Source: Rickettsiales bacterium
GTDB taxonomy: Bacteria > Pseudomonadota > Alphaproteobacteria > Rickettsiales > JAJNBL01
Assembly: GCA_021156175.1 (NCBI GenBank)
Contig: JAJNBL010000002.1
Location: forward strand, 124,001 to 188,000
Direction of reading: 5' to 3'
DNA length: 64,000 bases
The first letter of the stretch is position 1, and the number at the start of each line of letters is the position of its first letter. The notes under the pieces were generated by a model. It did not search any database and was not told where the DNA came from. It saw only the letters and a list, made by a program, of their open reading frames with translations. Shown here piece by piece: positions 1-64,000 of the stretch. Made by a program: the position numbers and the translations under genes.

Positions 1-773
1 GAGACTTTCTTGACTGTATCCGCCGATTGCCGCAGGAGAATTTTCCCCACCTCCGTGGAACCCGTAAAGCTCAATTTCCGCACCTTTGGGCTCGCGGTCA
101 GCACGCCCCCAATTGTCTCAGCTTTGCCGGTAATCACATTAAACACACCGGCCGGAATTCCCGCTTCTTCCGCCAATTTCGCCAACGCCAAGGCGGAATA
201 TGGGGTTTTGCTATCGGGCTTGGATATAACCGTACAACCCGCCGCCAGTGCTGCTGCTACCTTGCGGGTAATCATCGCACTCGGGAAATTCCAGGGGGTA
301 ATCGTCGCCACGACTCCCACCGGCTGCTTTATAACCGTAATCCGTTGGTTCGCTTTGGGTGCGGGAATCGTCGTACCATAGGTACGCTTCGCCTCTTCCG
401 AAAACCATTCCACAAAGGCCGCCGCATAGGCAATTTCGCTCTTCGCTTCAGCAAGCGGCTTGCCCTGCTCTAAGGTCATAATCGCCGCCAAGGCATCGGT
501 ATGTTCGGTAATGAGGTCAAACCAAGTGCGTAAGAAGTGGGAGCGCTGTTTCCCGGTCAAGGCTGCCCACGTCGGCAAAGCTTTCTCAGCCGCATCAATC
601 GCACGGACAGTATCCTCACGTGTCACGGACGGAACATTCCCAATCCCCTCTCCCGTTGCGGGATTATGGACTGTCAGGGTGGCCCTATCGGATGCACCTA
701 TCCACTTCCCCCCGATATAACACAGCGAGGGAGCCAATGCGGAAAAATCATGCTTTTGAGTAAATAGCTTCAT
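1..773 (-). CDS. gabD: Succinate-semialdehyde dehydrogenase (partial, N-terminal part)
   Basis: The reading frame begins at an ATG at 771-773 and runs off the left edge, so only about the first 257 residues are seen. The protein belongs to the NAD(P)-dependent aldehyde dehydrogenase superfamily, which here would oxidise succinate semialdehyde to succinate in the cytosol. Motifs visible are the TPWNFP segment of the cofactor site, the SKPDSKTP loop (most family members have KPAxxTP, so the D is slightly unusual) and the FTGSTEVGK turn that contacts the nicotinamide ribose. The catalytic Glu and Cys lie beyond the window. The short spacing of the N-terminal motifs matches GabD more than betaine or acetaldehyde dehydrogenases, but the substrate is inferred. 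A degenerate palindromic element lies just upstream. Confidence 0.85.
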   Translation of the reverse strand, partial: MKLFTQKHDFSALAPSLCYIGGKWIGASDRATLTVHNPATGEGIGNVPSVTREDTVRAIDAAEKALPTWAALTGKQRSHFLRTWFDLITEHTDALAAIMTLEQGKPLAEAKSEIAYAAAFVEWFSEEAKRTYGTTIPAPKANQRITVIKQPVGVVATITPWNFPSAMITRKVAAALAAGCTVISKPDSKTPYSALALAKLAEEAGIPAGVFNVITGKAETIGGVLTASPKVRKLSFTGSTEVGKILLRQSADTVKKV

Positions 774-835
774 GACGCTACTATGGCACAGTTATCGTAT
801 CGCAACAAGCGGTACCCTATGAGAAAAAATCATAG

Positions 836-958
836 AGATTCAACATGATGGAGCAAAAATCCTGTATTTTTAAGAACCGTACTGCAGCGTATGTAAAAGT
901 ACGTGAAGCACGGAAGCGTAAAAATGCAGATTTGCAGCCCATCAGGGGAATGTCTAGT
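836..958. repeat. Palindromic intergenic element, copy 1 (degenerate)
   Basis: This copy matches the family core: a TTTTTAAGAACCG-like left shoulder, a central CGTATGTAAAAGTACGTG hairpin and a GATTTGCAGCCCATC right shoulder. The outer arms are more decayed than in other copies. It ends over the TAG stop (954-956) of the NlpD-like gene. Confidence 0.65.
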
Positions 959-2456
959 TCAATGCACCATACTGCGAATTACTATCGGTGAGGTACTGCT
1001 CAGGATCCAAGGCTTTCTTGCCCTTACGGATACCAAAATGCAGCTGTGCGGTATCTATATTTCCGGTATTGCCAATATGCCCGATTAAGGTACCGCGACG
1101 AAGTTGGTCGCCTTTTTTCACCATCATATCCGCCAGATGCGCATAGGCGGACATATAGCCTTGGTCGTGTTTCACCACCAAAAGATTCCCATAGCCTCGC
1201 AACTCATTGCCAGCATAAACCACCGTACCATCCGCTGCCGCGCGCACAGGAGAGCCATACGGCGCTTTGATATTGATCCCATCATTATGCAACCCGCCTT
1301 CTTTCGGGCCAAAGCGAGAAATCACTTTCCCGTTGGTTGGCCAAATAAAACCATACTGGCTTGGCGTAAAGAGCCGCGCCGTGTTTGGATCCGGCACAAG
1401 CTCGCTAGCAATGCGGCTTTCCTTAATATCCGGCCGTAGAACTGGCGTAGGAATTTTTGCCACTTGCGTTACCGGTGCAGGCGCCGTTTCCGCCGTATTC
1501 AGGACCACAGGAACCGCCTCTTCCGATGTACCCTCAACCGCCAATGCGGTATCAAGTTCCGCCGGTTTTTCTGGGCCAATGAAGGTTGGGGCAACCAAAT
1601 CCGCTTTTTCTCTCATCATTTCATTCGATGCCACCTCATTCGACACAGGAGCCGTTGGGAGCACACCTACCAGCACCTCACGTAAAATCGGTGTTGGGAT
1701 AACTTTCGGCTCAGCGCTTGCCGTATCTTCTGGCATAGGCCCAACCAATTCATCCATATTTTTTGCTTCTTCCACCGTCTCTTCTATAGGCTTTTTTACG
1801 GGAAACACAGGTACAAGACGGTGTGGCGGGATGGTAGCATGCGCTTCAGACAAGACGTTTGCATGTTCTTCTTTTTTTGAAACAGGCGCCGGAAGCGCCA
1901 AAGTTTCCTCAGCATTTTGCGCTAACTCCCGGGAAACGGGGACAGGAACCGTGTGCAGTGCCTCCTCAGGCGCAGTGCTCGCTATTGCCGTAACAGGTAC
2001 TGCAGGCAGCGGTGTACGAATCTCTTCCTTGGTGACGGGAATAGACGTGTTGCTTAAAAGCTCCGCCTCTTTTTGCGTGGAAGCTGCGGTAGCTACAGGC
2101 GAGGCAGAAGTTGCCGCTAAAGCTTCTTTACGAAGCTCGAGTTTGGGTTTTTCAACAGGAGCTGCAATTGAAGTGCTAACGGGCGCAAAAATCGCCGCAA
2201 CTTCGGGCAAACGGAGCACTTTCCCGGCGGGCAGAACATCGCTTTTAAGCCCATTAAGCGCCTTAATTTTATCGACGGTCGTGTTATAATCGCGGGCAAT
2301 GCGGTGGAGCGTCTGACCCGGTTGGACAAGCAGCTTCACTTCCGCATGCGCATCGGCAGAAATAATTGAAAAACTTAGGCAAACCGGCACTATCCATGCT
2401 CTGATGGATGTGGATAATAGTGACGGTATACGAGGATACATGCGTAGCGTTCCCAA
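954..2456 (-). CDS. nlpD: NlpD-like LysM/M23 murein hydrolase activator
   Basis: This is a 500-residue envelope protein with a hydrophobic export signal in the first 38 residues. A LysM peptidoglycan-binding domain follows at about 39-85 (VQPGQTLHRIARDYN, VLPAGKVLRLP). Next comes a spacer of about 280 residues rich in Pro, Val, Ala and Glu, and then an M23/LytM domain at about 370-490. The M23 active site is degenerate. The usual HxxxD reads HNDGIN, with Asn in place of the metal-binding Asp, and the usual HLHF reads QLHF. E. coli NlpD and EnvC have comparable losses and activate amidases rather than cut peptidoglycan, so the same role at division is inferred. The linker is long for NlpD. It is not beside surE, pcm or rpoS as in enterobacteria. 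Confidence 0.8.
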   Translation of the reverse strand: MGTLRMYPRIPSLLSTSIRAWIVPVCLSFSIISADAHAEVKLLVQPGQTLHRIARDYNTTVDKIKALNGLKSDVLPAGKVLRLPEVAAIFAPVSTSIAAPVEKPKLELRKEALAATSASPVATAASTQKEAELLSNTSIPVTKEEIRTPLPAVPVTAIASTAPEEALHTVPVPVSRELAQNAEETLALPAPVSKKEEHANVLSEAHATIPPHRLVPVFPVKKPIEETVEEAKNMDELVGPMPEDTASAEPKVIPTPILREVLVGVLPTAPVSNEVASNEMMREKADLVAPTFIGPEKPAELDTALAVEGTSEEAVPVVLNTAETAPAPVTQVAKIPTPVLRPDIKESRIASELVPDPNTARLFTPSQYGFIWPTNGKVISRFGPKEGGLHNDGINIKAPYGSPVRAAADGTVVYAGNELRGYGNLLVVKHDQGYMSAYAHLADMMVKKGDQLRRGTLIGHIGNTGNIDTAQLHFGIRKGKKALDPEQYLTDSNSQYGALN

Positions 2457-2531
2457 CTCAAAGACTTATACGACAGAGAGTAAAACAAAGTAAGATTCTT
2501 GGCAAGGCAAACCTGCATTTTAACACGTTGT

Positions 2532-2867
2532 TTATGCAGAAGGCAGCTGCTTAAATCCATCCTCAATATGCTCTGGATCGGGATAAGGAAATTGCTTTAC
2601 CTTCTTCACCGATGCCGTTGGAGGTCCATAATAACAGGCCTTAACGATCTCCATCACATCTTCTTCTAACCCCACCAATACGGTCTCTACCGACCCATTT
2701 GTACGGTTCCTGACCCATCCATTGATTTTTAGCTGTTGGGCACGATTGGTAAGCCAATTCCGGAACCCTACGCTCTGAACCTTCCCTTCGATGAGTAACC
2801 GCATAGCCACAACCGTGCGCTTCTTGCGCCGTGCGCCGCCTAATGTTCCTTCGAAGTCAAAATACAT
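2532..2867 (-). CDS. acyP: Acylphosphatase
   Basis: A small acylphosphatase that hydrolyses carboxyl-phosphate bonds. The fold signature is present: EGKVQSVGFRNW holds the catalytic Arg, and KINGWVRNRTNGSVE holds the catalytic Asn. One residue of the phosphate loop (GxVQGVxFR) is Ser instead of Gly. The start is uncertain. The open frame extends upstream to 3005 through a palindromic repeat, but the family needs only about 90 residues. The ATG at 2867 has GGGGA just upstream and gives 111 residues; the ATG at 2804 gives a bare 90-residue domain. It follows pccA on the same strand, separated by the repeat, which may be incidental or may place it in the pcc transcript. Confidence 0.8.
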   Translation of the reverse strand: MYFDFEGTLGGARRKKRTVVAMRLLIEGKVQSVGFRNWLTNRAQQLKINGWVRNRTNGSVETVLVGLEEDVMEIVKACYYGPPTASVKKVKQFPYPDPEHIEDGFKQLPSA

Positions 2868-2897
2868 AAATCCCCAGTATATCGATACTTTCTGAGA

Positions 2898-3022
2898 AAA
2901 TTGCGCTAGCGCGTTAGCGAAAACACTCGGTTGCGAGAATCGCAGCGAAATGTACCTTAAACGTACATGAGCAGCGGAAGCGAAACAAGCTAGTGTTTGG
3001 AGCAAGCGATAGTAGCAATTTA
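2898..3022. repeat. Palindromic intergenic element, copy 2
   Basis: A 125-bp imperfect inverted repeat with outer arms AAATTGCGCTAGCGCG and GCGATAGTAGCAATTT and a central ATGTACCTTAAACGTACATG hairpin. Its right end contains the TAA stop (3020-3022) of pccA. Read on the minus strand it has no stop in the acyP frame, so it extends that frame by about 35 codons. Confidence 0.85.
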
Positions 3023-5038
3023 GGAAGCTTCGGCAAGAGGGAGGGGTTCAAATGCCATCAATTGCTGCCCCACATTCACATTATCCCCTTCCTGCACAAG
3101 CAAAGCACTTACCAGCACATCGTGCTCGGCATAGATAATATTTTCCATCTTCATGGCCTCTAGGATAAGCAGCGGCTGCCCGCGCTTCACCTGGTGACCC
3201 TTTTGCACTTTGAGTGCCACAATTTTACCCGAAATTGGGGCATTAAGCGAAGCGGCATCATCAGCGTATTCTTTGGCTGGCATGAATTTCTCAAGTTCAG
3301 CCACGCGCGGTGAGCGGACGGTTGCCTTCACACGACGTCCGCCATAGCCCAACCACATTCCACCGGGGCAATATTCCACATGGACGCTAAACGGTTCACC
3401 GTCCAACGTTCCTTGGAGCAGACGGTTCCCGAGTACCCATGCCGTACGGATCGAAAGCCGCTCACCCTCAAACGTGATATCATGCCCATTGGCTGCTTCG
3501 CGGGTGTAAACCGGGAAGCGTTCATTATCAAGCGAGACCACCCAACGTGTCCCGATTTGACGCTCACGTCCACGTGCCTGGCCCGATATTCCGGCAGCAC
3601 GCTTAGCATCGGTGAGGTAAATATGCAATGCGGTCGAGAGGAAAATACGGCTATGCAAGGTCGTCAATTCCGCGCCTGAGAATCCGTCCGGATACTCGTC
3701 TGCAATGAAGTTGGTGGAGATATCGCCTGAACCAAAACGCGGATGGGAAATCAAAGCTTCGAGGAAGCTTAAATTGTGGGAAATTCCGCGGATGACATAG
3801 CTCCCCAGCACCGACTGCATCTGGCTGATCGCTTCTTTCCGATTTTGCCCGTAAGTAATCAGTTTCGCGATCATCGGGTCATAGAACATGCTGACTTCAC
3901 AGCCCTCATACACACCGCTATCGACCCGCACTGTTTTCGATGCTTGCGGCTCTTTATATTCGGTAATCCGGCCACTCGATGGCAAGAACCCGCGCACCGG
4001 ATCTTCCGCATAAATCCGGGATTCAATCGCCCAACCTTCTAAGGTGATATCGGCTTGCGTGAAGCTCAGTTTCTCACCCGCAGCGATACGGATCATCTGC
4101 TCCACGATATCAATACCAGTCACAAATTCCGTAACGCAATGCTCCACCTGAAGGCGGGTATTCATCTCGAGGAAATAGAAGTTTTTCTTCGTATCCACGA
4201 TAAATTCCACCGTACCAGCAGAGTAATACCCCACCTTCTTGGCCAAAGAAACCACCTGTTTATACATCTGTTTGCGGGTTTTATCGTCGATAAAGACGCT
4301 TGGCGCTTCTTCGATCACCTTCTGGTGATGGCGCTGGATCGAGCATTCGCGCTCACCCAAACAAACGATATTCCCATACTTATCCGCAATGACCTGGATC
4401 TCGATATGGCGTGGGTTTTCGATATATTTTTCGATAAAGATTCGGGCATCTTTAAAGCTGTTACGCGCCTCGTTCGTCGCAGAGCTGAAGGCTTGTTCAA
4501 CTGCCTTCTCATCATAGACTACTCGCATCCCCTTACCACCACCGCCGGCAGCGGCTTTAATCATCACAGGGAAGCCGATTTTCTTGGCAATTTTGGTTGC
4601 TTCTTTGGCGTCTTTGATCACCCCCATATAGCCAGGAACGGTATTTACTCCGGCTTTCTCAGCGAGTTTCTTCGCCTCAATCTTGTCACCCATGGCCTTA
4701 ATCGCATGAGGCGACGGGCCAATCAGGACAATACCTTCTTTCTCTAAAGCCTCAGCAAATGCACGGTTTTCGGATAAAAATCCGTAACCCGGATGCACCG
4801 CTTCCGCACCAGTTTTCCGGATGGCATCCAAGATATTATCAATATTCAGATAGCTCTGGTTTGTAGGCGATGGCCCCACAAACACGGCCTCATCGGCTTC
4901 TTTCACATGAAGCGCGTTAGCATCCGCTTCCGAATAGATCGCCACACCGCGTGCGCCCATTTTCCTGACAGATCGCATAATCCGGCAGGCAATTTCCCCA
5001 CGGTTTGCAACCAGAATTTTTCTGAACTTCTTAGACAT
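3020..5038 (-). CDS. pccA: Propionyl-CoA carboxylase alpha subunit (biotin carboxylase + BCCP)
   Basis: A 672-residue biotin-dependent subunit that carboxylates biotin with ATP and bicarbonate for transfer to propionyl-CoA by PccB. This feeds the methylmalonyl-CoA route. The N-terminal biotin carboxylase domain begins KILVANRGEIACRI, carries the ATP-grasp glycine loop AAAGGGGKGMR at about 160-175, and has the EMNTRLQVEH catalytic segment near 295. A linker (BT) region follows. The C-terminal biotinyl domain carries the EAMKMEN biotinylation site about 45 residues from the end. Length and domain order match PccA rather than the shorter AccC. pccB lies upstream on the same strand with a gap of about 55 bp, so the two are likely one operon. 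Methylcrotonyl- or acetyl-CoA specificity cannot be excluded by eye. Confidence 0.9.
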   Translation of the reverse strand: MSKKFRKILVANRGEIACRIMRSVRKMGARGVAIYSEADANALHVKEADEAVFVGPSPTNQSYLNIDNILDAIRKTGAEAVHPGYGFLSENRAFAEALEKEGIVLIGPSPHAIKAMGDKIEAKKLAEKAGVNTVPGYMGVIKDAKEATKIAKKIGFPVMIKAAAGGGGKGMRVVYDEKAVEQAFSSATNEARNSFKDARIFIEKYIENPRHIEIQVIADKYGNIVCLGERECSIQRHHQKVIEEAPSVFIDDKTRKQMYKQVVSLAKKVGYYSAGTVEFIVDTKKNFYFLEMNTRLQVEHCVTEFVTGIDIVEQMIRIAAGEKLSFTQADITLEGWAIESRIYAEDPVRGFLPSSGRITEYKEPQASKTVRVDSGVYEGCEVSMFYDPMIAKLITYGQNRKEAISQMQSVLGSYVIRGISHNLSFLEALISHPRFGSGDISTNFIADEYPDGFSGAELTTLHSRIFLSTALHIYLTDAKRAAGISGQARGRERQIGTRWVVSLDNERFPVYTREAANGHDITFEGERLSIRTAWVLGNRLLQGTLDGEPFSVHVEYCPGGMWLGYGGRRVKATVRSPRVAELEKFMPAKEYADDAASLNAPISGKIVALKVQKGHQVKRGQPLLILEAMKMENIIYAEHDVLVSALLVQEGDNVNVGQQLMAFEPLPLAEAS

Positions 5039-5093
5039 AGATACCTTTATTTAGGTTAAAACCAGAACCTACTATTTTGCAGCTAGGCATGGA

Positions 5094-6764
5094 TTATAAT
5101 GGTAGATTGTCGTGTTTCTTCCACGGACGCGTCACCTGCTTCTTATCGAGCAAGGAAAGCGCACGGCACAAACGGAACCGGGTATTTTGCGGACGGATCA
5201 CATCGTCAATAAACCCACGGGAAGCCGCCGCAAATGGGCTTGCAAACTTCTCGCGGTATTCATCGGTCAGCGCCTTTAATTTCTCCGGATCATTCGCATG
5301 CTCACGGAACAGGATTTTCGCTGCCCCTTCAGAGCCCATCACGGCGATTTCGGCATTCGCCCAGGCATAGTTCATATCGCCTTGCAAATGCTTCGAATTC
5401 ATCACGATATACGCACCACCATAGGCTTTACGGGTAATCACGGTAATTTTTGGCACGGTCGCTTCCGCATAGGCATAAAGCAGCTTCGCACCGTGTTTAA
5501 TGATACCGCTTTGTTCCTGGTCCATACCGGGCAAGAAGCCTGGCACATCCACAAGACTTACGATCGGGATATTAAACGCGTCACAGAATCGGATAAACCG
5601 CGCACCTTTCCGAGATGCTGCGATATCCAAACATCCCGCCAAATGCATTGGCTGGTTGGCAACAAACCCTACCGTCCGGCCTTCCATACGGCCAAATCCA
5701 ACGAGGATATTTTTGGCATAATCCGGCTGTATCTCGAAGAAATCCCCTTCATCGACAATCCGAAGAAGCAATTCCTTCATGTCATATGGCTTATTCGGAT
5801 TTTCAGGCACCAGTGTATTAAGCGAGAAATCCAGGCGATCCGCTGGATCCGAACCAGGCCGTACAGGCGCTGCTTCACGGTTAGAAGACGGCAGGAAGTT
5901 GATCAACCTCCGAGCCTCTAAGAGCAGATCGACATCGTTATTAAACGCCAAGTCCGCCACACCCGTTTTCTTGGTATGCGTTCCCGCACCACCCAGCTCT
6001 TCTTGGGTTACGTCTTCATGGGTCACGGTTTTGACGACATCCGGCCCCGTTACGAACATATAGGACGTGCCCTTAACCATGAAGGTAAAGTCAGTCAGTG
6101 CTGGCGAATACACCGCACCACCGGCACATGGGCCCATGATAAGGGAAATCTGAGGAACCACACCGGATGCAATTACGTTGCGCTGGAAAATTTCCCCGTA
6201 ACCACCAAGGGAATCAACCCCTTCTTGAATCCGCGCACCGCCGGAATCATTCATCCCGATAATTGGCGCACCAACTTTGATCGCCATATCTTGAATCTGG
6301 CAGATTTTGCGCGCATGCGCTTCACCAAGCGATCCACCCAGTACCGTGAAATCCTGGCTATATACAAACACAAGGCGGCCATTGACCGTCCCTTGCCCAG
6401 TAACCACACCATCGCTTGGGAACTTATTGTTCTCCATACCGAAATCGGTGGAGCGATGCTCGACGAACATGCCGTATTCTTCAAAAGAGCCCGGGTCCAG
6501 GAACACTTCGATCCGTTCGCGTGCGGTCAGTTTTCCGCTCGCATGCTGTTTATCAATGCGCTTCTGCCCACCCCCCAGCCGCGCTTCCTTGCGTGTCCGC
6601 TCGAGTTTGGCAACCACATCGGGAGTAATAGAGAGCTTACTCGGAGGAATAACCGGAAGAGTGGAGCTTTCCACGTCCTTCTTCGGTGCTTCTTTTCCTT
6701 TGGATTTTTTCTGATTTTTGTCTTTCTTCATCGGAGTCTTCCTCTGTAAGGTGTCGATGGTCAT
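5094..6764 (-). CDS. pccB: Propionyl-CoA carboxylase beta subunit (carboxyltransferase)
   Basis: This is the carboxyltransferase partner of PccA and belongs to the acyl-CoA carboxylase beta family. The crotonase-fold halves are visible through [14 protein letters not shown], the [23 protein letters not shown] acyl-CoA/oxyanion region, [17 protein letters not shown], and the C-terminal [14 protein letters not shown] and [15 protein letters not shown] motifs. The first is normal for PccB. The N-terminus has a Lys-rich stretch of about 35 residues not needed for the fold. The ATG at 6764 gives 556 residues. A second ATG eleven codons in has a good AGGAAG site seven bases upstream, so translation may start there. 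A palindromic element sits 37 bp upstream of the longer start. PHA genes further upstream fit a shared role in propionyl-CoA and storage metabolism. Confidence 0.9.
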
Positions 6765-6800
6765 GTATAACTCCCAATTCGTAAAGCGAAGGGGTACTTC

Positions 6801-6923
6801 TAAAATTCGCTTTGGTGAGGTTTATGTGGCAGGTTTTCGGAGTACAGAAACGCAACGTACTCAAACGTACGTGCGGATTCGAACACCGAAGCCTCTCGCA
6901 GAAATTTATCCAAAGTAGAATTT
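6801..6923. repeat. Palindromic intergenic element, copy 3
   Basis: Outer arms TAAAATTCGCTTTGG and CCAAAGTAGAATTT bracket a central ACGTACTCAAACGTACGTG hairpin. It lies between phaC and pccB, about 120 bp after the phaC stop, so it is the one full copy that does not abut a stop codon. The remaining sequence between it and phaC shows nothing recognisable. Confidence 0.8.
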
Positions 6924-7044
6924 GGCAAGTACCTCGAGGGGTACAATTACCAGATTTTGTAGTAACTAGGCAACAAAAAGAACTTCATCTTGATAACCGA
7001 CTGTATATTTTCCATTATCCTGCGTCTTCTAATCGTAAAGACAT

Positions 7045-8058
7045 TTACGACCGCAACCAGATCGCGAGCGGCTGCCATAACTCCTGCTTCGCCGCCCTGC
7101 CCGCGACCATCCGCACATGCCCTGTTTTAGGCGTCAATGTATCCACCAACGGCAGCGCATCGACGAGCGGCACGCTGCTTTCTTTCGGCACAATTCGATC
7201 ATAGGCTGGCATCACCACAAAGGAGGGTACGGTCACTCGTCCAGGATCAATCGTGACTCTCCCCACCTTCCACTTCCCTCGCGCCAACGTATTATGATGC
7301 ACCCAATCGATAATACAGCTCCGCGCAACCGCAGAAGTGAGTGGCATCCCGTCATTCGCCCATTGCTCAATTGCCACCTGCAAGGTGATCTCCTCCGAGC
7401 CCTGATCATCCAATGCGGCAAATTGGATATATTTCTCATGAATGCTAAAAGGCTGCGTATAGTAGAATAGGAGCTGCACCCATTCCGGCGCGCATGTCGG
7501 TACGCTTTCCAAAATACCGCCCAATGTCGCAAGCGTCTTATCATCCACCGCGATCCGGCGATACGATGGGACATGGAAATCCCAGGGTGTTGCAAGCAGC
7601 GCTATGCGTGAGACAAGATCCGGCCGCAGTTGCGCCACCGCCAATGCTAGAATTCCGCCCATGCAATATCCCGTCAGCGCAATCGGTTTGCCACCTTGCA
7701 ACGCCACGACATGCTCTAACGCCCGAATAAGACGAGCGATAAAATCCTCTAGCGTAAATCCTTTCTCACTCCCTCCTGGCATACCCCAATCCAGGAGATA
7801 CGGAGTAAACCCGCATCCCGCAAGATAGCGCATGAAGCTCCATTCCTCGGATAAATCGAGTATGTAAGATTTATTGATAAGCGATGGCACACAAAATACG
7901 GCGTCCATTTTTGAGGAGGGATTCCCATATACGGAATAATCAAAAAGGCTTGACCCCCCTTCCTCCCAAACTGCTTTCGGGGTATCGCACACACGGCGAT
8001 ACGGATGCTGCTCATACGCCGCAATACCCTTAAAGAGCGTGGAGATACGATCCGTCAT
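7045..8058 (-). CDS. phaC: Polyhydroxyalkanoate synthase, class III-like PhaC
   Basis: An alpha/beta-hydrolase that polymerises hydroxyacyl-CoA into PHA granules. Counting from the ATG at 8058 (337 residues), the lipase-like box GYCMGG places the nucleophile at Cys132, with Asp287 in AYDRIVP and His314 in GHVRMV completing the triad. The length is close to class III PhaC, which works with a PhaE subunit. The open frame reaches back to 8283, but that would overlap the upstream PhaE-like gene by about 190 bases. A start near 8058, or the GTG at 8061 nine bases after AGGG, leaves the two genes about 34 bases apart, which I prefer. It likely forms an operon with the upstream gene and is opposed by divergent phaR. 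Confidence 0.8.
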   Translation of the reverse strand: MTDRISTLFKGIAAYEQHPYRRVCDTPKAVWEEGGSSLFDYSVYGNPSSKMDAVFCVPSLINKSYILDLSEEWSFMRYLAGCGFTPYLLDWGMPGGSEKGFTLEDFIARLIRALEHVVALQGGKPIALTGYCMGGILALAVAQLRPDLVSRIALLATPWDFHVPSYRRIAVDDKTLATLGGILESVPTCAPEWVQLLFYYTQPFSIHEKYIQFAALDDQGSEEITLQVAIEQWANDGMPLTSAVARSCIIDWVHHNTLARGKWKVGRVTIDPGRVTVPSFVVMPAYDRIVPKESSVPLVDALPLVDTLTPKTGHVRMVAGRAAKQELWQPLAIWLRS

Positions 8059-8092
8059 CACCCCATAAAGCCCTTCGGAGGTGGGGAAGTCG

Positions 8093-8464
8093 TTAGGCGG
8101 TCTTCTTTTTGCGTTTGGATGGCTTTCGAGGAGAGGGTTCGAGAAAAGCGGATTCAAGCCGCTGGATGCGAGATTCCAACTCTGCAATGCGAAGAATGAG
8201 CTCATCCCTTCCATCGCCATCATGTGCTGGACGAGCAGCGGCGGCACGTGAGGAAGAGGAGGCTTTGGTGACGTCTTTGTCATGGGAAGGCTTCGATTGG
8301 AATTGATCAGAGAACTCAGCGTAATGTGCGGCGTAACGCTGCTGCATCGTTTGGAACAGATCCGTCATTTTCGCAGTCACTTCCGGATTTTTCACAAAAC
8401 CGGCGCTCTGCTCTTGCCAGAATTTCAGCCACTCTCGCGTGGTTTTCTCCATCGTATCATCCAC
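8093..8464 (-). CDS. PhaE-like / phasin-like PHA synthase-associated protein
   Basis: A 123-residue protein with an amphipathic N-terminal part (TREWLKFWQEQ, FQTMQQRYAAHYAEF), a Ser/Ala-rich linker and a C-terminal helix with heptad-like pattern (LILRIAELESRIQRLES) ending in a basic tail. That layout, and its place directly before a class III-sized phaC, suggest the PhaE-type partner subunit or a small phasin. No diagnostic residue proves it. The start is chosen at GTG 8464 because a strong AAGGAGG lies ten bases upstream. The frame continues to an ATG at 8539 without a ribosome site, and an internal ATG at 8452 is the alternative. It is shorter than characterised PhaE proteins. Confidence 0.55.
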   Translation of the reverse strand: MDDTMEKTTREWLKFWQEQSAGFVKNPEVTAKMTDLFQTMQQRYAAHYAEFSDQFQSKPSHDKDVTKASSSSRAAAARPAHDGDGRDELILRIAELESRIQRLESAFLEPSPRKPSKRKKKTA

Positions 8465-8570
8465 TTGGGCACATCCTCCTTGCCTTGAAAGTTTTTTTGA
8501 GTACACTGCTATATAATCAGAGTTACTTCTCGGTTGCAATGAAAACTCCGTTTCTCAAAAAGGTGAAGAT

Positions 8571-9059
8571 ATGGCGCATAAGCAAACTGAGATCGTCATC
8601 ATCAAAAAATATCCCAACCGGCGGCTCTACAACACCCAAACCAGCTCCTATATCACACTCGATGATTTGCGCGAGATGATCCGCCGCGAAGAAGAGTTTG
8701 AGGTTCAGGACGCCAAAACCGGAAAGAATCTCACCCACAGCGTGCTCGCCCAGATTATTTTCGACCAGGAATCTAAGGGATCAAGCTTACTCCCCACCAC
8801 TTTCCTACTGCAGCTTGTTCGCTTTTATGACGACAACGTGCAATCGCTATTGCCTAACTACCTTGAAACCACGATGCAGTATTTTATCCATAACCAAGAG
8901 CAACTGCAAAAATTTACAAAAACTCCATTTCAAACACCTTTTCCTTCCCCATTGCAGGGCGTTCCTGGGTTTGACAAAGTGCTAGAGGGAATTGCAAAGC
9001 AAAATATGGCGCTGTTTGAACAGACCATGGAGATGTTCGCTCCCAAGACAAAGAAATAA
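8571..9059 (+). CDS. phaR: PHA synthesis repressor PhaR
   Basis: A 162-residue regulator. PhaR binds PHA and DNA and represses phasin and synthase genes until polymer accumulates. The N-terminal PHB/PHA accumulation DNA-binding domain is clear (IIKKYPNRRLYNT, SSYITLDDLREMI, FEVQDAKTGKNLT), followed by a conserved LLQLVRFYDDN segment and a C-terminal region rich in Phe, Pro and Gln. An AAGGTGAAG ribosome site lies just before the ATG. It is divergent from the PhaE-like/PhaC pair with about 105 bp between, a natural place for autoregulation, although I see no clear TGC-rich operator there. Confidence 0.93.
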   Translation: MAHKQTEIVIIKKYPNRRLYNTQTSSYITLDDLREMIRREEEFEVQDAKTGKNLTHSVLAQIIFDQESKGSSLLPTTFLLQLVRFYDDNVQSLLPNYLETTMQYFIHNQEQLQKFTKTPFQTPFPSPLQGVPGFDKVLEGIAKQNMALFEQTMEMFAPKTKK

Positions 9060-9068
9060 GCTTACGCA

Positions 9069-9869
9069 TTAGTTCGTGATGAACCCATAGCTCTCAAATA
9101 CTTTCTGTGCTTCCGGGCTTTTCAAGTATTCCACAAATTCCCTTGCCTGCTCCATATATTCCCCCGCAACCACCGCTGCTTGATAGGTGATTGACTCATG
9201 CAAGGAAGGATCAATCTCCGCAATCACTTTCACTTGGGTGTTATTATACGCGTCACTTGCATAAATAATGCCTGGATTCTCTCCCTGGGCAATCAAGTAG
9301 AGCGCCTGAGCCGAATTAATGGCCGGAAGCAACACGGGTTTTAGTTTTTTGAGCAATCCAAATTTACGCAACACTTCTGCCGTATAGACCCCAAGCGGCG
9401 TATCTTCGGGATCCCCCACCACCAAAATCGCAACCGGCACTTCCTTAGTAGTGATTGCGTTTAGAAATTGTTTCGCATCCGTTTTTTCTTTATAACGCTC
9501 CGCCAGAACATGGCGCGTCGGCACAGCAAACACCAATCGGTTCTGTGCTAATGAGGTGAGCGTGTAGACATCAAGCAACCCCAACTGCTTTAAGCGTACG
9601 ATCCACGTGCTATGCCCGCTAATAAATACATCCGCCACTTCCCCTTGCTCGATTTGCTCGGCAAGCTCGGAAGAAGACCCATATTCGGCCGTCACGGAAA
9701 TATTATGTTGCCTCGAATACGTCCGCATAAGCTCGGTAAGCGGATGGGTAAGGCTGGAATCCGCTAACACCGTTACTGAAGGAAGGCCACGAATATCGGC
9801 ATGGGCCGGAACAACGCTCAACACGCATCCCAAAAGAAGCATTGTGCTAATCAGGAGCTGTCTTCGCAT
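9069..9869 (-). CDS. modA: Molybdate ABC transporter substrate-binding protein
   Basis: A 266-residue periplasmic binding protein with a signal peptide ending near AHA-D (residues 22-25). Family motifs include VTVLADSSLTHPLTEL, FGSSSxLAxQI-like YGSSSELAEQIEQG, ADVFISG and LVVGDPEDTPLGVYTAEVL. These fit ModA, which captures molybdate or tungstate, rather than sulfate or phosphate binding proteins. No modB or modC permease genes are in the window, so it would work with components encoded elsewhere. It starts one base after hisI ends and probably shares its transcript with znuA and hisI. Confidence 0.85.
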   Translation of the reverse strand: MRRQLLISTMLLLGCVLSVVPAHADIRGLPSVTVLADSSLTHPLTELMRTYSRQHNISVTAEYGSSSELAEQIEQGEVADVFISGHSTWIVRLKQLGLLDVYTLTSLAQNRLVFAVPTRHVLAERYKEKTDAKQFLNAITTKEVPVAILVVGDPEDTPLGVYTAEVLRKFGLLKKLKPVLLPAINSAQALYLIAQGENPGIIYASDAYNNTQVKVIAEIDPSLHESITYQAAVVAGEYMEQAREFVEYLKSPEAQKVFESYGFITN

Positions 9870-9870
9870 A

Positions 9871-10290
9871 CTACTCCTTATAAAGGGTATCGGGGGATAT
9901 TTGCACTTCCTGATTCGTCGTCAAGGTGGCATCGTCGTGGGAAGTACGATAAAAGCAACTACGCCGCCCGGTATGGCACGCCACACCTTTTTGGTTCACC
10001 AGGAGCAACAACGTATCACCATCGCAATCGATTCGTAAAGATTCCAACCGCTGCACCTGACCGGATTCTTCCCCTTTGCGCCAAAGCTTTTTGCGTGAAC
10101 GCGACCAATAGCAGACCTGACCGGTACGTAAACTTTCTTCGATGGATTCCCGGTTCATCCATGCCATCATCAGCACTTCGCCCGTATCATATTGCTGCGC
10201 AATTGCCGGGATAAGCCCTTCCGAATTAAAGGAAATGACATCCCACAATATCTCCGACGATAAATTTTCAGGCGTTTTTCCCGGCATCAC
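9871..10290 (-). CDS. hisI: Phosphoribosyl-AMP cyclohydrolase
   Basis: A 139-residue enzyme for the third step of histidine synthesis: opening of the adenine ring of phosphoribosyl-AMP. The metal sites are complete. DCDGD carries the Mg-binding Asp residues, and its Cys, ACH and SCF supply the three zinc ligands (VACHTGRRSCFY). There is no fused HisE domain. It lies between znuA (two-base gap) and modA rather than beside other his genes. Paralogous HisI genes are known in zinc-responsive loci, so the location by znuA may reflect zinc control. Because all zinc ligands are present, it does not look like a zinc-independent substitute. Confidence 0.92.
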   Translation of the reverse strand: MMPGKTPENLSSEILWDVISFNSEGLIPAIAQQYDTGEVLMMAWMNRESIEESLRTGQVCYWSRSRKKLWRKGEESGQVQRLESLRIDCDGDTLLLLVNQKGVACHTGRRSCFYRTSHDDATLTTNQEVQISPDTLYKE

Positions 10291-10292
10291 GC

Positions 10293-11303
10293 TTATTCTT
10301 TCTTTGCTTTCGTAACACCGTCTTCAAGGCGAAGATCCACAAAACATTTCACCAAGTTATTCCCGATATTCTTCAATATCGTCTCGTAAGCACCCTTACC
10401 CGCCGGCACCGAAAGCCCAAGCGGGTCAATCTCGCCCATATTCACAGAGGCCTGCTCGGCTAAGAAGATCACCGTCGAAGGCGACATTTGCGGTTCGGTA
10501 AATACACACGCCACGCCCTGGTTTGCAATCAGCTCTTTAATCTGCCGAATACGCTTCGCACCCGGCTTCATCTCGGGCGTAAGGGTGATTGCCCCAATCG
10601 CATTAAGTCCATAATGGCTCTCGAAATACTGGTACCCATCATGAAGCACCATATAGGGCGTCTTGGTGTAGAAGCCCAATTGCTTCTTCAACTCCCCATC
10701 GGTCGCATAGACCCGCGCGATCGCATCGGCAGCATTTTTCTCATAAGCGCTCGCATTCGTAGGATCCACCTCTTTCAGCACAGCCGCGATTTCTTTTAGC
10801 ATCGCAATCGCATTATTGGGCTCAAGCCAGATATGAAGGTCATCTTTCCCCCGGTGCTCATGACCGTCATGGTCGTGATCTTCATCATGGGCCGCTTCTG
10901 TATGGGAAGACTCCTGCTGTACCGTCGTCCATAAATTATTCTTCCGGCGAGGCAATACCGTGACCCCTTTTGCGTCAATCAAACTAACCACCCGCGCCTG
11001 TTTGCTTAAGCTAGCGAGCGGACGCTCCAAGAAAGTCTCCAAATCATAGCTCACCAGAAAAACAAGATCCGCATTGGCCAAGGCCTTCGCATCAGAAGGT
11101 TTCAACGTATAATGATGTTCGGATTTTTTGCCATCCAACAACAACACAGGCTCCGCCACCCCATCCGCGACAGAGGCCACCAACGAATGGATCGGCTTGA
11201 TACTGACGACGATACGCGGCGTTGAATCACCCGCATAGGCAGGCGTCACCACCAACAATGAAAGGAAAACAACAATCAGGCTTGCAAATCGACGTGTTAG
11301 CAT
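10293..11303 (-). CDS. znuA: Zinc ABC transporter substrate-binding protein
   Basis: A 336-residue cluster A-I metal-binding protein with a signal peptide ending near AYAG. Ligand regions are visible: KPIHSLVASV, SEHHYTLKPSDAKAL (first His ligand), DLHIWLEPNNAIAML (second), HDGYQYFESHYGL (third) and EPQMSPSTV. A His/Asp-rich loop (TEAAHDEDHDHDGHEH) near residues 130-150 is the usual zinc-shuttle loop of ZnuA and favours zinc over manganese. The gene is divergent from znuC and heads a tight znuA-hisI-modA run. The gap of about 40 bp to znuC would have to hold both promoters; I cannot identify a certain Zur box in it. Confidence 0.92.
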   Translation of the reverse strand: MLTRRFASLIVVFLSLLVVTPAYAGDSTPRIVVSIKPIHSLVASVADGVAEPVLLLDGKKSEHHYTLKPSDAKALANADLVFLVSYDLETFLERPLASLSKQARVVSLIDAKGVTVLPRRKNNLWTTVQQESSHTEAAHDEDHDHDGHEHRGKDDLHIWLEPNNAIAMLKEIAAVLKEVDPTNASAYEKNAADAIARVYATDGELKKQLGFYTKTPYMVLHDGYQYFESHYGLNAIGAITLTPEMKPGAKRIRQIKELIANQGVACVFTEPQMSPSTVIFLAEQASVNMGEIDPLGLSVPAGKGAYETILKNIGNNLVKCFVDLRLEDGVTKAKKE

Positions 11304-11342
11304 TAAAGTACCAGAATTCGAGGAATGTTGCAGGTGTACCTG

Positions 11343-12155
11343 ATGGAAGCATACAAAAGCAGTTCAGCCGGGGCAACCCCTATTATTTCTCTGGAAAATA
11401 TCTCCCTTGTGTTAGAAGGGAAGACAATCCTATCCCATATCAGCCTCTCGGTGAGCGCGGGCGAAATCGTCACCATCATTGGCCCTAATGGCGGAGGAAA
11501 GACAAGCCTGCTCCGTCTTATCCTGGGCGTTCTACCCTTATCGAAAGGAACCATTTCCCGTGCAGCCAACATTGCCATCGGGTATATGCCCCAAAAGCTA
11601 GTGATTGACCCTGTCATGCCAATGACGGTTGAACGCTTTCTTAGGCTTTATACTTCTTCGGGTAATAAAAAAAGCATCCATGACGTCATGGAAGAAACCG
11701 GCATTACACGTTTACGCTCTCAGCAGATGCACACCGTTTCAGGCGGCGAGATGCAGCGCGTACTCCTTGCTTCCGCATTGCTTTCCCATGCACCGGGAAA
11801 GGATTCTCCCGATCTCCTCATCCTTGATGAGCCTTCGCAAGGAATGGATATACGGGCACAAGCCGAATTTTATGGATTGCTCGAGCGGATACGCAACCAC
11901 AAACATTGTGGTATCCTGATGGTGTCGCATGACTTGCACACGGTGATGAAAGCTGCGGATCGCGTATTATGCATCAACCGGCATATTTGCTGCCACGGAA
12001 AGCCCGAAGATGTCACACAGCATCCTGAATATCTAGCGCTTTTTGGAAAAGAAGAAGCACGCAAGCTTGCTGTTTATACTCACCATCACGATCATGCCCA
12101 CGATATGTGCGGGAATGTAGTGGAAGAGAAATCCCATTCAGGCAATAAGGAATAG
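11343..12155 (+). CDS. znuC: Zinc ABC transporter ATP-binding protein
   Basis: A 270-residue ABC ATPase: Walker A GPNGGGKTSL, signature SGGEMQRV, Walker B LLILDEPSQGMD and the switch His in MVSHDLHTV. The C-terminus is His-rich (YTHHHDHAHD), which supports zinc as substrate. I start at ATG 11343 because AGGTG precedes it by eight bases; the in-frame ATG at 11325 has GAGG too close. The start region lies in the palindrome CAGGTGTACCTG. It is divergent from znuA. The permease gene znuB is not next to it, which is unusual: the next gene, four bases on, is a TPR-sulfotransferase. Confidence 0.9.
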   Translation: MEAYKSSSAGATPIISLENISLVLEGKTILSHISLSVSAGEIVTIIGPNGGGKTSLLRLILGVLPLSKGTISRAANIAIGYMPQKLVIDPVMPMTVERFLRLYTSSGNKKSIHDVMEETGITRLRSQQMHTVSGGEMQRVLLASALLSHAPGKDSPDLLILDEPSQGMDIRAQAEFYGLLERIRNHKHCGILMVSHDLHTVMKAADRVLCINRHICCHGKPEDVTQHPEYLALFGKEEARKLAVYTHHHDHAHDMCGNVVEEKSHSGNKE

Positions 12156-12158
12156 AAT

Positions 12159-13715
12159 ATGACCGTCAAGACGCCGCCTGTGGTTACGCTTCCCTCCCGC
12201 ACCACAACGGCTAATGCGGTCAATACCGTCGAGGCCTGCCTTGCTCATGGAAATACGCTTTATCAGGAACGTAAATTCTCCGATGCTCTCAACTACTACA
12301 CCAAAGCGCTGCAATTACATCCGGAGCATCCCATCTTGCTTGCCGCGATGGCAACCACCTACGCCGCCCTTGCACAGCATGATAATGCTGCAAGTTTTTA
12401 TAACCGCTCCCTTTCCTATGACCCTTTTAATATCACCACACTGGTAAAACTGGGGAAACTTTACGACACGATAGGAAAAACCAAAGACGCGCTCTCCTGC
12501 TTTCTGGAGGTTATCGAGAAATCTCCCAAGACCGTCGAAGCCTATGTGCTATCCGCCGAAGTCATGGAAAAAATGGGATTAACCAAGAAGGCCCTATCGC
12601 TTATCATCCGCACAAAAATCTTATTGCCTGCCAATGCGAATCTGCTACTCATCCAGGCCAAGCTGCTCCGGCGTTTGGGAGAACACAAGAAAGCCCTGTC
12701 GCTTTTACAGGAATCATTATCAATTACCCCGCCCTTGCCCGCTGCGCGGCGTTATATAGCGTATGCAGAACTCGCAGCGTTGCAGGATGCACAAGGAAAT
12801 TACGATGCGGCCTATACCGCAAGTGTCAAAGCCAACATTTCGCTCATCAAAGAAAGTGGCTTACGCGAAACTCCTGCTTTAAGCGTGGAACATGTGGCAA
12901 ACGGGATACGCAACTGGCTTCCCACACAAAATACCGCCAGCTGGGGTGATGTGCCGAAAAGTCCCTGCAAGACACCTATCTTTATAATAGGCTTCCCCTG
13001 TTCGGGCCAAGCAGCCTTGCATGCAGCACTGGCTTCATCTCCGGACATTGTCTCAACTCACGAAGCACCAATTATCGAAAAGCTGATCCATGGAATCCCA
13101 CACATTCTGCGCACCACCGTGCGTTATCCCCAAGATATCGGAACGCTTGATCAAAACCATATTTTGCTCTTACGCCAGGCATACCATCAATATGCCAAGC
13201 AAATTACCGGCATTGCCACCGAGCAACGCCAAGTGCTTGATAACCATCCGTTTAATCTCATCCATCTCCCGTTGATTTACCGCATGTTCCCGGAGGCGCT
13301 TATTATTTTATCCGTACGCGATCCTCGAGATGCAATTTTGCAAGCTTTTTTCCAACTCTATAAGCCCGACACGAACACTACACGGCTCGCTTCCTTACAT
13401 GGCGCTATGATGCTCTATGTCCAAATGATGGAAACACTGCATCTTGTGCAACAGCATTTGCATATACAGTTAGAAGTGGTGCGCCACGAAGATCGCATTT
13501 CTCATCCCGAAATTCTTCCTTCATTACTTAAACAATTGGGCTTGCGTTCGGATACTCTTTCTCCCTCTCCTATTATACAACACTCTCTTTACCGTCTGAC
13601 ACTTGACCCTCTGTTCCCGGATACCTATCGCGTTGAAGATTACAAAAATTATTTTCACGACCTGGTTGAGCACATAAAACCTTGTTTAGATGCATACGGA
13701 TATGCATCTGCATAA
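12159..13715 (+). CDS. TPR-repeat sulfotransferase-family protein
   Basis: A 518-residue protein without a signal peptide. Residues about 25-235 form five or six tetratricopeptide repeats (for example GNTLYQERKFSDALNYYTKA and LGKLYDTIGKTKDALSCF). Residues about 270-515 resemble PAPS-dependent sulfotransferases, with a 5'-phosphosulfate-loop candidate IGFPCSGQAAL and a 3'-phosphate motif ILSVRDPRDAI. The loop is altered: the usual P(R/K)SGTT has Cys for Arg/Lys and Gln-Ala for Thr-Thr, so activity is doubtful. Fused TPR-sulfotransferases are common in alphaproteobacteria, mostly uncharacterised. It follows znuC by three bases and precedes the TpsB gene. A hairpin with arms AGATGCATA / TATGCATCT (13688-13709) overlaps its last codons. 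Confidence 0.75.
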   Translation: MTVKTPPVVTLPSRTTTANAVNTVEACLAHGNTLYQERKFSDALNYYTKALQLHPEHPILLAAMATTYAALAQHDNAASFYNRSLSYDPFNITTLVKLGKLYDTIGKTKDALSCFLEVIEKSPKTVEAYVLSAEVMEKMGLTKKALSLIIRTKILLPANANLLLIQAKLLRRLGEHKKALSLLQESLSITPPLPAARRYIAYAELAALQDAQGNYDAAYTASVKANISLIKESGLRETPALSVEHVANGIRNWLPTQNTASWGDVPKSPCKTPIFIIGFPCSGQAALHAALASSPDIVSTHEAPIIEKLIHGIPHILRTTVRYPQDIGTLDQNHILLLRQAYHQYAKQITGIATEQRQVLDNHPFNLIHLPLIYRMFPEALIILSVRDPRDAILQAFFQLYKPDTNTTRLASLHGAMMLYVQMMETLHLVQQHLHIQLEVVRHEDRISHPEILPSLLKQLGLRSDTLSPSPIIQHSLYRLTLDPLFPDTYRVEDYKNYFHDLVEHIKPCLDAYGYASA

Positions 13716-13818
13716 TACGCTAAAAAATATAGCATTTACATTTGTGCAGTATTCTGGTAGAGCCAGCAGTCTTGAATAATTGTCCCTTAACTCGATACTA
13801 CGACCGGAGGTAGTTACT

Positions 13819-15501
13819 ATGAAAACATACTTACAGGCTCTTTCACTTGGATGCGCTTCTTTTGTTATAGCCATGTCTGCAGGCGAAGCTTATGCGCAAG
13901 TAATTGCTCCTTCGGTACAACCGGGACAAATTCAAAAACGTTTCCAGAAGCCCTCTCCTTTAAAGGTTGCCCCGGAACTTCCGATGCCAGTGCAAGGTGA
14001 AACTGCACCATCGAAAGAAATGCAAAAAGTGCGCTTCACCTTAAAAGGCGTGACGATTAAAGGTGCAAAAACCATCAGCGATGCAGAACTCGCCTCTTTC
14101 TATAAAGACCGTATCGGCAAAGAAACAAGCCTTGGTGATTTGCAAGGCGTTGCTTCTGCGATTACTGCACATTACCGCAATGAAGGTTACATCCTCTCTC
14201 GCGCTTATATCCCTGCACAGCGCATTGAAAATGGCGTTGTACGGATTGAAATCATGGAAGGTCGCATTGGAAAAGTAACCGTAGAAGGTATTCCTAACGA
14301 CAGAAGAAGCCTGATTCAAGATTACGCCGAAAAAATGAAGCGCGCTCCCTTAAGCGCACGCGATTTAGAGCGTTACCTCCTCTTGATCGATGATCTTCCT
14401 GGCATCACTGCACGTGGTATCTTGAAACCTTCTGCAAGCGAGCGCGGAGCAGCGGACCTCGTGGTGACCATCGAAGAAGACAAATTTGAAGGCGCTATCG
14501 GTATTGATAACCGCGGCACGAAATATGTTGGTCCATTCCAAACTACTGCAATGGCCGCATTTAATTCGGTACTTGGTTTGCATGAACGTACAACCGTTCG
14601 CAGTGTTATCAGCAGCCCAACCGAAGAGCTGCAATACTTCGATATTACCCATGAAGAAACTGTCGGCACGGAAGGAACACGCGTGATCGGTACGTTTGCT
14701 TATACTCACACCAAACCAGGCTTTATCTTAAAGCCTCTGGAAGTCGAAGCAGAAAATATTTCTGCAGGATTAGAAGTAAGCCATCCGTTCATCCGTTCGC
14801 GTAACCAAAACCTTTTTGGGGTAGTAGGCTATACCTATAGCGATGCGGAAGTACGTTTGCTGAGCACAGAGTTCACCGAAGATCGCCTGCATGTGATCAA
14901 TCTTGGAACAAGCTATGATGTCAAAGACCGCCTCGATGGAGTAAGCCGCATTGAAGGACGCGTGCATCAAGGCCTTACAGACGAAGGTCAAGGGCTCCGT
15001 CGCTCGCGCTTTAACGGGGAGTCTGATTTCACCAAATTCACTGCTGAAGCATTACGCCAGCAGCCAATCTGGAGAAATATTGGCGTGTTAACCGGCGTTC
15101 GCGGTCAATATTCACTCGACCCGCTTTTGGCTTCCCAGGAATTTGACTTAGGCGGTGAAGAATATGCTCGCGCTTACGATCCTTCTGAAGTCACGGGTGA
15201 TCACGGTCTTGCATTGAAAATCGAGTTAAACTACGGCAATTACGTGGGTCATAAATACTTCCAGTCTTACCAACTCTATACGTATTACGACTTAGGCGCG
15301 GTATGGAATGAAGATCCTTTAGCTGGTGAACCAGACAAGCAAAGCCTTGCTTCTACAGGTCTCGGGATTCGCTCTAACGTAACAGATGCCGTATCAGGTT
15401 ATGTGGAACTCGCATTCCCATTGACCCATAAAGTCGGCACCCAAGGGGCAGATGATGGACATGATCCTCGCCTGTTCGTTGGACTTACAACGCGGTTTTA
15501 A
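13819..15501 (+). CDS. Two-partner secretion outer-membrane translocator (TpsB, ShlB/FhaC family)
   Basis: A 560-residue outer-membrane protein with a signal peptide ending near AYAQ. The start at 13819 follows CGGAGG by nine bases; the frame extends to 13780 without a site. A POTRA domain spans about residues 60-140 (FTLKGVTIKGAKTISDAEL, YRNEGYILSRAYIPAQRI, VRIEIMEGRIGKV), a second, less conserved one follows, and the rest is a 16-strand-type beta-barrel with alternating aromatic residues. It ends in Phe (GLTTRF), as expected for BAM-dependent insertion. It lies 95 bp before the TpsA gene and should export it. A pre-POTRA plug helix is possible in residues 28-60. Confidence 0.9.
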   Translation: MKTYLQALSLGCASFVIAMSAGEAYAQVIAPSVQPGQIQKRFQKPSPLKVAPELPMPVQGETAPSKEMQKVRFTLKGVTIKGAKTISDAELASFYKDRIGKETSLGDLQGVASAITAHYRNEGYILSRAYIPAQRIENGVVRIEIMEGRIGKVTVEGIPNDRRSLIQDYAEKMKRAPLSARDLERYLLLIDDLPGITARGILKPSASERGAADLVVTIEEDKFEGAIGIDNRGTKYVGPFQTTAMAAFNSVLGLHERTTVRSVISSPTEELQYFDITHEETVGTEGTRVIGTFAYTHTKPGFILKPLEVEAENISAGLEVSHPFIRSRNQNLFGVVGYTYSDAEVRLLSTEFTEDRLHVINLGTSYDVKDRLDGVSRIEGRVHQGLTDEGQGLRRSRFNGESDFTKFTAEALRQQPIWRNIGVLTGVRGQYSLDPLLASQEFDLGGEEYARAYDPSEVTGDHGLALKIELNYGNYVGHKYFQSYQLYTYYDLGAVWNEDPLAGEPDKQSLASTGLGIRSNVTDAVSGYVELAFPLTHKVGTQGADDGHDPRLFVGLTTRF

Positions 15502-15595
15502 TGTGTGATTTTTGTTAATCTTTTGCTTTTGGATTAATTAAGTTTTGGCCGAAAGCATGACTTTCGTTCGTTAGGTTTATAAAAGGTGAAAATAT

Positions 15596-17899
15596 ATGGT
15601 TACCACTTTTGCTACTTCTCGCTCTTCTGGATCGCGTAAAACATTTTACGCAACCATCAGCGCTTTTTGCGTCTGTACAACCTTCCTTACCACTCCGGTA
15701 GCATTCGCAAACCCAACAGGTGGCGTGATTGCTTTCGGTGGCGGAAGCATTAACACCTCTGGAAACAAGGTAACCATCACCCAAACCGGCACTGATAAAG
15801 GTATCATCAACTGGAGTACCTTTAACATTGACACTGGCCAGACAACGGAATTTAAGCAAAAGAATAGCAACTCCATCTCCCTTAACCGTATCGGCGATAC
15901 CAATCCTTCCAGCATTCAAGGTACCTTGAAAGCAAACGGAAAGGTGATCCTAATCAATCCAAATGGTATCGCATTTGGCTCTAACGCCTCTGTGGATGTA
16001 CAGGGATTGATTGCGACCACGGCTGGTATCAGCGATGACGATTTCAAAAACAGCACCGGTAGCTACAACTTCAATATAGCAAGTCCTAACTCAAGTGCTG
16101 CCGTTACCAACCAAAGCAATAACATTTCGATCAAAAACAACGGCCTGCTTGCTTTCGTAGCACCTTCTGTTGAAAACTCCGGTACCATTACCGCAAACAC
16201 CGGAAAAGTGTCTCTTGCTGGTGGCGATACCTTTACGATCGACTTAAACGGCGATGGATTAGTCCAACTTGCTGTAGGAAGCTCGAACACGGATACGAAC
16301 GTAACCAACACCGGCAATATTTATGCATCGGGCGGCACTGTCCAGATTTCTACCCAAACCGCAAGCAATGTTGTCGACAACCTCATCAACATGGACGGTG
16401 TTGTTGAAGCGAAAACCGTAAAAGTTAGCGGCGATGTTATCGTATTATCCGGCGAGACGGATGCAGCCAATGGTGTGGATGGTGGCGCAGTCACCATTAC
16501 GGGAACAGACATTACCGTTAAAAGCACGGGTTCTGTGAAAGCCGATGCAGCACGAGATGGCGGCACTGTTACGATTAATGGAACACACGATGTTCTCATT
16601 GAATCTGGAGCAGAAGTCAGCACGGCAGCAGTCCGTGATGGTGGTTCTATTAGCATCACCGCAGGTGACGATTTATTCATTGAAGATGATGCGAAAGTTA
16701 CTTCAGCAGGCCTAAGAGACGGTGGAAGCATTGCACTTAGCGCAACTGATGACCTCCTTATTGGAGAAGACGCACAAGTACTTGCGAGTGGCGTGCAAGA
16801 TGGTGGTACGATTGATATCACAGCAGGCGATGAATTGACCGTCAAAACCGGTGCTAAAATCGATACAGCAGGCTTACGTGACGGCGGTTCAATCACTCTA
16901 GATGGCAGCGATGTTGTCATCGAAGGTAGCGTTCAAATCATTTCAACAGGCCTAAGAGATGGTGGAAATATTGCTATCGACGGCGATAACATCTTAATCA
17001 AAGATTTTGCTACTATTGATGGTTCTGGCCTCCACGCAAACGGAGCAATCAATGTTGGAAATCCAGAAGCAAATGTTACGATTGAAAAAGATGTCGTTAT
17101 CCGAGGTAACCTCACTGTAACTCCATCGAATAACAGCTCTCCTTACCAAGGAAATGGTGGCATTGATCAAGGTATTGATGATGACACGACACCAGGCGGT
17201 GGCGATGATACGACTCCAGGCGGCGGTGATGATACGACTCCAGGCGGCGGTGATGATACGACTCCAGGCGGCGGTGATGATACGACTCCAGGCGGTGGCG
17301 ATGATACAACACCAGGCGGTGGCGATGATACAACACCAGGCGGTGGCGATGATACAACACCAGGCGGTGGCGATGATACGACTCCAGGCGGTGGCGATGA
17401 TACGACTCCAGGCGGTGGCGATGATACGACTCCAGGCGGTGGCGATGATACGACTCCAGGCGGTGGCAACGACGGCAATGGCGGGTCTGGTAACCCGACC
17501 CCAGGTAACGGGGGCAATGGCTCTCCAAATAGCAACGGCAACCCAAATCCTGGCTCAAATGGCAACGGCGGTAATGGAAATGGCGGAAGCTCCTCCAATG
17601 GCGGCGGATCTGGCGGTGGAAACGCCTTCAGTGGTGATTTCGATTTCGGCTTCTTAGAGCAAGATGAAGACTCTACGGATGAGCAGCTTCTGACGGCAGC
17701 AGATCAAGCATTACCACAAAACCCAATGGCAGAGCCGTATAACCTGACGGAAAATGAGCAAGAGTTAAGCTTGCTTCCTTCTGGTAATGAAGGCAACGGC
17801 GAAGGTTCTGAGCCTAACTTGGAACCAGCAGCTGGTGGGAATCCTAACGGTGGAAACCCTGTCCAATTTGGCAATGGTTACTTAGGGTACAACCAGTAA
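15596..17899 (+). CDS. Two-partner secretion exoprotein (TpsA) with TPS domain, beta-helix repeats and DDTTPGGG array
   Basis: A 767-residue secreted protein. After a signal peptide ending near AFA-NP (about residue 40) comes the TPS/haemagglutinin activity domain (SLNRIGDTNPSSIQG, INPNGIAFG). Residues about 280-490 hold seven or so repeats of about 30 residues with the pattern (L/V)RDGGxIxIxxxD, predicted to be right-handed beta-helix coils. Residues 529-624 are twelve copies of DDTTPGGG, followed by a Gly/Asn-rich and then acidic C-terminus. A PAAG sequence at 744-747 fits the LapG cleavage consensus, and a LapG-type protease gene lies 75 bp away. There is no cysteine outside the signal peptide, unlike the cysteine hook of CdrA. 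AAAAGGTGAAA precedes the ATG. Likely a surface adhesin. Confidence 0.88.
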   Translation: MVTTFATSRSSGSRKTFYATISAFCVCTTFLTTPVAFANPTGGVIAFGGGSINTSGNKVTITQTGTDKGIINWSTFNIDTGQTTEFKQKNSNSISLNRIGDTNPSSIQGTLKANGKVILINPNGIAFGSNASVDVQGLIATTAGISDDDFKNSTGSYNFNIASPNSSAAVTNQSNNISIKNNGLLAFVAPSVENSGTITANTGKVSLAGGDTFTIDLNGDGLVQLAVGSSNTDTNVTNTGNIYASGGTVQISTQTASNVVDNLINMDGVVEAKTVKVSGDVIVLSGETDAANGVDGGAVTITGTDITVKSTGSVKADAARDGGTVTINGTHDVLIESGAEVSTAAVRDGGSISITAGDDLFIEDDAKVTSAGLRDGGSIALSATDDLLIGEDAQVLASGVQDGGTIDITAGDELTVKTGAKIDTAGLRDGGSITLDGSDVVIEGSVQIISTGLRDGGNIAIDGDNILIKDFATIDGSGLHANGAINVGNPEANVTIEKDVVIRGNLTVTPSNNSSPYQGNGGIDQGIDDDTTPGGGDDTTPGGGDDTTPGGGDDTTPGGGDDTTPGGGDDTTPGGGDDTTPGGGDDTTPGGGDDTTPGGGDDTTPGGGDDTTPGGGDDTTPGGGNDGNGGSGNPTPGNGGNGSPNSNGNPNPGSNGNGGNGNGGSSSNGGGSGGGNAFSGDFDFGFLEQDEDSTDEQLLTAADQALPQNPMAEPYNLTENEQELSLLPSGNEGNGEGSEPNLEPAAGGNPNGGNPVQFGNGYLGYNQ
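17180..17467 (+). repeat. Twelve tandem 24-bp coding repeats in tpsA
   Basis: The tract is exactly 288 bp, twelve 24-bp units each encoding DDTTPGGG. Units differ only at silent sites: units 2-4 use GGCGGCGGT, three consecutive units use ACAACACCA, and the last units are identical. That blockwise pattern points to expansion by slippage or unequal exchange, always in frame. Confidence 0.95.
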
Positions 17900-17922
17900 C
17901 ACACTGCATTACTAAAATAAAA

Positions 17923-17953
17923 AAGAGGGGCTATTTAGCCCCTCTTTTTTTGT
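17923..17953. terminator. Intrinsic terminator between tpsA and the lapG-like gene
   Basis: A hairpin with perfect GAGGGGCT / AGCCCCTC stem and ATTT loop, flanked by an A run on the left and a T run on the right. It should end transcription from both convergent genes. Confidence 0.92.
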
Positions 17954-17974
17954 AACGACATAACAGAAACGCTC

Positions 17975-18607
17975 TTAAGAGTAATAACGCCACCATCCTT
18001 TTGTATTAATGGCATAAATGGGGCGATAACGCCCGAGCGTATGGTATACCACGACATCGGGGGTTTGGTTATCCAAGAGATAGGTCTTGCCGTCGATATC
18101 CACACTCAGTGCAGCATGAATCACTCCTTTTCGGCGGTCATTCATAATCACCAGTCGCATATCCTCTTCACGCACACCTAAAGCAAGCAGAGAGAAATAT
18201 TTGGTGATCGCATAATCTTCACAATCCCCCTGGTGTGAGAGAAATTCGCGCGGCGTTGCCCAATAATCGCTTTTACCCCAGACATCATTATCATCCGCAT
18301 AGGAAACCCGATTAACATAGCTATTGACCGCTTCGGCCTTCTCAAGCGTAGAGAGGTCCTTTTCATCAATTCTTTCTAGAAACCCCCTCCATTCATTAAG
18401 CGCATCACAGGTCGCAGAACGTTCGGTACAGGACTGCCGGCTTTGTTCACTATAGCGGCGGAGCATCGCATTCCATTTCGTAAACTGGCTAATATCCTCG
18501 GAAACCCGTTTAGCTTCCAAATAGCGGGGAGATTTGGCATAGGCAGCGGGTACGGCACATACCGCCCAGAACAGCATCACACACCCTGTAATATACCAAT
18601 ATCGCAT
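17975..18607 (-). CDS. lapG: LapG-type periplasmic transglutaminase-like cysteine protease
   Basis: A 210-residue exported protein (signal peptide ending near AYA-K, residue 24) of the bacterial transglutaminase-like cysteine proteinase family. The triad is visible: Cys129 in GDCEDYA, His164 in VIHAALSV and Asp179 in LLDNQ. Asp128 and Glu130 flank the Cys as in the calcium-binding DCE motif of LapG. LapG cleaves large adhesins at a di-alanine site ([TAP]AA[GV]) and frees them from the cell when the c-di-GMP receptor LapD lets it go. The convergent neighbour is the TpsA exoprotein, which has a PAAG site, so that is the likely substrate. No lapD gene is in the window. Confidence 0.85.
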   Translation of the reverse strand: MRYWYITGCVMLFWAVCAVPAAYAKSPRYLEAKRVSEDISQFTKWNAMLRRYSEQSRQSCTERSATCDALNEWRGFLERIDEKDLSTLEKAEAVNSYVNRVSYADDNDVWGKSDYWATPREFLSHQGDCEDYAITKYFSLLALGVREEDMRLVIMNDRRKGVIHAALSVDIDGKTYLLDNQTPDVVVYHTLGRYRPIYAINTKGWWRYYS

Positions 18608-18712
18608 TGCCCATCACCATAAGGAATAGGGTTACTATCTCCATATAGTATACGGCTAATTCTATAAAATATTCATTAATAGGTTCATTCAGGAAATTAA
18701 GGCACTATAAGT

Positions 18713-18775
18713 TATTGATTTATCAATAGGGCCTACGAAAGCCCGAAGATAGGTGAAACCGGAGATCCCTCCACC
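18713..18775. other. Cluster of three short hairpins in the lapG/marR intergenic region
   Basis: Three adjacent inverted repeats lie in the 291-bp divergent gap: TATTGAT-tt-ATCAATA (18713-18728), GGGC-ctacgaaa-GCCC (18729-18744) and GGTG with an inner GGAG-atcc-CTCC hairpin (18752-18775). On the minus strand they would be a lapG leader; on the plus strand they lie about 125 bases before marR. I do not recognise a known riboswitch. The rest of the gap is AT-rich. Confidence 0.4.
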
Positions 18776-18851
18776 TTATTCGCATCTAAAATGTTTAATA
18801 ATGGATCCTTTGTCCCCTTGCAAAACGGCCCGTACTTAGCTATACTTATTA

Positions 18852-18863
18852 TAAGCTAGCTTA
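18852..18863. promoter_or_regulatory. Candidate MarR operator
   Basis: A perfect 12-bp palindrome TAAGCTAGCTTA, set in near-symmetric TATA flanks, about 36 bases before the marR start. Position and symmetry fit autoregulation by a MarR dimer. This is inferred from sequence only. Confidence 0.5.
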
Positions 18864-18898
18864 CTATAAATACACTTATTACTCAAAGACAGGTACTT

Positions 18899-19372
18899 AT
18901 GCAGGATGATCCGAACCAAAGCTTTGGCTTTGTCATACATGACATCGCACGGATGTTACGCAGGAATTTTGACCGGCGAGCACAATCGCTGGGGCTTACG
19001 CGAGCACAGTGGTCGGTATTGCTCCATCTGCGGCGCCAGGATGGCATGCGTCAAACAGATTTGGCATGCCTGCTAGAAGTGAAGCCTATCTCACTTACCC
19101 GACTGATTGACCGTTTGGCAAAGAATGGCTGGGTAGAACGGCGCAGTGATCCTGATGATCGGCGCGCCAACCGTATTTTCCTTACCGAAAAAGTTAAACC
19201 GTTAGTCGGACAGTTACGCGAAATTGGAAAGGAAACACGAGAAGAGGCGTTAATAGAGATTTCGCTCAAAGAGCAGGAGGCTTTAATGAACATATTGCTG
19301 CGTATTCGTGCAACCGTGATGGAGCAGGCTTCTCCTGTCGGAACAAAAGCAAATAATAAGGGGAAAATATGA
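18899..19372 (+). CDS. MarR-family transcriptional regulator
   Basis: A 157-residue winged-helix protein. The MarR fold is clear: RAQWSVLLHLRRQDGMRQTDLACLLEVKP is helix-turn-helix, and DRLAKNGWVERRSDPDDRRANRIFLTEK is the recognition helix and wing with the DxRxxR signature. It overlaps emrA by ATGA and so is the first gene of a drug-efflux operon, probably repressing it until an aromatic or lipophilic compound binds. A palindrome just upstream is the likely operator. Confidence 0.92.
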   Translation: MQDDPNQSFGFVIHDIARMLRRNFDRRAQSLGLTRAQWSVLLHLRRQDGMRQTDLACLLEVKPISLTRLIDRLAKNGWVERRSDPDDRRANRIFLTEKVKPLVGQLREIGKETREEALIEISLKEQEALMNILLRIRATVMEQASPVGTKANNKGKI

Positions 19373-20451
19373 GCGAGAAAAAACACCGGTGGAAGCAAGA
19401 TGGGAAGCCCGTTAGCCGGAAAATGGCGTTACTGATTTTGGGGCCAGCGCTGCTTATCCTTCTGGGCGGAGGATTTTACCTCTTGGGAGACCGTTATATT
19501 ACTACCGATAATGCGTATATGAAGGCGAAAAAAACCTCCATTAGCGCAGAAGTCTCCGGAAAAATAATCAAAGTAAATATAGCGGATAATGCACGGGTGA
19601 AGGAGGGCGATGAACTGTTCCAGATTGATCCTGAACCATTCCAGATTGCGGTCAATCGCGCAGAAGCAAACATGAATAACGTACGCGCTGAAATCGAAAG
19701 CATGCGTTCCGATTATTTGCAAAAAGTCGCCGAGCTTGCGCGTGCCGAAGAAAGCATGCGTTACCGCGAAAGTGAGCATAAACGTTACAAAGATCTCGCA
19801 GAAAAAATGGCCATATCGAGAGAGAAAAGCTACCAGGCGAACCATGATTTCAATGCTTCAGAAAAAGAACGCGATGCCGCCAAGCAAGAGGCAGAAGCAA
19901 CGAAGGCAAAGCTGGGAGGTGACGATAGGATAGCGACAGAAGAACATCCCAATTTTAAGCAAGCCAAAGCGGATCTGGAAAAGGCGCAACTGGAGTTATC
20001 ACGAGTAACGGTAACCGCCCCCTCCGATGGTATCGCCGCGAATGTGACTATGGAACCGGGAGAATTTACCGCAGCAGGCCTTCCACTATTCATTCTGGTC
20101 AATGACCACGCCCTTTGGATTGAGGCCAATTTTAAGGAAACGGATTTGACCCATGTACACCCTGGGCAAGATGCAGAAATAGAAGTAGATACCTATCCCG
20201 GCGTAACATGGCATGCGAAGGTAGTGAGTATCACCCCCGCAACGGGTTCAGAGTTTTCTATTCTTCCGGCGCAAAACAGCTCTGGCAACTGGGTAAAAGT
20301 GGTACAGCGCATCATGGTACGCTTGGAACTGGTGGATAATAATGCCAATCTTTCCTTAGCATCGGGTATGAGCGCACGTGTCACTGTTGATACAGGCGCA
20401 AGCCGTTTGGCCCGTTTATTCGGCGTCCACCCCGACGAGCCAAAGAAGTAA
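19369..20451 (+). CDS. emrA: EmrA-like membrane fusion protein (HlyD family)
   Basis: A 360-residue periplasmic adaptor. One N-terminal transmembrane segment (ALLILGPALLILLGGGFYLL) is followed by the lipoyl half-motifs (TDNAYMKAKKTSISAEVSGKI, VKEGDELFQIDPEPFQ), a helical hairpin rich in Glu, Lys and Ala at about 90-200, and the second lipoyl half (VTAPSDGIAANVTMEPGEF). This is the EmrA/VceA layout that links the inner-membrane pump EmrB to an outer-membrane channel. It starts by a four-base overlap with marR and lies nine bases before emrB. No TolC-like gene is in the operon. Confidence 0.92.
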   Translation: MSEKKHRWKQDGKPVSRKMALLILGPALLILLGGGFYLLGDRYITTDNAYMKAKKTSISAEVSGKIIKVNIADNARVKEGDELFQIDPEPFQIAVNRAEANMNNVRAEIESMRSDYLQKVAELARAEESMRYRESEHKRYKDLAEKMAISREKSYQANHDFNASEKERDAAKQEAEATKAKLGGDDRIATEEHPNFKQAKADLEKAQLELSRVTVTAPSDGIAANVTMEPGEFTAAGLPLFILVNDHALWIEANFKETDLTHVHPGQDAEIEVDTYPGVTWHAKVVSITPATGSEFSILPAQNSSGNWVKVVQRIMVRLELVDNNANLSLASGMSARVTVDTGASRLARLFGVHPDEPKK

Positions 20452-20460
20452 GGTAACTCT

Positions 20461-21999
20461 ATGTCTGCAGCACAGGCGCATCCGCACGTTGCTCATAAAG
20501 GTATGATCACGATCTCGGTGATGCTGGCAACGATTATGCAGGTGCTCGATACGACCATCGCCAATGTTGCGCTACCCCATATGCAAGGTAGCCTTTCTGC
20601 AACACAAGATCAGATCACCTGGGTACTGACTTCCTATATTGTCGCCTCGGCCATCATGACATTACCAACGGGCTGGCTTGCAGGGCGATTTGGTCGAAAG
20701 AAAGTGCTGCTGATTGCCATTGCAGGATTCACCGTGGCCTCCGCCTTATGCGGGCTTGCGACGTCTATCGGGGAAATGGTAATTTTCCGGCTCGCACAGG
20801 GCGCATTCGGCGCGGCGCTCGTACCGATCTCCCAAGCGGTGCTGCTTGATATCAACCCGAAGGAAAAACACGGCTCCGCGATGGCGTTATGGGGCGTGGG
20901 CATTATGATCGGCCCCATTCTTGGCCCAACACTGGGTGGCTATCTTACGGAATATTATAACTGGCGCTGGGTGTTTTATATCAACCTACCAGTTGGCATC
21001 CTCTCTCTGATGGGAGTATCGGCATTCTTGAGCGAAACAGACCGGCATGACCGTCCTTTCGATATGTTTGGCTTCCTTACGTTAAGCCTCACTATTGGTG
21101 GGATACAGCTCATACTTGACCACGGCCAGCAGGAAGATTGGTTTGAATCCATTGAAATCATTATCTTTAGCGGCATTGTCGCCGGTATGTTTTGGATGTT
21201 TGTGGTGCATACACGTTACGCGGCTCATCCGTTCTTAAGCATGGAGATGCTGCTCGATCGTAATTTTGTGACGGCGCTGGTTTTTATATTCTTTGTTGGG
21301 ATTATTCTGCTGGCCACGCTCGCACTGCTTCCCCCCTTCATGCAGAACTTGATGGGCTATCCGGTCATGGATGTCGGCTTGTTGATGGCGCCACGGGGAC
21401 TTGGCACAATGCTTTCCATGATCATTGTAGGCAAGACTTCCGGAAGAATTGATCCACGCCCGCTCATCTTTTTGGGGTTGGTGTTAACTGCGATTTCGCT
21501 GTGGGAAATGACACAATTTGGCACCTTCGTACCTGCCGCCTGGATTGTCCGAAGTGGTTTTACGCAAGGAATGGGGTTAGGCTTTATTTTCGTTCCCTTA
21601 AGCACCATCGCATTTGCAACGCTCAATTCCAAATACCGCACCGAAGCAGCAGGGCTGTTTAGCCTGACGCGCAATCTCGGAAGCAGTATCGGTGTTTCAA
21701 TCGTTATTGCCTTGTTGGGCAAAAGCATCCAAACCAACCATTCCTACTTAGCAGAAAGCATTACACCGTTCAACACGGGTCTTGCCACGCACTTTATGCC
21801 ACAAACAATACAAGGAAGCACCGCAGCCTTAGGCTTGTTAAATGCAGAGATCAACCTGCAAGCAGCAACGATTGGGTATATCAATGATTTTTTCATCATG
21901 ATGTGGATCGTCATCCTGGTGATGCCAATGGTGCTCCTACTCCGCAATCCCCACCGGCGAAAGCATGATGAGAACGAACTGCCTGTGATCGCGGAATAA
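20461..21999 (+). CDS. emrB: EmrB-like MFS multidrug efflux transporter (DHA2, 14 TM)
   Basis: A 512-residue inner-membrane proton antiporter of the drug:H+ antiporter-2 family. Motif D1 (LDTTIANVALPHMQG), motif A (GWLAGRFGRKKVLL) and motif C (GIMIGPILGPTLGG) are present, and about 14 hydrophobic segments can be counted. WRWVFYINLPVG is typical of EmrB. Together with EmrA it would export hydrophobic toxicants across both membranes, controlled by the upstream MarR protein. Confidence 0.93.
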   Translation: MSAAQAHPHVAHKGMITISVMLATIMQVLDTTIANVALPHMQGSLSATQDQITWVLTSYIVASAIMTLPTGWLAGRFGRKKVLLIAIAGFTVASALCGLATSIGEMVIFRLAQGAFGAALVPISQAVLLDINPKEKHGSAMALWGVGIMIGPILGPTLGGYLTEYYNWRWVFYINLPVGILSLMGVSAFLSETDRHDRPFDMFGFLTLSLTIGGIQLILDHGQQEDWFESIEIIIFSGIVAGMFWMFVVHTRYAAHPFLSMEMLLDRNFVTALVFIFFVGIILLATLALLPPFMQNLMGYPVMDVGLLMAPRGLGTMLSMIIVGKTSGRIDPRPLIFLGLVLTAISLWEMTQFGTFVPAAWIVRSGFTQGMGLGFIFVPLSTIAFATLNSKYRTEAAGLFSLTRNLGSSIGVSIVIALLGKSIQTNHSYLAESITPFNTGLATHFMPQTIQGSTAALGLLNAEINLQAATIGYINDFFIMMWIVILVMPMVLLLRNPHRRKHDENELPVIAE

Positions 22000-22015
22000 C
22001 AGAAGAGTGGCTGCG

Positions 22016-22528
22016 CTATAGACTTTTAATCACTTCAACCATTTGCGTAAAGGCCGTACCCCAACCCTCATGGAAGCCCATTTCTTCGTGCATCTTCATC
22101 TGCTGCGGGGTACTATGGAGTACGTGCGCCGTGTATTTTGTGCCACTCCCCTTGCTTTCCAGGGTGATAATGCAGGTAAAAATAATTGCAGCGCAGGCTT
22201 TATCCGCCTCAGATGCGGGTGCCGCGGGACGGAAGCCAGAGTTAAGAGCGGCAGTCCAGACAAGGCGCTGCTGTGGGATGACTTCTAAGAAGCAACTTGT
22301 CCCAGGAAATTTCTCACCTTCAGGGCTTTGCATGACCGAGTAGAACTCACCACCCACGCGCAAGTCAATGCGACAGTCGACCGTTTGCCATGGCTTAGGA
22401 CAGAACCATTGTTTTACCAACTCTGGCTCCACCAGCGCTCTCCAGACCAACTCTTTGGGAACGTCAATATAGCGCTCAAGCACTAAATCCAAGTCTTTGT
22501 TCAGAGAGGAAAGGTAGGTGTTTGTCAT
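22016..22528 (-). CDS. SRPBCC / AHSA1-family protein
   Basis: A 170-residue START-like (AHSA1, activator of Hsp90 ATPase homolog) protein: DLVLERYIDVPKELVWRALVEPELVKQWF at the N-terminus and GWGTAFTQMVEVIKSL at the C-terminus. Members bind small hydrophobic ligands; the ligand here is unknown. It overlaps the upstream ArsR-family gene by four bases. ArsR-AHSA1 pairs are a widespread arrangement in which the regulator controls the partner. It converges on emrB with a gap of only 16 bases. Confidence 0.88.
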   Translation of the reverse strand: MTNTYLSSLNKDLDLVLERYIDVPKELVWRALVEPELVKQWFCPKPWQTVDCRIDLRVGGEFYSVMQSPEGEKFPGTSCFLEVIPQQRLVWTAALNSGFRPAAPASEADKACAAIIFTCIITLESKGSGTKYTAHVLHSTPQQMKMHEEMGFHEGWGTAFTQMVEVIKSL

Positions 22529-22863
22529 GGCTTCTTCCTTTTGGGTTTAGTTATCTTGACATGTTCTTCCAAAAGCAGCGCATCCAGCGCGTCAAAACGG
22601 GCTTCCCACATGCGCCGCATTTTGGTTATCCACTGCTCAATTTCAGCAATACCATCAGGATTAAGCATGTAGATACGCTGCTGGGCACTTACTTCCACAT
22701 GCACCAACCTTGCTGCTTTTAACACTTTCAAATGTTGTGAGACGGCAGGTGGGCTGATTGTGAACTGCTTACCTATCTGGCTTACAGGCATACGTCCATT
22801 CGCTGCCAGCATCTCAACGATGTGGAAACGTGTAGGATCAGCAAGTGCGGCAAATGTCATCAT
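22525..22863 (-). CDS. ArsR-family transcriptional regulator
   Basis: A winged-helix regulator of about 112 residues: FAALADPTRFHIVEMLAANGRMPVSQIGKQFTISPPAVSQHLKVLKAARLVHVEVSAQQRIYML. It lacks the metal-binding ELCVCDL motif of classic ArsR, so it is probably not a metal sensor; this fits the non-metal subgroup paired with AHSA1 proteins. The start is set at the ATG at 22863 (or 22860). The frame reaches 22884, but that start lies inside the palindrome ACTTAATTAAGT. Confidence 0.88.
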   Translation of the reverse strand: MMTFAALADPTRFHIVEMLAANGRMPVSQIGKQFTISPPAVSQHLKVLKAARLVHVEVSAQQRIYMLNPDGIAEIEQWITKMRRMWEARFDALDALLLEEHVKITKPKRKKP

Positions 22864-22882
22864 GCACTTAATATAACATTTC

Positions 22883-22894
22883 ACTTAATTAAGT
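22883..22894. promoter_or_regulatory. Candidate ArsR operator
   Basis: A perfect 12-bp palindrome ACTTAATTAAGT about 20 bases upstream of the arsR start. Position suggests autoregulation of the arsR-AHSA1 pair; inferred. Confidence 0.45.
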
Positions 22895-23019
22895 CAATAC
22901 TTAAATATAAAAGAGCAGAGAGATGCCCCAAGCCGGAAGGCTTAGTTTTCAGAACCAGGCATTAAACGAATTAACGCGCAATGATTTTCGATATAGCTGA
23001 AAATGTGATTTCTGAAAAA

Positions 23020-23095
23020 TGGCTCCGCGAGCAGGACTCGAACCTGCGACCCAGGGATTAACAGTCCCTTGCTCTACCAACTGAGCTATCGCGGA
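23020..23095 (-). tRNA. tRNA-Asn (GTT)
   Basis: The minus strand folds as a 76-nt tRNA with encoded CCA. The acceptor TCCGCGA pairs with TCGCGGA; the D arm has AGCTCAGTTGGTAGAGC; the anticodon loop CTGTTAA gives anticodon GTT; and the T arm GGTTCGAGTCC is standard. Confidence 0.97.
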
Positions 23096-23331
23096 GCAAG
23101 TCGGAGGTAAGCTAAATGTGCTTGGCTTATATCAAATAATCTGGACTCAAGCAAACATTTCTTCGTAAAACAGCAGATTTTTTGGTGGAAATGTAAATAA
23201 GACTGGAAAAAGGACCGGAAATCCAGTATATAGATTATATTAATTTTCTAAAAATAAAACCCCAACGGGAATGTCTGCAGTACTTGGGACACAAGGGAAC
23301 CTGCGAACGTAGACACTATACGAGGTATACT

Positions 23332-23619
23332 ATGAATAAATCCGGCGTGATCAGCGATCCAATCCAAGTAGCAAAAAACCGCGAGAAAATGCGCTCTGCG
23401 AAGCACCGTGTCGATGGTGCAAAGAACATTGAAGGTTACGTTACCCGTATTTCTCTTCCAATCGAAGACAAACAACGTTTATTTGGCCTTCTGCAAATCA
23501 TTCGTGACGAAGCGTCCCGCGATTATGATGCTGCACTCAAAATGGAATCGCGCTTATTAAATCGACCAGAAAGTGCAAGCACCACAACGACCACTAGCAC
23601 AACTCCGGCAGCGGCGTAG
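23332..23619 (+). CDS. Small conserved-looking protein of unknown function
   Basis: A 95-residue soluble protein, basic in its N-terminal half, with a middle segment GYVTRISLPIEDKQRLFGLLQIIRDEA likely to be strand then helix, and a Thr/Ser/Ala-rich tail. I do not recognise a family. The ATG at 23332 follows CGAGG at a good distance; the open frame extends to 23284 without one. It stands alone between tRNA-Asn and an RTX gene and has its own intrinsic terminator at 23680-23706. The codon use looks native. Confidence 0.7.
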   Translation: MNKSGVISDPIQVAKNREKMRSAKHRVDGAKNIEGYVTRISLPIEDKQRLFGLLQIIRDEASRDYDAALKMESRLLNRPESASTTTTTSTTPAAA

Positions 23620-23679
23620 TCTTTTCTTCAGGCCTAACTGCCCCGCGCAGATTCCAAGCTAATAATAGTCTTTTTTCGA

Positions 23680-23706
23680 TGCCCAAGGACCTCTTGGGCA
23701 TTTTTT
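23680..23706 (+). terminator. Intrinsic terminator
   Basis: The stem TGCCCAAG / CTTGGGCA with a short loop is followed by six T. It ends the 23332-23619 transcript. Confidence 0.9.
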
Positions 23707-23789
23707 ACTTCCCTCATCCCGCTTCCTATGTTTTCACCTCAAGCTTAAACGATAGGGCATGCAACCTTAAGTTTTTATACTATAGCATA

Positions 23790-23818
23790 TTGACAGACAC
23801 ACCTTATGCGTGTATATA
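23790..23818 (+). promoter_or_regulatory. Sigma-70-type promoter of the RTX gene
   Basis: TTGACA (23790-23795), a 17-base spacer and TATATA (23813-23818), about 55 bases before the start codon. The -35 box is perfect consensus, and the -10 box is close to it. Confidence 0.8.
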
Positions 23819-23873
23819 GCCTGCCGTACAATAGTTGTACGTTCTATTAATTATTAAAAAGGGAGATACTCTT

Positions 23874-24614
23874 ATGGCTATTATTAATTTAGGTGGTGGA
23901 ATCATTAGTGCCGGCGGCTCAATAAATATCAGCAGCGGTGGCGATATTGACATGACAGGGAATCCTGATGCCCTGAACCTTTCAGGCTCCGACAACGCCA
24001 ACCTCATTCGTGCCGGGGAAAACAACGATACCGTCCGCAGTAACGGAGGTAATGATTTTGTTTATGGGGCAGGCGGTAATGACAGTCTTTATGGTGGATC
24101 AGGCAATGATTTCCTCCAAGGCAACAGCGGAAACGACCTGATTTTTGGTGAGGACGGAAACGATACCTTACGTGGAGGCATCAACGAAGATAACCTCAGC
24201 GGTGGCCAAGGTGACGATTTTGTTGCAGGCGATCGGGGACTCGATGTGGTACAGGGCGATCAAGGCAACGATACCCTCCGTGGTGGTCAAAATAATGATA
24301 CCCTTTCTGGCGGTGACGGAAATGATGTTATTTACGGTGATAAAGGTAATGATATTTTGTCCGGCGGAGCGGGTGCAGATACGTTTGTGTTTGCCGCCAC
24401 AACAGGGGCAGATACGATTATCGATTACCAGGTCGGCACTGATCGGGTTGTTGTAACCGCACCACAACTCGCAGAATTGCATAGCTCCAGTTTTGGGTCT
24501 GCGACCAATGGTTCTGCTATCGCAACCTTTAGCGATGGTACGAGCATCACCTTTACAGGCCACACCGCCGCTTCTTTAGGCGCGGTAGGGATTGATGCTA
24601 TCTTTTCTAGCTAA
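23874..24614 (+). CDS. RTX calcium-binding repeat protein
   Basis: A 246-residue acidic, glycine-rich protein with no signal peptide. After an unusual GG-rich start (INLGGGIISAGGSINIS), residues about 35-175 carry nonapeptide repeats of the GGxGxDxLx type (GGNDSLYGGSGNDFLQGNSGND). They end in GGAGADTFVF and a C-terminal module (TIIDYQVGTDRVVV, TSITFTGHTAASLG) typical of type I secreted RTX proteins. The repeats bind calcium and fold outside the cell. The ATG at 23874 follows GGGAG. It has its own promoter and a strong downstream hairpin. No type I secretion genes are nearby, so its exporter is elsewhere. Confidence 0.85.
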   Translation: MAIINLGGGIISAGGSINISSGGDIDMTGNPDALNLSGSDNANLIRAGENNDTVRSNGGNDFVYGAGGNDSLYGGSGNDFLQGNSGNDLIFGEDGNDTLRGGINEDNLSGGQGDDFVAGDRGLDVVQGDQGNDTLRGGQNNDTLSGGDGNDVIYGDKGNDILSGGAGADTFVFAATTGADTIIDYQVGTDRVVVTAPQLAELHSSSFGSATNGSAIATFSDGTSITFTGHTAASLGAVGIDAIFSS

Positions 24615-24623
24615 TCCTTCTTG

Positions 24624-24664
24624 ATCTATTTCCCTCCCTACTTCTGTTAGGGAGGGAAATAGAT
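24624..24664. terminator. Strong hairpin between convergent genes
   Basis: A 17-bp perfect inverted repeat (ATCTATTTCCCTCCCTA and its complement) with a seven-base loop between the RTX gene and the DUF983 gene. It lacks a long T run but is positioned as a bidirectional terminator; it spans the region up to four bases from the DUF983 stop. Confidence 0.7.
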
Positions 24665-24667
24665 AAG

Positions 24668-25042
24668 CTACTTAGGCTCTTCTCCCTCAAACTCGCCCAA
24701 ACGGTGCCGTAACTGCAACGCAATCAGCAACGATTTTGCAACCCGCAGCACTCCTATCGAAGCGACGACCGTAAACCCACCCCAGAGCACGGCATGCACC
24801 CAGAAGGGAGGTTGATAGAGAATTTCCAGGAACAACGCGCCGACCACTGCAATCGTCCCCACCAGGAATATAGCAATATAGGCAGGCCCATCGCCCGCAT
24901 CATGTTCTCTTAGGGAGAATCCGCAATGCTCACAGGTCTCTGTGACGACAAGGAGCCCTTTATAGAGCCTTCCTTTTCCACAGGCAGGACAACGGCACAG
25001 AAAAGCGGAAAGATACGAAAAAGGAGCGTCTCGTTTTATCAT
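24668..25042 (-). CDS. DUF983 membrane protein
   Basis: A 124-residue protein. A zinc-ribbon-like pair CPACGKGRLY and CEHCGFSLREHDAGDGPAY is followed by two transmembrane segments (IAIFLVGTIAVVGALFLEI and a Trp-rich second one). This is the DUF983 family, regularly encoded just after ctaE in alphaproteobacterial cytochrome oxidase operons, though its role in oxidase assembly is not established. Here it follows ctaE on the same strand, separated by a short palindromic element. The SURF1 gene that often comes next is absent; an RTX gene faces it instead. Confidence 0.88.
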   Translation of the reverse strand: MIKRDAPFSYLSAFLCRCPACGKGRLYKGLLVVTETCEHCGFSLREHDAGDGPAYIAIFLVGTIAVVGALFLEILYQPPFWVHAVLWGGFTVVASIGVLRVAKSLLIALQLRHRLGEFEGEEPK

Positions 25043-25080
25043 CGCGATGCCCTTCCTTTTAGTTGATGCTTAGGCGGTAG

Positions 25081-25171
25081 TTAGAATTCGCTAGGCCGTT
25101 AGGGAAATGATGGGTTTGTGAGCATCAGAGCACAGAAAACCATCATATGCAGCAAGGCCTAGTAGAACTTA
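25081..25171. repeat. Palindromic intergenic element, copy 4 (core-deleted)
   Basis: A compact copy of about 90 bp lacking the central GTAC hairpin. The arms GAATTCGCTAGGCC / GGCCTAGTAGAACTT and the inner ATGATGG / CCATCAT pair closely. It starts at the ctaE stop (TAA at 25169-25171) and lies before the DUF983 gene. Confidence 0.8.
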
Positions 25172-25984
25172 AGAGCCCCAGACATAGACGCAGAGGAACA
25201 GGAACAACCACACCACGTCGACAAAATGCCAGTACCATGCGGCAAATTCAAATCCAAGATGTCCCTCAGGTGTAAATTGCTTCTTTTTGGCGCGGAAATA
25301 GCACACTGTCAGGAACAAGGTCCCGATCATCACGTGCGCACCGTGGAAGCCGGTAGCCATATAGAATGTTGAGGCGTAAATCCCTTCTTTAAAACCAAAA
25401 GCCGCATGATGGTACTCATAGGCCTGAAGCGCGGTAAAGGAAAGCCCCAGCAAAATCGTGTATTTAAGCGCACGTACCGTGGTTTTGTTATCCCCCTGCA
25501 AGATCGCATGATGCGCCCAGGTCACAGTAGTACCAGACAAGAGCAGGATCAGGGTGTTGATCAATGGAAGATCCCACGCATCAAGGGTTTCAATGCCTTT
25601 AGGAGGCCAAATACCTTCCGCAATTGGCCAGATTTCTTCTAAAATATGTGCAGGATTGAGGCTTGCATTGAAAAATGCCCAAAAGAACGCCACGAAGAAC
25701 ATCACTTCCGAACAAATAAACAACAGCATCCCAAACCGCAGCCCCTTGCGGACAACATCGGTATGGGCCTTATCTTTGATGCCTTCGCGCACCACATCAC
25801 GCCACCAAACATACATTGTCCAGAGCACCAGCGCTAAGCCTAACGGTGCAATGAATTTCCCGGCAGGAACATTATGCATGAACATCGCCAAGCCTACGAA
25901 CATAGTAGCTGCCGATAAGGCCCCAAGCAGTGGCCATGGGCTTGGATCAACCAAATGGTAATCGTGGTGTTTAACTGAACTCAT
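25169..25984 (-). CDS. ctaE: Cytochrome c oxidase subunit III
   Basis: A 271-residue seven-helix membrane protein of aa3-type oxidase. It has the YHLVDPSPWPLLGAL N-terminus, FICSEVMFFVAFFWAFF, the GFHGAHVMIGT motif and the HLGFEFAAWYWHFVDVVWLFLF C-terminus that define subunit III. It is the last structural gene of the cox operon, after ctaG. Confidence 0.97.
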   Translation of the reverse strand: MSSVKHHDYHLVDPSPWPLLGALSAATMFVGLAMFMHNVPAGKFIAPLGLALVLWTMYVWWRDVVREGIKDKAHTDVVRKGLRFGMLLFICSEVMFFVAFFWAFFNASLNPAHILEEIWPIAEGIWPPKGIETLDAWDLPLINTLILLLSGTTVTWAHHAILQGDNKTTVRALKYTILLGLSFTALQAYEYHHAAFGFKEGIYASTFYMATGFHGAHVMIGTLFLTVCYFRAKKKQFTPEGHLGFEFAAWYWHFVDVVWLFLFLCVYVWGS

Positions 25985-26076
25985 TGCTTTTCCTGCTTTT
26001 TGTAGAAAATTTCTTGGCGTATTACGCCATATGATGAATCTATATAATCAATTTTTTGGTTTTATGCCAGTGTATT

Positions 26077-26634
26077 TTACTTTGCTGCTTTAAAGAAGGT
26101 GTATGAAAGGGTAATCGCCGCAAGCCCCTGAAGATCAGGATCATTCGCAATGTCCGGATCCACAAAAAACGACACCGGCATATTCACCTTCTCACCCGGC
26201 TGAAGCGTCTGATTCTCAAAACAAAAACAATGAATTTTGTTGAAATACACCCCCGCCCGCTCCGGCGTTACATTAAAGGTCGCCACACCCGTTTGTGACT
26301 CGTGGGAAGTATTTTCTGCCGTGTATGCAATCAGCTTATTTTCCCCCGTATGGACGGAAACTGGCTGAGGATGGCCAAACTTCCAGGAAAGCCCCGGTGC
26401 GATATTGCTATCAAAATGGACGGTAATGATTTGCTTTCCTATCTTTAGCGGAGCACTCACCGCACGCTGCGTTGTCCCTCCGTAACCTGTTACCTGGCAA
26501 AATACGCGATAAAGTGGCACGGAAGCATAAGCAAGGCAAAACATCCCTACCGCAAAGGCCAGGACAGAAAGCGCTAGCGAACGGTTACTAATTTTCTTGG
26601 GAGTCGGAAGGGGTGTCGGAGCTGGATTTTCCAT
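26077..26634 (-). CDS. ctaG: Cytochrome c oxidase assembly protein CtaG (Cox11)
   Basis: A 185-residue copper chaperone that delivers Cu to the CuB site of subunit I. One transmembrane helix (LALSVLAFAVGMFCLAYASVPLY) is followed by a periplasmic beta-domain with the copper motif IHCFCFENQTL and the MPVSFFVDP and LSYTFF segments. The start at 26634 follows AGGAGG by eight bases; the frame extends to 26682. It overlaps the upstream small gene by 47 bases, suggesting translational coupling. Confidence 0.94.
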   Translation of the reverse strand: MENPAPTPLPTPKKISNRSLALSVLAFAVGMFCLAYASVPLYRVFCQVTGYGGTTQRAVSAPLKIGKQIITVHFDSNIAPGLSWKFGHPQPVSVHTGENKLIAYTAENTSHESQTGVATFNVTPERAGVYFNKIHCFCFENQTLQPGEKVNMPVSFFVDPDIANDPDLQGLAAITLSYTFFKAAK

Positions 26635-26797
26635 CAGTGGATACCTCCTGGTTAGGAGCACTCTGCTGAGAAAGATGCGCATGCTCCTGGATCTTTACAA
26701 TCGTTAGCACAAAAAACAGGACAATTATCCCCAACAACACCGCAAGCATGGTGTAGTTCTTATATTTCTTCTGTTCGTGAAGTACATGATGGGGCAT
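26588..26797 (-). CDS. Small cytochrome oxidase-operon membrane protein (CoxF-like)
   Basis: A 69-residue single-pass protein: a basic N-terminus (HEQKKYKNY), a helix (TMLAVLLGIIVLFFVLTIVKI) and a Ser/Asp-rich tail. Small proteins with a KN...LFFxxTIVK pattern occupy this slot between ctaB and ctaG in many alphaproteobacteria and are often named CoxF. The function is unknown; a role in assembly is inferred from position. Confidence 0.75.
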   Translation of the reverse strand: MPHHVLHEQKKYKNYTMLAVLLGIIVLFFVLTIVKIQEHAHLSQQSAPNQEVSTDGKSSSDTPSDSQEN

Positions 26798-26838
26798 AAC
26801 AATACGTGCTTTGAATACTATTTTTTTAGTATAGCGTG

Positions 26839-27767
26839 CTAATAGGGTAATGCTACATAAAAACGCGCATCAATCATCAACCCCAAAAACAATGCAAAGA
26901 GATAGAGGATCGAGAAGCCAAACATTGCACGCGCATGCGGCACGGCGAGCACCGTCTCTGGCGTATCACGGAATACCCGAAGCGCATGCCACACAAAGGC
27001 TCCGCCTAGCAACAAGGCGATAACACCGTACACTATCCCGGACATACCAATCACCACAGGCGCTAGGGTCAGAGGATAGAGCAGCAAGGTGTAAACGAGG
27101 ATATGGTTTCGGGTCGAACGATCCCCCGCCACGACCGGCAACATCGGCACGCCTGCGCGACTGTAGTCATCGGATTTATACAATGCCAGTGCCCAAAAGT
27201 GCGGAGGCGTCCACATAAAAATAAGCGCGAACAGCAAGATACTTTCAATCGAGACAGAGCCCGTTACGGCCGCCCAACCAATCATCGGAGGGAACGCACC
27301 CGCTGCACCGCCAATCACGATATTTTGCGGTGTCCGCCGCTTTAAGTACATCGTATACACAAACACATAAAACAGAATGGCAGAGGCAAGTAATAGCGCC
27401 GCGACCACGTTCACCGCCAGCCCCATAATCAGCACGGAAGCAAGCGCCAAGATTATACCGAAACTTAGCGCTTCTACCCCTGGTACAAGCCCCATGGGAA
27501 TGGGACGAGATTGGGTACGTTTCATGATGGCGTCAATATCGGCATCGTACCACATGTTAATGGCACCGGATGCACCGGATGCTATCGTAATGCACATCAC
27601 AGCAACAAAGGCGATAAAGGGGTGAATAGTACCAGGCGCTAAATAAATACCGGCAATACCGGTGAACACCACAAGGGACATCACACGCGGTTTAAGGAGG
27701 GCTACATAGTCACGAACACGGGACTGGCCCGTGTTCGCTTGCAATTCATCGGTACTCATGACCAACA

Positions 27768-27768
<1 letters not shown>
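26839..27768 (-). CDS. ctaB: Protoheme IX farnesyltransferase (heme O synthase)
   Basis: A 309-residue UbiA-family prenyltransferase that converts heme B to heme O for the oxidase. Motifs: LLKPRVMSLVVFTGIAG, the Asp-rich NMWYDADIDAIMKRT, and the second loop YTMYLKRRTPQNIVIGGAAGAFPP. About nine hydrophobic segments are present. Its ATG shares a base with the ctaD stop (TAATG); an ATG three codons later is an alternative start. Confidence 0.95.
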
Positions 27769-30208
<2,440 letters not shown>

Positions 30209-30347
30209 GGCGCAAAAACAGTTTCGGGTTTCAAAGTTACCGTTGCTATCTAACCTCAAGCAATTTAGGCTAATAAGGAAAAATAGACGGAAATTACAGA
30301 CCACATATATAACGCTCGCTATAAAATGTAAAGCTAGGAGTACAACT

Positions 30348-31790
30348 ATGGCAGATATCGCCCTATTAGATGAATTATTTTTTACACGAACCCAGATGAA
30401 TGAAGGACGGGTACAGTCGCTGGTCTCCGAATCTTTACACGGGATGGATGACGGCGAGCTGTTCATGGAATATGTCCAATCCGAGAGTCTTGCCTTTGAT
30501 GATGGGGTACTAAAAGGTGCCAATTTTAATACTGAACAAGGCTTCGGCTTGCGCTCAGTGCTCGGCGAAACGGTAGGCTATGCCCATGCTTCTGAATTAA
30601 GCGAAGAAGCGATACGTCGGGCATCGGGTACGGTTGCTTCCATTAAAGCAGGCCATCACGGCACTGTGAAACTTGATCTTCCCCCTACCGGCTCGAACCG
30701 GCATCTTTATACCGACCTCAATCCCTTAAGTGAAGGCGAGTTTGGGGATAAAGTCCAACTACTCCAAGAAATCGACCAGTATATTCGCGCAAAAACTCCG
30801 GAAATCCGGCAAGTCTCCGTTTCCCTCTCCGGACAATGGCAAGCGGTGAGCATCCTGCGCGCCGATGGCAAGCGGGTTGGGGATATCCGCCCCCTCGTGC
30901 GGCTCAACGTTGCCGTCGTCTTAGAGAGAAATGGCCGGATGGAACGCGGCTCTTCGGGCGCCGGTGGCCGCACATCTTATACCAGCTTTATCGCACCCAA
31001 CGCCTGGAAAGCACAAGCGGATGAAGCATTGCGACAAGCCTATGTTAATCTTGAATCCATCCCTGCCCCTGCCGGTGAAATGACGGTCGTCCTTGGGCCT
31101 GGTTGGCCTGGCATCTTGTTGCACGAAGCGATTGGTCATGGGTTAGAAGGGGATTTTAATCGGAAAAAAACTTCTGCCTTCTCCGGATTACTCGGACAGC
31201 GCGTTGCAGCACCCGGCGTGACGGTGGTCGATGATGGCACCATCCCCGATCGCCGCGGCTCACTCACCGTCGATGACGAAGGCACAGCCTCAAACCGCAC
31301 CGTACTCATTGAGGATGGAATCTTAAAAGGCTATATGCAGGATCGTATGAATGCGCGGTTGATGGGCGTGAAGCCCACCGGCAACGGAAGACGTGAATCC
31401 TATGCCCATGCGCCACTCCCACGCATGACTAATACCTATATGCTTAGCGGTAATCGGGATAAAGAGGACATCATCGCCTCGGTGAAAAAAGGGCTTTATG
31501 CGGTTAATTTTGGTGGTGGCCAGGTGGATATTACCTCGGGCAAGTTCGTATTCTCCGCATCCGAAGCCTATTTGATTGAAGATGGAAAAATTAAAGCCCC
31601 CGTCAAAGGCGCAACCCTGATCGGCAACGGCCCTGATGCTCTCACAAAAGTCACCGCGATCGGGAATGATATGATGATGGATCCAGGTATCGGAACCTGC
31701 GGCAAAGCCGGACAAGGTGTGCCGGTGGGAGTGGGGCAGCCAACGTTGCTGCTCTCAAGTTTGACAGTGGGCGGAACGGAATTGGCGTAA
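30348..31790 (+). CDS. tldD: Metalloprotease TldD
   Basis: A 480-residue cytosolic zinc protease subunit. TldD acts with TldE/PmbA on small peptides and in processing of modified peptides. The metal motif HEAIGHGLEGDF is clear near residue 260, with GRRESYAHAPLPRMTNT and a C-terminal GTCGKAGQGVPVGVGQP segment typical of TldD. The ATG at 30348 follows TAGGAG; the frame extends back to 30207 into the ctaC promoter region. The tldE partner is not in the window. Confidence 0.96.
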   Translation: MADIALLDELFFTRTQMNEGRVQSLVSESLHGMDDGELFMEYVQSESLAFDDGVLKGANFNTEQGFGLRSVLGETVGYAHASELSEEAIRRASGTVASIKAGHHGTVKLDLPPTGSNRHLYTDLNPLSEGEFGDKVQLLQEIDQYIRAKTPEIRQVSVSLSGQWQAVSILRADGKRVGDIRPLVRLNVAVVLERNGRMERGSSGAGGRTSYTSFIAPNAWKAQADEALRQAYVNLESIPAPAGEMTVVLGPGWPGILLHEAIGHGLEGDFNRKKTSAFSGLLGQRVAAPGVTVVDDGTIPDRRGSLTVDDEGTASNRTVLIEDGILKGYMQDRMNARLMGVKPTGNGRRESYAHAPLPRMTNTYMLSGNRDKEDIIASVKKGLYAVNFGGGQVDITSGKFVFSASEAYLIEDGKIKAPVKGATLIGNGPDALTKVTAIGNDMMMDPGIGTCGKAGQGVPVGVGQPTLLLSSLTVGGTELA

Positions 31791-31799
31791 GAACCATCG

Positions 31800-32501
31800 A
31801 TGCATCACGACACCTTTGAAAAACTCGCGATTTTTCATTCTTTGACGGAAGTACGCGACTATTTCGCCGCGTTAAGCCGTGAACTCGCACAAACACCGCG
31901 AGAGCAACGCAACCACGGAATGGAAATCGAATTTTATCTGCTGGAGCGTTGGGTACTGACCTTGCTCGATCAAGCGCGGCTTCTTTTTCCTCTCGCAATT
32001 TATAAAACCGAAGCTCCGGATTTCATTGTCCGTTCCGAACATAAGGCCATTGGCTTGGAAGTGACCGAAGCCACCAGCCCGGAATACCATATCGATCTCG
32101 CACGCGGCATTTACATCACCGAAACCGAAACAATCTCAGTCGCGGATATTATGCCCGCAGGAAACACTCCGCGAAAAGATAAAGCATTAATTGCCAAAGC
32201 CGTTTCTCTTGTAGCCGATGCCATGGCGCGCAAAGAATCCCGCCTTGCCTCCTACCACAATAAACTCGATGGCCTGACACAAGAACTGCTGGTCTATCTC
32301 AATGACGATTTGCCGATGGAAGATTATGCTCCACTTGCGGAAGCACTTCGCAGTATGTTTAGGAGCGGCAAAATCGCAAACCATTTTGATGGTGTCTCGA
32401 TTCTACTCGAATCGAATGAACTGCTATTCCATATTGAAAGCGGGGGTGGATATCGCGTGTTTCCGGTTCAGGCGCATTTTTCTGGATGGGGACTGGAATA
32501 A
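31800..32501 (+). CDS. Uncharacterised protein, possible PD-(D/E)xK nuclease-like fold
   Basis: A 233-residue soluble protein, nine bases after tldD on the same strand and probably cotranscribed. I do not recognise a named family. The region APDFIVRSEHKAIGLEVTEAT looks like the acidic-strand pair of the restriction endonuclease-like fold (PD followed by ExT instead of ExK). A basic helical segment and a LLVYLNDDLPMEDY strand follow, and the C-terminus is rich in aromatics. The missing Lys argues against, or for a diverged, nuclease. There is no signal peptide or membrane segment. Confidence 0.55.
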   Translation: MHHDTFEKLAIFHSLTEVRDYFAALSRELAQTPREQRNHGMEIEFYLLERWVLTLLDQARLLFPLAIYKTEAPDFIVRSEHKAIGLEVTEATSPEYHIDLARGIYITETETISVADIMPAGNTPRKDKALIAKAVSLVADAMARKESRLASYHNKLDGLTQELLVYLNDDLPMEDYAPLAEALRSMFRSGKIANHFDGVSILLESNELLFHIESGGGYRVFPVQAHFSGWGLE

Positions 32502-32513
32502 CCAAGGAACGTT

Positions 32514-32572
32514 GAAATAGCGCTAGCGCGATGCGAAAGTGGTGATTTTGCAGCCCGCGATAGTAGCAATTA
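32514..32572. repeat. Palindromic intergenic element, copy 5 (minimal)
   Basis: A copy of about 59 bp in which only the outer arms remain (AGCGCTAGCGCG, GCAGCCCGCGATAGTAGCAATT). It lies between two convergent genes, and its right end includes the pilC stop (TAA at 32570-32572). Confidence 0.75.
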
Positions 32573-33808
32573 ACTACCCCCCACCATTTCTCCCATTTGG
32601 AATATCGGCATATACATCGCCACGATAATAAAACCAATGGTGATTCCCATAAACACGATCATGATCGGCTCTAACATCTCGGTTAAGCGATCGACCACGA
32701 TATCGAATTCTTCTTCGAAATAACGGGCAGTGGCCTCAAACATTTCATCGATATTCCCGGTCTCCTCACCCACCGCTAACATCTGCCAAAAAGCGGGTGG
32801 AATCATGGGGCTTTGCGAATAAAGGGTCGAGAGATTATTCCCTCCGGAAATCCCGGTTTGCACATTCTTAATCACATCACGAAACACCAGATTCGGCACC
32901 GTCTGTTTCACAATACTAAGCGCCTCTAACACGGGCACACCCGCCGCCGAGAGGTTCCCTTCGATCATCGCGATCTTCGCTAATGTCGATTTTTTGATGA
33001 CATCCCCAATCAACGGAACCTTCAGCAGTAATGCATGGAATTTATAGCGCACCGCAAAATTCTTCTGAATAACCATTTTCAAACCTATAAAAGCGCCAAA
33101 GATAGCACCAAACAGCACTCCGCCCTGCAAAGGATTGCGCAAGAATTCACTGATCGTGATAATAAGCTGTGTCGGTGCAGGTAAATGACCACCCATGGAG
33201 CTGAACATTTCCTGGAACACCGGCACCACTTTGATCATCATCACCATAATGACCGCGATTGCCACGCACATCACGATAATTGGATACATCAGCGCGCTTT
33301 TAACTTTTCTGCGGATTTTTTCTGTTTTCTCGATTTGCTCAACCAACTTATACAGGAACGTGGTGAGCTTACCACTGCTCTCACCGGCACGCAGGATGCT
33401 GACATAAATCGTATCAAAAATTTTCGGGTGCCGTTCAAAGGCATCCGACAGCGGACTTCCTCCCTCAACACTGGTTTTAATATCTTTCACCACTTTGCGG
33501 AAATTCGAATTTTCCGTCTGCTCTTCCAGCATATTAAGCGTTTTTAAAATCGGAAGGCCGGCCTGCACCATCGTCGCAAATTTCTTCGTGAAGATCATGA
33601 GCTCGACATTCTTGATTTTCTTATCATGCTTTCCGGGATTATCTTTCCCCCTGCCCTTCGCATCATCCCCACCACTGATCATGACTATTTGGGTAACGAT
33701 AATTTTCTGCGCCTGGAGCTTCTCTTTCGCAAGCTCTTCATTATCGGCTTCAATTTCGCCGCTATTAATCTGGTTGCCCTCTATGCCTTTCCATTGGAAT
33801 ACTGCCAT
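32570..33808 (-). CDS. pilC: Type IV pilus inner-membrane platform protein (PilC/MshG/GspF)
   Basis: A 412-residue polytopic protein with two GspF domains. The pattern VELMIFTKKFATMVQAGLPILKTLNMLEEQT starts the first; GNLSAAGVPVLEALSIVKQT and MAVGEETGN-like LAVGEETGNIDEMFEATARYFEEEF belong to the second. Three transmembrane segments are visible. It forms the platform on which the PilB motor works. It is the last gene of the pilus operon. Confidence 0.92.
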   Translation of the reverse strand: MAVFQWKGIEGNQINSGEIEADNEELAKEKLQAQKIIVTQIVMISGGDDAKGRGKDNPGKHDKKIKNVELMIFTKKFATMVQAGLPILKTLNMLEEQTENSNFRKVVKDIKTSVEGGSPLSDAFERHPKIFDTIYVSILRAGESSGKLTTFLYKLVEQIEKTEKIRRKVKSALMYPIIVMCVAIAVIMVMMIKVVPVFQEMFSSMGGHLPAPTQLIITISEFLRNPLQGGVLFGAIFGAFIGLKMVIQKNFAVRYKFHALLLKVPLIGDVIKKSTLAKIAMIEGNLSAAGVPVLEALSIVKQTVPNLVFRDVIKNVQTGISGGNNLSTLYSQSPMIPPAFWQMLAVGEETGNIDEMFEATARYFEEEFDIVVDRLTEMLEPIMIVFMGITIGFIIVAMYMPIFQMGEMVGGS

Positions 33809-33839
33809 ATTTTCCTCTTAGATAATGCCGACATGAGTG

Positions 33840-35669
33840 CTAGTCCAGCACCAGAATGCGTTGATATTCCTGCACCGTCATGAAACCGTCTCTCACCAGT
33901 TGGCGTCCCACTTCCTGCATCGACACATAACCTTCCGTCTTCGCCATTTCTTTAAGTTTGATATCGCTAACACCGCCTAAAACTGCTTCACGGAGTTTAT
34001 CCGTCATCATCAACACCTCATGGATCGCACGCCGCCCTTTGACCCCACTATTGAAGCATTTTTCACACCCGCTTCCCTTACACGCTTTGACAATAGCAGC
34101 TTCTGCTTCCGAAAAGCCTATTGCCATGAGCTTATCTTTCGCAATCGACTCATCCACTTGCTTGCAATCCTGACAAATCACGCGTGCTAAACGTTGCGCA
34201 ATAATAATGGAAAGCGATGCGGTAATCAGATAGTTAGGAATTCCCATATTAATAAGGCGCGTGATGGTGCTGGGCGCATCGTTCGTATGGAGTGTGCTTA
34301 GCACCAAATGTCCGGTCAAAGCCGCTTTAATCGAAATATCCCCGGTTTCTTTGTCCCGTATTTCTCCCACCATGATGATCTCAGGATCTTGCCGGAGGAA
34401 CGATCGCAACGCCGAGGCAAAGGTGAGCCCGATTTTCTCTTTCACATAGACTTGCCCTACACCCGTCAGGTTATATTCCACCGGATCTTCCGCGGTCAGG
34501 ATATTTACCCCTTCTTCGTTGACGGTATTCAATATCGCATAAAGTGTCGTCGATTTCCCGGATCCCGTAGGCCCTGTTACCAAGATCATCCCTTGCGGCG
34601 CATGGATACATTTCTCGAGCATCGTAAGATTCCCCGCAGCGAATCCCAATTTCTCGAGACTTAAACTGAGCGCGCCCTGGTCAATCACCCGCATCACCAC
34701 CCGTTCACCAAAGACAGTAGGCAGGATCGACACCCGAATATCGACGGATTTCTCATCCGGGAGATAGAACGTAATCCGACCATCTTGCGGGAGCCTGCGT
34801 TCGGAAATATCAAGCGAAGAAAGGATTTTAATCCGCGTAATCACGGCGGAATAATGTTCCTGGAGGAATTTCTCAAAATCTTTAACTTCTTGTAACACCC
34901 CATCGCGCCGATAACGGACACGCGCCACGCCATCATAGACTTCAAAATGGATATCGCTCACTTTCAGCGTCACTGCGTTCTCAAGCACGTTATCCACGAA
35001 TTCAATCACATTCGAGCTGCTTTTCGCTTCAACTGCCGTTCCCGCGGCTTTGAGGTTCTGCTGCTCACTTTCTTGAAGCGCTTTCATGAAGGCTTCTTTC
35101 GGAGATAACGGCGCACCCGCAGGCGCATTAATCATGCCTCCATTGGTTCCAGATGTAGAAGCCTGTACTGCCGCCGCGGCACCACTGGTTCTGCCTGTGC
35201 CGCGAAGTGCCACTTCTTTTTCACCGTCTAGAAGGGTATTCGTCAAACCTAATAAGGCGCCTATGGTAGTGACCGCCGCTTCGATTTCCCGTCCGCCACT
35301 CAAGGCTTTGATCTTATCCAAACTCGCCAGCGCCGCAGGATCTGCAACAATCACCGAAAGGACTTTCCCATTATCCCGGAATGGGATAATCCGCTGGGTT
35401 TTGATAAAATTATTGGAGATTTCTTTGGGCAGGGGGCGGTTATGGAAGAATTCGATCTTATACTCAATACGCTTTAACCCATATTCCGCAGCAAGCTTAT
35501 CCGCGATATCTTTTTCCGTAACGGTTGCACCGCAGATAAGGGCATCTATTAAGCCTCCGCCTGCCTTGCCCAACTCCAGGGCCGCATCGTAGGCTTCTTT
35601 GGAAATTATTTTATGATCTTTCAGGAAGCTTGCAAATTGTGCATCCACTTCCCTAGGTAATGTGATCAT
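33840..35669 (-). CDS. pilB: Type IV pilus assembly ATPase (PilB/MshE/GspE)
   Basis: A 609-residue hexameric secretion ATPase. It has an N-terminal T2SSE_N/MshEN-type region (about 10-150) and a Gly/Ala-rich linker to about 190. The motor domain has Walker A GPTGSGKS (366-373), an Asp box, Walker B RQDPEIIMVGEIRD (about 426-439), a His box LSTLHTNDA, and a tetracysteine zinc site (Cys499/502 and Cys535/538). The MshEN region of relatives binds c-di-GMP; here its consensus residues are weak, so binding is uncertain. It would power pilin assembly with PilC. Confidence 0.92.
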   Translation of the reverse strand: MITLPREVDAQFASFLKDHKIISKEAYDAALELGKAGGGLIDALICGATVTEKDIADKLAAEYGLKRIEYKIEFFHNRPLPKEISNNFIKTQRIIPFRDNGKVLSVIVADPAALASLDKIKALSGGREIEAAVTTIGALLGLTNTLLDGEKEVALRGTGRTSGAAAAVQASTSGTNGGMINAPAGAPLSPKEAFMKALQESEQQNLKAAGTAVEAKSSSNVIEFVDNVLENAVTLKVSDIHFEVYDGVARVRYRRDGVLQEVKDFEKFLQEHYSAVITRIKILSSLDISERRLPQDGRITFYLPDEKSVDIRVSILPTVFGERVVMRVIDQGALSLSLEKLGFAAGNLTMLEKCIHAPQGMILVTGPTGSGKSTTLYAILNTVNEEGVNILTAEDPVEYNLTGVGQVYVKEKIGLTFASALRSFLRQDPEIIMVGEIRDKETGDISIKAALTGHLVLSTLHTNDAPSTITRLINMGIPNYLITASLSIIIAQRLARVICQDCKQVDESIAKDKLMAIGFSEAEAAIVKACKGSGCEKCFNSGVKGRRAIHEVLMMTDKLREAVLGGVSDIKLKEMAKTEGYVSMQEVGRQLVRDGFMTVQEYQRILVLD

Positions 35670-35701
35670 TCTTGTTATCGCCCTACCCCATGTTCAAGGA
35701 A

Positions 35702-37264
35702 TCAGATAATCTGTGGTGCAATAAAGATCATCAGCTCCTTGCGGTTATTTGCGTCCTCCTTTTTGCGGAATAAATATTTAAGCCCTGGCAGATCCCCAAA
35801 GAACGGCACTTTCGCGATACTGCCGGATTCGGTTTCCGTGTAAATCCCACCGATAACCACAATCGAACCATCGCGGCTCACCAAGCTTGTTTTGATCTGG
35901 CGTTTGGTAATAGGAGGATTGGCTTGAGACGTATCTGCCGTATCTTTATTGACCGAAATATCCATCACGATATTCCCATCACCCACCACGCTTGGTGTCA
36001 CAACAAGCTTCAATCCTGCTTCCTTAAACTGAATTTCGGTGCCGCTTTGCGATACCGTCTCAAATGGAATCTCATCTCCCTGGAAAATCACCGCTTCCTG
36101 GTTATCGAGCGTAAAGACCCGAGGATTCGAAATTACTTTGGTTAAGCCTTCTTGCTCCATCGCCGTCAGTTCGATTTTTAAATCGCGCGCATTCCCAATA
36201 CCGGCTAACACTCCAATGCCACCAAAGGGGCTGGCAACAGGAAGATTCGAAACACTTGCCACATTGTCACCCAGCGCAAGCGTGTTCCCTGCATCTCCGG
36301 CAACACCACTGATCGTTGCAGCCGCCGATGCTCCATTAATTACATTGGCCCGATCTTCATCAACATGAACGCCCAAACGGCTTCCAAGCGCCTTCTCGAA
36401 ATCATCCGTCACCTCTACAATGAACGCTTCGATCAGCACTTGCTTGGTGCGTACATCCATTTTCTTGATGATTTTGGAGATCATCTCTACTTCATCTTTT
36501 CGCGCTTTCACAATAAGTTGGTTGGTACGTTTATCCACCGTTATCTGAGCCGCACCTGGCATTGTCTTCCCATCCGCCAACACCCCTTCTACGGTGGTTT
36601 TGACTTCTGTTGGATCCGTATAGAAGAGCTTGAATACTTCCGTGTAGACAGGCTCTGAGGCCTTATCGAGCGCCATCATTTTTTGCGCCGCTTCACCGCG
36701 ATTTTTCTCAAATTCTTCTATTTCCGTAATGCGTTTCTGGTCATGAATACGGATAATACCTGATTGGTTATCCACATATTTTGCAAAGCCTTTAATCTTC
36801 AAAATTGAGTCCAGCGCCCGCGTCCACGGAACCTGCTCTAACTTCGCCGAAACCGTGCCTTGTACCTCGTCTGAAACCAAAATATTTAAGCCTGTAATCT
36901 TTGAGAGCATCTGCGCAAAGGTACGGATTTCTAACTGCTCCACATTCAGATCAATCAGGAAATCTTTTGACTCATCATGTAGGCTCACATGGTTTTGCGG
37001 GTCCTGGCGGTTTAAAACTTCGCGATACATGCTATGCATATCCACATCCGGGCTATCGAGCGTTACCGGCCCATATTTTTTAATCGCTTTCTGGCGCTCC
37101 GCCCCATCTTCAATAAAGCGCTCATGATTAAACATATCGTCTGTATGGACGACCGGTTTATCACCGCCCAATACCTGCTCTCTTACCGCGCCACGATTTT
37201 CGCATCCGAGTAAGAATGTCGATAGGACGAGTACCAGAGCTCCACAAATTTTAGTTTTTGTCAT
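35702..37264 (-). CDS. Type IV pilus / MSHA-type secretin (PilQ/MshL)
   Basis: A 520-residue outer-membrane secretin. The signal peptide ends in LLGCENRG, a lipobox-like Cys. A secretin/TonB N-terminal (STN) domain (VEQLEIRTFAQMLSKITGLNILVSDEV) and a secretin-N domain (VFKLFYTDPTEVKTTVEGVL) precede the conserved secretin barrel (VGDGNIVMDISV, KTSLVSRDGSIVVIGGIY, PFFGDLPGLKYLFR). The STN-N1 layout and size match MshL. It overlaps the upstream pilP-like gene by 14 bases. Confidence 0.9.
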   Translation of the reverse strand: MTKTKICGALVLVLSTFLLGCENRGAVREQVLGGDKPVVHTDDMFNHERFIEDGAERQKAIKKYGPVTLDSPDVDMHSMYREVLNRQDPQNHVSLHDESKDFLIDLNVEQLEIRTFAQMLSKITGLNILVSDEVQGTVSAKLEQVPWTRALDSILKIKGFAKYVDNQSGIIRIHDQKRITEIEEFEKNRGEAAQKMMALDKASEPVYTEVFKLFYTDPTEVKTTVEGVLADGKTMPGAAQITVDKRTNQLIVKARKDEVEMISKIIKKMDVRTKQVLIEAFIVEVTDDFEKALGSRLGVHVDEDRANVINGASAAATISGVAGDAGNTLALGDNVASVSNLPVASPFGGIGVLAGIGNARDLKIELTAMEQEGLTKVISNPRVFTLDNQEAVIFQGDEIPFETVSQSGTEIQFKEAGLKLVVTPSVVGDGNIVMDISVNKDTADTSQANPPITKRQIKTSLVSRDGSIVVIGGIYTETESGSIAKVPFFGDLPGLKYLFRKKEDANNRKELMIFIAPQII

Positions 37265-37673
37265 TACGGATCTCCACCTTATTGCTAACCGGCAAGGTAA
37301 CTATATCCTTGTTAACTTTGATTTTTACCCCTTGGATACTGATCTCCTCGGCTACCCCTCCCTCACTGCCAATCTTCTGGCCTTCCTCTAAGAAGTAATC
37401 ATAATTCTCTGGTGTCCGAACAAGTGCAAAGGCCGTCTTTGGAGCAACAATAATCCCGATGACCCGATACATACTCAGAGGCTTCACCACCAACGGGCTG
37501 GTTAACAGATCCTGAGGGCTTGGAACTTTCGGCCCGTCGCCATTCGCCGCAGCATCCCACGAAGGAACAAATGGATTGCGTTCCTTCTGCCCATCCGCCA
37601 ATCCAAGTGCTGGTACCAAAATCAGCAACAACACAAGACACAAGTCTTGTGAAATAAAGCGATGTGGCTGCAT
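37251..37673 (-). CDS. PilP/MshK-like pilus assembly protein
   Basis: A 140-residue exported protein (signal peptide ending near GLADG). It has the RNPFVPS motif typical of PilP, and a beta-domain around YRVIGIIVAPKTAFALVRTPE. PilP and MshK proteins connect the inner-membrane PilNO complex to the secretin. The position between the PilO-like and secretin genes supports this. Confidence 0.8.
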   Translation of the reverse strand: MQPHRFISQDLCLVLLLILVPALGLADGQKERNPFVPSWDAAANGDGPKVPSPQDLLTSPLVVKPLSMYRVIGIIVAPKTAFALVRTPENYDYFLEEGQKIGSEGGVAEEISIQGVKIKVNKDIVTLPVSNKVEIRNDKN

Positions 37674-37685
37674 AATAGTTCTCCT

Positions 37686-38561
37686 TTATTCTTCTTTCCC
37701 TGTCGTAGCGGCGGTATCGTTCTGAACTTCTTCCGACTCAACTTCTTCTATGACTTTTTCCTTTTTGGCTTCCACTTTTTGTTCTTCTTCATAGCTATCG
37801 AGCGTCTTCTGATAGGCCGCCTTATCAATCGCATAGCTTGAAAGCTCCAGTGTCACGGACATATTGCCGCGCGATTCCGGTGTACTGCCCTGCTTCTTAT
37901 CTACTTCGTCTTCGACTTTAACCTTCTCCGTGTGAATACTGAGCAACAACGGAGCTTCGGAGAGCGCCTTCTTAAACGCCATATAGTGTGGGAATTTCCC
38001 TTTAAGCTCGAGCTTCACCCGGATTTCTTTCACGATCTTCGGCGCAGTTTTCTCTGCCCCATCACCTTTCTTCTTCGCTGCAGCTTTAGGCTTCTCTTCT
38101 TTCTTGGCTTTTTTCTTTTTTCCCTTCTCTTTATCAACAGCCGCCACCGGCACCGGGATTTCTTTAATATTCACCACCAACATATTATGACGCGACGCAA
38201 GCAAGCTTACCGATTGGTATAAATCACGTAAGTCCTCACTATTCCCGAAATAGGAAAGTACCGTATCGTAATAACCCCGTGATTTATTGAGGTTCTTTTT
38301 GAGCTTCCCACTTTGATTTTTGAGGCTGCCAATATTCTTCTCCATCGCCTGGCGCTCTTGAAGTTCCTTCTCCCGTCTCGCATTTTCTTCCTGACGCGGA
38401 AGGTAGAAAAGGAACACAAAGGCCAGGATAAACAGCACAATCACCACGGCTGCCAGAATAATGCTACGGTAAGGGCTTTCCATCACACCAGAGCGACCAC
38501 CGCCTTTTTTCAGGAGGCCGTTCAGCAACACATTGATATCCATGCTCAGCTTAACTGTCAT
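37686..38561 (-). CDS. PilO/MshJ-like pilus assembly protein
   Basis: A 291-residue inner-membrane protein. One transmembrane helix (SIILAAVVIVLFILAFVFLFYL) is followed by a coiled coil (about 60-115) and a ferredoxin-like periplasmic domain interrupted by a Lys-rich insert (EKGKKKKAKKEEKPKAAAKK). A Glu/Lys-rich tail ends the protein. This is the PilO plan with low-complexity additions. The ATG at 38561 overlaps the stop of the upstream PilM-PilN gene; the frame runs back to 38579. Confidence 0.75.
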   Translation of the reverse strand: MTVKLSMDINVLLNGLLKKGGGRSGVMESPYRSIILAAVVIVLFILAFVFLFYLPRQEENARREKELQERQAMEKNIGSLKNQSGKLKKNLNKSRGYYDTVLSYFGNSEDLRDLYQSVSLLASRHNMLVVNIKEIPVPVAAVDKEKGKKKKAKKEEKPKAAAKKKGDGAEKTAPKIVKEIRVKLELKGKFPHYMAFKKALSEAPLLLSIHTEKVKVEDEVDKKQGSTPESRGNMSVTLELSSYAIDKAAYQKTLDSYEEEQKVEAKKEKVIEEVESEEVQNDTAATTGKEE

Positions 38562-41370
38562 GCACCCCTCCTTGGGCATTCTCTTCTACCAAAAGCGAAG
38601 GATTATCTGCCTCAATTTCGTAGAATGTTCTGTTATAGGAAAGAGGGGGAACTTCCTCATTTTTTTGATACTGAGGTAAAGGCCCTTCCGATTCTGTTAC
38701 GATGGGTGCGTGAGGCAACTCTGGTACAAGTTCGCCGAGAATCTCCGTCGTCACGGAAGGTGCATGGATTTTCGCATTTTTCTCCGGCAAGGCCTGCTGT
38801 CTTTGCCATGAAAGCCCTTCTACTAACTTACGTACTTTCTCAAACGAATCGTCACCTCCCTCGCCATTCACACTGGATTCCACCGGAGTCACATAGGTTG
38901 CCCCTTGCTCTGCAACAGGAAGATATGCCATCGCCCCAACCTCCTCTTCCATATCGCGCGGAAGTATTTCTGCCGGATGCACAACATAGGATAACGAGCT
39001 TCTTAGCACCGGTATCGCTGACATGGTTTTCATTTTGATGAACGCATCCGGCAGAGATGGCTTGAATACCACCTGGATCGGATGATGCAAAGGCGAAGCG
39101 ATATGTTTCGGTGGTTGTGGTTCTTCAATCACTTCCACATGTGTCAAGGAAAGCGGCGTAGAGGCCAACGCTACCTCTGCTTCTTCTGAAATCGTCGACA
39201 CAGGACGTTCGGATATCATTATTTCTTGCGGGAATGGTACAGCCGCCACAGGCACCGGTTTTTCTGCGCTTAAGCGCGTACGGACTTCTTCCATTCTATT
39301 TGCAAAGGTCGCAACCGCGCTCACCAATGGAGATGCTGTATCGCGTGGACTTCCTTCCATGGCCATGCTATCGACTTGCCCATACAAGAACGATGCTTCG
39401 TCATTACTATCGATCCAGAGGGTTTCTACGGATAAGGTTACCGTCTCGCCTTCCGGTGCGACAACGGAATGTTCGTCCGATGGCACCCTCGCCGGAGCCG
39501 CTGGCGGCGTTTCTCTCTTTTCTTCTTTCACTGGCTGAGGCATTTGCGGGGCTTTTTCTTCCTCAACAGGAGGCTCAATCGTTGGTGCAGGTTCTTGTGT
39601 TGGAACGGCAACCGGTTCCATAGGAATTTCAGGCATGACGGAAGTGGTATTTTCTGGCGTTGCCGAATCCTCCTCCTCATCTTTTTCTTCCGTAATTACC
39701 GCTTTGATATTCACTTGACCGGTTAAGGTAAATTGCTTAAGAAGCCCTGCACGTTTTGATGCTTCATTCTCCGGCTTCACTGCTTCCATCGTCATGAGCG
39801 AAATTTTGGAAAAGAGTGTCGTGCTGTTGAGCAGTTTCACAAATTCGAGAATACTCTGGTCGTCCACGGAATTCCCAATAATCTCAATCCGCGTAGGGGC
39901 GGTAAAGCTCATTTCCTTAATCCACACACCCATCGGGATCACGTCGCTTACATAGAGATACACCGCCACCAGCAGCTTCTGGTTGGAAGGTAGGGTTTTA
40001 CGAATCGTATCAAGTTCCTGGAGCTTCCCGCTCACGGTTTTAAGCTCCTTAAGCTCCTCTTCTTCCTTTTTATAAAGCTTTTCTACTTGGCTCATTTTCG
40101 CCAATTTTTCCATGATTTGGCTTTTATGGAGCGCCTGTCCAATGAAGGAGAGCACAAACATCCCCACTCCTGCCACCATCACACCCGCCATCACGGCAGT
40201 TGAACCAATCCGAATCCGTTCCGCCTTTTTATATGGCATAACATCCGGCATCAGGTTGATATGCAGCAACCGCTTTTCGTCACGGTTAAAAACGTCAAAC
40301 GCATCAAGCTTATGCAGGCCCATCCCAATGGTCAGTGCCCAGGCAGAAAGCTTGCCCTCAGCGTTTACGGTTGGGGCAAAACGTTCCGGCACCCACGTAT
40401 GGTCACAGAAATTACATTCCTCGATATTGTACCCTTCCATTATTTCCCGCATTTTAGCGACAAACCGCACGATCAGCGGCGAAGCAGACGGGTTATTCAC
40501 ATGGAGCGGAAGCGTGGAGGAGACATAAATCCGCCGGATGCGTTTTCCCTCCATCGCAGTACTGTCATAGGCGGAAATAATCTGACGTAATTGTTCCGAA
40601 TAATTTTGTACAAATGTGCCCACCGCCACATCATCAATATCTTCGGCAAGCAGCAGGGCCTTATCGTCATTCCCAATAAAAATATCCTGCAATGTGAACT
40701 TGTTGTGCTCGGCGATAAATACATAGTTATCGTCCGGTCCAAATTCGATAAACAGAATGGGCTCTTTTGTTTTCGGACTATTCGCGATAAATGCACTGTA
40801 AAGCGCAAAGCAGCGCGTATCCGCCACCACGGGAATTAACCCTGCCCGCTTCACGATTTCGGTATAAATCCCAAGCTCTTGCTGCGGAGTAGCACAGAAG
40901 AGCACGTCCATTGTGTTATATTCGGTATCTTTGCTTAAGATATGATAGAAGGACGAAAAGCTACTTAAATTCTCACCCAAACCCAGCGTATTCTCCCAGA
41001 ATCCACCCATATGTGAGGCCTGGTCGATATCGCTTTCGGACATGGAAGGAATGGTCGCGGTGCGAATAATTGATCCGCCTACCGGAAGCGCTACCGCAGC
41101 ATATTTGGTTTTGATTTCCCCTTCCGCAATAAGGCCGCGCAGCTCAGCCACATAGGCATCCATATTGCTAATGACATCATTCTTGGTATACATCGATTCC
41201 ATGCAGGAAGATGCGAGCATTTTAAGGCCAGGAGCTCCATGCTCCAGCGCCATTTGCCCTATCCGGACATAATGCGGAGAGATATCCACGCCGAGGATGG
41301 CCTCGGACTTTAGACTATACTTGCCAAGCAGTGCGGCAAGTTTGCTGGGCATACGGATGGCTTTCGCCAT
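38551..41370 (-). CDS. PilM-PilN fusion with long disordered C-terminal tail
   Basis: A 939-residue protein that joins two normally separate pilus proteins. Residues about 23-355 are a PilM/MshI actin-like ATPase domain (ILGVDISPHYVRIGQM, ILFIEFGPDD). Residues about 369-560 are PilN: the NLMP motif (INLMPDVMPYKK) that normally binds PilM, a transmembrane helix at 388-412, a coiled coil and the PilN periplasmic domain (VIPMGVWIKEMSFTAPTRIEIIG). Residues about 561-939 are Pro/Glu/Val-rich and likely disordered and periplasmic. It heads the operon. I see no stop or frameshift at the junction, so it is a true fusion. The start at 41370 begins MAKAIRMPSKLAALLG, an amphipathic helix. Confidence 0.82.
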   Translation of the reverse strand: MAKAIRMPSKLAALLGKYSLKSEAILGVDISPHYVRIGQMALEHGAPGLKMLASSCMESMYTKNDVISNMDAYVAELRGLIAEGEIKTKYAAVALPVGGSIIRTATIPSMSESDIDQASHMGGFWENTLGLGENLSSFSSFYHILSKDTEYNTMDVLFCATPQQELGIYTEIVKRAGLIPVVADTRCFALYSAFIANSPKTKEPILFIEFGPDDNYVFIAEHNKFTLQDIFIGNDDKALLLAEDIDDVAVGTFVQNYSEQLRQIISAYDSTAMEGKRIRRIYVSSTLPLHVNNPSASPLIVRFVAKMREIMEGYNIEECNFCDHTWVPERFAPTVNAEGKLSAWALTIGMGLHKLDAFDVFNRDEKRLLHINLMPDVMPYKKAERIRIGSTAVMAGVMVAGVGMFVLSFIGQALHKSQIMEKLAKMSQVEKLYKKEEEELKELKTVSGKLQELDTIRKTLPSNQKLLVAVYLYVSDVIPMGVWIKEMSFTAPTRIEIIGNSVDDQSILEFVKLLNSTTLFSKISLMTMEAVKPENEASKRAGLLKQFTLTGQVNIKAVITEEKDEEEDSATPENTTSVMPEIPMEPVAVPTQEPAPTIEPPVEEEKAPQMPQPVKEEKRETPPAAPARVPSDEHSVVAPEGETVTLSVETLWIDSNDEASFLYGQVDSMAMEGSPRDTASPLVSAVATFANRMEEVRTRLSAEKPVPVAAVPFPQEIMISERPVSTISEEAEVALASTPLSLTHVEVIEEPQPPKHIASPLHHPIQVVFKPSLPDAFIKMKTMSAIPVLRSSLSYVVHPAEILPRDMEEEVGAMAYLPVAEQGATYVTPVESSVNGEGGDDSFEKVRKLVEGLSWQRQQALPEKNAKIHAPSVTTEILGELVPELPHAPIVTESEGPLPQYQKNEEVPPLSYNRTFYEIEADNPSLLVEENAQGGVHDS

Positions 41371-41533
41371 AATGTCACCTACGTGGTTATAGCTTAAGGA
41401 AACAGGCGCTTAAGACTACATGCCTGGCGCAAGATACTTTTCCTTACGCTCCACTATAGGCGAGAAACCATAAATTTTAGTAAACCGAAGGGTTAAAGGA
41501 ATTAATTTTGCATAAAAGAAAAGGGGAGCTAGG

Positions 41534-43780
41534 CTAGAAGTTTGGGGCTGTAATTTCCGCTGCCTTCGTATTTCTAAAAATTTCCCGCATTTGAGCCTTT
41601 ACATTCTCCGAAGCATAATCCAATGGTGTTTTGCCTTTGAAATCTTTTGTGTTTCTATTTGCTCCTGCCTTCAAGAGAGCTTCGACCCCTTGCAAATTTC
41701 CAGAAGAAACAGCAACATGCAATACTGTAGCTCCCTCAAAATCCTTTGCTTCTATGTCTGCGCCTTGATTTATAATTACTGGTATAAGCTCATTACATCC
41801 ATAATGTGCCGCAAAGTGCAAAAGAGTCGCACCATCCCCATCTGTTTGCGTTACGAATTTTGAGATGCCTTGAAAATATCGTCCGATAGTTTCTATAGAT
41901 CCTGGCTTATGATATTTCAATAAACGGCTTAAATTCCTGAACTCAGCCTCTTTAAGTAACGTAACGACTTCACCAGCATTTGCAGTCTCAGCTATATCAA
42001 GCGGGGTTTGATTGTTCACATCGGGGAGGGTTCTAATCATAAGATTGCTTGTCTCTATAAGTAACGTAATCACCTTAATGTTACTTCTAAATGCGGCCCT
42101 ATGAAGTGCAAATTGCTTTTTAATATTTACCGCCTCTTGCAAAAACCCTTTATTTTCATTTGCCCGTTCATATCTAAGCATAAAAACGGCATTAGCCCGT
42201 CCATTTTCAGCCGCGGTATGAAGGGCTGTTGCACCTTTATTATCCCGGGAATCTATCTTTGCTCCTATATTTTTAAGTAGCTCGATTATATCCACATGTC
42301 CATAACCTGCTGCATAATGTATCGGTTTTTTTCCTTTGTTATCGGATGCTTCTATGTTTGCACCATGCATTTTTAGGCTAATAAGCGCTTCATTATTATT
42401 TGAACCTGCAGCCCAATGCACCGGCGTCCCTCCCATATTTCCCGCTTTTGCCTCTATTTTTGCTATATAATCATCCGGTTGTACCGCTTTGATTTTTTCC
42501 ACAATCGCATTAATCACAGGTGGTTTAGCATATTTGGCAGCAAAATGGAGAAGTGTAACCCCTTTTAGAGCTTTTTGGTTTACAAGATCAGGCGTTTCAT
42601 CAAGCGCAGCCGTAATTTTCGCCAGGCGTTCCTCCTCAGTAATATTCTTATCTTGAATGATAGCGATAGCTTCTTTGAATGTTGCCTTGATTGATGCTCC
42701 TGGTGTGCCTGTTTCATTTACTTTTGCAAGAACTGACTTTTCTTCTCTCAATATTGCATTCTTATCTGCACCTGCTTTTAAGAGAGTTTCGGCCCCTTGC
42801 GTATTTCTAGAAAAAACGGCGGCGTGCAATGCTGTAGCTCCCTCAGAATTCTTTGCCTTTATATCTGCGCCTTGATTTATAAGTAGTGGAATAAGCTCGA
42901 TCCATTTATAACGTACCGCTAAGTGCAAAAGAGTATTGCCATCCTTATCTGTTTGCGTTACCAAATTTGAAATGTTTTCAAAATAAGGCCTGATGCTTTC
43001 TATGTATGCTGGCGCATAATTTTCCAATAAACTGTTTAAATACTCAAATCCAGCCTTTTGGAGTAACGTAACGGCTTCACCATAATTTGCAGCCTCCGCC
43101 ATATGGAGCGGAGATTGATTGTTCGCATCTCGGGAGAAAACACCTGCCTTACCATTTGGTTGCTGTGTAAAAACCTCAATCACTTCATTACTATTTCTAA
43201 AAACCGCCTTATGCAGCGCGGTTTGTCCGTAAATATTTGCCGCATCAGGGGAAACCCCTTTATTGATAAGTAAAGAAACGGCCTTCACCTGCCCATTCTC
43301 AGCCGCGGTATGAAGGGCTGTTGCATCTTTGTTATCTCTGGAATCTAACTTTGCTCCCAGCGTTTTAAGTAAATTAATTACATCCACTTTTCCGTAGCCT
43401 GCTGCATAATGTATCGGTTTTTTTCCTTTGTTATCGGATGCTTCTATATTTGCACCATGCATTTTTAGGCTAATAAGCGCTTCATTATTATTTGAACCTG
43501 CAGCCCAATGCATCGGCGTCCCTCCCATATTTCCCGCTTTTGTCTCTAATTTTGCTTTATAGTCTCCAGGTTGTACCGCTTTGATTTTTTCCACAATCAC
43601 ATCTATCACTTTATTCTTCGCATGCCGCGCAGCAAAATGGAGAAGTGTAACCCCTTTGGAGGTTTTCTTAAGTACAAGATCAGGCGTTTCATTAAGCGCA
43701 GCCGTAATTTTTGCCAGGCGCTCCTCTTCGGTAATCTGGTTATCTTTAAGGATATCGACTGCTTCTTGTAATGTTGCCAT
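41534..43780 (-). CDS. Ankyrin-repeat protein with internal tandem duplication
   Basis: A 748-residue protein made almost wholly of ankyrin repeats (about 18), such as GVTLLHFAARHAKNKVIDVI and KGKKPIHYAAGYGKVDVINLL. The two halves repeat each other with a period of 364 residues (1,092 bp): each opens with a TEEERLAKITAALxETPDLV block. There is no signal peptide or enzymatic domain. Ankyrin proteins mediate protein contacts and in host-associated bacteria are often effectors; nothing here proves secretion. Base composition is clearly more AT-rich than the neighbours, suggesting transfer. It sits between ruvC and the pilus operon, and has a promoter just upstream. Confidence 0.9.
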   Translation of the reverse strand: MATLQEAVDILKDNQITEEERLAKITAALNETPDLVLKKTSKGVTLLHFAARHAKNKVIDVIVEKIKAVQPGDYKAKLETKAGNMGGTPMHWAAGSNNNEALISLKMHGANIEASDNKGKKPIHYAAGYGKVDVINLLKTLGAKLDSRDNKDATALHTAAENGQVKAVSLLINKGVSPDAANIYGQTALHKAVFRNSNEVIEVFTQQPNGKAGVFSRDANNQSPLHMAEAANYGEAVTLLQKAGFEYLNSLLENYAPAYIESIRPYFENISNLVTQTDKDGNTLLHLAVRYKWIELIPLLINQGADIKAKNSEGATALHAAVFSRNTQGAETLLKAGADKNAILREEKSVLAKVNETGTPGASIKATFKEAIAIIQDKNITEEERLAKITAALDETPDLVNQKALKGVTLLHFAAKYAKPPVINAIVEKIKAVQPDDYIAKIEAKAGNMGGTPVHWAAGSNNNEALISLKMHGANIEASDNKGKKPIHYAAGYGHVDIIELLKNIGAKIDSRDNKGATALHTAAENGRANAVFMLRYERANENKGFLQEAVNIKKQFALHRAAFRSNIKVITLLIETSNLMIRTLPDVNNQTPLDIAETANAGEVVTLLKEAEFRNLSRLLKYHKPGSIETIGRYFQGISKFVTQTDGDGATLLHFAAHYGCNELIPVIINQGADIEAKDFEGATVLHVAVSSGNLQGVEALLKAGANRNTKDFKGKTPLDYASENVKAQMREIFRNTKAAEITAPNF

Positions 43781-43824
43781 GGTGATTACTCTTTCTGTTG
43801 GTGCGCCTGTTGCCTACAGCAAAC

Positions 43825-43853
43825 TGTATAACATATTAACTGGATTTTTGCAA
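43825..43853 (-). promoter_or_regulatory. Candidate sigma-70 promoter of the ankyrin gene
   Basis: On the minus strand: TTGCAA, a 17-base spacer and TATACA, about 45 bases before the ATG. It has four or five matches to consensus in each box. Confidence 0.5.
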
Positions 43854-43910
43854 TCTTATGTATACCAGAGACTTACAGCTGGACTTTTGTTTATGAAATT
43901 CACCTGGTGG

Positions 43911-44402
43911 TTATGCTAGCGCAAAGTGAAACGCGCTATGGCTACTATGGCAAATCGCCACCGCCAGCGCATCGGCCGCATCCGGAGAGTCAGGACTTGA
44001 GGAAGGAAGCAGGCATTTGACCATCATCGCCACCTGTTGTTTTTCGGCCTTGCCCACACCCACAACCGCTTTTTTAACAAGCCGTGGCGCATATTCATGG
44101 ACTTCTAACCCTGCAAGTGCTGCTGCCAGCAATACTGTCCCTCGCGCATGGCCAAGTTTAAGCGATGTCTGGGCATTGTCATTGACGAACGTCTCTTCCA
44201 CCGCAGCCACATCCGGACGATGAAGCGCAATAACCGCCTGCAATTGCTCATACAGAGGCACAAGCCGCTTAGCTAAAGGAAGATCGGTTGAAGACGGCGG
44301 GGAAATGGTTCCACTGGCCACATGAATGAGCCTGGAACCCTCAGAAATAATCACACCCCAACCGGTATGGCGAAGGCCGGGATCAAGACCTAAAATACGC
44401 AC
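43911..44402 (-). CDS. ruvC: Holliday junction endonuclease RuvC
   Basis: A 163-residue resolvase. The four acidic catalytic residues are in place: Asp in [13 protein letters not shown], Glu in AAVEETFVN, and the C-terminal pair in [18 protein letters not shown]. It resolves four-way junctions with RuvAB. yebC lies upstream as usual, but ruvA and ruvB do not follow; an ankyrin gene does. Confidence 0.96.
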
Positions 44403-44429
44403 ATCCCCCTCCCTTCTTTTTACTTTCTT

Positions 44430-44553
44430 TAAAATTCGCTAGACCGTCAGCGAAAACGTAAAGTTTTTGAGTACCGAAATGAGCGTACATTAAGGTACGT
44501 GACATGAGGAGCGCAGAAAATTTCGCGTTTGCAGCCAGGCATAGTAGAATTTA
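44430..44553. repeat. Palindromic intergenic element, copy 6
   Basis: A full copy of 124 bp between yebC and ruvC. Arms TAAAATTCGCTAGACC and GGCATAGTAGAATTTA; centre GCGTACATTAAGGTACGTGA. The right end contains the yebC stop (TAA at 44551-44553). On the minus strand it opens with ATGCCTGGCTGCAAA, a short frame of about 31 codons. Confidence 0.88.
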
Positions 44554-45309
44554 CTCAGAGAGTAGTTTCTCTGCTATCGCATCGGGTATATCATAATTTG
44601 GCACAACAAACTGCACATCGTCATTATCTTCGAGCGCATCGACCAGTTTGATATTGCTTTTCGCTGTTTCTTCATCGACCGGTGTCATAATATTCGGCTT
44701 CCAGGAAAGGCGGCCGGATTCGGGTTCACCAAATTTAGTCACAAGCGCATCTTTCACTTCATGGAAACTCTCTGGGGCGCAAACAATCGTATGGCCATGT
44801 TCATCCGAACTGCAATCATTTGCACCGGCTTCGAGCGCCGCTTCAAACATCGCATCTGGGCTTGCCGCTTCTGCCAAATAGTGAATCAGCCCGACTTTAT
44901 CAAACATGAATGCTACGCTGCCAGACTCGCCCAAATTCCCGCCATGCTTAGTGAAAAGCGAACGCACTTCCGATGCCGTACGGTTCCGGTTATCGGTCAT
45001 CGCTTCGATAATCATCGCAACCCCGCCCGGGCCATAACCCTCATAACGAATCTCTTCATAGTTATCCATGGAATCCGTTCCCGCACCTTTTTTAATCGAG
45101 CCATTGATGCGGTCATTGGGCATATTCTCTTTGCGCGCCATGATAATAGCCGCGCGAAGACGCGGGTTATAAGCCGGATCGGTTTGCCCATTGGAGGATT
45201 TTACCGCCACGATAATTTCCCGTGCGATTTTCGTAAAAAGCTTGGCACGTTTTTGATCTTGCGCGCCTTTGCGGTGTTTAATATTGGCAAACTGCGAATG
45301 TCCTGCCAT
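44551..45309 (-). CDS. yebC: YebC/PmpR-family DNA-binding / translation factor
   Basis: A 252-residue TACO1-family protein: [31 protein letters not shown] at the N-terminus (most have SKWANI; SQFANI is common in alphaproteobacteria), [14 protein letters not shown] and [23 protein letters not shown]. YebC proteins act as regulators and help ribosomes translate proline-rich stretches. It stands before ruvC, the usual order. Confidence 0.96.
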
Positions 45310-45346
45310 GAGTTACCTCATTGTTGTCTTTATTACCAATTCGTAT

Positions 45347-46168
45347 CTAGCATACTGGAAGTGCTTGCGCAAGCCTACCGCCCACTCTTACAGGCTCAAT
45401 CCGCTTAGCCAATCCGGTTTTATCATCCGTTTCTACAAACGTCCCACAGAGCGTCCCTTCGCCTTGAGCAGGGACCATTCGCTCATGGATTTTGCGTTTC
45501 GCACGCATGATTTTGAGCGATATTTCTTTGGAGAACCCAATCACGGAATTATAATCGCCGCACATCCCGGCATCGGTCTGATATGCCGTACCTCCCGGCA
45601 GAATCATGGTATCCGCCGTTGGCACATGCGTATGACTCCCGACTACGCACGAAACCCGTCCATCCAGATAAGCCCCTAGGCCCATTTTCTCAGCCGTTGC
45701 TTCTGCATGGAAGTCCACCAGAATCGCTTCGATATTTGCACCCATTTTATGAAACTTCAGCACCTCATCCGCGCAACTAAATGGATCATCCAAATGATAC
45801 TTCATAAAGGATTGCCCCTGCAAATGGAGCACGAGGAGCTTGCGCCCTGCCGCGTTCGTATAAACCCTGGCACCCGTTCCTGGATTATGTTCTGGATAAT
45901 TGTGCGGCCTAAGCAGCGCATGGTAACTTCCGATAAAGCGCTCAGCTTCCGAATGGTCCCACACATGGTCACCACCCGTAATCACATCCACACCTTTGGC
46001 CGTAAGATCTTCGCAGATATCCTTTGTAATACCAAATCCATTCGCCGGATTATCGCCACTCGCAATTACAAAATCGAGCCGCAAATCCCGCCGCAACTGA
46101 GGCACTTTCTCGCACACCACATCCCGGCCGGAGCGGCCTACAATATCTCCACAAAATAATAATCGCAT
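45347..46168 (-). CDS. ymdB: YmdB-type metallophosphoesterase (cyclic-nucleotide phosphodiesterase family)
   Basis: A 273-residue dinuclear metallophosphoesterase. Metal-site motifs: LFCGDIVGRSGR, SGDNPANGFGIT (most relatives have NxEN), GGDHVWDH (usually GNH), VDFHAEAT and GSHTHVPTAD. Characterised YmdB hydrolyses 2',3'-cyclic nucleotides and affects biofilm. The Asn-to-Asp change in the GNH motif is a substitution of a metal-bridging position and worth noting. The start is set at the ATG at 46168 (MRLLFCGD); the frame reaches 46189. Confidence 0.88.
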   Translation of the reverse strand: MRLLFCGDIVGRSGRDVVCEKVPQLRRDLRLDFVIASGDNPANGFGITKDICEDLTAKGVDVITGGDHVWDHSEAERFIGSYHALLRPHNYPEHNPGTGARVYTNAAGRKLLVLHLQGQSFMKYHLDDPFSCADEVLKFHKMGANIEAILVDFHAEATAEKMGLGAYLDGRVSCVVGSHTHVPTADTMILPGGTAYQTDAGMCGDYNSVIGFSKEISLKIMRAKRKIHERMVPAQGEGTLCGTFVETDDKTGLAKRIEPVRVGGRLAQALPVC

Positions 46169-46187
46169 GGTGTCCTTAAAAATTGTC

Positions 46188-46217
46188 ATCCCGGCCAGCG
46201 TAAGCGCGTGCCGGGAT
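46188..46217. repeat. GC-rich hairpin (ATCCCGGC...GCCGGGAT)
   Basis: An 8-bp perfect inverted repeat with a 14-base loop between 5-FCL and ymdB. It resembles the 'CATCCCGG...CCGGGATC' repeats scattered in many proteobacterial genomes. It is unrelated to the larger palindromic family and appears once here. Confidence 0.5.
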
Positions 46218-46242
46218 CTGTTACAACAAGACCGTGAGGGCC

Positions 46243-46848
46243 CTACTTCGCTTTCACCGGAATATACCCCGTTTCGGTCATAATCCCATCTAACTTTTCA
46301 TCGGTTGCTTCCTGAGGCAAAATGCCATTCGCCTCCTGGCACACATACCCGATCCCAATACATTGCACTGTTGGATTTAGCGCACGAAGCGCTCGTATTG
46401 TCCGATCGTAATATCCTCCGCCGAACCCCAACCTCCCGCCTTTGTTATCAAAGGCAAGAAGCGGAACCAGAACGATATCCGGAATCACTTGCTCTGCAGT
46501 GGCTGCGGGTTCTTTTAGCACATGAAACTTACACAATACCAACGGTTCGCCCGGATGCCAGCGATGAAAAATCAGCGGCGCGTGTTGCTTTTCGATTTTC
46601 GGTAATGCTGTATCATAGCCTGCACTGCTCAGCTTTTCCATCAGCGGCAGGATATCAAACTCACTGCCCATGGGCATATATCCTGCAATACAAGCCTGTT
46701 CCGGCAATATCGGAGCCGCAAGGAATCCTTTCACGATCGCTGTTGCTGCTGCATGCGCTTGTTTTGTTGTAATGTGTGCACGAATGGCAAAGAATTCTTC
46801 CCGTAAGGGGCGTTTGGGGTCGTCAACCAAGGAAGGAGGCTGTGTCAT
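46243..46848 (-). CDS. 5-formyltetrahydrofolate cyclo-ligase
   Basis: A 201-residue enzyme (MTHFS, YgfA family) that returns 5-formyl-THF to 5,10-methenyl-THF using ATP. Motifs: ACIAGYMPMGSEFDILPL, the ATP-binding VLVPLLAFDNKGGRLGFGGGYYDRTI, and a QCIGIGYVCQ strand. It lies downstream of the 6S RNA gene, the classic arrangement in proteobacteria. Confidence 0.95.
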   Translation of the reverse strand: MTQPPSLVDDPKRPLREEFFAIRAHITTKQAHAAATAIVKGFLAAPILPEQACIAGYMPMGSEFDILPLMEKLSSAGYDTALPKIEKQHAPLIFHRWHPGEPLVLCKFHVLKEPAATAEQVIPDIVLVPLLAFDNKGGRLGFGGGYYDRTIRALRALNPTVQCIGIGYVCQEANGILPQEATDEKLDGIMTETGYIPVKAK

Positions 46849-46875
46849 TTAGAAGGCTTTCATAGTTTTCTTGAG

Positions 46876-46996
46876 ATTTAAGATGATACCAAAGCGAAAA
46901 TGTGAAGTTTTCGAGCACCGGAATAAACGTACACCAAAGTACGTGACACGAGGAGCATAGAAAATTTCGCATTTGCAGCTTGGTAGCACTTAAATA
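46876..46996. repeat. Palindromic intergenic element, copy 7
   Basis: A full copy with arms ATTTAAGATGATACCAA and TTGGTAGCACTTAAAT and centre ACGTACACCAAAGTACGTGA. It begins directly at the 3' end of the 6S RNA gene and lies before 5-FCL. Here it follows a noncoding gene rather than a stop codon. Confidence 0.85.
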
Positions 46997-46997
46997 T

Positions 46998-47145
46998 GGC
47001 CCGCCCGACCGTTAGCTTGTGATCCCAGAGACCTGCATGTACAGGTGGGAACCATGTAACAACACCACGGCGTTGCCAGGGACAGCTCCCGTTGGGAATG
47101 TATTGGCTCAAGAGATACGAGAAGCCCCACGCGTCGGGCAGAACC
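46998..47145 (-). ncRNA. ssrS: 6S RNA
   Basis: The 148-nt minus-strand segment between zapA and the 5-FCL gene folds with a closing stem in which GGTTC and GCCCGAC of the 5' end pair with GTCGGGC and GGGCC of the 3' end, leaving a large central bubble. Gene order zapA-ssrS-ygfA is highly conserved. 6S RNA mimics an open promoter and sequesters sigma-70 RNA polymerase in stationary phase. Ends are set from the stem and may be off by a few bases. Confidence 0.88.
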
Positions 47146-47155
47146 ATCGACTACT

Positions 47156-47557
47156 TTAGACAGATTCTAGACTATTTGCAACCTTTTCCACGTAATCGGC
47201 GATACCTTCGATGGCCTGGCAGAGCGATTTATTGGCCTGTTCCGCTGCTTGCTGCTCAAATTTCTTCTGGATGGCCTGATCGTGGGTCGTTTGAGTGGCC
47301 GCCTGAGCCGTAGCTTTCGCCGCGGTTTGGCGAAGATTCACAAGGTCGGTACGTGCTTCCTGACGCTCATCTTCACACATCAAAGCCGCCATTAAAAGCA
47401 GCGTAAAATCCCCCGCCCGTGGCAGGTCAGCTGCCAGTAAATCTACGCGATCCGCCAGGATTTGGGCAAGCGCCTCAAGGCGCTCTTCTTCCCCAGCAGC
47501 GCAGGCAATAGGATAGGATTTACCCTTTAAGGTCACCTCAACGGTCGGCATCGGCAC
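47156..47557 (-). CDS. zapA: Cell division protein ZapA
   Basis: A 133-residue FtsZ-ring stabiliser. The N-terminal VTLKGKSYPIACAAGEEERLEALAQILADRVD motif is typical of ZapA, followed by helices and a coiled coil rich in Ala, Gln and Glu. It overlaps the upstream coiled-coil gene by 20 bases. The 6S RNA gene follows. Confidence 0.93.
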   Translation of the reverse strand: MPMPTVEVTLKGKSYPIACAAGEEERLEALAQILADRVDLLAADLPRAGDFTLLLMAALMCEDERQEARTDLVNLRQTAAKATAQAATQTTHDQAIQKKFEQQAAEQANKSLCQAIEGIADYVEKVANSLESV

Positions 47558-48005
47558 GGTCTCCGCGAATATTTATCAGTTCGTCAATGGTCATATCAAG
47601 CGTATCGATGGCAAGCTCACTGGCTGCCTCGAGTTCCTCATAGGCCTGCATTTGCTGTTCTTGGGTCTGGTTTAAGACCCCAATTCGCGTTTTAAGCTGA
47701 GTAATTTCTTCCTGGAGTGCCCGGACAAGCTCAGCAGAAATAACGGTTTGATTCTGGGAAGCCGACTTAGCAAGCAGCTCTTCTCGCGCTTTTTCGGCGA
47801 TTGCAGCACGCGCCAATGCCTCTGTGGCCTTCGCTTCGGCTTGGGTAGCTCTTGATTCTGCAAGCGTAACGCGTTGCTTGGCAGCCGTCTCCATGCGCGC
47901 CATCGCACGGGCGAGCCTATCTTTGGCCTGATCCAGGCCAGCAGTCCCAAGTACATTTGCCACCGTCGCAGCGGGTTTTGTGTCTGCAGTATTATTCATA
48001 ATCAA
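47538..48005 (-). CDS. Coiled-coil protein (DUF4164-like), zapA partner
   Basis: A 155-residue, Ala/Glu/Gln-rich protein predicted to be a nearly continuous coiled coil (about 25-150; for example RATQAEAKATEALARAAIAEKAREEL). Short coiled-coil proteins, often DUF4164, precede zapA in alphaproteobacteria and may act as ZapB-like division factors. This is inferred from position. M1 or M3 could be the start. Confidence 0.75.
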   Translation of the reverse strand: MIMNNTADTKPAATVANVLGTAGLDQAKDRLARAMARMETAAKQRVTLAESRATQAEAKATEALARAAIAEKAREELLAKSASQNQTVISAELVRALQEEITQLKTRIGVLNQTQEQQMQAYEELEAASELAIDTLDMTIDELINIRGDRADADR

Positions 48006-48127
48006 CTCTACAAAACGCTATATTTTTCGAGCGCGTTTCTGTATGATCCCCTACCTCAAATTAGGTATATATTCACACAGCATTACATGCTGTCGCACTA
48101 TCGTAGCCAAAAACAGGTGAAAACACA

Positions 48128-49393
48128 ATGCGAATTCTCGTACTTGGATCAGGTGTTATCGGTGTAACCACCGCTTATTATCTCGCAAAGGCGGGGCATG
48201 AGGTTACGGTAGTGGAACGAAACTCCGAAAGCGCGCAGGAAACCAGCTTTGCCAATGGCGGCCAGTTAAGCTACAGCCATGCCGAACCTTGGGCACATCC
48301 GGTGGTGTGGAAGAAGCTCCCAAAATGGCTTTTGGATAAAAATTCTCCGCTTTCCTTTACCGATCCGTTTTCGTTGAAATCCTGGATGTGGGCAGCACAA
48401 TTCCTTGCCCAATGTACCCATGAAAAAAACCGCATGGGCACCCTCAACGTCTTAAGGCTTGCGCTTTATAGCCGCCAATGCATGGATAATCTTTTGAGTG
48501 AGACTGGGATTGATTTCCATTACCAGGATAAAGGCATTTTGCATATTTTCGAGAAAGAGCGCGAACTGGCTGGCGCCATCCAAGAAGCTGAATTCAAAAA
48601 GAGCTTAGGCTGTGATTATACCGTTCTCTCTGCCGCCGAATGCATCGCACGGGAACCTGCTTTTAGAGGAAAAACCGCCGAACGCTTAGCGGGCGGAATT
48701 ATTTTCCCCATTGATAAAACGGGCGATGTCTGCCTCTTTACCCAAGGCCTGGCGATGGCTGCTGAGCGCACTCATACGAAAGTCACATTTAAGTATAATA
48801 CCGCTATTTATGGGCTTACCCATGAAGGTGATAAAATCACGGGCGTGGTGACGAATGATGGCGTGCTCCAGGCGGATGCTTATGTTGTTGCCTTAGGTTC
48901 ATACAGCCCACTGGTGCTACAAAGTGCGGGGATAAACGTCCCCATTTATCCGCTCAAAGGTTATAGTATTTCGATCCCGGTCGATGACCATAAAGACGCG
49001 CCGAGCATCGGCATAACGGACCAAGCACGGAAGATTGTTTACAGCCGCTTAGGCAATATCCTCCGTATCGCAGGAACTGCGGAACTGGCTGGCCATAACC
49101 CGAAAGTACGCCAAAGCCGGATCAACTCGATCATCCAAGCCGTTAAAGAAACCTTCCCGGATGCAGGCGACTTCTCCAAACTCACCTCCTGGGCATGCTT
49201 ACGTTCTTCGACCCCCGATGGCGCGCCCGTGTTAGGAGAAAGCCGTTACGACAATCTATTCTTTAACACCGGCCAAGGCTCACTTGGCTGGACGCTCGCC
49301 TGCGGTTCTTCGAAAATCGTTGCGGATCTTATTGATGGGAAAAAACCGGATATAGATATCACCGGCATGACCGGCGAGCGATTTGGAAATTAG
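48128..49393 (+). CDS. dadA: D-amino-acid dehydrogenase
   Basis: A 421-residue FAD-dependent oxidoreductase of the DadA family, membrane-associated, that deaminates D-amino acids (mostly D-alanine) and passes electrons to the respiratory chain. The Rossmann motif VLGSGVIGVTTAYYLAKAG and the second FAD segment ERNSESAQETSFANGGQLS are typical; PLKGYSIS and the C-terminal NTGQGSLGWTLACGSSKIVADLI complete it. No alanine racemase gene is adjacent. It ends with a four-base overlap against a convergent lipoprotein gene. Confidence 0.94.
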   Translation: MRILVLGSGVIGVTTAYYLAKAGHEVTVVERNSESAQETSFANGGQLSYSHAEPWAHPVVWKKLPKWLLDKNSPLSFTDPFSLKSWMWAAQFLAQCTHEKNRMGTLNVLRLALYSRQCMDNLLSETGIDFHYQDKGILHIFEKERELAGAIQEAEFKKSLGCDYTVLSAAECIAREPAFRGKTAERLAGGIIFPIDKTGDVCLFTQGLAMAAERTHTKVTFKYNTAIYGLTHEGDKITGVVTNDGVLQADAYVVALGSYSPLVLQSAGINVPIYPLKGYSISIPVDDHKDAPSIGITDQARKIVYSRLGNILRIAGTAELAGHNPKVRQSRINSIIQAVKETFPDAGDFSKLTSWACLRSSTPDGAPVLGESRYDNLFFNTGQGSLGWTLACGSSKIVADLIDGKKPDIDITGMTGERFGN

Positions 49394-49701
49394 TTGCCTA
49401 AAGTCTCCATATTATGCTGGTAGATATATTTCCGGCAATGACTATACGCCGCTTCCCAGCCGGAAACATATTGCTGGTTATCGAGCATCCGCCAATCCTG
49501 ACGGTATTTGTATTTAAAACGGAATAGGTGGTTTGCGGCGGATTGCGCACCGGATTCGCACCCATCCTGCCACCCTTTCACATAATCCGCATGATACATC
49601 CGATTGCCCGGCGGCTTCTGAAACATCTCATATTGCCAGACAGGCACATTCTGACAGGCAGCCAGAGAGAGGAAAAGCGTACATAGAAATATGTTACGCA
49701 T
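49390..49701 (-). CDS. Small lipoprotein A of a three-gene paralogous set
   Basis: A 103-residue lipoprotein with signal peptide and lipobox LAAC (Cys near residue 16). The mature part carries YVKGWQDGCES near its start and SGWEAAYSHCRKY near its end: two conserved cysteines that could form a disulfide in the periplasm. The same pattern recurs in the two upstream genes. I do not recognise a named family. Third in the likely operon. Confidence 0.75.
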   Translation of the reverse strand: MRNIFLCTLFLSLAACQNVPVWQYEMFQKPPGNRMYHADYVKGWQDGCESGAQSAANHLFRFKYKYRQDWRMLDNQQYVSGWEAAYSHCRKYIYQHNMETLGN

Positions 49702-49711
49702 TGAAAGCCTT

Positions 49712-50149
49712 TTATAAGTTATAACGCGACATGGCTCTAAGCGAAAACCCACAATGCTGATAACCATATCCCCACGCTTTTCGATAAAGCCAATCTTTCT
49801 GCCAACGTACAGTATCCAACGTATAACGGTGGGTTTTCAAGAAAAGCTGTAAATTGGTATTTGTCGCCGCCACACTGGATTCACACCCATCGCTCCAGCC
49901 TTTCTGGTAGTTTTCAGGGCCTTCGGGTGGGTTCATATCCAAGCTCACCGGCTTCGTTAGGTCGAGCGTATGGTTCTGCCCCGTACAGGCTGTGAGACTA
50001 AGCAGAAGGAGTACCAATATCGTGCAGCCAACCGTTCTGAAATGGGCTAGGCCGTCAGCGAAAATGGGATTTTGCGAGCATCGAAGCGGAGCGTACTTTA
50101 CAGTACGTGAGCATCGAAGCGCAGTAAAATTCGATTTGCAGCACGGCAT
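49712..50149 (-). CDS. Small lipoprotein B of a three-gene paralogous set, N-terminus encoded by a palindromic element
   Basis: A lipoprotein with the hydrophobic stretch TILVLLLLSLTAC as signal core and lipobox, and the family pattern YQKGWSDGCES...KAWGYGYQHC. The only in-frame ATG lies inside the palindromic element (50149), preceded by TAGGAAATC, which overlaps the stop of lipoprotein C and could serve as ribosome site. That gives 145 residues with a 36-residue, element-encoded leader. The alternative is a TTG about 100 bases downstream, which would leave a very short signal peptide. Either the element moved into the old start or the gene uses it. Confidence 0.6.
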   Translation of the reverse strand: MPCCKSNFTALRCSRTVKYAPLRCSQNPIFADGLAHFRTVGCTILVLLLLSLTACTGQNHTLDLTKPVSLDMNPPEGPENYQKGWSDGCESSVAATNTNLQLFLKTHRYTLDTVRWQKDWLYRKAWGYGYQHCGFSLRAMSRYNL

Positions 50150-50158
50150 AGAGATTTC
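50040..50158. repeat. Palindromic intergenic element, copy 8
   Basis: A full copy between lipoproteins C and B. Centre GCGTACTTTACAGTACGTGA, flanked by GAGCATCGAAGCG-type repeats on both sides; outer arms GGGCTAGGCCGTC and GCACGGCATAGAGATTT. It begins next to the lipoprotein C stop (TAG at 50159-50161) and is open through into lipoprotein B. Confidence 0.88.
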
Positions 50159-50479
50159 CTATAGGATAGTAGCCTTAAATACATACGCACTACAATACCG
50201 ATCCCCATTATCATAGCCTTGCTGATAAAGGCGATCGTAGACCGCAAGCGGGTTGGGGGAGGAATCATAGAGCCTCAGCATCCCCTGGCCATTTTGCCCC
50301 ATGAAATGGTAGCACCCGTCCCGGAATCCTTTGCTAAAACTATCATCCCCTTTGGGCAGGTTCCGCATCCAGGTCGGCATCGGGGTGAACATGCCATAAC
50401 GGTTCTCTTCCCCATAAAGCGCACCACAAGCACTAAGAAGAAAGCAGGCCATAATACCTAAATTTCTCAGTATTAACAT
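50159..50479 (-). CDS. Small lipoprotein C of a three-gene paralogous set
   Basis: A 106-residue lipoprotein (MLILRNLGIMACFLLSAC, lipobox LLSAC). The mature part has FSKGFRDGCYHF and LYQQGYDNGDRYCSAYVF, matching the KG(W/F)xDGC...(Y/W)xxG(W/Y)...C pattern of its two neighbours. First gene of the set, about 40 bases after a consensus promoter. The function is unknown. Confidence 0.78.
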   Translation of the reverse strand: MLILRNLGIMACFLLSACGALYGEENRYGMFTPMPTWMRNLPKGDDSFSKGFRDGCYHFMGQNGQGMLRLYDSSPNPLAVYDRLYQQGYDNGDRYCSAYVFKATIL

Positions 50480-50527
50480 GCGGTTATTTCCTATTTTCCG
50501 CTTTCTTAGGCCCTTTCAAACGGCGGG

Positions 50528-50556
50528 ATTATACTAAAAATAAAGGAAAATGTCAA
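50528..50556 (-). promoter_or_regulatory. Perfect-consensus sigma-70 promoter of the lipoprotein set
   Basis: On the minus strand: TTGACA, a 17-base spacer and TATAAT, with the predicted start of transcription about 40 bases before the lipoprotein C ATG. Both boxes match consensus exactly, which implies strong constitutive expression. Confidence 0.88.
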
Positions 50557-50679
50557 TGATATTTCTATAATTATCAAAATATACTCTTTCCACGCATACC
50601 CCCACCTGAAACCGATTTACTTGAAAGGCAGGTTCCTATAGAGTAGTTACCAACGCATATTTTTACAGGATTATCGCAC

Positions 50680-51375
50680 ATGCAAGAGGATTGGTTTGGT
50701 ATTCTGTTCTTCGCGGCCATTGCAGCCGTAATATTCTTCAAATTGAGGAGTATTTTAGGACAGCATAGCGATGAGGACATCACCCCCCGTACTCCTTTAC
50801 GCCCTTATACACCTTCCGAGGAAGCCAATGTAGTGGAGCTTCGCCCTCGTACGCCTGGAACGGCGGATGAGCCTGCCTATGTGGACCTTACCCGCGACCA
50901 GGAAATGCTCGATAAACTACCTGATCCTATCAAAACCAACATCCAGATGATCATGCAAAAAGATACGCAATTTCGTATCAGCGAGTTCATGGAAGGCGCA
51001 CAGTTCGCTTTCGATATGATTATCAAAGCCTTTGCTGCTGGCGATACCAAAACGCTCGAGGGACTTTTGAGCAAAGAAATGTACCGCCATTTCGCAGATG
51101 ATATCAAAACGCGCGAACTTCACGGCGAAACACTTCAGACCACGCTGGTTTCGATTCTCTCCACCGAAATTACGTCTGCAACCATGGAAGGCAAAGAAGC
51201 CTCCATCACCGTTTCGTTTGTCTCTGAACAGATGAGCGCTGTACGCAACCGCGCAGGCGAAGTCGTTTCCGGTAATCCTTCTGCAACGAATAAAATTCGG
51301 GATACCTGGACGTTCAACCGCAACGTGACATCTCCGAATCCTAACTGGACATTGGTTGCAACCGGCGCTATATAG
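50680..51375 (+). CDS. Tim44-like domain protein
   Basis: A 231-residue inner-membrane protein. One N-terminal helix (FGILFFAAIAAVIFFKL), a Pro/Thr/Glu-rich linker and a Tim44-like domain at about 95-231 (AQFAFDMIIKAFAAGDTKTLEGLLSKEMYRHF). In alphaproteobacteria these relatives of the mitochondrial import protein Tim44 usually precede mltA and an Smr gene, as here; their role is thought to be envelope protein handling. A hairpin (51370-51390) overlaps its stop. Confidence 0.9.
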   Translation: MQEDWFGILFFAAIAAVIFFKLRSILGQHSDEDITPRTPLRPYTPSEEANVVELRPRTPGTADEPAYVDLTRDQEMLDKLPDPIKTNIQMIMQKDTQFRISEFMEGAQFAFDMIIKAFAAGDTKTLEGLLSKEMYRHFADDIKTRELHGETLQTTLVSILSTEITSATMEGKEASITVSFVSEQMSAVRNRAGEVVSGNPSATNKIRDTWTFNRNVTSPNPNWTLVATGAI

Positions 51376-51406
51376 ATTTTGCATCTATATAATGGAGGGA
51401 ACGACC

Positions 51407-52672
51407 ATGCACACGCTATCAATTTCTACTTTTGGCCGCAAACAATTCGTAGGAGCCCTGCTCCTCTCATCACTCGCTGTCCTTGGCTCATGTAAGCGCG
51501 AAGCGGTTGAGGAAAAAATCAGTTACGATCGCGTACCGTTTGAAAATTTGAGTGGCTGGCAAGACGATAACCAAGCCGAAGCACTGCAAGCCTTTTTACG
51601 CTCCTGCACTGCGTTTTCCAAACTCCCATCGGATCAATCTTTTGCGTCTTTCCCTGAAGCCGGCACTGGCAAAGAATGGAAAGTCGCATGCAAAAAAGCC
51701 AAAGCGATTGATAATCCTTCCAATACGGCACTTGCACGCCGTTTCTTTGAAGAAAATTTTATCCCCTATTCCGTAACCGTTAATGGTAACCCGAAAGGCT
51801 TATTCACCGGCTATCATGAAATTGAACTTAAGGGCAGCCTTACCCAAGAAGGCCCTTACCAAACCGCATTGTATAAGCTTCCCAAAGGCACCGTAAAAAT
51901 CAACTTACGCGACTTTGTCGATTATCCGCGTGATACCGCACTGGTGGGGATCAACGATAAAGGCTGGCTAAAACCAATGCCAGACCGTGCAAAAATCGAA
52001 GCCGGCGAGCTTGGCAAAAAAGCGAAGCCGCTTGCGTATGTCGATGATCCGGTAGGCGCATTCTTCTTGCATATCCAAGGCTCTGGCCGTGTCTATTTGC
52101 CGGATGGCTCGGTATTGCGCGTGGGTTACGCCGGCACCAACGGACATGATTACACCGCCATTGGTAAAATTCTAATTGAAGAACATGGCGTCGACAAAAG
52201 CACCATGTCCGCACAAGTCATTAAAACGTGGCTGCGCGATCATCCTTCGGAAGCCGTTACCATCATGAACCGCAACCCGTCTTATGTCTTCTTTCACAAA
52301 ATCAAAGGAGACGATGGCCCGATTGGCGCACAAGGCGTTCCACTCACCACTGAGCGCTCACTTGCGGTCGATAAACGTCACATTCCTTATGGTGCACCAT
52401 TGTGGCTTGAAACCACATTGCCTGCGAAGGAAGGCGAATCCGCCCCTCCTTCTTATAAGCGTTTGCTGATCGCACAAGATACTGGCGGAGCCATTAAAGG
52501 CGGCGTACGCGGCGACGTATTCTTTGGCGCAGGCGATGGCCCAGAATGGTATGCGGGACAAATGAAGCAGGAAGGGCGTTACACCATCCTCTTGCCAAAA
52601 CCTACAACAGATTCTGACGTAGCTGATGCTGCGCCTAAAAGACGTTATAAAAAGTCGGAAAAGAACAGCTAG
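51407..52672 (+). CDS. mltA: Membrane-bound lytic murein transglycosylase A
   Basis: A 421-residue lipoprotein (lipobox AVLGSC) that cuts peptidoglycan glycan strands with formation of anhydromuropeptides. The MltA domain (FTGYHEIELKGS, YVDDPVGAFFLHIQGSGRVYLPDG) and the 3D domain (RLLIAQDTGGAIKGGVRGDVFFGAG) with its three Asp residues are intact. The start at 51407 follows GGAGGGA; the frame extends to 51356. Confidence 0.95.
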   Translation: MHTLSISTFGRKQFVGALLLSSLAVLGSCKREAVEEKISYDRVPFENLSGWQDDNQAEALQAFLRSCTAFSKLPSDQSFASFPEAGTGKEWKVACKKAKAIDNPSNTALARRFFEENFIPYSVTVNGNPKGLFTGYHEIELKGSLTQEGPYQTALYKLPKGTVKINLRDFVDYPRDTALVGINDKGWLKPMPDRAKIEAGELGKKAKPLAYVDDPVGAFFLHIQGSGRVYLPDGSVLRVGYAGTNGHDYTAIGKILIEEHGVDKSTMSAQVIKTWLRDHPSEAVTIMNRNPSYVFFHKIKGDDGPIGAQGVPLTTERSLAVDKRHIPYGAPLWLETTLPAKEGESAPPSYKRLLIAQDTGGAIKGGVRGDVFFGAGDGPEWYAGQMKQEGRYTILLPKPTTDSDVADAAPKRRYKKSEKNS

Positions 52673-52716
52673 TATATTACCTGGGTTTCTGGCCATTCAA
52701 TATTGTGAGCATCTGA

Positions 52717-53289
52717 ATGGCCAAAAAACCTCCTATTTCCCCTGAAGATAAAAGCCTGTGGGAAGAGGTCGCCAAGACGATCACCCCGTTTCGTAAGCGC
52801 GATAAACAAGCGCCAAAGCCAACACCGCCGGCTCCTCAAAACAAAGCAGAATCTTCTGCCCCACGTTTTGATTTTTCGCGCGCCATTGCCAATTTATTTG
52901 GACGCGGAAATACCTCCGCTCCTACCGCAACGCCTATGAGGGAACTTACTCCCGACCATATTACGGGTGTTGATACTCCTACCCTCACGAAGCTCACCAA
53001 AGGGACGTATCCCATTGACCGGCGCATCGACCTGCACGGCCTTTCGCAAGACGAAGCTTATGCTACACTGAGCACCGCCATCGAGAGCGCCTATGCCCAA
53101 GGGAAACGCTGCCTGCTCGTTATTACCGGCAAAGGAAAGGAAGGCAGCGGAATTTTACGCGCTCGCCTACCTGAATGGCTAAATGGTCCACAGCTGCGTC
53201 GCATCGTGCTTGCATTCGTCCCAGCCCATCGCAAACATGGTGGCGATGGGGCCTTTTATGTGCTTGTGAAGCGGGATCGGGGAAGATAA
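52717..53289 (+). CDS. Smr-domain protein
   Basis: A 190-residue protein with a disordered Pro/Lys-rich N-terminal half and a C-terminal Smr domain (about 105-188): RRIDLHGLSQDEAY, LLVITGKGKEGSGILRARLPEWL and HGGDGAFYVLVKR. Stand-alone Smr domains are nicking nucleases or RNA/DNA binding modules. It follows mltA by 44 bp and shares the conserved Tim44-mltA-Smr order. Confidence 0.92.
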   Translation: MAKKPPISPEDKSLWEEVAKTITPFRKRDKQAPKPTPPAPQNKAESSAPRFDFSRAIANLFGRGNTSAPTATPMRELTPDHITGVDTPTLTKLTKGTYPIDRRIDLHGLSQDEAYATLSTAIESAYAQGKRCLLVITGKGKEGSGILRARLPEWLNGPQLRRIVLAFVPAHRKHGGDGAFYVLVKRDRGR

Positions 53290-53353
53290 CATTTTGCTTT
53301 CCTTAGAGGCTTTGCGTATAGTGAAACCTCAACGCTATTTAAATTAGGCAGCT

Positions 53354-54385
53354 ATGAAATCTCCTTGGTTAAAATGGGCCGTCATTGGCATTATTGGAGT
53401 CATCGCGTTCTCGGCTAGCCAACGCAAAACTACCCCTGCTCCTGAACCGACGCCTCCACAAACGCACACCGAAACGTCACAGCCAGCACACGATACCCCC
53501 CCCCTAAAACCAGCAGAAACACCTTTAGAAAAAGCAGAAACCCCATCTGCACCCCATCCTCCTGCCGCTCCCCTCCCCCAAAAAGAACCGGGGTCACCTT
53601 ATCAATTCCGCCTAGAGAAAAAAGACGAATCCTTCGTGGGAAAAACCCTTCATCGGCTTGTATCACCTATCGTTGAAGGCGAAATCCATCAACAACTCGT
53701 CCGGCAGGGGAAGGTAGAAGGGATTGGGGAAGAAAAATTAAAGACCTTTACGCTCAACCAAGGCACCGGCCCGGCACTGCTGTGTGGCCATCGCGCCACC
53801 TACCATTACCGCCTCATTCTCCCTGATGGACGCATTACCGAGGATACGAGAGCAAAAGGCGCACCGCACAATGAACCACTTACCGAAAGCCCTCTACCCT
53901 CTCCCGTCATCGCCTCCATGATCGGGATGCATGCGGGCGAAAGCCTAAGGATTTTGAAGCCCATGACCTCCACGCCCTCAGGGCCTGTAAACATTTACGA
54001 GGTGGATCTGGAAAGCGTCACTCCCAATGAAACGCTGGATCTTTCGGGAATTCAGTCCTTCGATAAAACCTTCGGAATTGGTGAAGCCGCACGTTGTGGG
54101 AGCAAAGTCAGCTTCCGTTACACCCTTAAACGGGTCGATGGCTCGGTCATTGAGACACGAAACGACAGCGATACCCCTCTGCCCATTAAACTCGGAAGGG
54201 GTGATGTCATGGCAGGCTTGGAATATGGAATAATGGGCATGCATGCGGGCGCAGAACGCACTCTTATTATCCCACCGTCACTCACCTTCCGTTGGCAACA
54301 TGAAGGCTATGGCCTCGGCGAGAACATCACCCTGCCTGAGAATGAAGTGATTATCATGGATATCGCCCTGATTTCCGTTCAATAA
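53354..54385 (+). CDS. Membrane-anchored protein with two FKBP-type peptidyl-prolyl isomerase domains
   Basis: A 343-residue protein with an N-terminal anchor (LKWAVIGIIGVIAFSAS), a Pro-rich linker to about residue 75 and two FKBP-like domains at about 130-225 and 238-343. The second is closer to active FKBPs (GSKVSFRYTLKRVDGSVIETR, GLEYGIMGMHAGAERTLIIPPSLTF, YGLGENITLPEN); the first is diverged and probably not catalytic. It likely folds envelope proteins. An intrinsic terminator follows directly. Confidence 0.85.
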   Translation: MKSPWLKWAVIGIIGVIAFSASQRKTTPAPEPTPPQTHTETSQPAHDTPPLKPAETPLEKAETPSAPHPPAAPLPQKEPGSPYQFRLEKKDESFVGKTLHRLVSPIVEGEIHQQLVRQGKVEGIGEEKLKTFTLNQGTGPALLCGHRATYHYRLILPDGRITEDTRAKGAPHNEPLTESPLPSPVIASMIGMHAGESLRILKPMTSTPSGPVNIYEVDLESVTPNETLDLSGIQSFDKTFGIGEAARCGSKVSFRYTLKRVDGSVIETRNDSDTPLPIKLGRGDVMAGLEYGIMGMHAGAERTLIIPPSLTFRWQHEGYGLGENITLPENEVIIMDIALISVQ

Positions 54386-54415
54386 AAAGCCGCTCTCAAG
54401 GAGAGCGGCTTTTTT
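54385..54415 (+). terminator. Intrinsic terminator after the FKBP gene
   Basis: A perfect AGCCGCTCTC / GAGAGCGGCT stem with an AAG loop, preceded by A and followed by six T. It ends the Tim44-mltA-Smr-FKBP transcript. Confidence 0.95.
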
Positions 54416-54434
54416 ATATCAGTTATGTTGCGGG

Positions 54435-54559
54435 TTAGATTCGCTAGCGCGCCAGTGAGAAGGTTGGGTTTTCTGAAGCCGAAGCGCAGTGTACTTTTGG
54501 GTACATGAGCATCGGAAGTCAGAAAATCCAGCCTTCGCAACAAGCGATAGTAAAATCTA
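54435..54559. repeat. Palindromic intergenic element, copy 9
   Basis: A full copy with arms TTAGATTCGCTAGCGCG and GCGATAGTAAAATCTAG and centre TGTACTTTTGGGTACATG. The right end contains the glnA stop (TAG at 54557-54559), and it lies just past the FKBP terminator. Confidence 0.87.
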
Positions 54560-55969
54560 GCAGCTGTAATACATTTTGAATTCGACAGGGTGAGGAGTAT
54601 TCTCCCACTCTTCTATTTCCGTCATTTTCAGTGCAATATACGAATCAATCTGGTCATCCGTGAATACATTCCCTTTCTTGAGGAATGCACGGTCTTTATC
54701 CAGCGCTTCTAATGCCGCACGCAAGGTTGGTGCCACGGTAGGAACCTCTTTGAGTTCTTCTGGTGGAAGGTCATAGAGGTTTTTATCCATAGCTTCACCT
54801 GGGTGGATTTTATTTTCAATCCCATCCAGACCTGCCATCAGTAGTGATGCACATGAATAGTATGGGTTCGCCGTTGGATCTGGGAAGCGTGCTTCAATCC
54901 GTTTACCTTTCGGAGACGCAACATATGGAATACGAATCGACGCCGAGCGGTTACGGGAAGAATACGCCAACAATACCGGCGCTTCATACCCTGGAATCAA
55001 TCGTTTGTAACTGTTGGTGCTTGGGTTGGTGAAAGCATTCAAGGCACGTGCGTGCTTAATGATACCGCCAATGTAATAGAGCGCCATTTCAGAAAGGTCT
55101 GCATAGCCATTACCTGCGAAGAGAGGCTTGCCCGCTTTCCAGATTGATTGATGCGTGTGCATCCCAGAACCGTTGTCGCCCAAAATTGGTTTTGGCATAA
55201 AGGTTGCAGACTTGCCATAAGCATGCGCAACGTTGTGCACAACGTATTTGTATTTCTGGATGTTATCCGCTGTTTTCACGAGCGTATCAAACCCAACACC
55301 CAATTCGCACTGGCTTGCCGCCACTTCGTGGTGATGGAGAATCGCTTTCATGCCCACTTGACGAAGAAGCGTCAGCATTTCCGCGCGCATATCGCTCAAT
55401 GAGTCAACAGGCTGAACTGGGAAATATCCCCCTTTTACGCCTGGACGATGACCGGTGTTACCCGCTTCATATACGCGATCCGTGTTGTAAGGACCTTCAT
55501 CCGAATCGAGCTGCACAAAACTGCCGTTCATGCCTACGCGGAAACGTACGTCATCGAATACGAAGAACTCGAGTTCTGGACCGAAATAGGCGGTATCGCC
55601 GAATCCGGTATATTTAAGATATTCTTCTGCCAAACGAGCCGTCGTACGTGGGTCACGTTTATAACCTTCACCGGTGCTTGGCTCTGCCACATCGCAGAAT
55701 ACGATCAGGGTCGGCTGTGCTGCAAATGGGTCAATAAATGCCGTGTCGCAATCCGGGCGCAAGATCATGTCGGATTCATTGATCGCTTTCCATCCTGCGA
55801 TCGAAGAACCATCAAACATGATACCTTCACTTAACAGGTCATCATCTACCTGGTCAGCGGCATAAGCCGTGTGCTGCCATTTCCCTTTAGGGTCTGTAAA
55901 ACGGAAATCCACGAACTGAATATCGTGCTCTTTAATAAGGCTGAGCACCTTGCCGCTGTTAGAAGACAT
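54557..55969 (-). CDS. glnA: Glutamine synthetase type I
   Basis: A 470-residue dodecameric enzyme that makes glutamine from glutamate, ammonia and ATP. Motifs: the [11 protein letters not shown] substrate loop, [11 protein letters not shown] metal ligands, [12 protein letters not shown], and [27 protein letters not shown]. The adenylylation Tyr is in [10 protein letters not shown], so it is the GSI-beta type controlled by GlnE. The usual alphaproteobacterial neighbour glnB is absent; a di-heme protein gene lies upstream. A hairpin (55989-56007) lies in its leader. Confidence 0.97.
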
Positions 55970-55988
55970 AGTAAATACACTCCTGCAT

Positions 55989-56007
55989 ACCTCAATTTTC
56001 TTGAGGT
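55989..56007 (-). promoter_or_regulatory. Leader hairpin upstream of glnA
   Basis: ACCTCAA-ttttc-TTGAGGT, a 7-bp stem about 20 bases before the glnA ATG and just ahead of the AGGAG ribosome site. Whether it affects translation is unknown. Confidence 0.35.
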
Positions 56008-56176
56008 GATTGAACCGGTTATTGCTTTATCATAATGCTTAGATGTGCTGCTTCTCTGGAATCCAGGGAGGCGCAGATGAGCGTGTTCTGCTCGGGCTTG
56101 AGCTATACCACATCACAAAAAGAAATTCCAGGAAAACTTGGCTCAGAGTGTGAAAAAATCTACCAGAACCCCAGGC

Positions 56177-57577
56177 TTACAAGGAATCCAGAAATGCAAT
56201 CAAAGCTTCCCTGTCTTTTTTATCCATCGTCCGGAACGCTTGCTTAGCCGCCTCTGCCTCTCCGCCATGCCAGAGAATCGCTTCTTCCACGTTGCGGGCG
56301 CGGCCATCATGCAGCAGCATTGTATGCTTATTGACGGTCTTAATAAGCCCTAGGCCCCAAAGCGGCGCTGTCCTCCACTCACTTCCGGTCGCTTCATAAT
56401 CTGGACGGTTATCCGCCAATTCTTTGCCCATATCGTGGAGGAGCAAGTCTGTAAACGGCTGGATATGCTGCTCAGACACTTGCTTCACCGGATGCTTACC
56501 GGTAAAGGCTTGCGGCTTATGGCATGAAGTGCAGCGCGCCTCTTCAAAGAGCTTTGCACCTTTTTGCACCATAGGATCATTCACATTCCTGCGGGCGGGT
56601 ACTGCCAATGTTTGTATATAGAAGGTCAGTTTCTTGAGCTGCTCATCCGACATTTCCGGTGTTCCGCCATTGATAGCCTTATTACAGGCTTCCTGGGCTT
56701 TAGGGCAATTCTCCTTAGGGAATACGCTGGTCGTAATGCCAATATCCCCTTGCGCCGCTCCAGCATCCTGGTGTTTGATGCTCGCCACATTGGCTTTCCA
56801 GCCAAAACGGCCTATGGCTTTTTTCTTGGATATCGCATCCCAGACATGGTTGATACGCCCAGAAATCTCGTCTTTATCCTTATCATCCGGATCTTCCCAC
56901 CCCATCAAGGTTTCATCCGGAATGGCCTCAAGCAGGCCTAAGCCGAACACCGCAGGCGCAACGCGCGGCGAAAAAAGCGTATCCTTGCCGAGCTCCCCAA
57001 GTCCCATGGCGCTGAACACATATTCAGGCTTCCGCAAGCTATATTTCGTCCCATCCGGATAGGTGCCCGGCACTTCTTTATAGAGGATTGTTGCCTTCCC
57101 TTCTGCCGGTACGCCCAAAATTGCCTTATCATTTAATTGGTCACCATACACAGGATGCGGCTTAGGCCCGCCATCTGCCCCCAAGCCAGGAACGCTCAAG
57201 CGCATGAGCATCGATTGCATCACATCCCCTGTTTGCAGCGGCGGATGGCCGCGTCCGTCTTTAAAATGGCAGCCGGAACAAGAAACTCGGTTAAAGGTGG
57301 GCCCCAGGCCATCCAATGTGCTCACCGATGCGGGTGCTACGACCCAGTTGGTATTGAACATCTTGTTGCCGAAGGTAAAATCTCGAAGCTGTGTTGTCTC
57401 TAAGTTTGCCGCAGGTTTCGCAAAGGCATCACGCGAAGTATTGTGGACTGTCGTTTCCCCTCCGGATAGCGGGCTTGCAAGCACCGTTTCTGGAATTGAG
57501 GATGCAGCCAATGCCTCATGGGTACTGAGTGCAAGGCATGCGGACAGAAGAAAATAACGGGAACGGGAAAAGAACAT
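56177..57577 (-). CDS. Di-heme oxidoreductase (DUF1111 / thiol oxidoreductase-like)
   Basis: A 466-residue periplasmic c-type cytochrome with signal peptide (MFFSRSRYFLLSACLALSTHEALA). Two heme-c sites: CSGCH near residue 100 and CTSCH near residue 350. The family is related to MauG/cytochrome c peroxidase and is found beside imelysin genes in iron-responsive clusters; its substrate is not established. It follows imelysin, but an intrinsic terminator lies between them. Confidence 0.88.
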   Translation of the reverse strand: MFFSRSRYFLLSACLALSTHEALAASSIPETVLASPLSGGETTVHNTSRDAFAKPAANLETTQLRDFTFGNKMFNTNWVVAPASVSTLDGLGPTFNRVSCSGCHFKDGRGHPPLQTGDVMQSMLMRLSVPGLGADGGPKPHPVYGDQLNDKAILGVPAEGKATILYKEVPGTYPDGTKYSLRKPEYVFSAMGLGELGKDTLFSPRVAPAVFGLGLLEAIPDETLMGWEDPDDKDKDEISGRINHVWDAISKKKAIGRFGWKANVASIKHQDAGAAQGDIGITTSVFPKENCPKAQEACNKAINGGTPEMSDEQLKKLTFYIQTLAVPARRNVNDPMVQKGAKLFEEARCTSCHKPQAFTGKHPVKQVSEQHIQPFTDLLLHDMGKELADNRPDYEATGSEWRTAPLWGLGLIKTVNKHTMLLHDGRARNVEEAILWHGGEAEAAKQAFRTMDKKDREALIAFLDSL

Positions 57578-57604
57578 ACGACAATAAATTAATCTAAGGT
57601 GTTG

Positions 57605-57637
57605 TAAAAAAAGAGGGAGTTCTCTCGAACCCCCTCC
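57605..57637 (-). terminator. Intrinsic terminator after the imelysin gene
   Basis: On the minus strand: GAGGGGGTTC-gaga-GAACTCCCTC with one mismatch, followed by seven T. It should reduce readthrough into the DUF1111 gene, so that gene may have its own promoter or depend on partial readthrough. Confidence 0.85.
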
Positions 57638-57643
57638 TCCAAA

Positions 57644-58891
57644 CTACTCGCTCACCACTTCTACTTTCAAACCCAACACTTCGCCGGCTTTTTTGAAAAG
57701 ATCAGCTTGTTTCTGCAGCGACGCAACTGCTTTTTCCATCGCTTCGCGGCCCTTACTGCCCTTAGGAGTCGATAACACTTCACGATCAATCGGAAAAGGA
57801 ATTGCAGCCATCAACCGTTCGGTTTCTTTAAGCTGTTTTGCAACTTGAGCCGCAAGCTTTTTGTCTTTAGCAGCCAAGAGCGCATCCAAACTCGCTTTCC
57901 CTTTATAGTCACGATACTGCCCGAAATAGACGTTCGCTATACCCTTCGCATTATAGATAAAGTCGTTATGGGTATTGTCCGAGAAGCACGAATGCTCATC
58001 TTCCTGATCACCAGAATCCAGAGATGTTCCCATGCGCTCAGAGGCGAGCTCAAACCCGCTCAATGTCGCAATACCTGTGAGCATCTGCGAAAGATGCTCA
58101 TTATCATTCCCACCTGCCCATTGGCGCGCGTAATTATCTTTTCCTGGCTCCCAGCTATCAACCAAGAATTTCAGATCATCCACCAACAAATCTGCTACCG
58201 TTTTAAGGTACGTGCGACGACGTTCTACTGCGGTGATATTAGCAGGCGCTTTGGTAATATAATCTGCAATTGGACGAGTGCCTGGCGTATCAGATGAAAG
58301 ATCTTGTCCCCACAAAAGGAACTCAATCGCATGGTACCCCGTTGCCACATCGGCCTCATCTTCTGCCTGGTTACGTTCGATCAAACGCTTTTTCGTAATT
58401 GGCTTGGGCGGCACTTCGTTGATAATGCCCGCCTTCAGGTTCCCTTGCACATAATCGATATAGGCTTCATTCAGCGGCCATGCGTTTAAGAATCCTTCCG
58501 GACCTTCGGTGCCTTGTGCTTGATTCACAAAATCGATCGGACCTTCATAGAAACGGAAAGCTTCGGTTTGACCATACGATTCACGCGCCTTGAGCCACGC
58601 TTCTTTGGCTGCTTTGAGCGTCAAATCCGTTGGCTGGGCCAGGAATTTATCAATCGCCTTATCTAGCGCCACGGCATCGTCATAAGCATCTTTATAGTTG
58701 CGGTACACAAGCTCCACATACGAAGAGAGCACCAACTTAGAATCAATAGCCGCAGCCGGCACAGCCGCCTCTTCTGCCACAGCGGCAGGGGCCGTTTTAG
58801 TTTTAGTAGAGGCAGCAAACACCGCCGCAGAGGAAAGTGCAACAATACCTAATGGCAAAACAACCAATGCAGATCGACGAAACTTTGGCAT
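57644..58891 (-). CDS. Imelysin-family iron-regulated protein
   Basis: A 415-residue exported protein (signal peptide ending near VFAAS, then an Ala/Val-rich segment) of the imelysin/peptidase M75 family (ICMP, IrpA). The family motif GxHxxE is in TGYHAIEFLLWGQD. Other conserved blocks are AWLKARESYGQTEAFRFYEGPID and NDEHLSQML-like segments. Imelysins bind iron and are induced by iron limitation; protease activity is doubtful. It lies in a cluster with Fur-like sites and an outer-membrane porin. Confidence 0.92.
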   Translation of the reverse strand: MPKFRRSALVVLPLGIVALSSAAVFAASTKTKTAPAAVAEEAAVPAAAIDSKLVLSSYVELVYRNYKDAYDDAVALDKAIDKFLAQPTDLTLKAAKEAWLKARESYGQTEAFRFYEGPIDFVNQAQGTEGPEGFLNAWPLNEAYIDYVQGNLKAGIINEVPPKPITKKRLIERNQAEDEADVATGYHAIEFLLWGQDLSSDTPGTRPIADYITKAPANITAVERRRTYLKTVADLLVDDLKFLVDSWEPGKDNYARQWAGGNDNEHLSQMLTGIATLSGFELASERMGTSLDSGDQEDEHSCFSDNTHNDFIYNAKGIANVYFGQYRDYKGKASLDALLAAKDKKLAAQVAKQLKETERLMAAIPFPIDREVLSTPKGSKGREAMEKAVASLQKQADLFKKAGEVLGLKVEVVSE

Positions 58892-58922
58892 AATATACCC
58901 TTTTTTTCTTCTATTCTAAAAC

Positions 58923-58960
58923 AAGGAAATGCCCCCCCTTATCTTAAGAGGCATTTCCTT
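58923..58960 (-). terminator. Hairpin between the porin and imelysin genes
   Basis: Arms AAGGAAATGCC / GGCATTTCCTT, 11 bp, loop of 16 bases, followed on the minus strand by GTTTT. It looks like an attenuator or partial terminator in the operon. Confidence 0.6.
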
Positions 58961-58987
58961 CTCTATAAAACAATACCCGTGGTCAGA

Positions 58988-60124
58988 TTAGAAGCTATAG
59001 GTGTAACGCGCGAGTGCACCTAAGCTACCCGTATCCACACCCGCTTCTTCCGTACTTCTCCAACCAGCATCGAGTGCAAGGCCGTTTCCAAAATCATAAC
59101 CACCAGTCAATTGGAAGAGGTGGTCCTTATCATCACCGCCCAGGTCATAATCGACTTGACGGAGTGTATAGCCCGCCGTCACGTTCCAACGCTCATCAAT
59201 TGTGGTCACTAAGCTTGCTGTGAAATATTCATAATCATCGAGCATACCGCCGAAATTATGGATATTCGTATATTCCACCAACGTATCGGTCGAAACACGC
59301 TCAGAGATCGGCATGATGTAATTTACGTTTGCGAGAATCCCTTGTTCGTCATCGCCACCTGCAGTGTATTTATCCACCGCTAAATCACGATAAGCGAGTT
59401 TATAGAAAAGGTTCTCTATACCCGCCACTTTCTCGCCTTCCACTTGAATCACGAAAGAAGAAAAATCTTGGGTATTGCTTGCGCCACCATCGCGGTGATC
59501 TACATCGCCACGTCCGGTAATCGCCGAACGGGAAAGATAGGTCGTATCGGCAAAGAACGTGCTTCCGGTTACGGTATGGATACCGGTATTACCGCCATCT
59601 AGCGCATACGAACCACCGAAGCCCAATTTCTCGGTGATTTCATAATCTTCCGCGAAATCTTCACCCCAAATACCACGACCGTAATCCCAAGCACTACCAT
59701 AACCTGGGTTGAATTTACCGGCAAATACGTTCCATGGACCAGAACCCACATTCACTTTCAATTCTTCTATAAATGCGCCTTCATTTTCCATGAAAGTGCT
59801 CTCGCCTGGCGTATCCGGGCCTTGTACTGGTTCAAACACCAATACCCCATCCACTGACACCATTTCGCTCAAAGCGAGTTTCGGCGCAACTTCCATGCGG
59901 CCAAAGGTGTTATTGCGTTCATTATTCGCATTATCAGAGTCATAACCATGCTCAGTTTGCAACTCAAACACTGCCTCACCGGACAAAGGAGACTGGACTT
60001 GCGCATGCTTTGGTGCATTCGGCGCGCCTTGTGCAAAAGCACCTTGGCTTACCGTTACCAACAGCCCTGCCATCACGACAGAAGAGGTAATGCGTACGTT
60101 TTTTTTGCTAAAATCTGAAATCAT
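58988..60124 (-). CDS. LbtU-like outer-membrane porin
   Basis: A 378-residue outer-membrane beta-barrel: signal peptide (ending near AFAQ) and C-terminal YTYSF. The conserved part AGKFNPGYGSAWDYGRGIWGEDFAEDYEITEKLGFGG matches a family that includes the Legionella siderophore receptor LbtU; I assign it from memory of that pattern. No TonB box or plug domain is present, so uptake would be TonB-independent. A Fur-box-like site (60169-60188) lies upstream, and imelysin follows, supporting a role in iron acquisition. Confidence 0.75.
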   Translation of the reverse strand: MISDFSKKNVRITSSVVMAGLLVTVSQGAFAQGAPNAPKHAQVQSPLSGEAVFELQTEHGYDSDNANNERNNTFGRMEVAPKLALSEMVSVDGVLVFEPVQGPDTPGESTFMENEGAFIEELKVNVGSGPWNVFAGKFNPGYGSAWDYGRGIWGEDFAEDYEITEKLGFGGSYALDGGNTGIHTVTGSTFFADTTYLSRSAITGRGDVDHRDGGASNTQDFSSFVIQVEGEKVAGIENLFYKLAYRDLAVDKYTAGGDDEQGILANVNYIMPISERVSTDTLVEYTNIHNFGGMLDDYEYFTASLVTTIDERWNVTAGYTLRQVDYDLGGDDKDHLFQLTGGYDFGNGLALDAGWRSTEEAGVDTGSLGALARYTYSF

Positions 60125-60168
60125 GATCTCTCTCTAAATCCTTGGTTAGTTATTCGGCCACAAACTGT

Positions 60169-60188
60169 AAATAAGAATCATTCGTGAC
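60169..60188 (-). promoter_or_regulatory. Fur-box-like site upstream of the porin
   Basis: AATAAGAATCATTCGTGACG shares the GAATCATTC core with the stronger site at 60534-60552. Located about 45 bases before the porin start. Confidence 0.5.
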
Positions 60189-60194
60189 GTTAAA

Positions 60195-60241
60195 AGAAGT
60201 GCTAGTTAAAAATAGGGCTGTTAGCCCCTAGTTAACTAGCA
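60195..60241 (-). terminator. Long hairpin terminator after the small exported protein gene
   Basis: A perfect 11-bp outer stem (GTGCTAGTTAA / TTAACTAGCAC) with an inner AGGGCT / AGCCCT stem, followed on the minus strand by TTCTTTT. It separates the 60265 gene from the porin gene. Confidence 0.75.
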
Positions 60242-60264
60242 CCTAAAATCCTGCCGTAGCAGCA

Positions 60265-60507
60265 CTATCTCTTCTTTGTACCTGCCGCAGCAGCAGCTTT
60301 TTGAGCTTCCAATTCTTTTTTAGCCGCCTCTTCTTCCGGGGTCAGCGCAGGAGCAGTAGCAGTCGCCGGAGCGGTTTTGGAACCCACCGTAGCCGCAGCT
60401 CTAGTTTGCACTTGTGCAAAAGCTGCTTGGCTTGCAACAAGCACCACGCCTGCCGTTACTACTGCAGATACCACATATTTACTTTCACGGATTAAATGAA
60501 GAATCAT
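60265..60507 (-). CDS. Small exported Ala-rich protein of unknown function
   Basis: An 80-residue protein with a signal peptide (ending near AFAQ, residue 31) and an Ala/Glu/Lys-rich mature part (TPEEEAAKKELEAQKAAAAAGTKKR). Its signal sequence resembles that of the LbtU-like porin next to it. No family recognised. A strong Fur-box-like palindrome lies 27 bases upstream, so it is probably iron-regulated and may be highly expressed. Confidence 0.7.
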   Translation of the reverse strand: MILHLIRESKYVVSAVVTAGVVLVASQAAFAQVQTRAAATVGSKTAPATATAPALTPEEEAAKKELEAQKAAAAAGTKKR

Positions 60508-60533
60508 ACCGTTTTTCCTTGTATTTCTATGTT

Positions 60534-60552
60534 AATGAGAATCATTCTCGTT
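60534..60552. promoter_or_regulatory. Fur box
   Basis: AATGAGAATCATTCTCGTT is a near-perfect inverted repeat of GAGAAT / ATTCTC around a central C, the standard form of a Fur/ferric-uptake operator. It sits directly before the small exported protein gene. Confidence 0.82.
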
Positions 60553-60719
60553 CCCAGAACGCCGAGGGAGTGTAAAAAAGAATGCTGTGCTTGTCAAACA
60601 GTAATTTACAAAGGGTGGTATGCCGACGGATGCAAAAACATCCGCGGGAGGTAGTCAGCGCCTTTTTTATCGCGAAGGAGAACGGGAACGTAGAGGAGAG
60701 CTGGTCTAACATATTGAAC

Positions 60720-60750
60720 AAAAAGGCGCCCCTTTTTTAAGGGAGCGCCC
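60720..60750 (-). terminator. Intrinsic terminator after the 65-residue membrane protein gene
   Basis: On the minus strand: GGGCGCTCCCTT / AAGGGGCGCC with a short A loop, followed by TTTTT. Confidence 0.82.
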
Positions 60751-60782
60751 ATAGTAATTTTATAACGTTATACTACAATAGA

Positions 60783-60980
60783 TTAGGTCGTCTTCGTCAC
60801 CATCACTAATAATACTAAGAACAGTATCGTATCTGTTAATGTGAGTTTTACTGTAATCAAGCCTGCTGTAATTAGGAGTGGTGAAATGAAATGAATTACC
60901 ACAGCAATTCCGACGAATAATAGAATACCAGTAATCACTAGACTACCAAGATCCTTCATATTTAAGTTACCTACTTTCAT
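60783..60980 (-). CDS. Small two-helix membrane protein
   Basis: A 65-residue hydrophobic protein with two transmembrane segments (LGSLVITGILLFVGIAVVIHFI and TLTDTILFLVLLVMV) separated by a short turn. An AGGAGG site lies seven bases before the ATG. It has its own promoter and terminator, so it is a self-contained transcript. No family recognised; size and layout fit small stress-related or toxin-like membrane proteins, but there is no antitoxin partner visible. Confidence 0.7.
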   Translation of the reverse strand: MKVGNLNMKDLGSLVITGILLFVGIAVVIHFISPLLITAGLITVKLTLTDTILFLVLLVMVTKTT

Positions 60981-61014
60981 TGTAGAGCCTCCTCTTTAAC
61001 GTTTCACAATTAAC

Positions 61015-61043
61015 ATGCTAACATATTAACCTTAGAAAGTCAA
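61015..61043 (-). promoter_or_regulatory. Candidate sigma-70 promoter of the small membrane protein gene
   Basis: On the minus strand: TTGACT, a 17-base spacer and TAGCAT, about 35 bases before the ATG. Confidence 0.5.
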
Positions 61044-61079
61044 ACTTATTGCACTGCAACATATTGATTTTTAATGATT

Positions 61080-63290
61080 TTAGAGAAAATTATAGGGATC
61101 AATATCCACCTTGAGGCGGGTCGAAGAGGGTAATGGGACACCGTGGATTACCCAATGAAGGGCTTTTTGAATTGGAAACTCACGTTTCGCTTTGAATAAC
61201 AACCGGTAACGAAAATTTCCGCGTAATTGGTAAATTGGCGCCGGTGCTGGGCCGTAAAGTTGCACATCGGACAGTGTACTTCCACTTTTAGCTAACAATT
61301 TGGCGGCCGTTACGACTTCTGCCTCGTTTTTACCGGATATCACCACCGCAGCCATCCGGCCAAAAGGGGCTATTTCAGCCATTTTTCGGCTTTCCATCTC
61401 TTGTGCCATGAAGGCATCCCGCCCCGCTGGTGTGGTATCCTGGAGCGCCTGGAGTACCGCATTATCCGGCATATAGCTTTGTAAGATCACTTTCCCCGGA
61501 TCCGCTTCACGCCCTGCCCGACCCGACACCTGATGAAGCAGCTGGTAGGTCCTCTCTGCCGCTCGCGGATCTCCACCCACCAGTCCTAGATCCGCATCCA
61601 CCACCCCCACCAATGTGAGGTTCGGGAAATGGTGCCCTTTGGCCATCATTTGCGTACCGATAATTACATTCGTTTGCCCTGACGTAATTGCCCCGATCAA
61701 CTCCACCGCTTTCGCTGCCGTTGAGATCGTATCGCTGGTCATAAGCGAGATTCTGGCCTCCGGTAAAAAGGCAGCCACCTCTTCCGCCACCCTCTCTACC
61801 CCTGGCCCGCAAGGGATTAGCAGCTCCTTATCCGCACCACAGCCAGGGCACAAGTCGGGTATTCCGCGATGATACCCACAATGATGGCATTGCAGCACAG
61901 GCTGCTGATGTTTCTTCCGATGCTCCACGAGCCACGACGAACAATCTGGGCATTCCAACCGATGCCCACAACCACGGCACAAGGTCAATGGCGCATAACC
62001 TCGTCTATTCAAGAACAGCATCGCCTGCTTGCCTGCGCTCAACGTCTCGGTTATGGCTTTGCGTAAGGTTGGCGACACAAAGGTCTGTGCTTCGATCCAC
62101 TCGTTGCGCATATCCACCACCTGAATTTCTGGCATCACCGCCTCTCCATGGCGTGATGGCAGATGCACACGTCCATAGCGGTGTGAGGCCACATTCGCGA
62201 GCGTCTCAAGCGAAGGTGTTGCCGAAGCCAGGATAATCGGGATCTGTTCTTTCATGGCGCGCACCACGGCCATATCCCGGGCATGATAAATCACTCCCTC
62301 TTCCTGCTTGAAGGCAGATTCGTGCTCTTCATCAATTACCATCAGCGACAACTTTTTAAACGGAAGGAACAGGCCGGAACGTGCGCCCACCACCAGTCGG
62401 ACCTTACCCGACGCCACCCCTTTCCAGGTATCGCGTTTCACCGCCCGGCTCACTTCCGAATGCCAGAGCGCTGGCGTAAACCCGAAGCGCCGGGTAAAGC
62501 GTTCCAAGAGCTGCGCGGTCAAGACAATCTCAGGCAGCAAAATTAGCACCTGCCCTTCGTTACGTTTTAGGACTTCTTCGATCACCGCAAAATAGACTTC
62601 CGTCTTGCCCGATCCCGTAACACCATCAAGCAATGTCACGGCAAAACCGGGCTTCTGCTGCTGCGCTAAGAGTACGGATACCGCTTGTTCCTGATCGGAG
62701 GAAAGCGTAGGGACATTGGGTGGAAGAAAGGAAACCACAGGATCGCTTAATAGCGCCTCCTGCCAAAAGACCTCAAGGATACCCGTTTTTACCAATCCCT
62801 GTATCACAGCAGCACTGGCTCCGCTTTCCTCTTGAAGCTCGGTCAGGTTTCGAGGAGAAGAAGTTTTTAGCGCATCAATCACCGTTTGACGGGCAGGCGT
62901 TAAACGCATTTCCGCCGGCAAAGGCTCCACCAAGCGGTACATTTTTTCTGGCGCAGGTGGCTCTAACGCATCGGGCACACTCATGACCATCTTTAAGACA
63001 AGCCCCAGCGGGGACAGCGTATAAGAAGCAAGCCAGCCGATAAAATCCAGCAGCGCAGCCGATAGTGGCGGAATCGGAATTCGGCTTTCAACGGATTTGA
63101 GCTTAGCAGGATCACAGGCAACGGCCTGGGATGCCGTATCCCACACCACTCCTTTTAAACGTCGCCGCCCAAAGGGTACAACCACCATATCCCCACGCGC
63201 TAACACCATCCCTTCCGGCACAAGATACGTAAAAGCCGTATCCACGCCGGTTGGCAGAAGCACATGAACAAGAGAGCGTGAGGAATCCAT
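61080..63290 (-). CDS. priA: Primosomal replication restart helicase PriA
   Basis: A 736-residue 3'-to-5' helicase that reloads the replicative helicase at stalled forks. It has an N-terminal DNA 3'-end-binding domain, Walker A DGVTGSGKTEVY, the DEEH box VIDEEHESAFKQ, and a cysteine-rich zinc-binding region (LCRGCGHRLECPDCSSW, CHHCGY, CPGCGA) inserted in the second helicase lobe. IGTQMMAKGHHFPNLTLVGVVDAD is the motif V region. Confidence 0.97.
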   Translation of the reverse strand: MDSSRSLVHVLLPTGVDTAFTYLVPEGMVLARGDMVVVPFGRRRLKGVVWDTASQAVACDPAKLKSVESRIPIPPLSAALLDFIGWLASYTLSPLGLVLKMVMSVPDALEPPAPEKMYRLVEPLPAEMRLTPARQTVIDALKTSSPRNLTELQEESGASAAVIQGLVKTGILEVFWQEALLSDPVVSFLPPNVPTLSSDQEQAVSVLLAQQQKPGFAVTLLDGVTGSGKTEVYFAVIEEVLKRNEGQVLILLPEIVLTAQLLERFTRRFGFTPALWHSEVSRAVKRDTWKGVASGKVRLVVGARSGLFLPFKKLSLMVIDEEHESAFKQEEGVIYHARDMAVVRAMKEQIPIILASATPSLETLANVASHRYGRVHLPSRHGEAVMPEIQVVDMRNEWIEAQTFVSPTLRKAITETLSAGKQAMLFLNRRGYAPLTLCRGCGHRLECPDCSSWLVEHRKKHQQPVLQCHHCGYHRGIPDLCPGCGADKELLIPCGPGVERVAEEVAAFLPEARISLMTSDTISTAAKAVELIGAITSGQTNVIIGTQMMAKGHHFPNLTLVGVVDADLGLVGGDPRAAERTYQLLHQVSGRAGREADPGKVILQSYMPDNAVLQALQDTTPAGRDAFMAQEMESRKMAEIAPFGRMAAVVISGKNEAEVVTAAKLLAKSGSTLSDVQLYGPAPAPIYQLRGNFRYRLLFKAKREFPIQKALHWVIHGVPLPSSTRLKVDIDPYNFL

Positions 63291-63528
63291 AACGATGCGT
63301 AAGAGGTTCGTATACGCACGAAAGCATACGAGATATCAAGGACAATCACCAGAGGCAAGTGCTTAGGTCAAAGTAAGTGCCGCCACCATTATTTGTACTT
63401 GGACTTAGTTACATAAAAGTTACGACAATGAAGAACCATGCACTTTCCGACAAATCACTTGCTATTCCCGGGGTAATTTTCTACTGTCAGATGCCGTGAA
63501 AACGGAAAGATAAGGGAAGAACACATAA

Positions 63529-64000
63529 ATGTTCCTTGAGCGATACATCAATCCGGAAAGTTTCCTGTACGATAAGGCAGGATTCGTGAAACGCCGCTAT
63601 GGGGTTCCGCCTTGGGTAATTCTACTTGCCTATATTTCTGCTTTTGGTGTGGTTGCGGCGATTGTGACGTTCATGCCTCCCTACGAAGACCTCGTCCTGA
63701 TGGCAACCGGAGTGCTTTTTGCACTTCTTGCCTTTGCAAATATTTATTTTTACATCCAGAAAAACAAAGTCATCACCGGCGTTGAATTCCAGAATGCTAT
63801 CTTCGCGTCTGCCGCACGATCCGGCACGTTATTTTGCCTGATTGTCCGAAAAGATGGGAGCCGCGTTTATTCCGACCAAGCCTATAACAATATTTTTTCC
63901 CAATTCCGCCGCCGTGGACTTCGTGGCATTAACCCGCTGCTCGAAAGCGGTGGCTTGACTGTCGAAGACAAAGACCGGCTGGTCGAAGCCCTTGCCAAGC
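63529..64000 (+). CDS. Membrane sensor protein, probable PAS-containing signalling protein (partial)
   Basis: The frame begins at ATG 63529, after AAGGGAAGA, and runs off the right edge (157 residues seen). It has two transmembrane helices (WVILLAYISAFGVVAAIVTFM and LVLMATGVLFALLAFANIYFYI), then a region (IFASAARSGTLFCLIVRKDGSRVYSDQAYNNIF) that looks like a PAS domain. That layout is typical of sensor histidine kinases or diguanylate cyclases (CckA is one alphaproteobacterial example). The output domain is outside the window, so the class is open. Confidence 0.6.
   Translation, partial: MFLERYINPESFLYDKAGFVKRRYGVPPWVILLAYISAFGVVAAIVTFMPPYEDLVLMATGVLFALLAFANIYFYIQKNKVITGVEFQNAIFASAARSGTLFCLIVRKDGSRVYSDQAYNNIFSQFRRRGLRGINPLLESGGLTVEDKDRLVEALAK

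Follow-up and report, generated by a model that had tools for sequence, protein, structure and literature searches.

A TPS exoprotein with a PAAG motif and no cysteine hook beside a LapG-type protease gene in a Rickettsiales bacterium: a probable reduced CdrA-LapG module

Proteases of the LapG family cut at [TAP]AA[GV] and depend on calcium. In the LapA-LapG-LapD system of Pseudomonas fluorescens, the substrate of the protease is a T1SS adhesin with an N-terminal retention module, and the receptor is a GGDEF-EAL protein. In the HMW1A-HMW1B pair of Haemophilus influenzae, the exoprotein is tethered in TpsB by a C-terminal cysteine loop, and no LapG is known to be involved. The CdrA-CdrB-LapG-LapD system of Pseudomonas aeruginosa has a type Vb adhesin that is cut by LapG near its C-terminus; CdrA that is cut short before its C-terminal cysteines is always released (PMC11898600). 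In the DvhA-DvhG-DvhD system of Desulfovibrio vulgaris, DvhA is a T1SS adhesin with an N-terminal retention domain, and DvhD binds c-di-GMP without hydrolysing it (Font et al. 2026, PMC13090378).

We analysed a window of 64,000 nucleotides from a Rickettsiales bacterium (contig JAJNBL010000002.1, positions 124,001 to 188,000) and compared its genome with others of the order. The initial annotation had likened the locus at 13819-18607 to CdrA-LapG, and the analogy holds: there is a TPS exoprotein with its transporter, a LapG-family protease, and a [TAP]AAG motif near the exoprotein C-terminus. Unlike the CdrA system, the locus has neither a C-terminal cysteine pair nor LapD, and the protease gene adjoins tpsA. 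The protease family, fold and cleavage motif are shared with the LapA system, whereas the T1SS adhesin, the N-terminal retention module and the GGDEF-EAL receptor are not. With Dvh, the locus shares the LapG-like protease, and relatives from the order add a receptor with PAS and dead HD-GYP domains; however, the candidate substrate here is a TPS protein and the genome lacks the receptor. The HMW1A tether is comparable with the hook of the relatives, but not with the window TpsA, which has no cysteine loop.

The first gene (13819-15501, forward strand; start codon ATG at 13819 with GGAGG upstream) encodes an outer-membrane transporter of the FhaC/CdrB type with POTRA_2 and ShlB domains. It is followed on the same strand by tpsA (15596-17899), encoding an exoprotein of 767 amino acids with a signal peptide (15596-15709, cleaved after AFA38 by inspection) and a TPS secretion domain at residues 52-298 (15749-16489, PF05860, E 5e-34). 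The only cysteines of TpsA, C25 and C27, are inside the signal peptide, and the mature protein is cysteine-free. Further downstream, a tract of 12 tandem 24-bp units (17180-17467, 96% matches in TRF) encodes a DDTTPGGG linker. PAAG (residues 744-747, 17825-17836) is set within NLEPAAGG, matching the L[SEAT]PAAGG of the relatives, and is followed by 20 residues. A terminator-like hairpin (17919-17950) separates tpsA from the protease gene on the reverse strand (17975-18607), which has a signal peptide by inspection. Since the two genes converge on this common terminator, the protease gene is outside the tpsBA operon. All elements named in the initial annotation, that is, the neighbouring TpsB, TpsA and LapG genes, the triad, the DCE motif and PAAG, were found by Pfam, alignment and direct reading. 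The same genome encodes a second TpsA-TpsB pair (L065:2096-9043), which has no PAAG, no cysteine pair and a transporter of the non-hook clade.

The product of 17975-18607 is a LapG-family protease of the Peptidase C93/BTLCP type (E 8e-19). The catalytic triad Cys129, His164, Asp179 is invariant in alignments with 20 and with 43 relatives, and the calcium-site motif DCE is conserved, occurring here as GDCED. Profile comparison with solved LapG structures yielded E-values of 7e-35 (4u65) and 5e-32 (4fgo). The AlphaFold model (pLDDT 91) is closest to LapG 4fgq (Z 18.8, 150 aligned residues, rmsd 2.5); the next structure other than LapG has Z 10.4. Two cysteines outside the active site, C60 and C68, are nearly invariant in the alphaproteobacterial LapG-like proteases and are kept here; perhaps they form a disulfide. 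By analogy with CdrA and LapA, we infer that the protease cleaves TpsA in the periplasm between the alanines of PAAG and that TpsA is then released.

The homology of the TpsA tail rests on short motifs, and tests of these motifs against shuffled sequences were used in place of a profile of the whole C-terminus, which is noisy (the window tail ranked tenth, under nine of 1000 shuffles). Of the shuffled sequences, 1% are expected to contain [TAP]AAG anywhere in the last 80 residues, and 0.011% to contain L.PAAGG. The pattern L.PAAGG followed by GN.[FY]L was seen in 0 of 200,000 shuffles, although it had been picked after viewing the tails of the relatives. The sequence QFGNGYLGYNQ (17864-17896) aligns to CGNxFLxxGx of the relatives, with F758 at the position of the first cysteine and the protein ending before the second. 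Thus the window tail reads NLEPAAGG...FGNGYL where the relatives have NLEPAAGG...CGNxFL. The profile of the module formed by PAAG and the cysteine pair does not match the window tail at E 0.05. A frameshift or early stop hiding the hook was considered and rejected, as no cysteine-bearing remnant was recognised in any frame 3' of the stop codon, and the terminator follows.

The relatives were taken from a set of 131 genomes of the order, of which 46 yielded a match for TpsA and 34 one for C93; a LapG-like C93 protein is encoded in 31. Conservation of PAAG, which the initial annotation had proposed to check, was observed: among complete TpsAs, the last 70 residues contain [TAP]AAG in 15 of 28 from genomes with the protease and in 0 of 18 from the others (P 7e-5; the P-values assume that genomes are independent, an assumption that related genomes violate). 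In 14 of these 15 TpsAs the last 35 residues include two cysteines; the window TpsA is the exception. Hook-type TpsAs of the order end in L-x-PAAGG and then the C-terminal cysteine pair, as in LGGLEPAAGGENPQALASLEPAAGGEANCGNSFLGSGFNNKFDIASCSIKEQQ (G023) and LAGLTPAAGGNSGLPTGPDECLNSYLQSGHSDTFDSSKCGAE (G020). By analogy with CdrA, the pair is presumably a disulfide hook. At E below 1e-5 the module profile matches 18 of the 131 genomes, and 17 of these encode the protease (P 4e-12). The profile had been built with sequences from twelve of the 18; among the six outside the training set, five have the protease (P 3e-4). Linkage of lapG with tpsBA recurs in relatives, where the initial annotation had named its absence as a ground for refutation: the genes lie no more than about 10 kb apart in at least seven further genomes from the order; in many genomes the protease gene is unlinked to TPS genes. 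In several hook-type TpsAs (L071, L138, L168), L-x-P-[AS]-A-G-G occurs two or three times ahead of the cysteine pair, possibly as duplicated cleavage sites.

The transporters follow the same division. In a tree of TpsB proteins, one change is enough to separate the 13 transporters of the hook type from the 11 others, and none of 500 shuffles gave so low a value. The split has SH-aLRT support of 83. The window TpsB is among the hook type, beside that of G110 (91), and the genome's other TpsB falls with the non-hook transporters. Because the window TpsB belongs to the hook clade and the TpsA tail keeps the remnant of the motif, the hook seems to have been lost in this lineage. The earlier statement that TpsA has no C-terminal cysteine pair is therefore true, but it is sharpened to an apparent loss, as the 14 other PAAG-ended TpsAs keep the pair. 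A strain-specific defect is possible, the family being covered by one genome. Loss of disulfide formation was rejected as the cause: DsbB is present in the genome, so that loss of DsbB does not explain the missing hook.

The control arm differs in a similar way. The usual neighbour of the protease in the order is a protein of about 710 residues in which, as read from the sequence, a periplasmic domain between two membrane segments is followed by PAS and HD-GYP-like domains. In place of the HD pair it has MN or LN, it lacks the double histidine, and GYP is replaced by GPL or similar; as all these signatures are degenerate, the protein is not expected to have enzymatic activity. Among solved structures it best matches 9rc0 (E 1e-64) and 9rbz, annotated as HD domain/sensory box protein, which we take to be DvhD, as they fit the PAS/HD-GYP and HD-GYP structures reported for DvhD. 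This DvhD-like receptor occurs complete or almost complete in 26 genomes of the order, 25 of which have the protease (P 4e-20), and is thus present in 25 of the 31 protease genomes.

No DvhD-like receptor was found in the window's genome by the profile search, and no HD_5 domain is present there. The LapD_MoxY_N domain (PF16448) had no match, but the control genomes were equally silent, and for this reason the search relied on GGDEF, EAL, HD_5 and profile A1. The genome encodes four GGDEF proteins, one of which is also its one clear EAL protein, and there is one sub-threshold EAL match; a membrane segment is predicted in none of these GGDEF/EAL proteins. Hence the proposed search for lapD produced no candidate, and the suggestion of a Lap-type c-di-GMP switch is not borne out for this genome, in which neither a LapD-like nor a DvhD-like receptor was found.

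The protease occurs without the receptor in five further genomes (G018, G020, G030, G038, G078), two of which are incomplete. The hook module is retained in G018, G020 and G078, and a short cysteine pair in G030; loss of the receptor alone is therefore not enough to abolish the hook. Among the genomes compared, only that of the window has a PAAG-ended TpsA and has lost both hook and receptor. A LapD substitute was sought in G018, G020, G030 and G078, but no clear membrane segment was seen in their EAL proteins, one marginal stretch in G020 being the only exception. The proteases without a DvhD-like receptor (six, including that of the window) have longer end branches (median 1.55 versus 0.37, P 2e-4), as would be expected after lifted constraint, though sparse sampling gives long branches too.

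Taken together, we consider the locus to be a reduced CdrA-LapG module, which trims or releases TpsA and has no recognised c-di-GMP receptor or gated hold; we would put the probability of this reading at about 0.6. TpsB would secrete TpsA with its N-terminus first, and the C-terminal tail would pass through the mouth of TpsB on the periplasmic side, or linger there, and be exposed to the protease, which may cut PAAG. In the relatives, the cysteine pair behind PAAG would keep TpsA in TpsB up to the moment of cleavage, with the protease under the control of the DvhD-type receptor. In the window's genome, this switch may have turned into a constitutive, or differently controlled, release step. 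As the cysteine pair and the receptor are both missing by sequence, trimming or release of TpsA probably involves no hold gated by c-di-GMP; and since CdrA without its cysteines is always released (PMC11898600), the window TpsA is not expected to be held by a hook. On the other hand, the intact PAAG and triad run counter to this reading, as they suggest that the cut, and with it some form of hold, is still under selection.

This last point leads to an alternative which we regard as unlikely but not negligible, namely that TpsA is hookless and nevertheless regulated, with a plug other than a disulfide holding it in TpsB and the protease releasing it on a signal from a receptor that we did not recognise. 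Conservation of PAAG and of the triad despite the absence of hook and receptor is consistent with it, as is the company that the protease keeps with TPS adhesins in G018, G020, G078 and G030, where there is no DvhD-like protein. However, the residues behind PAAG are too few for a folded plug of the LapA type, and CdrA without cysteines is not retained (PMC11898600). The initial annotation had suggested that the hold might lie in the Gly/Asn-rich and repeat tract. Nothing points there: the tract precedes the cut and would leave with the adhesin. A third form of the Lap switch, in which the protease would release a TPS adhesin held without a hook, under a receptor that is neither LapD nor DvhD, we consider rather improbable.

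It is doubtful, too, that the true substrate of the protease is another protein and that PAAG of TpsA is a relic. The genome does encode several RTX proteins, and the hook and receptor have already been lost. However, a LapA-like RTX adhesin as the target was rejected, as inspection of the RTX proteins read revealed no N-terminal retention module of the LapA type, and just two of them contain [TAP]AAG, at residue 66 of an 864-residue frame and at residue 1214 of a 2520-residue frame. Moreover, the module profile finds the hook module in no other protein of the genome, and the linkage of the protease with tpsA recurs in relatives. RTX proteins are encoded at L066:3301-6534 and at about 24042-24383 of the window; the one of 1077 amino acids has GGGSDDTVT repeats, resembling the low-complexity DDTTPGGG linker.

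That the genes are chance neighbours, with a coincidental PAAG and a protease unrelated to TpsA, agrees with their convergent arrangement in separate operons and with the unlinked proteases of many genomes, but it is very improbable given the co-occurrence of module and protease in 17 of 18 genomes, the absence of both tail motifs from all 200,000 shuffles, and the linkage of the genes, to within about 10 kb, in at least seven further genomes from the order and at 4 of 80 loci from public genomes.

These 80 loci, mainly alphaproteobacterial and partly overlapping the order set, were found by scanning public genome contigs with an alignment of the proteases; a scan with a single protease sequence gave no matches. 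A DvhD-like partner is present within 10 kb at 56 of them, four of which also have TpsA and TpsB. In three loci of relatives from the order (L071:702-16205, L073:7095-15758, L089:1739-6422) lapG, the gene of the DvhD-like PAS/dead-HD-GYP receptor and tpsB are side by side, with tpsA as well in L071 and L073. As judged by gene content, this arrangement is a TPS version of the Dvh switch. Alphaproteobacterial DvhDG pairs as such are not claimed as new; the system published in PMC13090378 acts on T1SS adhesins.

The main interest lies in these relatives. Firstly, their C-terminal module of PAAG and a cysteine pair predicts substrates of the protease from sequence. Secondly, they join published parts anew, as the combination of a TPS adhesin, a LapG protease and a DvhD-type receptor was not found in the literature searched. 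Control of type Vb adhesins by LapG, known from P. aeruginosa CdrA, is thereby extended to an alphaproteobacterial order. Finally, the window's genome, having lost both hook and receptor, is a natural test of what each contributes. Among the public loci (L178-L257), a few, for example L220, L235 and L255, have a second, more divergent pair nearby.

Follow-up and report, generated by a model that had tools for sequence, protein, structure and literature searches.

A mobile palindrome at the 5' end of a small lipoprotein gene in a Rickettsiales bacterium and the probable takeover of the gene's start

Organization of the lipoprotein B locus

The window, which is the whole stretch of 64,000 nucleotides analysed here, carries on its minus strand a row of three small lipoprotein genes of one tandem family: gene C upstream (50159..50479), lipoprotein B (49712-50149, 145 aa), and gene A downstream (49390..49701), which possesses its own AAAAGG and ATG. 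No Pfam or NCBIfam family matched lipoproteins A, B, or C, a fold search with B gave no match at E up to 0.001, and no relative of B passed confirmation in the viral contigs searched. Tandem arrays of small lipoproteins with conserved GW.DGC and YC motifs are widespread in the order, occurring at 49390-50479 here and at ~79-80 kb and 272-274 kb of G000:C4. Elsewhere in the window lie an array of 24-bp tandem repeat units (17132-17539) and long direct repeats ~1.1 kb apart that are 77-88% identical and are probably duplicated genes (41647-43798).

A palindromic mobile element of 120 bp, with arms GAAAT...ATTTC, lies between genes C and B (50039..50158, minus strand), where it abuts the stop codon of C on one side and the sequence AGA ACG GTT GGC TGC of B on the other. 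The putative start codon of B (ATG, 50147..50149, minus strand) is located within this element. Sequence-only reading of the locus had described it as the sole ATG in frame with B; it is indeed the only one upstream of the signal peptide, but the reading frame holds two others, at codons 72 and 140. The sequence 5' of the ATG reads CTA TAG GAAATCTCT ATG, and its TAG is where gene C terminates. A candidate Shine-Dalgarno sequence, AGGA (50157..50160, minus strand), can be read 7 nt before the ATG, and draws A50160 and G50159 from the stop codon of C and G50158 and A50157 from the element arm, in agreement with the overlap of TAGGAA and the preceding stop that had been pointed out earlier. As had also been proposed, the element is open through to the signal peptide of B, and the uninterrupted stretch comprises 37 codons (M1-F37; 50039..50149, minus strand), not the 36 residues first counted.

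The element-encoded codons form an extended n-region that is predicted to be unstructured before residue 34. They are followed by the retained native signal peptide RTVGCTILVLLLLSLTA (codons 38-54; 49988..50038, minus strand), which precedes the lipobox cysteine in a 17-sequence alignment (A1), and by the mature lipoprotein, which extends from Cys55 to codon 145 and the stop codon (49712..49987, minus strand). No native ATG is left adjoining the retained signal peptide, and the only codons between the element and Cys55 that can serve as starts in translation table 11 are ATA44, TTG45, and CTG49. A lipobox conforms to [LVI][ASTVI][GAS]C, and lipoprotein processing normally removes everything before its cysteine. 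In B the lipobox is LTAC at residues 52-55, Cys55 is invariant in A1, and all the family-invariant residues of the alignment are retained. The structure prediction for B gave block pLDDT values of 52-63 with no structure before residue 34, a helix at residues 34-52 just before the lipobox cysteine, and a helical domain for the mature part, in which most blocks from residue 71 have pLDDT values of 79-98. B therefore possesses the hydrophobic helix followed by a lipobox that is expected of a lipoprotein precursor, but not the short n-region: with a start at the element ATG, 54 residues would precede Cys55, compared to 13-25 in 25 of 27 orthologue loci, and a 37-residue extension ahead of a lipoprotein signal peptide is unusual.

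RNA folding predicts that the ATG of B is paired, with an unpaired probability of 0.06-0.12. Averaged over positions -15 to +3, the unpaired probability is 0.51 for B, 0.59 for C, and 0.34 for A, and by this model the start region of B is no more closed than those of its neighbours.

Distribution and structure of the palindromic element

Of the 30 element copies aligned in A3, 29 were used to construct a covariance model (R1), with the poorly alignable copy L050 omitted. The model places the copy at B precisely at 50158..50039 (108.8 bits, E 4.4e-25). Its training set includes this copy; independent of the model is the blastn match between the element at B and its nearest copy (88% identity, E 1.1e-35). 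In 15 of 21 consensus pairs, changes occur on both sides and keep the pairing. The left-end GAAAU of the copy at B pairs with its right-end AUUUC in the RNA fold, and the hairpin is moderately stable relative to shuffled sequences (z -1.68; 12 of 200 shuffles as stable).

Iterated nhmmer detected eight copies of the element in the window. In the whole genome, blastn at E up to 10 returned 40 rows, several of them very weak, and R1 at E up to 0.1 returned 82 rows, of which 17 were dropped (12 that repeat a place on the opposite strand, and five weak), leaving 65 distinct places, the weakest of which may be chance. Within the order, at least 22 of 55 genomes carry the element (E up to 1e-4, source genome included), and none of the genomes compared belongs to the same family as the source genome. 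Pieces were also found by blastn on 15 plasmid records from Sphingobium, Agrobacterium, Phyllobacterium, Allorhizobium, Rhizobium, and Aminobacter. Two plasmid copies that were read closely are both intergenic (R1 scores of 92.9 and 72.4 bits), and element copies in general are mostly intergenic.

These features resemble those of a miniature inverted-repeat transposable element (MITE), a class of palindromes of ~100-200 bp: the element has many dispersed copies, and mobility is indicated by filled and empty sites, the empty-site loci (L058 and L059) being distant relatives. No family in Rfam matches the element, and no clear target-site duplication was found at the copy at B. TA flanks both ends of some copies, though not of this one. 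The boundaries of the element are uncertain by several bases, and the palindrome of some copies seems to reach further outward. Copies L036, L040, L044, and L048 constitute a subfamily with different yet complementary ends that seems longer outward.

Coding potential of the element

From motifs shared with the copy that precedes acyP (SRTVKY and LRCSQ), it had been suggested that the reading frame of the element is itself conserved, which did not hold when all copies were considered. Only seven of 30 copies are open in the frame used by B. Heterozygosity at the three codon positions is 0.359, 0.345, and 0.372, without a third-position excess (permutation fraction 0.33). The core of the copy before acyP lies in a phase different from that of B, and acyP has its own ATG downstream. 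The likeness of the two translated stretches is attributable to conservation of DNA and not of a peptide, and the element frame is, judged by these counts, not under protein selection.

Orthologues and empty sites

At E up to 0.001, 33 of 55 genomes gave matches to B, some of which cover nothing but the element-derived part, and the B-family orthologue set comprises 27 named loci. None of the 27 loci has the element beside the gene, with one weak match located 2 kb off in L065. A script that sought orthologue starts at the signal peptide found ATG in 23 of the 27 loci and GTG in two, lying 13-25 residues before the first cysteine that fits the lipobox; the pattern missed L075 and L082, and in L058 it chose a cysteine earlier than the conserved one. 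Orthologues with a non-ATG start past the site of the element, which had been named in advance as contrary evidence, are thus generally absent.

Two loci from other alphaproteobacteria, L058 (CALCTU010000206.1) and L059 (JAUIFA010000001.1), retain the C-B-A gene order. Identity to L058 is 54% for B (over 108 columns), 54% for C, and 61% for A. Both loci lack the element, and in both B begins with an ATG directly at the signal peptide. In L058 the first ATG of B overlaps the stop codon of C (TAATGAG) and the protein reads MRDRKMFNVTRNMIVIGC..., and in L059 gene C ends in TAG, which is followed by AT and then by ATG AAA AAG of B. The RTVGC... that follows the element in the window corresponds to IVIGC... 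of L058 B, and the BLASTP alignment of the two proteins begins only at residue 39. Given that B starts right at the signal peptide, by an ATG, in the syntenic loci without the element, the element at the start of B is a secondary insertion, and the comparative evidence for this insertion is stronger than that given by similarity search alone.

The identity of the window protein to its L059 counterpart was compared with that between L058 and L059, giving 0.45 and 0.42 for B, 0.41 and 0.44 for C, and 0.485 and 0.505 for A. By these values, the evolution of B is no faster than that of the adjacent genes C and A.

Other genes adjoining element copies

Open frames beginning in the element were scanned in 154 copies: the 65 in the source genome and 89 from relatives among the matches listed. 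Of the 65, 30 carry an ATG close to their left end, as do 39 of the 89, and this ATG is open to the element end in nine of the 65 and nine of the 89. Across these copies, with those of relatives taken from the matches listed, B appears to be the only convincing start donor. Genes which we take from their translations to be acyP, gpsA, and proA, as well as others, were rejected as cases of start donation, as each has its own ATG just downstream of the element, and the remaining candidates are short or unidentified frames and unconvincing. In one relative copy (L221), the frame runs 59 codons past the element. The copy nearest to the element at B (L086:1501-1620; G000:C9:114136-114255) follows AGGAG and has an ATG and an open frame, which give a 56-aa ORF; the element provides 37 of its codons and the flanking DNA 19, and no known gene is joined to it.

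A second fusion is internal. A degenerate copy (L137:1536-1657; G000:C4:292935-293056; 34 bits with R1) is embedded in frame in a putA-like gene, where query residues 402-450 (49 residues) replace chain residues 409-415 (seven residues) of the solved PutA structure 3haz. B and putA are the two credible fusions among the 65 places, and neither a conserved peptide nor frequent in-frame coding insertion, as seen in Rickettsia palindromic elements (RPEs), was found.

Interpretation of the insertion at B

The reading that we favour, with a probability of about 0.62, is that the element was inserted at the 5' end of B and that B is made from the ATG at 50149, the foreign residues being cleaved off and the mature protein left unchanged. 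A MITE-like palindrome entered between the stop codon of C and the signal-peptide codons of B, and the ATG near its left end, which is common among copies, would have happened to lie in frame with the signal peptide. Translation from this ATG would give a precursor of 145 aa. Initiation on B is probably coupled to termination on C, which is plausible given that the stop codon of C overlaps the AGGA. Lipoprotein signal peptidase would cut at LTA-C55 and remove the 37 foreign residues together with the native signal peptide, given that all the element residues precede the lipobox. The insertion was probably tolerated because it is located in the discarded part of the precursor, and the leader of B would be a chance survivor and not a designed feature.

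A serious rival, though an unlikely one, is that the insertion silenced B, that the in-frame position of the element ATG is fortuitous, and that B is a young, intact-looking pseudogene. In simulations of neutral decay the frame survived with a frequency of 0.47 at 2% divergence and 0.12 at 6%, so a young insertion could leave a silenced B open; for the same reason, the distance of B to its relatives, which is like that of its neighbours, and its retained family residues constitute only moderate evidence that the gene is alive. Divergence between the element at B and the copy nearest to it amounts to 12%, and an ATG open to the element end arises by chance in nine of the 65 copies of the genome, both of which are compatible with silencing. 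Set against these points are the retention of every family-invariant residue, the divergence of B, which is no greater than that of C and A, and the good spacing of AGGA to the ATG.

Also unlikely is the proposal that the Shine-Dalgarno sequence and ATG are native to B and that the element, having entered immediately 3' of this ATG, contributed the leader and not the start codon. TAGGAAATCTCTATG would then belong to the original leader of B. The AATAGGAAATAACCGC-ATG of the gene C leader resembles TATAGGAAATCTCT-ATG at B, the similar leader of gene C being TAGGAAATAACCGC-ATG, and the element ends at 50039 right before AGA (codon 38), such that ATG-AGA-ACG would make a normal signal-peptide start. 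The ATG-bearing segment nevertheless looks like part of the element, since CTATGCC recurs at the same position in copies L029, L035, and L039 and the arm GAAAT pairs with the right-end ATTTC.

Least credible of all is a start at a non-ATG codon past the element (ACG39, ATA44, or TTG45), which would make the element frame irrelevant: TTG45 and ATA44 are available in frame and the long extension would never be made, but TTG45 leaves just ten residues and no positive charge before Cys55, none of the three is preceded by a good purine-rich site at normal spacing, and 25 of 27 orthologue loci have ATG or GTG 13-25 residues before the cysteine.

Insertion with start donation, our preferred reading, would represent a clean, syntenically documented takeover of a gene start by a small mobile palindrome in a conserved gene row. 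It matters for annotation, as the N-terminus of B is not homologous to its family, and it suggests a testable rule, namely that a gene tolerates an insertion ahead of a signal peptide that is cleaved off, since the mature protein then contains none of the foreign residues. A wider proposal, that the element family provides a portable start codon together with a disposable leader and so reconnects genes whose starts it destroys, is very unlikely; if true, the arm ATG could fall behind a Shine-Dalgarno sequence of the host, and genes with signal peptides would be the preferred survivors, since their leader is cleaved off.

Comparison with known systems

RPEs are described as palindromes of ~105-150 bp that form hairpins, occur in many copies, and may sit in frame in genes, which they do in nearly half of cases and with a conserved peptide (PMC2229807, PMC10969869). 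The element described here shares with RPEs the palindrome size, the hairpin, the high copy number, and the possibility of in-frame placement, and the putA insert is RPE-like in that sense. Unlike RPEs as portrayed there, its copies are mostly intergenic and its frame is not conserved.

A limited search of the open-licence literature found no report of start-codon donation by such elements. Coxiella QMITEs alter protein ends by in-frame insertion, and in the enhC case that is described the element adds C-terminal residues and a stop codon (PMC5896051), whereas the element at B would instead supply the start codon. MITE-derived N-termini are themselves already known, as the Yersinia RU-2/YPAL element supplies the N-terminus of YPO1552 (Delihas 2007, PMC2759123). 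The Yersinia element, which is of a different family from that at B, contributes to the signal peptide itself, for which cleavage is predicted after residue 41 (PMC2759123), whereas at B a native lipoprotein signal peptide follows the element. In contrast to YPO1552, the insertion at B is shown by orthologous loci that lack the element while keeping the gene order.
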